From Campylobacterales bacterium (lineage in GTDB: Bacteria; Campylobacterota; Campylobacteria; Campylobacterales; Hydrogenimonadaceae), in the NCBI GenBank assembly GCA_026986055.1, contig JALSPH010000170.1, forward strand, positions 1-10,286: a stretch of 10,286 bases of DNA, read 5' to 3'. The notes under the pieces are model-generated. The model did not search any database and had not been told where the DNA came from. It saw only the letters and a list, made by a program, of their open reading frames with translations. Within the stretch, counting starts at the first letter, position 1; every line of letters begins with the position of its first letter. A program made the translations under genes and the position numbers. Positions 1 through 10,286 of the stretch are shown here, piece by piece.

Positions 1-90
1 ATCTACTGCATCGAGTAGAGTCTTCGCTTCGGTTTTAAGCACCTCTTTTGCAGCCTTCACCGCTTCGTCGGTGAACCTCTCTTCCTTCAT
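1..90 (-). CDS. kdsD: KdsD/KpsF-type arabinose-5-phosphate isomerase, N-terminal 30 codons only
   Basis: Only the first 30 residues are present; the gene continues past the left edge. The readable part starts MKEERFTDEAVKAAKEVL and continues as a charged helix. The AKEVL..EAKTLL pattern resembles the N-terminus of the KpsF/GutQ/KdsD sugar isomerases, upstream of their SIS domain. That family interconverts ribulose-5-phosphate and arabinose-5-phosphate in the cytoplasm, for KDO in lipopolysaccharide or capsule. The ATG follows a purine-rich AAAGAGGAG ribosome site and lies 22 nt after the rnj stop, so it is probably the third gene of the ksgA-rnj operon. H. pylori, as I recall it, has the same order (ksgA, RNase J, kpsF). 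Thirty residues are too few to prove the family; the assignment rests on the fragment plus context. Confidence 0.6.
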   Translation of the reverse strand, partial: MKEERFTDEAVKAAKEVLKTEAKTLLDAVD

Positions 91-112
91 AATCTCCTCT
101 TTCGCGACTCTC

Positions 113-2128
113 TCAAACGACATAGATAGTAGGCACTATAAGCGGATAGCGCTTCATCTTTCTGAGAACATGCTTTCTAACTGCCTGCCTTATGTCGTTC
201 TCTATGGTTCTGGTATCGAGACTTTGGACATCTTTTTGGTGGGCCATATAGGTCTCTATGATGGCTTCGATCTCTTTTGCGAACTTCCTGTCATCTTTAT
301 CGGGCACTATTCCGAAGCTGCTGACACGCGGATGGCCTATGAGTTTGTGTGTATTCTGGTCTATCTGTGCGACTATCATGATGATACCCTCGGTGGCCAG
401 CTTCTGCCTGTCGAGCACTATATCGTTCTCTATCTGGGTATTTGCCTGGTTGTCTATGTAGGTTTTGCCGGTCTTTATAGTCTTGACCTTCTTTAGGTAC
501 TTTGGAGTAAGCTCCACCTGGTCGCCGTCACTCATCAAGAGAATGTTTCGCTCATCCACTCCGCACGCTACGGCCGTTTTGGCGTGGCGGGCTATGTGGT
601 TGTACTCGCCGTGCACAGGCAGGAAAAACTTGGGCTGAGTGAGCCTTAGCATAAGTTTTTGCTCCTCCTGGGCGGCGTGACCTGAGACGTGTATCTCGCT
701 GAAATCCTGATAAGCCACCGTAGCTCCCGCTTTTATCAGGTGGTTCATGATGCGCGAAACGCTCGCTTCGTTGCCTGGAATCGCCTTTGCCGATATTATG
801 ATGGTATCGGAAGGCTTTATCTTGATATGCCTGTGTTCGTCGGTAGCCATCCTAAATAGTGCGCTCATAGTTTCGCCCTGGCTTCCGGTCGTGACTATAA
901 GAACTTCGCTGTCGTTGTACTTGGTGACCTCATGGGCATCTATGAATATATCTTCGGGTATATCTATATAACCAAGCTGCCTTGCGGTTTCAAGGTTTCT
1001 CTCCATCGACCTTCCGATAACCGCTACCTTTCTGTTGTACTTGATGCCGTGCTCTATGGCCTGATAGACCCTGTGAACGTTTGAGGAGAAAGTCGACATA
1101 ATGACTCTCCCTTTGGCTTTGGCGAAGAGGTGGTCAAAAGTCGGCCCCACCGTCTTTTCGCTTCTGGTAATGCCGGGCTTATGGGAGTTTGTGCTGTCTG
1201 AAAGAAGACACAAAACACCCTTTTCGCCATAGTATGCCAGCCTCTGCAGGTCTGCAGGGTAGTTGTCTACGGGAGTATGGTCTATCTTGAAATCCCCGGT
1301 ATGTATGATGATGCCGGCGGGTGTGTTTATGGCCAAAGAGGAGGCATCTATGATGGAGTGGGTCATGTGAATCCACTCGACTTCGAAATCCCCTATCTTT
1401 ATAGGCTTTCTCTTCTCGATATACCTGAAGTAACTCTTGTCGTTTTTCAAGCCATGCTCGTCGAATTTGTTGGCAATCATACCCAAGGGCAGGGGAGTTC
1501 CGTATATGGGGAACTTCAACTCTTTGAAAAGGTAGGGCACCGCACCTATATGGTCTTCGTGGGCATGAGTTATGACAATCCCGGCGATTTTGTCTTTAAT
1601 GGCGTGAAGATAGCTGAAGTCCGGAACGAGTATGTCTACTCCATGCATATCTTCGGTTGGGAAGCTCATCCCCACATCTATGACTATGGCGCTATTTTCA
1701 GTCTCCAAAACCGCAATGTTCCCGCCTATTTCGCCAAGACCGCCTAAAGGGGTGAAACGAACACGAGCTTTGTTGCTCGTATCGATCTTAGCTGCAGTCT
1801 CCAGGCGCTCTCTATGCACCTCTTTGTTGGCTGCGATAGCCTGGTTTATATCGGTATATACTCCATCGGCACTTCTTTTTACATTTGCGGGAGTCTTGTA
1901 GTGAGACTCCGGGTTTCTACCGTTTCCTCTGCCTCTACCTCTTTGGCCGCCGCGTCCTCGCTGCCCGCCTCTTTGCCTGTTCTGTCCGCCCTGTTGCGGC
2001 TGCCTCTGACCGCTTTTTTGACCGCCGTTTTGAGGCCTTCTCGGTCTGCGGTTGCCGCTCTTTTGGCTACCGTTCCCTTCGCTGTTTCTGGGTTGATTTC
2101 CCTGGTTCTCGCTCTTTTTTTCTTCCAT
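113..2128 (-). CDS. rnj: Ribonuclease J (metallo-beta-lactamase/beta-CASP family)
   Basis: RNase J is a zinc-dependent 5'-3' exonuclease and endonuclease in mRNA decay and rRNA maturation. In H. pylori it pairs with a DEAD-box helicase as a minimal RNA degradosome. Numbered from the ATG at 2128 (671 aa), residues 1 to about 120 are a disordered Gln/Arg/Gly/Asn-rich tail with an RG/RGG run at 48-68. The metallo-beta-lactamase core follows: metal motif HAHEDH at 188-193, further ligands H257 (MTHS) and D279 (TGDF). The beta-CASP part includes SGHA at 482-485, and PVHGEY lies at 504-509. The C-terminus ends LIVPTIYVV. Upstream GTG at 2137 would add three residues, but AAGGTGAT (2133-2140) is well placed only for the ATG. 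The 5' end overlaps ksgA by 62 nt. The long tail is typical of Campylobacterota RNase J and is absent from Bacillus enzymes. Confidence 0.95.
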   Translation of the reverse strand: MEEKKSENQGNQPRNSEGNGSQKSGNRRPRRPQNGGQKSGQRQPQQGGQNRQRGGQRGRGGQRGRGRGNGRNPESHYKTPANVKRSADGVYTDINQAIAANKEVHRERLETAAKIDTSNKARVRFTPLGGLGEIGGNIAVLETENSAIVIDVGMSFPTEDMHGVDILVPDFSYLHAIKDKIAGIVITHAHEDHIGAVPYLFKELKFPIYGTPLPLGMIANKFDEHGLKNDKSYFRYIEKRKPIKIGDFEVEWIHMTHSIIDASSLAINTPAGIIIHTGDFKIDHTPVDNYPADLQRLAYYGEKGVLCLLSDSTNSHKPGITRSEKTVGPTFDHLFAKAKGRVIMSTFSSNVHRVYQAIEHGIKYNRKVAVIGRSMERNLETARQLGYIDIPEDIFIDAHEVTKYNDSEVLIVTTGSQGETMSALFRMATDEHRHIKIKPSDTIIISAKAIPGNEASVSRIMNHLIKAGATVAYQDFSEIHVSGHAAQEEQKLMLRLTQPKFFLPVHGEYNHIARHAKTAVACGVDERNILLMSDGDQVELTPKYLKKVKTIKTGKTYIDNQANTQIENDIVLDRQKLATEGIIMIVAQIDQNTHKLIGHPRVSSFGIVPDKDDRKFAKEIEAIIETYMAHQKDVQSLDTRTIENDIRQAVRKHVLRKMKRYPLIVPTIYVV

Positions 2129-2933
2129 CAATATCACCTTGCAATATATTATTTAGGTGGTGATAGAGGGATGTTTCCACTTCATGAGGTCTTACAGAAG
2201 AGGCCAGGCCCAGTGTGGAGAGCGCCTTCTCTACATCTTTTTTGTCAAAAGCGGCGGAAAGATTTTTCGCCAGCCTCTTTCGCGGCTGCGTAAAAGCCAC
2301 TCTCAAAAAATCTTCAAACCCGGGATCGTCAAGCGAATCCCACTTTTGAATCTGAAGCACCGACGACATCACTTTGGGGGCCGGAACGAAAGCTTCAGGA
2401 GGCACATCGAAGCAGATATGCACCTCCGCGCAGCTTTGAGCCAGAACCGAAAGGGCGCAAAACTGCTTCTCTTTCGGTTTCGCGCTGAACTTTTCGGCCA
2501 CCTCTTTCTGCACCATGACAAGCATGCTTTTGCAGTTTGGGTCCTTCAGCGCCCTCAAAATAATATTCGTAGCGATGTAGTAGGGCAGGTTGGCGACGAG
2601 GTGATACCCCCCGTCCGCCAGACTCTCCCGCTTCCAGTGGTCCAGAACATCACCGCAATGCAGCTTCAGCTTCCCGTTTTCTAAAGAAGCTGCAAACTTT
2701 TTACGAAGATGCTCGCAAAGCTCTCTGTCCACCTCATAAGCGGTGACATCCTTAATCTCGACCAGATGTCTGGTCAAATCACCTAATCCAGGCCCAATCT
2801 CCACGACCGGGAGCTCATCTTTGGGCATCGATTCGATGATTTTGTAGAGTACACTCTCATCTTTCAAAAAGTTTTGGCCAAATCTCTTTTTGGCTATTTT
2901 TTCACTACTCTTATGAGAATTGGATTTAATCAT
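2067..2933 (-). CDS. ksgA: 16S rRNA dimethyladenosine transferase KsgA (RsmA)
   Basis: KsgA uses S-adenosylmethionine to dimethylate two adjacent adenines near the 3' end of 16S rRNA (A1518/A1519 in E. coli numbering), a late quality step in 30S assembly. Motifs in this 288-aa protein: KKRFGQNFL (15-23), the SAM loop EIGPGLGDLT (45-54), acidic E67 and D95 in the cofactor region, the catalytic NLPYYI (115-120), and VPPEAFVPAPKV (177-188). The C-terminal rRNA-binding helical domain follows. The start is the only early ATG; the site before it is weak (AAGAAAAG). Normal family length is about 265-275. The last 20 or so residues are a very charged, low-complexity extension (RKKEREPGKS...) encoded where the frame overlaps the start of rnj. 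It is probably the first gene of an operon, behind a -10 box at 3026-3031. Confidence 0.96.
   Translation of the reverse strand: MIKSNSHKSSEKIAKKRFGQNFLKDESVLYKIIESMPKDELPVVEIGPGLGDLTRHLVEIKDVTAYEVDRELCEHLRKKFAASLENGKLKLHCGDVLDHWKRESLADGGYHLVANLPYYIATNIILRALKDPNCKSMLVMVQKEVAEKFSAKPKEKQFCALSVLAQSCAEVHICFDVPPEAFVPAPKVMSSVLQIQKWDSLDDPGFEDFLRVAFTQPRKRLAKNLSAAFDKKDVEKALSTLGLASSVRPHEVETSLYHHLNNILQGDIDGRKKEREPGKSTQKQRRER
2133..2140 (-). promoter_or_regulatory. Ribosome binding site of rnj, inside ksgA
   Basis: Read on the minus strand, AAGGTGAT sits four bases before the ATG at 2128 (AAGG itself is eight bases before it) and overlaps the alternative GTG at 2137. It therefore favours the ATG. The site lies within the ksgA reading frame, so ribosomes finishing ksgA pass over it, which suggests translational coupling. 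Confidence 0.6.
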
Positions 2934-3009
2934 ACTGAAACTTTTCTTAAAAAGAGATTACATTTTTAAAGAATGCTTAAATATTTTACTATAACGGATC
3001 CTATTGCGC

Positions 3010-3015
3010 TATAAT
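3010..3015 (+). promoter_or_regulatory. -10 promoter for the hisF side (leader or small RNA)
   Basis: Plus-strand sequence TTGCGCTATAATTTCG has a perfect TATAAT. Upstream, T-rich tracts recur at roughly one or two helical turns (about 2942-2947, 2963-2967, 2983-2986), the pattern that replaces a -35 box in Campylobacterota promoters. The predicted start is near 3022, 142 nt upstream of hisF. I see no better promoter closer to hisF. Confidence 0.6.
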
Positions 3016-3025
3016 TTCGACAAGC

Positions 3026-3031
3026 ATTATA
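3026..3031 (-). promoter_or_regulatory. Extended -10 promoter for ksgA-rnj-kdsD
   Basis: Minus-strand sequence TGGTATAATGC contains a perfect TATAAT preceded by TGG, an extended -10. The predicted start is near 3019, giving a leader of about 86 nt before ksgA. No clear -35 is seen, which is normal for the housekeeping sigma factor of Campylobacterota. This box faces another TATAAT on the opposite strand (3010-3015). Confidence 0.6.
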
Positions 3032-3100
3032 CCAGTTTGGCTTGAAATGACAACCGGAGCTTTTTTGGGCACCGGCTGTAAGATGAGTTATACATTTTTA

Positions 3101-3139
3101 TCACCGCACCAAGAAGCACTGTTTGGTCGGTGACTTTTT
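3101..3139 (+). terminator. Rho-independent terminator upstream of hisF
   Basis: TCACCG (3101-3106) pairs with CGGTGA (3128-3133), and ACCAA (3108-3112) pairs with TTGGT (3123-3127). This gives 11 base pairs with one bulged C and a 10-nt loop, followed by CTTTTTA. The T-run is on the plus strand only, so it acts on transcripts entering hisF, 25 nt before its start codon. Confidence 0.6.
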
Positions 3140-3163
3140 ACAAACATCTAAAGAGAGAAAGAG

Positions 3164-3925
3164 TTGGAAACATTTGCAAAACGCATAATCCCGTGCCTTG
3201 ACGTCAAAGATGGAAGAGTTGTCAAAGGTGTCAACTTTGTAGGGCTTAAAGATGCCGGAGACCCGGTAGAGGTAGCGAAGCGCTACAATGAAGAGGGGGC
3301 CGACGAAGTTACATTTCTCGACATAACGGCTAGTCATGAAAACAGAGACACTATCGTTCATATAGTGGAAGAGGTGGCAAAAGAGGTTTTCATTCCGTTG
3401 ACGGTTGGGGGCGGAATACGCAAACTTGAAGATATATACGCTCTTCTGAATGTCGGGTGCGACAAGGTAAGTGTCAACTCGGCTGCCATAAAACGGCCTG
3501 AATTCATCGACGAGGGGGCAAAGCGCTTCGGCTCCCAATGTATCGTAGTGGCGATAGATGCAAAACGTGTTGCCCCGGGAAAATGGAACGTCTTCATCAA
3601 CGGAGGGCGCATTGACACGGGCATTGACGTTTTGGAGTGGGCTAAAGAGGTAGTCGACAGGGGTGCAGGCGAAATACTTCTCACTTCAATGGACGCCGAC
3701 GGCACCAAAGAGGGTTACGACAACGAGCTAAACAGTGCCGTAGGCAGATCTGTGCATGTACCCGTCATCGCCAGCGGAGGCGCAGGTACTATGGAGCATA
3801 TAAAGGAGGCTTTCGAAGCTGGAGCCGACGCAGCGCTCGCAGCCTCCATCTTCCACTTCAAAGAGATCGACATAATGGACCTCAAGCGCTACCTCAAAAG
3901 TCACAATATACCGGTAAGATTATGA
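3164..3925 (+). CDS. hisF: Imidazole glycerol phosphate synthase cyclase subunit HisF
   Basis: HisF is the cyclase half of the HisH-HisF enzyme. It uses ammonia from the HisH glutaminase to turn PRFAR into imidazole glycerol phosphate (histidine pathway) and AICAR (returned to purine synthesis). The protein is 253 aa, the usual size, and a complete (beta/alpha)8 barrel. It shows [12 protein letters not shown] with catalytic D13, FLDITAS (51-57), phosphate loop VGGGIRK (81-87), VVAIDAKRV with catalytic D132, [15 protein letters not shown] (172-186) and IASGGAG (202-208). The start is TTG at 3164, since the family begins only a few residues before [10 protein letters not shown] and no ATG is nearby; purine-rich AAGAGAGAAAGAG precedes it. 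No hisH or other his gene is adjacent. The stop overlaps the next gene by 4 nt (ATGA). Confidence 0.97.
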
Positions 3926-4509
3926 TAGTGTCGGCAGGCAACATGGAGACCTTTCCATTCGCCGTACCCATAGGGATTGGCCTTTGTGAAAGCGCTGTAA
4001 ACCTTACCCGCCTTGCTCTTATGCAGCCGCCGGAATTTATCCTTTTTGTCGGAAGCGCCGGAACATATGGAAGACATGAGATTTTCGAGATAGTTGAGTC
4101 CAAAGCGGCCTGTCAGATTGAGCTCTCCTATCTTCAAAAACAGAGCTACACACCGCTTGAAAACAATTTGATAGTCTCAGATGAAAATGTTTCACGTGAA
4201 ACACCCATCTCATCTCTCTCTTCAGGAAGCAAACCTTCCATTGTCAACTCGAGCAACTACATATCGACAGATATTAAAACCGCTTCCAAGTTGAATAGAC
4301 TTGGAATAGGACTTGAGAATATGGAGTTCTATTCGGTGATGACTGTAGCCAAAATGTTCGAGATTCCATGTGGAGGAATCTTCGTAATAACCAACAGATG
4401 CGATGAGAATGCTCATAAGGATTTTTTGATAAACCATGAAAAAGCGATGTACGCGCTTGTAAAACATCTACAAAAAAGGGTGCCTAACCTTGACAAATTC
4501 AATACTTGA
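3922..4509 (+). CDS. Short nucleoside phosphorylase-like protein (NP_I/MTAN superfamily)
   Basis: The 195-aa protein keeps three superfamily landmarks: the glycine loop [10 protein letters not shown] (41-50), the ribose-binding acidic stretch [10 protein letters not shown] (130-139; compare VEME in MTA/SAH nucleosidase), and an [13 protein letters not shown] segment (156-168) where the base-binding Asp (D161) is expected. Relatives cleave or phosphorolyse purine nucleosides, or MTA and SAH in methyl-group salvage. This copy is about 35 residues shorter than MTAN because its N-terminal segment is compressed, so substrate and activity are uncertain. The Ser-rich loop at about 86-108 holds VSRET, written by a parS site. 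The ATG overlaps the hisF stop, and the 3' end overlaps rlmN by 20 nt. Campylobacter, as I recall it, also has such a gene before rlmN. Confidence 0.75.
4188..4203. other. parS: parS centromere site (ParB binding), copy 1
   Basis: TGTTTCACGTGAAACA is a perfect 16-bp palindrome, identical to the bacterial chromosomal parS consensus bound by ParB/Spo0J. It lies inside the phosphorylase-like gene, covering the last base of codon 89 through codon 94 (V-S-R-E-T). ParB loads here, spreads along the DNA and works with ParA/Soj and SMC in origin segregation. Confidence 0.9.
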
Positions 4510-5554
4510 CTTTACGCAAGAGGAGCTTGAAAAGCTATTTCCTCCAAAATTCAGGGCCAAACAGATTTACAACTGGATCTATCAACAACATGTTGACACT
4601 TTTGACGAGATGGAAAACATTCCAAAAAAGATGCGCAGTGAACTCGCCGAAAAGTTTTCTATTTCACCTCTTGAAAAGGTACAGAAGCAGATAAGCAGCG
4701 ACGGAAGTATCAAATATCTTTTTCGACTGCAAGACGGACACACTATAGAATCGGTTCTTTTGAAGATGAAAGATGCTGAGTACGATGAAAAAGGTGAGCT
4801 GCTACACCACGCAAAATATACCGTCTGCGTCTCGAGTCAGGTGGGTTGCAAAGTAGGGTGTGCATTTTGTCTTACCGCAAAAGGTGGATTTATCCGAAAT
4901 CTTACACCAGGTGAAATCGTAGGACAAGTTCTCGAGATCAAAAAAGATAACGATATAGCAAGCAACAGGCGTGTCAATATTGTCTATATGGGTATGGGAG
5001 AGCCCCTTGACAACCTCGACAATCTTGCCAAGGCTATCAAGATATTCTCAAACGAAAATGGACTCAGTATTTCACCGAAGCGTCAAACGGTGTCAACGAG
5101 TGGCATTAGTACGAAGATCAAAAAACTCGGCAATATGGAGCTCGGAGTTCAGTTGGCAATCAGTCTACATGCCGTTGACGATGAGTTAAGAGAAGAGTTG
5201 ATACCTATGAACAAAGCCTACAATATCGCTTCCATAATAGAAGCCGTAAAAGAGTTTCCTGTCAATACCAGAAAACGCGTGATGTTCGAATATCTTGTCA
5301 TCAAGGATGTCAATGATGACATAGTTAGCGCCAAGAAACTCATCAAACTTCTTGAAGGGATTAAATCTAAAGTCAACCTCATTTACTTCAATCCATACCC
5401 GGGCACAACTTTTAAGCGTCCTGAACCGGAAAAAATGAGGAGATTTCAGGAGTACCTTTTGAGTAAAGGGGTTCTTTGTACTATCAGAGAATCGAAAGGT
5501 ATAGATATTAGCGCTGCCTGTGGGCAGCTTAGAGAGCAGGAGCTGTCAAGATGA
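4490..5554 (+). CDS. rlmN: Dual-specificity 23S rRNA/tRNA (adenine-C2) methyltransferase RlmN
   Basis: RlmN is a radical-SAM enzyme that methylates C2 of adenine 2503 in 23S rRNA and adenine 37 in some tRNAs, supporting translational accuracy. The 354-aa protein has an N-terminal RNA-binding region ([13 protein letters not shown] start, [10 protein letters not shown] at 22-31). The iron-sulphur motif CxxxCxxC is C120, C124, C127. GMGEPLDN (168-175) is the SAM-contacting segment. The two mechanistic cysteines are C113, seven before the cluster as in E. coli, and C344 in SAACGQL, the methyl-carrying position. The start is TTG at 4490 with AAGGG nine bases upstream, inside the 3' end of the preceding gene (20-nt overlap). 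The stop overlaps the next ATG as ATGA. GC is visibly lower than in purB and nrdA. Confidence 0.96.
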
Positions 5555-5643
5555 GTTATACCGATTATGGACTTATACTATTTTTGATTCTAGTGGTCAT
5601 TGTGGGAGTAGGTGGCTTCATCATGGCTAACAGAGAGGATTGA
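5551..5643 (+). CDS. 30-residue single-span hydrophobic membrane mini-protein
   Basis: The ATG overlaps the rlmN stop (ATGA), an arrangement that suggests translational coupling. The 30-codon frame starts MSYTDYGL, runs through about 18 hydrophobic residues (roughly 8-25, rich in Leu, Ile, Val and Gly), and ends in a short charged tail (ANRED). That is the layout of a small single-pass membrane protein, although the flanking charges do not fix its orientation. No signal peptidase site is evident. Its last 17 bases overlap the 3' end of the convergent pseudouridine synthase gene. I recall a small hydrophobic gene in the same place after rlmN in Campylobacter jejuni, which supports a real gene, but its function is unknown to me. 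Confidence 0.7.
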
Positions 5644-6559
5644 CTCTTATCTCTGGTGGCGAAATTCTCTCTTTCTCTTTTTCAAAATCTATCCGAGACA
5701 CCACTCTGTAGAACACATCCCTATAGCTGAACGAGAGCTCTTGTGCATGCAGCATAAGTCGTGAAGCTCCCATATATCTCATTCGTTCATCCACATCCAA
5801 AACTCTGTCGAGATACTTTATGGCAACCTCCGTCGGAACTCCGTATATAGGATCACCAAGTATCGGATGTTTCACGTGAAACAGATGGACTCGTATCTGG
5901 TGTTGCCTTCCTGTATATGGAACTACTTTTAGAAGAGTCGCATCCAGCTCTTGATCATATTTGAGCGGTTTGAAATGGGTCAAAGAGGGCTTTCCTGAAG
6001 GGTCGACGACCATTTTCAGCTTTATTGTGGAAAAATCTTCATTTCTGGAGAGGGGAACGTCAACCTTGAAAGGGCTATCTATACGGCCACGAACCCATGC
6101 AAGATAACTCTTTTTTACCCCTCTTGACTCGAACATCATCTTCAGCTCTCTTTCGGAGGTTTTACCTCTCGAAGCAAGAACCAGACCGCTTGTCTCCATA
6201 TCTATGCGATGAATATTGTTGGCGTTTTTACCATAGTAGTGCCTGATGTCATCGAGTAGAGAGTAGGGTGTTTTATGGGTCTTCGGATGGACAAGCAGAC
6301 CACTCGGTTTGTCAAAAAGTCCGAAATCTGGTGTGGTGAAGATGGGAGATACACCCTGAGACTGCGGAATGAACTCTTGAACAACTATATCTCCGCAAAT
6401 TTTTTTGCCGCTATGAAGACACGTCTCTCCATTTACGATAAGTCGTCTCATTGCGACAATTTTTTGCGCTTGGCCCTGAGTTACACCAAGTTTTCTCATC
6501 AGAAAAAGAAAGGCAGGCATCGGAGTATCGAGTCTATACTCGACGTTTTGAAAGGCCAT
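5627..6559 (-). CDS. RluA/RluD-family pseudouridine synthase with S4 domain
   Basis: This enzyme isomerises uridine to pseudouridine in structured RNA, probably 23S rRNA. The protein is 310 aa. An S4 RNA-binding domain occupies about residues 13-61 (LGVTQGQAQKIVAMRRLIVNG). Then come FDKPSGLLVHP (82-92), the catalytic HRIDMETSGLVL with D120, and the late GRQHQIRVHLFHVKHPILGD (217-236). Start ATG 6559 has AGAGG nine bases upstream. The target uridines cannot be read from sequence, so no rlu symbol is given. Codons 226-231 (LFHVKH) contain the second parS site. The family tolerates varied residues between RVHL and HPILGD, so the site fits without breaking the fold. It is the convergent neighbour of rlmN and divergent from purB. 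Campylobacter jejuni, as I recall, has a similar gene directly before purB-nrdA. Confidence 0.9.
   Translation of the reverse strand: MAFQNVEYRLDTPMPAFLFLMRKLGVTQGQAQKIVAMRRLIVNGETCLHSGKKICGDIVVQEFIPQSQGVSPIFTTPDFGLFDKPSGLLVHPKTHKTPYSLLDDIRHYYGKNANNIHRIDMETSGLVLASRGKTSERELKMMFESRGVKKSYLAWVRGRIDSPFKVDVPLSRNEDFSTIKLKMVVDPSGKPSLTHFKPLKYDQELDATLLKVVPYTGRQHQIRVHLFHVKHPILGDPIYGVPTEVAIKYLDRVLDVDERMRYMGASRLMLHAQELSFSYRDVFYRVVSRIDFEKEKERISPPEIRVNPLC
5868..5883. other. parS: parS centromere site (ParB binding), copy 2
   Basis: This is a second exact TGTTTCACGTGAAACA, 1,680 bp from the first. It lies in the pseudouridine synthase gene and supplies codons for residues 226-231 (L-F-H-V-K-H). A perfect 16-mer occurring twice in 10 kb is not expected by chance. 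Confidence 0.9.
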
Positions 6560-6617
6560 ATTTTTTTACCTCTTTTTAACACAATATTCACTAAAATCTT
6601 GATTACTTCAAAATCGA

Positions 6618-6623
6618 ATTATA
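6618..6623 (-). promoter_or_regulatory. -10 promoter for the pseudouridine synthase gene
   Basis: On the minus strand TTGGAGTATAATTCG holds a perfect TATAAT. The predicted start near 6611 gives a leader of about 52 nt. On the plus strand the same bases also read TATACT (6620-6625), but a start there would lie only about 8 nt before the purB ATG and inside or past its ribosome site. The purB promoter may instead be TAAAAT at 6592-6597 (weak). The rest of this 80-nt gap (6560-6639) is AT-rich with no other structure seen. Confidence 0.5.
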
Positions 6624-6639
6624 CTCCAAAAGGATAGTG

Positions 6640-7971
6640 ATGGTAGAACGGTATGCCCGTGAAGAGATGAAATCGAAATGGACAATGCAAGCCAAATATC
6701 AGGCGTGGCTTGACGTCGAGATAGCTGCGGTGAAAGCCTGGAACAGACTAGGGCTCATACCGGATGAGGATGCAAAAAAGATAGAAGAGAATGCATCTTT
6801 CAGCGTTGAGAGAATCGACGAGATAGAGAAAGAGACAAGACACGACGTCATAGCCTTTTTGACGTCGGTAGCAGAGAGCCTTGGTGAAGAGAGCAGGTGG
6901 GTCCACTACGGGATGACAAGCTCCGACACGATAGATACGGCCGTTGCACTGCAGATGCGCGACAGCCTCAAACTCATCATAGAAGATGTAAAAAAAGTTA
7001 TGGAGACGATAAAGCGGCGGGCCATGGAGCACAAGATGACTCTTATGGTAGGAAGAAGCCACGGTATCCATGGGGAACCTATAACCTTCGGCCTTGTGCT
7101 TGCCATCTGGTACGACGAGATGAAAAGACATCTTAAAAATCTCGAAGAGACATATGAGGTTATAAATGTCGGCAAAGTGAGCGGCGCTATGGGCAACTTC
7201 GCTCATGCACCTATGGAGCTCGAGGAGTATGTGTGCGAAGAGTTGGGCCTGAAACCGGCTCCTGTCTCCAACCAGGTCGTTCAACGCGACAGATACGCAA
7301 GACTCATGAGCTCTTTGGCACTGCTCGCATCGACGGTGGAGAAGATCGCGGTAAATATAAGACACTTCCAGAGAACGGAAGTTTACGAGTGCGAAGAGTA
7401 TTTTCACAAAGGTCAAAAGGGGAGTTCGGCTATGCCACACAAAAGAAACCCTGTTTTGAGCGAAAACCTTACAGGCCTTGCGCGAATGGTCAGAAGCTAC
7501 TGCATACCTGCCATGGAGAATGTAGCGCTTTGGCACGAAAGAGACATCAGCCACAGTTCGGTAGAGCGATTCATACTGCCCGACGGCTTCATAACCGCAG
7601 ACTTCATGCTGATGCGCCTTGACGGACTCCTTGACAAACTTGTCGTATATCCTGAAAACATGATGAAAAATCTGAACCTTACAGGCGGGCTGGTATTTTC
7701 ACAAAGAGTCCTGCTTGAGTTGCCCAAAAAGGGTGTTACAAGAGAGGATGCCTACAAGATAGTTCAACGCAACGCTATGAAAGTGTGGGAAGACCTGCAG
7801 AAAGGCAAGCCTGCACTGAATGAAAAAGGAGAGAGCCTCTACCTGCAGTATCTGCTCGCAGACGATGAACTGAGAGCCAAGCTGAGCGAAGAGGAGATAA
7901 GAGAGTGTTTCGACTACTCGTACTACACAAAAAACGTTGACAAGATATTCGCAAGAGTATTTGACAAATAA
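6640..7971 (+). CDS. purB: Adenylosuccinate lyase PurB
   Basis: PurB catalyses two beta-eliminations releasing fumarate: SAICAR to AICAR in purine synthesis, and adenylosuccinate to AMP. The first also yields AICAR, which HisF (encoded upstream) produces as a by-product. The protein is 443 aa, normal for the Bacillus/Campylobacterota type and a member of the fumarase/aspartase superfamily. It shows RHDV with H68, GMTSSDT (91-97), GRSHGIHGEP with catalytic H141, and signature GSSAMPHKRNP (261-271) with catalytic S263. Start: an in-frame GTG lies directly before the ATG at 6640, but AAAGGA at 6629-6634 is five bases from the ATG and only two from the GTG, so the ATG is chosen. nrdA begins 21 nt downstream on the same strand, so the two are probably co-transcribed. 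Confidence 0.97.
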   Translation: MVERYAREEMKSKWTMQAKYQAWLDVEIAAVKAWNRLGLIPDEDAKKIEENASFSVERIDEIEKETRHDVIAFLTSVAESLGEESRWVHYGMTSSDTIDTAVALQMRDSLKLIIEDVKKVMETIKRRAMEHKMTLMVGRSHGIHGEPITFGLVLAIWYDEMKRHLKNLEETYEVINVGKVSGAMGNFAHAPMELEEYVCEELGLKPAPVSNQVVQRDRYARLMSSLALLASTVEKIAVNIRHFQRTEVYECEEYFHKGQKGSSAMPHKRNPVLSENLTGLARMVRSYCIPAMENVALWHERDISHSSVERFILPDGFITADFMLMRLDGLLDKLVVYPENMMKNLNLTGGLVFSQRVLLELPKKGVTREDAYKIVQRNAMKVWEDLQKGKPALNEKGESLYLQYLLADDELRAKLSEEEIRECFDYSYYTKNVDKIFARVFDK

Positions 7972-7992
7972 AGAGAAGGGGAGGGTGCCAGT

Positions 7993-10286
7993 ATGCCGAT
8001 GGGAGTGATGACGGTCATAAAGCGAAACGGCAGAGCCGAGCCGCTTGACATTACCAAAATTCAAAAATACACCTCAGCCGCCGTAGAGGGGCTGGAGGGC
8101 GTAAGCCAGAGTGAACTGGAAGTTGACGCCAAGATTCAGTTTCGCGACAAGATTACGACGGAAGAGATCCAGCTTACGCTGATCAAAACGGCCGTTGACA
8201 AGATTGACATAGATAGACCGAACTGGACATTCGTCGCAGCGAGGCTCTTTCTCTACGACCTCTACCATAAAGTTAACGGCTTTACTGGGTATTGTCATCT
8301 TAGAGACTATTTCGAGAAGGGTGAAGCTGAAGGGCGCTTGGTACTTGGGCTAAAAGAGAAGTATGACCTCGACGATTTGAACAGTTACATAAAGCCGGAG
8401 CGCGATCTTCAGTTTACATACCTCGGCATAAGAACACTTTACGACAGGTATCTGCTCAAAGATAGAGAGAACAACCCGATAGAGCTGCCCCAGCACCTTT
8501 TCATGGCAGTGGCTATGTTTTTGGCGCAAAACGAGCTAAATTGCCAGGAGTGGGCGAAGAAGTTCTACGACGTCATCAGCAAATTCGAAGTGATGGTCGC
8601 CACCCCTACGCTCTCCAATGCCAGGACCCCGAGGCATCAGCTCTCTTCATGCTACATAGGAAGTACACCGGACAAAATAGAGGGGATTTTCGACGCATAC
8701 AAAGAGATGGCACTGCTTAGCAAGTTCGGCGGTGGAATAGGCTGGGACTGGAGCAAAGTGCGCGGCATGGGAAGCTACATAGATAGCCACAAAAACGCCG
8801 CAGGGGGAATAGTCCCGTTTCTGAAGATAACCAACGATATTGCGATAGCCGTCGATCAGCTTGGAACAAGAAAGGGTGCTATAGCGGTATACATAGAGCC
8901 GTGGCATATCGACATCTGGGATTTCATAGACCTCAAAAAGAACTCAGGAGAGGAGCGCAGACGGGCGCACGACCTCTTTCCCGCCCTCTGGATAAACGAT
9001 CTTTTCATGAAGAGAGTCGCCGAAGACGGGGTTTGGACACTCTTCGACCCGTACGAGACGGCGGACTTGACCGACCTCTACGGGGAGGAGTTCGAAAAGA
9101 GGTACGAAGAGTACGAAAGAGACCCCGACATCTTGAAAGAGAGGGTGAAAGCCAAAGAGTTGTGGCGAAAGATCCTGATGAGCTACTTCGAAGTGGGCAA
9201 CCCCTTCCTATGTTTCAAAGATACGGCCAACCGCATAAACCCCAACGACCATGTAGGGATCATCAGAAGCTCCAACCTCTGCACCGAAATATTTCAAAAC
9301 ACCGAACCTAACCACTACAAAGTGCAGGTGAAGTTTACGGATGGCACCATAGCTCACTATGAAGAGGAGGAGGATGTCACCGTTGACAGCGGTATTACGA
9401 AAAAGGCAAAAAAGATAACCGCTCTCGACTCGATAGGCGGCAAAGATATATACATAGTGGAGAAGGTAGGAGAAGATGGAAAGACGGCAGTCTGCAACCT
9501 CGCCAGCATCAACCTCTCCAAAATAAACACGAAAGAGGATATAGAGAGGGTCGTTCCCATTGCGGTACGAATGCTCGACAATGTCATAGATCTGAACTTC
9601 TACCCGCTCGAGAAGGTTAAAAAGACCAACGAGCGCTCCAGAGCCATAGGGCTCGGAGTGATGGGAGAGGCGCAGATGGTAGCGGAGAAGAGGCTGAAGT
9701 GGGGAAGCAGCGAACACCTTAACACGATAGATGAAGTTATGGAGATGATAAGCTACAACGCCATAAGAGCCTCATCCAACCTCGCCATAGAAAAGGGGGC
9801 GTATCCAGACTTCGAAGGCTCGAAATGGAGCAGAGGGATTTTGCCCATAGACAACGCCAATCCCAACGCTTTGGCACTTACGGACAGAGGCGGCCTTTTC
9901 GGCTACACGTACGACTGGGAGGAGCTTCGCAAAAAGGTGAAAGAGGACGGCATGAGAAACGGCTACTTGATGGCTATAGCGCCGACAAGCTCCATCTCCA
10001 TACTGGTAGGCACGACACAGACGATAGAACCGGTTTACAAAAGAAAATGGTTCGAGGAGAACTTAAGCGGCCTCATACCGGTCGTAGTTCCTAACCTGAG
10101 CCCCGATACCTGGGAGTACTACACGCCCGCTTTCGAGCTTGACCAGAAGGTTTTGGTAAGAGCCGCGGCGGTGCGACAGAAGTGGATAGACCAGGGGCAG
10201 AGCCTGAATATATTTATGTCACTGGACAAAGCGAGCGGACGCTACCTCCACGAAATATATACGGAGGCGTGGAAACTTGGCATAAA
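7993..10286 (+). CDS. nrdA: Class I ribonucleoside-diphosphate reductase large subunit NrdA (3' end cut)
   Basis: NrdA reduces ribonucleoside diphosphates to deoxy forms, using a radical passed from the NrdB subunit. The frame stays open for 764 codons to the window edge. Family size (about 790) implies roughly 25-30 codons are missing, including the YY radical-relay pair and the C-terminal thiol pair. The N-terminal ATP-cone (about 7-95, VIKRNGRAEPLDITKIQKYT) is the allosteric activity site. Active-site residues visible: C220 (SSCYIG, E. coli C225), N428, C430 and E432 in SNLCTEI (E. coli N437, C439, E441), and C501 (AVCNLASINL, E. coli C462). Between C430 and C501 there are 70 residues against 22 in E. 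coli, an insertion of about 48. The start ATG has GGGAGGG seven bases upstream; ATGs at 7999 and 8008 are less well placed. Confidence 0.96.
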   Translation, partial: MPMGVMTVIKRNGRAEPLDITKIQKYTSAAVEGLEGVSQSELEVDAKIQFRDKITTEEIQLTLIKTAVDKIDIDRPNWTFVAARLFLYDLYHKVNGFTGYCHLRDYFEKGEAEGRLVLGLKEKYDLDDLNSYIKPERDLQFTYLGIRTLYDRYLLKDRENNPIELPQHLFMAVAMFLAQNELNCQEWAKKFYDVISKFEVMVATPTLSNARTPRHQLSSCYIGSTPDKIEGIFDAYKEMALLSKFGGGIGWDWSKVRGMGSYIDSHKNAAGGIVPFLKITNDIAIAVDQLGTRKGAIAVYIEPWHIDIWDFIDLKKNSGEERRRAHDLFPALWINDLFMKRVAEDGVWTLFDPYETADLTDLYGEEFEKRYEEYERDPDILKERVKAKELWRKILMSYFEVGNPFLCFKDTANRINPNDHVGIIRSSNLCTEIFQNTEPNHYKVQVKFTDGTIAHYEEEEDVTVDSGITKKAKKITALDSIGGKDIYIVEKVGEDGKTAVCNLASINLSKINTKEDIERVVPIAVRMLDNVIDLNFYPLEKVKKTNERSRAIGLGVMGEAQMVAEKRLKWGSSEHLNTIDEVMEMISYNAIRASSNLAIEKGAYPDFEGSKWSRGILPIDNANPNALALTDRGGLFGYTYDWEELRKKVKEDGMRNGYLMAIAPTSSISILVGTTQTIEPVYKRKWFEENLSGLIPVVVPNLSPDTWEYYTPAFELDQKVLVRAAAVRQKWIDQGQSLNIFMSLDKASGRYLHEIYTEAWKLGI

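Follow-up and report, generated by a model that had tools for sequence, protein, structure and literature searches.

Two perfect parS palindromes within the coding sequences of two unrelated genes, the very probable centromere of a Hydrogenimonas-like bacterium

Bacteria separate their chromosomes with the aid of a DNA tag, parS, and the locus described here raises the question of what a copy of this tag does inside a protein-coding gene and whether it has helped to write the protein. The window, i.e. the whole stretch of 10,286 nucleotides that was analyzed, belongs to a draft genome (1,687,265 bases in 281 contigs, 83% complete) whose closest named relatives include Hydrogenimonas contigs. 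At 4188-4203 it contains TGTTTCACGTGAAACA, a perfect 16-bp palindrome with no mismatches to the parS consensus used for comparison (the generally known form, which is also the one given in the original prediction). The original prediction of a perfect parS at this position is upheld but was incomplete, a second, identical copy at 5868-5883, inside the gene for an RluA-family pseudouridine synthase, having been overlooked. The two copies, neither of which is assigned a strand, are the only matches in the window at up to three mismatches; they are also the only sites at up to two mismatches in the genome when this is scanned for the 16-mer, the check that had been suggested, and at 1.68 kb apart they are not scattered. 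We consider, with a probability of roughly 0.93, that the two palindromes constitute the chromosomal centromere (parS) of a Hydrogenimonas-like bacterium, at which ParB would bind in the course of segregation. The observations underlying this reading are the sequence identity and copy number of the sites, the presence of ParA and of a ParB with the reported contact residues, proximity to the origin in relatives, homologous positions within genes of several families, and codon bias.

The first site is located in an open reading frame at 3922-4509 (plus strand), which encodes a 195-residue protein of the nucleosidase/phosphorylase superfamily. The protein matches the PNP_UDP_1 family, and its predicted structure has an MTAN-like fold, resembling H. 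pylori MTAN/futalosine hydrolase (14-21% identity among the 50 matches shown), in agreement with the initial description of the host gene as phosphorylase-like. The palindrome is read as GTT TCA CGT GAA ACA, corresponding to Val90-Ser91-Arg92-Glu93-Thr94, so that the proposed V-S-R-E-T frame is the correct one and the site is not intergenic. In the structural model, pLDDT falls below 50 over three or more consecutive residues only at 88-104, and the loop encoded by the site is therefore predicted to be disordered. It should be noted that the protein is shorter than the listed MTAN chains despite its MTAN-like predicted fold. In 20 aligned proteins, residues 157-158 are an invariant Thr-Asn pair, at the place where MTAN enzymes may have the catalytic Asp; the reaction of the nucleosidase may differ from that of MTAN.

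The second site lies within the synthase gene (5627-6559, minus strand), where it encodes residues 227-230, Phe227-His228-Val229-Lys230, between the HQIRVHL and HPILGD motifs; the minus-strand reading, with its flanking residues, is (L)-F-H-V-K-(H). RluD of PDB entry 1v9f has AHIT where the synthase has FHVK. One frame of the palindrome is closed by a TGA; the other two are open, and each host gene uses a different one of these. The nucleosidase gene is preceded by hisF (3164-3925, plus strand), whose stop overlaps the nucleosidase start, and at its end it overlaps the start of rlmN (4490-5554, plus strand), which is situated between the two sites. The stop of rlmN in turn overlaps the start of a 30-residue hydrophobic open reading frame at 5551-5643 (plus strand). 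Many congeners, and some relatives belonging to other families, have small hydrophobic frames of this kind at the corresponding position, and in other relatives the automated scan of open reading frames missed or mis-framed it. The 30-residue frame may be an overlooked coupled microprotein. A separate feature of the window is the long N-terminal extension, rich in Arg, Gly, Gln, and Asn, of the RNase J encoded at 113-2137 (minus strand); the tblastn match begins only past this extension in several relatives.

A parB/spo0J gene, whose absence the original prediction had named as evidence against it, was found in the genome. There is a single TIGR00180 match (190 bits, cut-off 58), its product has ParB_N and HTH_ParB domains, and a gene for a ParA-type ATPase lies directly upstream (AAA_31, 232 bits; CbiA/MinD/ParA nucleotide-binding domain, 101 bits), which matched no NCBIfam model at E ≤1e-40. 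The parA-parB pair is located at positions 3589-5272 of locus L055, and its further neighbors, judged by their translations, look like fmt, birA, and atp genes; because of these neighbors, and the genome being a draft, we infer that parB is chromosomal. The ParB aligns with PDB entry 4umk (E 7e-64), presumably the H. pylori ParB. According to PMC11229316, the residues of H. pylori ParB that contact parS are Arg159, Asn164, Lys190, Arg215, and Glu218, and all five are matched in 36 of the 36 ParBs compared, including the one encoded in the genome of the window; Arg159, Asn164, and Lys190 were placed by alignment to 4umk and Arg215 and Glu218 by ungapped counting, and the comparison left out the second and weaker ParB-like matches (L111-L113 and L358-L360). 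The H. pylori parS oligonucleotide given there is TGTTCCACGTGAAACA, the same palindrome at 15 of 16 bases, and the ParB is of the same family with the same contact residues; what sets the window apart is that both of its sites are perfect and intragenic.

The mechanism that we propose has ParB, encoded elsewhere in the genome beside ParA, recognizing each half-site through its helix-turn-helix, after which it would load as a CTP clamp and slide over the hisF-purB region, and ParA would move this origin-proximal segment to the daughter cells. Loading as a CTP clamp and movement driven by ParA are the established mechanism of ParABS systems; ParB binding and loading at these particular sites, and their role in segregation, are what we infer for this organism.

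The position of the sites relative to dnaA in related genomes is consistent with such a role. dnaA was found in all 17 genomes searched, and in 14 of them it is on one contig with the sites, at a distance of 2.8-68 kb in every case; the site pair is 46-68 kb from dnaA in six genomes of the Hydrogenimonas group (G001, G002, G003, G008, G010, and G016), and the sites are 2.8-66 kb from it in the eight others. These distances were counted across the start of a contig taken as circular for G002 and G024, and the genome of the window, G050, and G055 (sites on C51, dnaA on C24) fall outside the 14. The contig of the window carries no dnaA, this gene being on another contig of the genome, and the proximity of the sites to the origin in the organism itself, although probable, is therefore taken from relatives. 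The original prediction had called for copies gathered near the origin as opposed to scattered around the chromosome; two copies were found, and these are close to dnaA in the related genomes that have both on one contig. GC skew in G002 (20 sampled stretches) is positive in 11 of 11 stretches between 2 kb and 1.15 Mb, and 8 of the remaining 9 are negative, indicating a switch near dnaA. The stretch that contains the sites, however, has a skew of +0.028 on an arm where 8 of 9 samples are negative, which counts against the proposal. In the same congener parB is 627 kb from dnaA, so that the ParABS genes and the sites are unlinked.

The palindrome is widespread in relatives. It is present at one mismatch or fewer in 51 of 60 genomes (that of the window and 59 relatives), as compared with 4 of 60 for the reversed control, and at the same tolerance the 18 genomes of the genus contain two sites in 13 cases, one in 4, and none in 1. 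Three of the single-site genomes (G007, G013, and G017) have contigs that stop short of the second gene, and the remaining one (G011) has its other site at two mismatches. It should be recognized that all such counts are over related genomes and hence not independent. Because picking loci by parS itself was to be avoided, loci were chosen with a nucleosidase profile, which gave 198 hits in 200 genomes, all drawn from the order of the window. Set A consists of 80 loci among the matches listed, with smaller families favored. For set C, the best 80 of 552 relatives were taken from a named collection; many of these carry the title Sulfurimonas or Helicobacteraceae. The strict count admits distinct genes without internal stops and sites at homologous codons, in the same frame, with no more than two mismatches. 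By this count, the homologous in-frame site is present in 55 of 78 nucleosidase genes of set A (38 with at most one mismatch, 5 perfect) and in 37 of 40 synthase genes (34 with at most one mismatch, 17 perfect); for the best 80 of 552 in set C the values are 21 of 75 and 40 of 43, respectively. Shuffled palindromes (50 drawn) matched a mean of 0.02 of 80 genes, with a maximum of 1.

The distribution of the nucleosidase site follows families. It occurs in 14 of 15 genes of family f10, 19 of 21 of f13, 9 of 9 of f20, 5 of 6 of f5, 3 of 4 of both f15 and f18, and in the one gene of f6, and it is rare or absent in f16 (1 of 14), f8 (0 of 3), and f14 (0 of 1). The synthase site is found in 10 of 10 genes of f10, 9 of 9 of f20, 4 of 4 of both f5 and f18, 10 of 12 of f16, and 0 of 1 of f6. 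In 10 of 14 stretches from f16 a site is located just upstream of hisF instead, and in two nucleosidase genes of f8 it is at the 3′ end of the gene, outside the strict count. On a tree of RlmN, the strict nucleosidase label (82 rows) requires 9 changes, as against a mean of 20.1 and a minimum of 17 in 100 shuffles, which indicates that the nucleosidase site tracks lineage and has been lost or regained several times. For the synthase label (45 rows), 3 changes are needed against a shuffled mean of 3.0, the tree being uninformative here because only 3 rows are without the site. Under looser labels (58 of 80 set A nucleosidase genes, including the two 3′-end sites of f8), the two sites of a genome are identical in 13 of 24 pairs, with a shuffled mean of 5.0, a result that owes most to f20 and does not count as independent evidence. 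The TGTTCCACGTGAAACA variant is in both host genes of 7 of 9 f20 relatives.

Not every genome conforms. In set A 6 of 80 stretches, and in set C 21 of 80, contain no site at two mismatches or fewer; short stretches are among these. Such a site is also lacking in 4 of 18 genomes with a ParB match (G012, G020, G030, and G057), and the same is true of G124. G020 has weaker ParB matches only and G030 has no nucleosidase match; neither feature accounts for the ParB-bearing G012 and G057. G037 and G054 have no ParB match and no site at one mismatch or fewer, with two and seven sites, respectively, at two mismatches. The seven palindrome-like sites of G054, on contig C1, are scattered, and the reversed control gives none; they are perhaps operators of another regulator. 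As a separate observation, five f10 relatives (G105, G206, G143, G122, and G108; loci L197, L198, L200, L206, and L208) use a third intragenic position: in addition to the nucleosidase site, a parS-like site with one mismatch lies within the start of their rlmN gene.

As each site is part of a reading frame, selection acting on ParB binding would also set residues, fixing the codons for V-S-R-E-T in the flexible nucleosidase loop and for F-H-V-K in the synthase, and the retention of parS at identical codons in many relatives indicates that the tag has a share in determining the protein sequences. The alternative is that the two peptides matter for the enzymes and that the match to parS is a by-product. 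Codon use, analyzed in sets A and C together with the window (154 nucleosidases and 84 synthases, with or without the site), bears on both. Of 176 nucleosidase columns, those for Arg, Val, and Ser depart most strongly from gene-wide codon use, at ranks 1-3 (CGT 92% versus 22%, GTT 98% versus 34%, and TCA 84% versus 22%), and that for Glu ranks 17; the Thr codon is unranked because its column is too gappy. In the synthase, the Val codon ranks 2 of 238 columns (GTG 96% versus 23%), the rank-1 column, which is the first, being probably the start codon, and the other site codons rank 4 (Leu), 7 (His), 15 (Lys), 56 (second His), and 200 (Phe).

The changes within the site differ between the two genes. 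Site-bearing nucleosidase genes show 69 codon changes, 45 of which alter the residue. The 24 silent ones are close in proportion to the 13 silent changes among the 45 possible single-base changes in these codons counted by hand, so that there is no clear excess of silent changes; this leaves room for some protein-level selection. Changes at the center of the palindrome replace Arg by His or Cys in several families, and in two f13 relatives (G188 and G230) a symmetric double change to TGTTCCACGTGGAACA converts V-S-R-E-T to V-P-R-G-T with the palindrome kept. Nucleosidases without the site mostly have unrelated loops, e.g. TDKKD, with one near-miss, VPRET. The original suggestion that the loop is shaped partly by a DNA-level function is thus supported by codon use, by these variants, and by the predicted disorder. 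In the synthase, 26 of 36 codon changes are silent and 10 alter the residue; the prevalence of silent changes suggests that selection may act at both the DNA and protein levels. In favor of a role for the peptide, FHVK is present in 114 of the best 120 of 7617 synthase homologues and the site adjoins conserved family motifs, but five of the six synthases without the site read AHIG, NHIG, FHIG, or LHVN at this place, the sixth having a gap. An explanation at the protein level is therefore weak for the nucleosidase and less so for the synthase, and to account for the locus it would need two unrelated proteins to require peptides that a single 16-mer encodes in two different frames; taken as a whole, we regard it as very unlikely. 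We regard both palindromes as very probably functional parS sites that lie within genes and are subject to selection at the DNA level.

A further possibility is that the palindrome is the operator of another factor, such as a Noc-like paralogue of ParB or a transcription regulator of hisF-rlmN. Second ParB-like matches exist in some relatives, the genes around the sites probably form a cluster that is transcribed together, and among NCBIfam models at E ≤1e-40 the highest-scoring match of the ParB is to Noc (TIGR04285, nucleoid_noc), but at 231.2 bits this is below the cut-off of 315, whereas the match to parB_part (189.5 bits) is above its cut-off of 58.45, and the genome has a single TIGR00180 match. 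Noc and its NBS site resemble the present system in comprising a ParB-fold protein and a related palindrome; the site in the window is parS and not NBS. According to PMC7383237, the position that is Arg173 in Caulobacter ParB is Gln in Noc. At the position equated with it through the shared K-S-R-x4-N pattern, Arg is present in 36 of 36 ParBs, that of the window's genome among them, and the Noc-type Gln in none. On the basis of this ParB-type specificity residue and the subthreshold TIGR04285 score, identity with Noc/NBS was rejected. In addition, the sites are inside reading frames, and G024 and G042 carry copies outside the two host genes that are still near dnaA, features that a centromere fits better than the operator of one operon; the probability of an operator is accordingly slight. 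Chance is a negligible explanation: matches at three mismatches in the genome are indeed at the level of a control (five further, as compared with seven at three or fewer for the reversed pattern), but 200 dinucleotide shuffles of the window gave a mean of 0.04 matches at three mismatches or fewer and two matches in none, homologous conservation spans several families, and the shuffles and the genome scan led to rejection of both chance and a repeat element.

Intragenic parS as such is already known; in Pseudomonas aeruginosa, 9 of 10 parS sites are predicted to be within coding sequences (PMC4368675). The likeness to the present case is in this location, and the portion of that report available makes no claim of the same codons in the same genes over a whole order. 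What may be new is that the site is fixed at homologous codons in two genes throughout families of an order; a search of the open-licence literature turned up no account of parS occupying fixed codons across the Campylobacterota. Such sites may, reportedly, be listed by Livny et al. (2007) and Lee et al. (2006).

The broader reading, which we hold with some reserve to be probable, is that the centromere of the order has long been held at fixed codons of two housekeeping genes, that the specificity of ParB, as opposed to enzyme function, wrote part of both proteins, and that both change with the centromere, as exemplified by TGTTCCACGTGAAACA in both host genes of the f20 relatives and by TGTTCCACGTGGAACA in the two f13 relatives. 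The locus would then offer a clear natural example in which a signal for chromosome segregation overrides protein coding, with the two unrelated frames as internal replicates. It predicts the location of the centromere in many Campylobacterales, and it implies that conserved residues at both protein sites are not simply to be taken as catalytic or structural.
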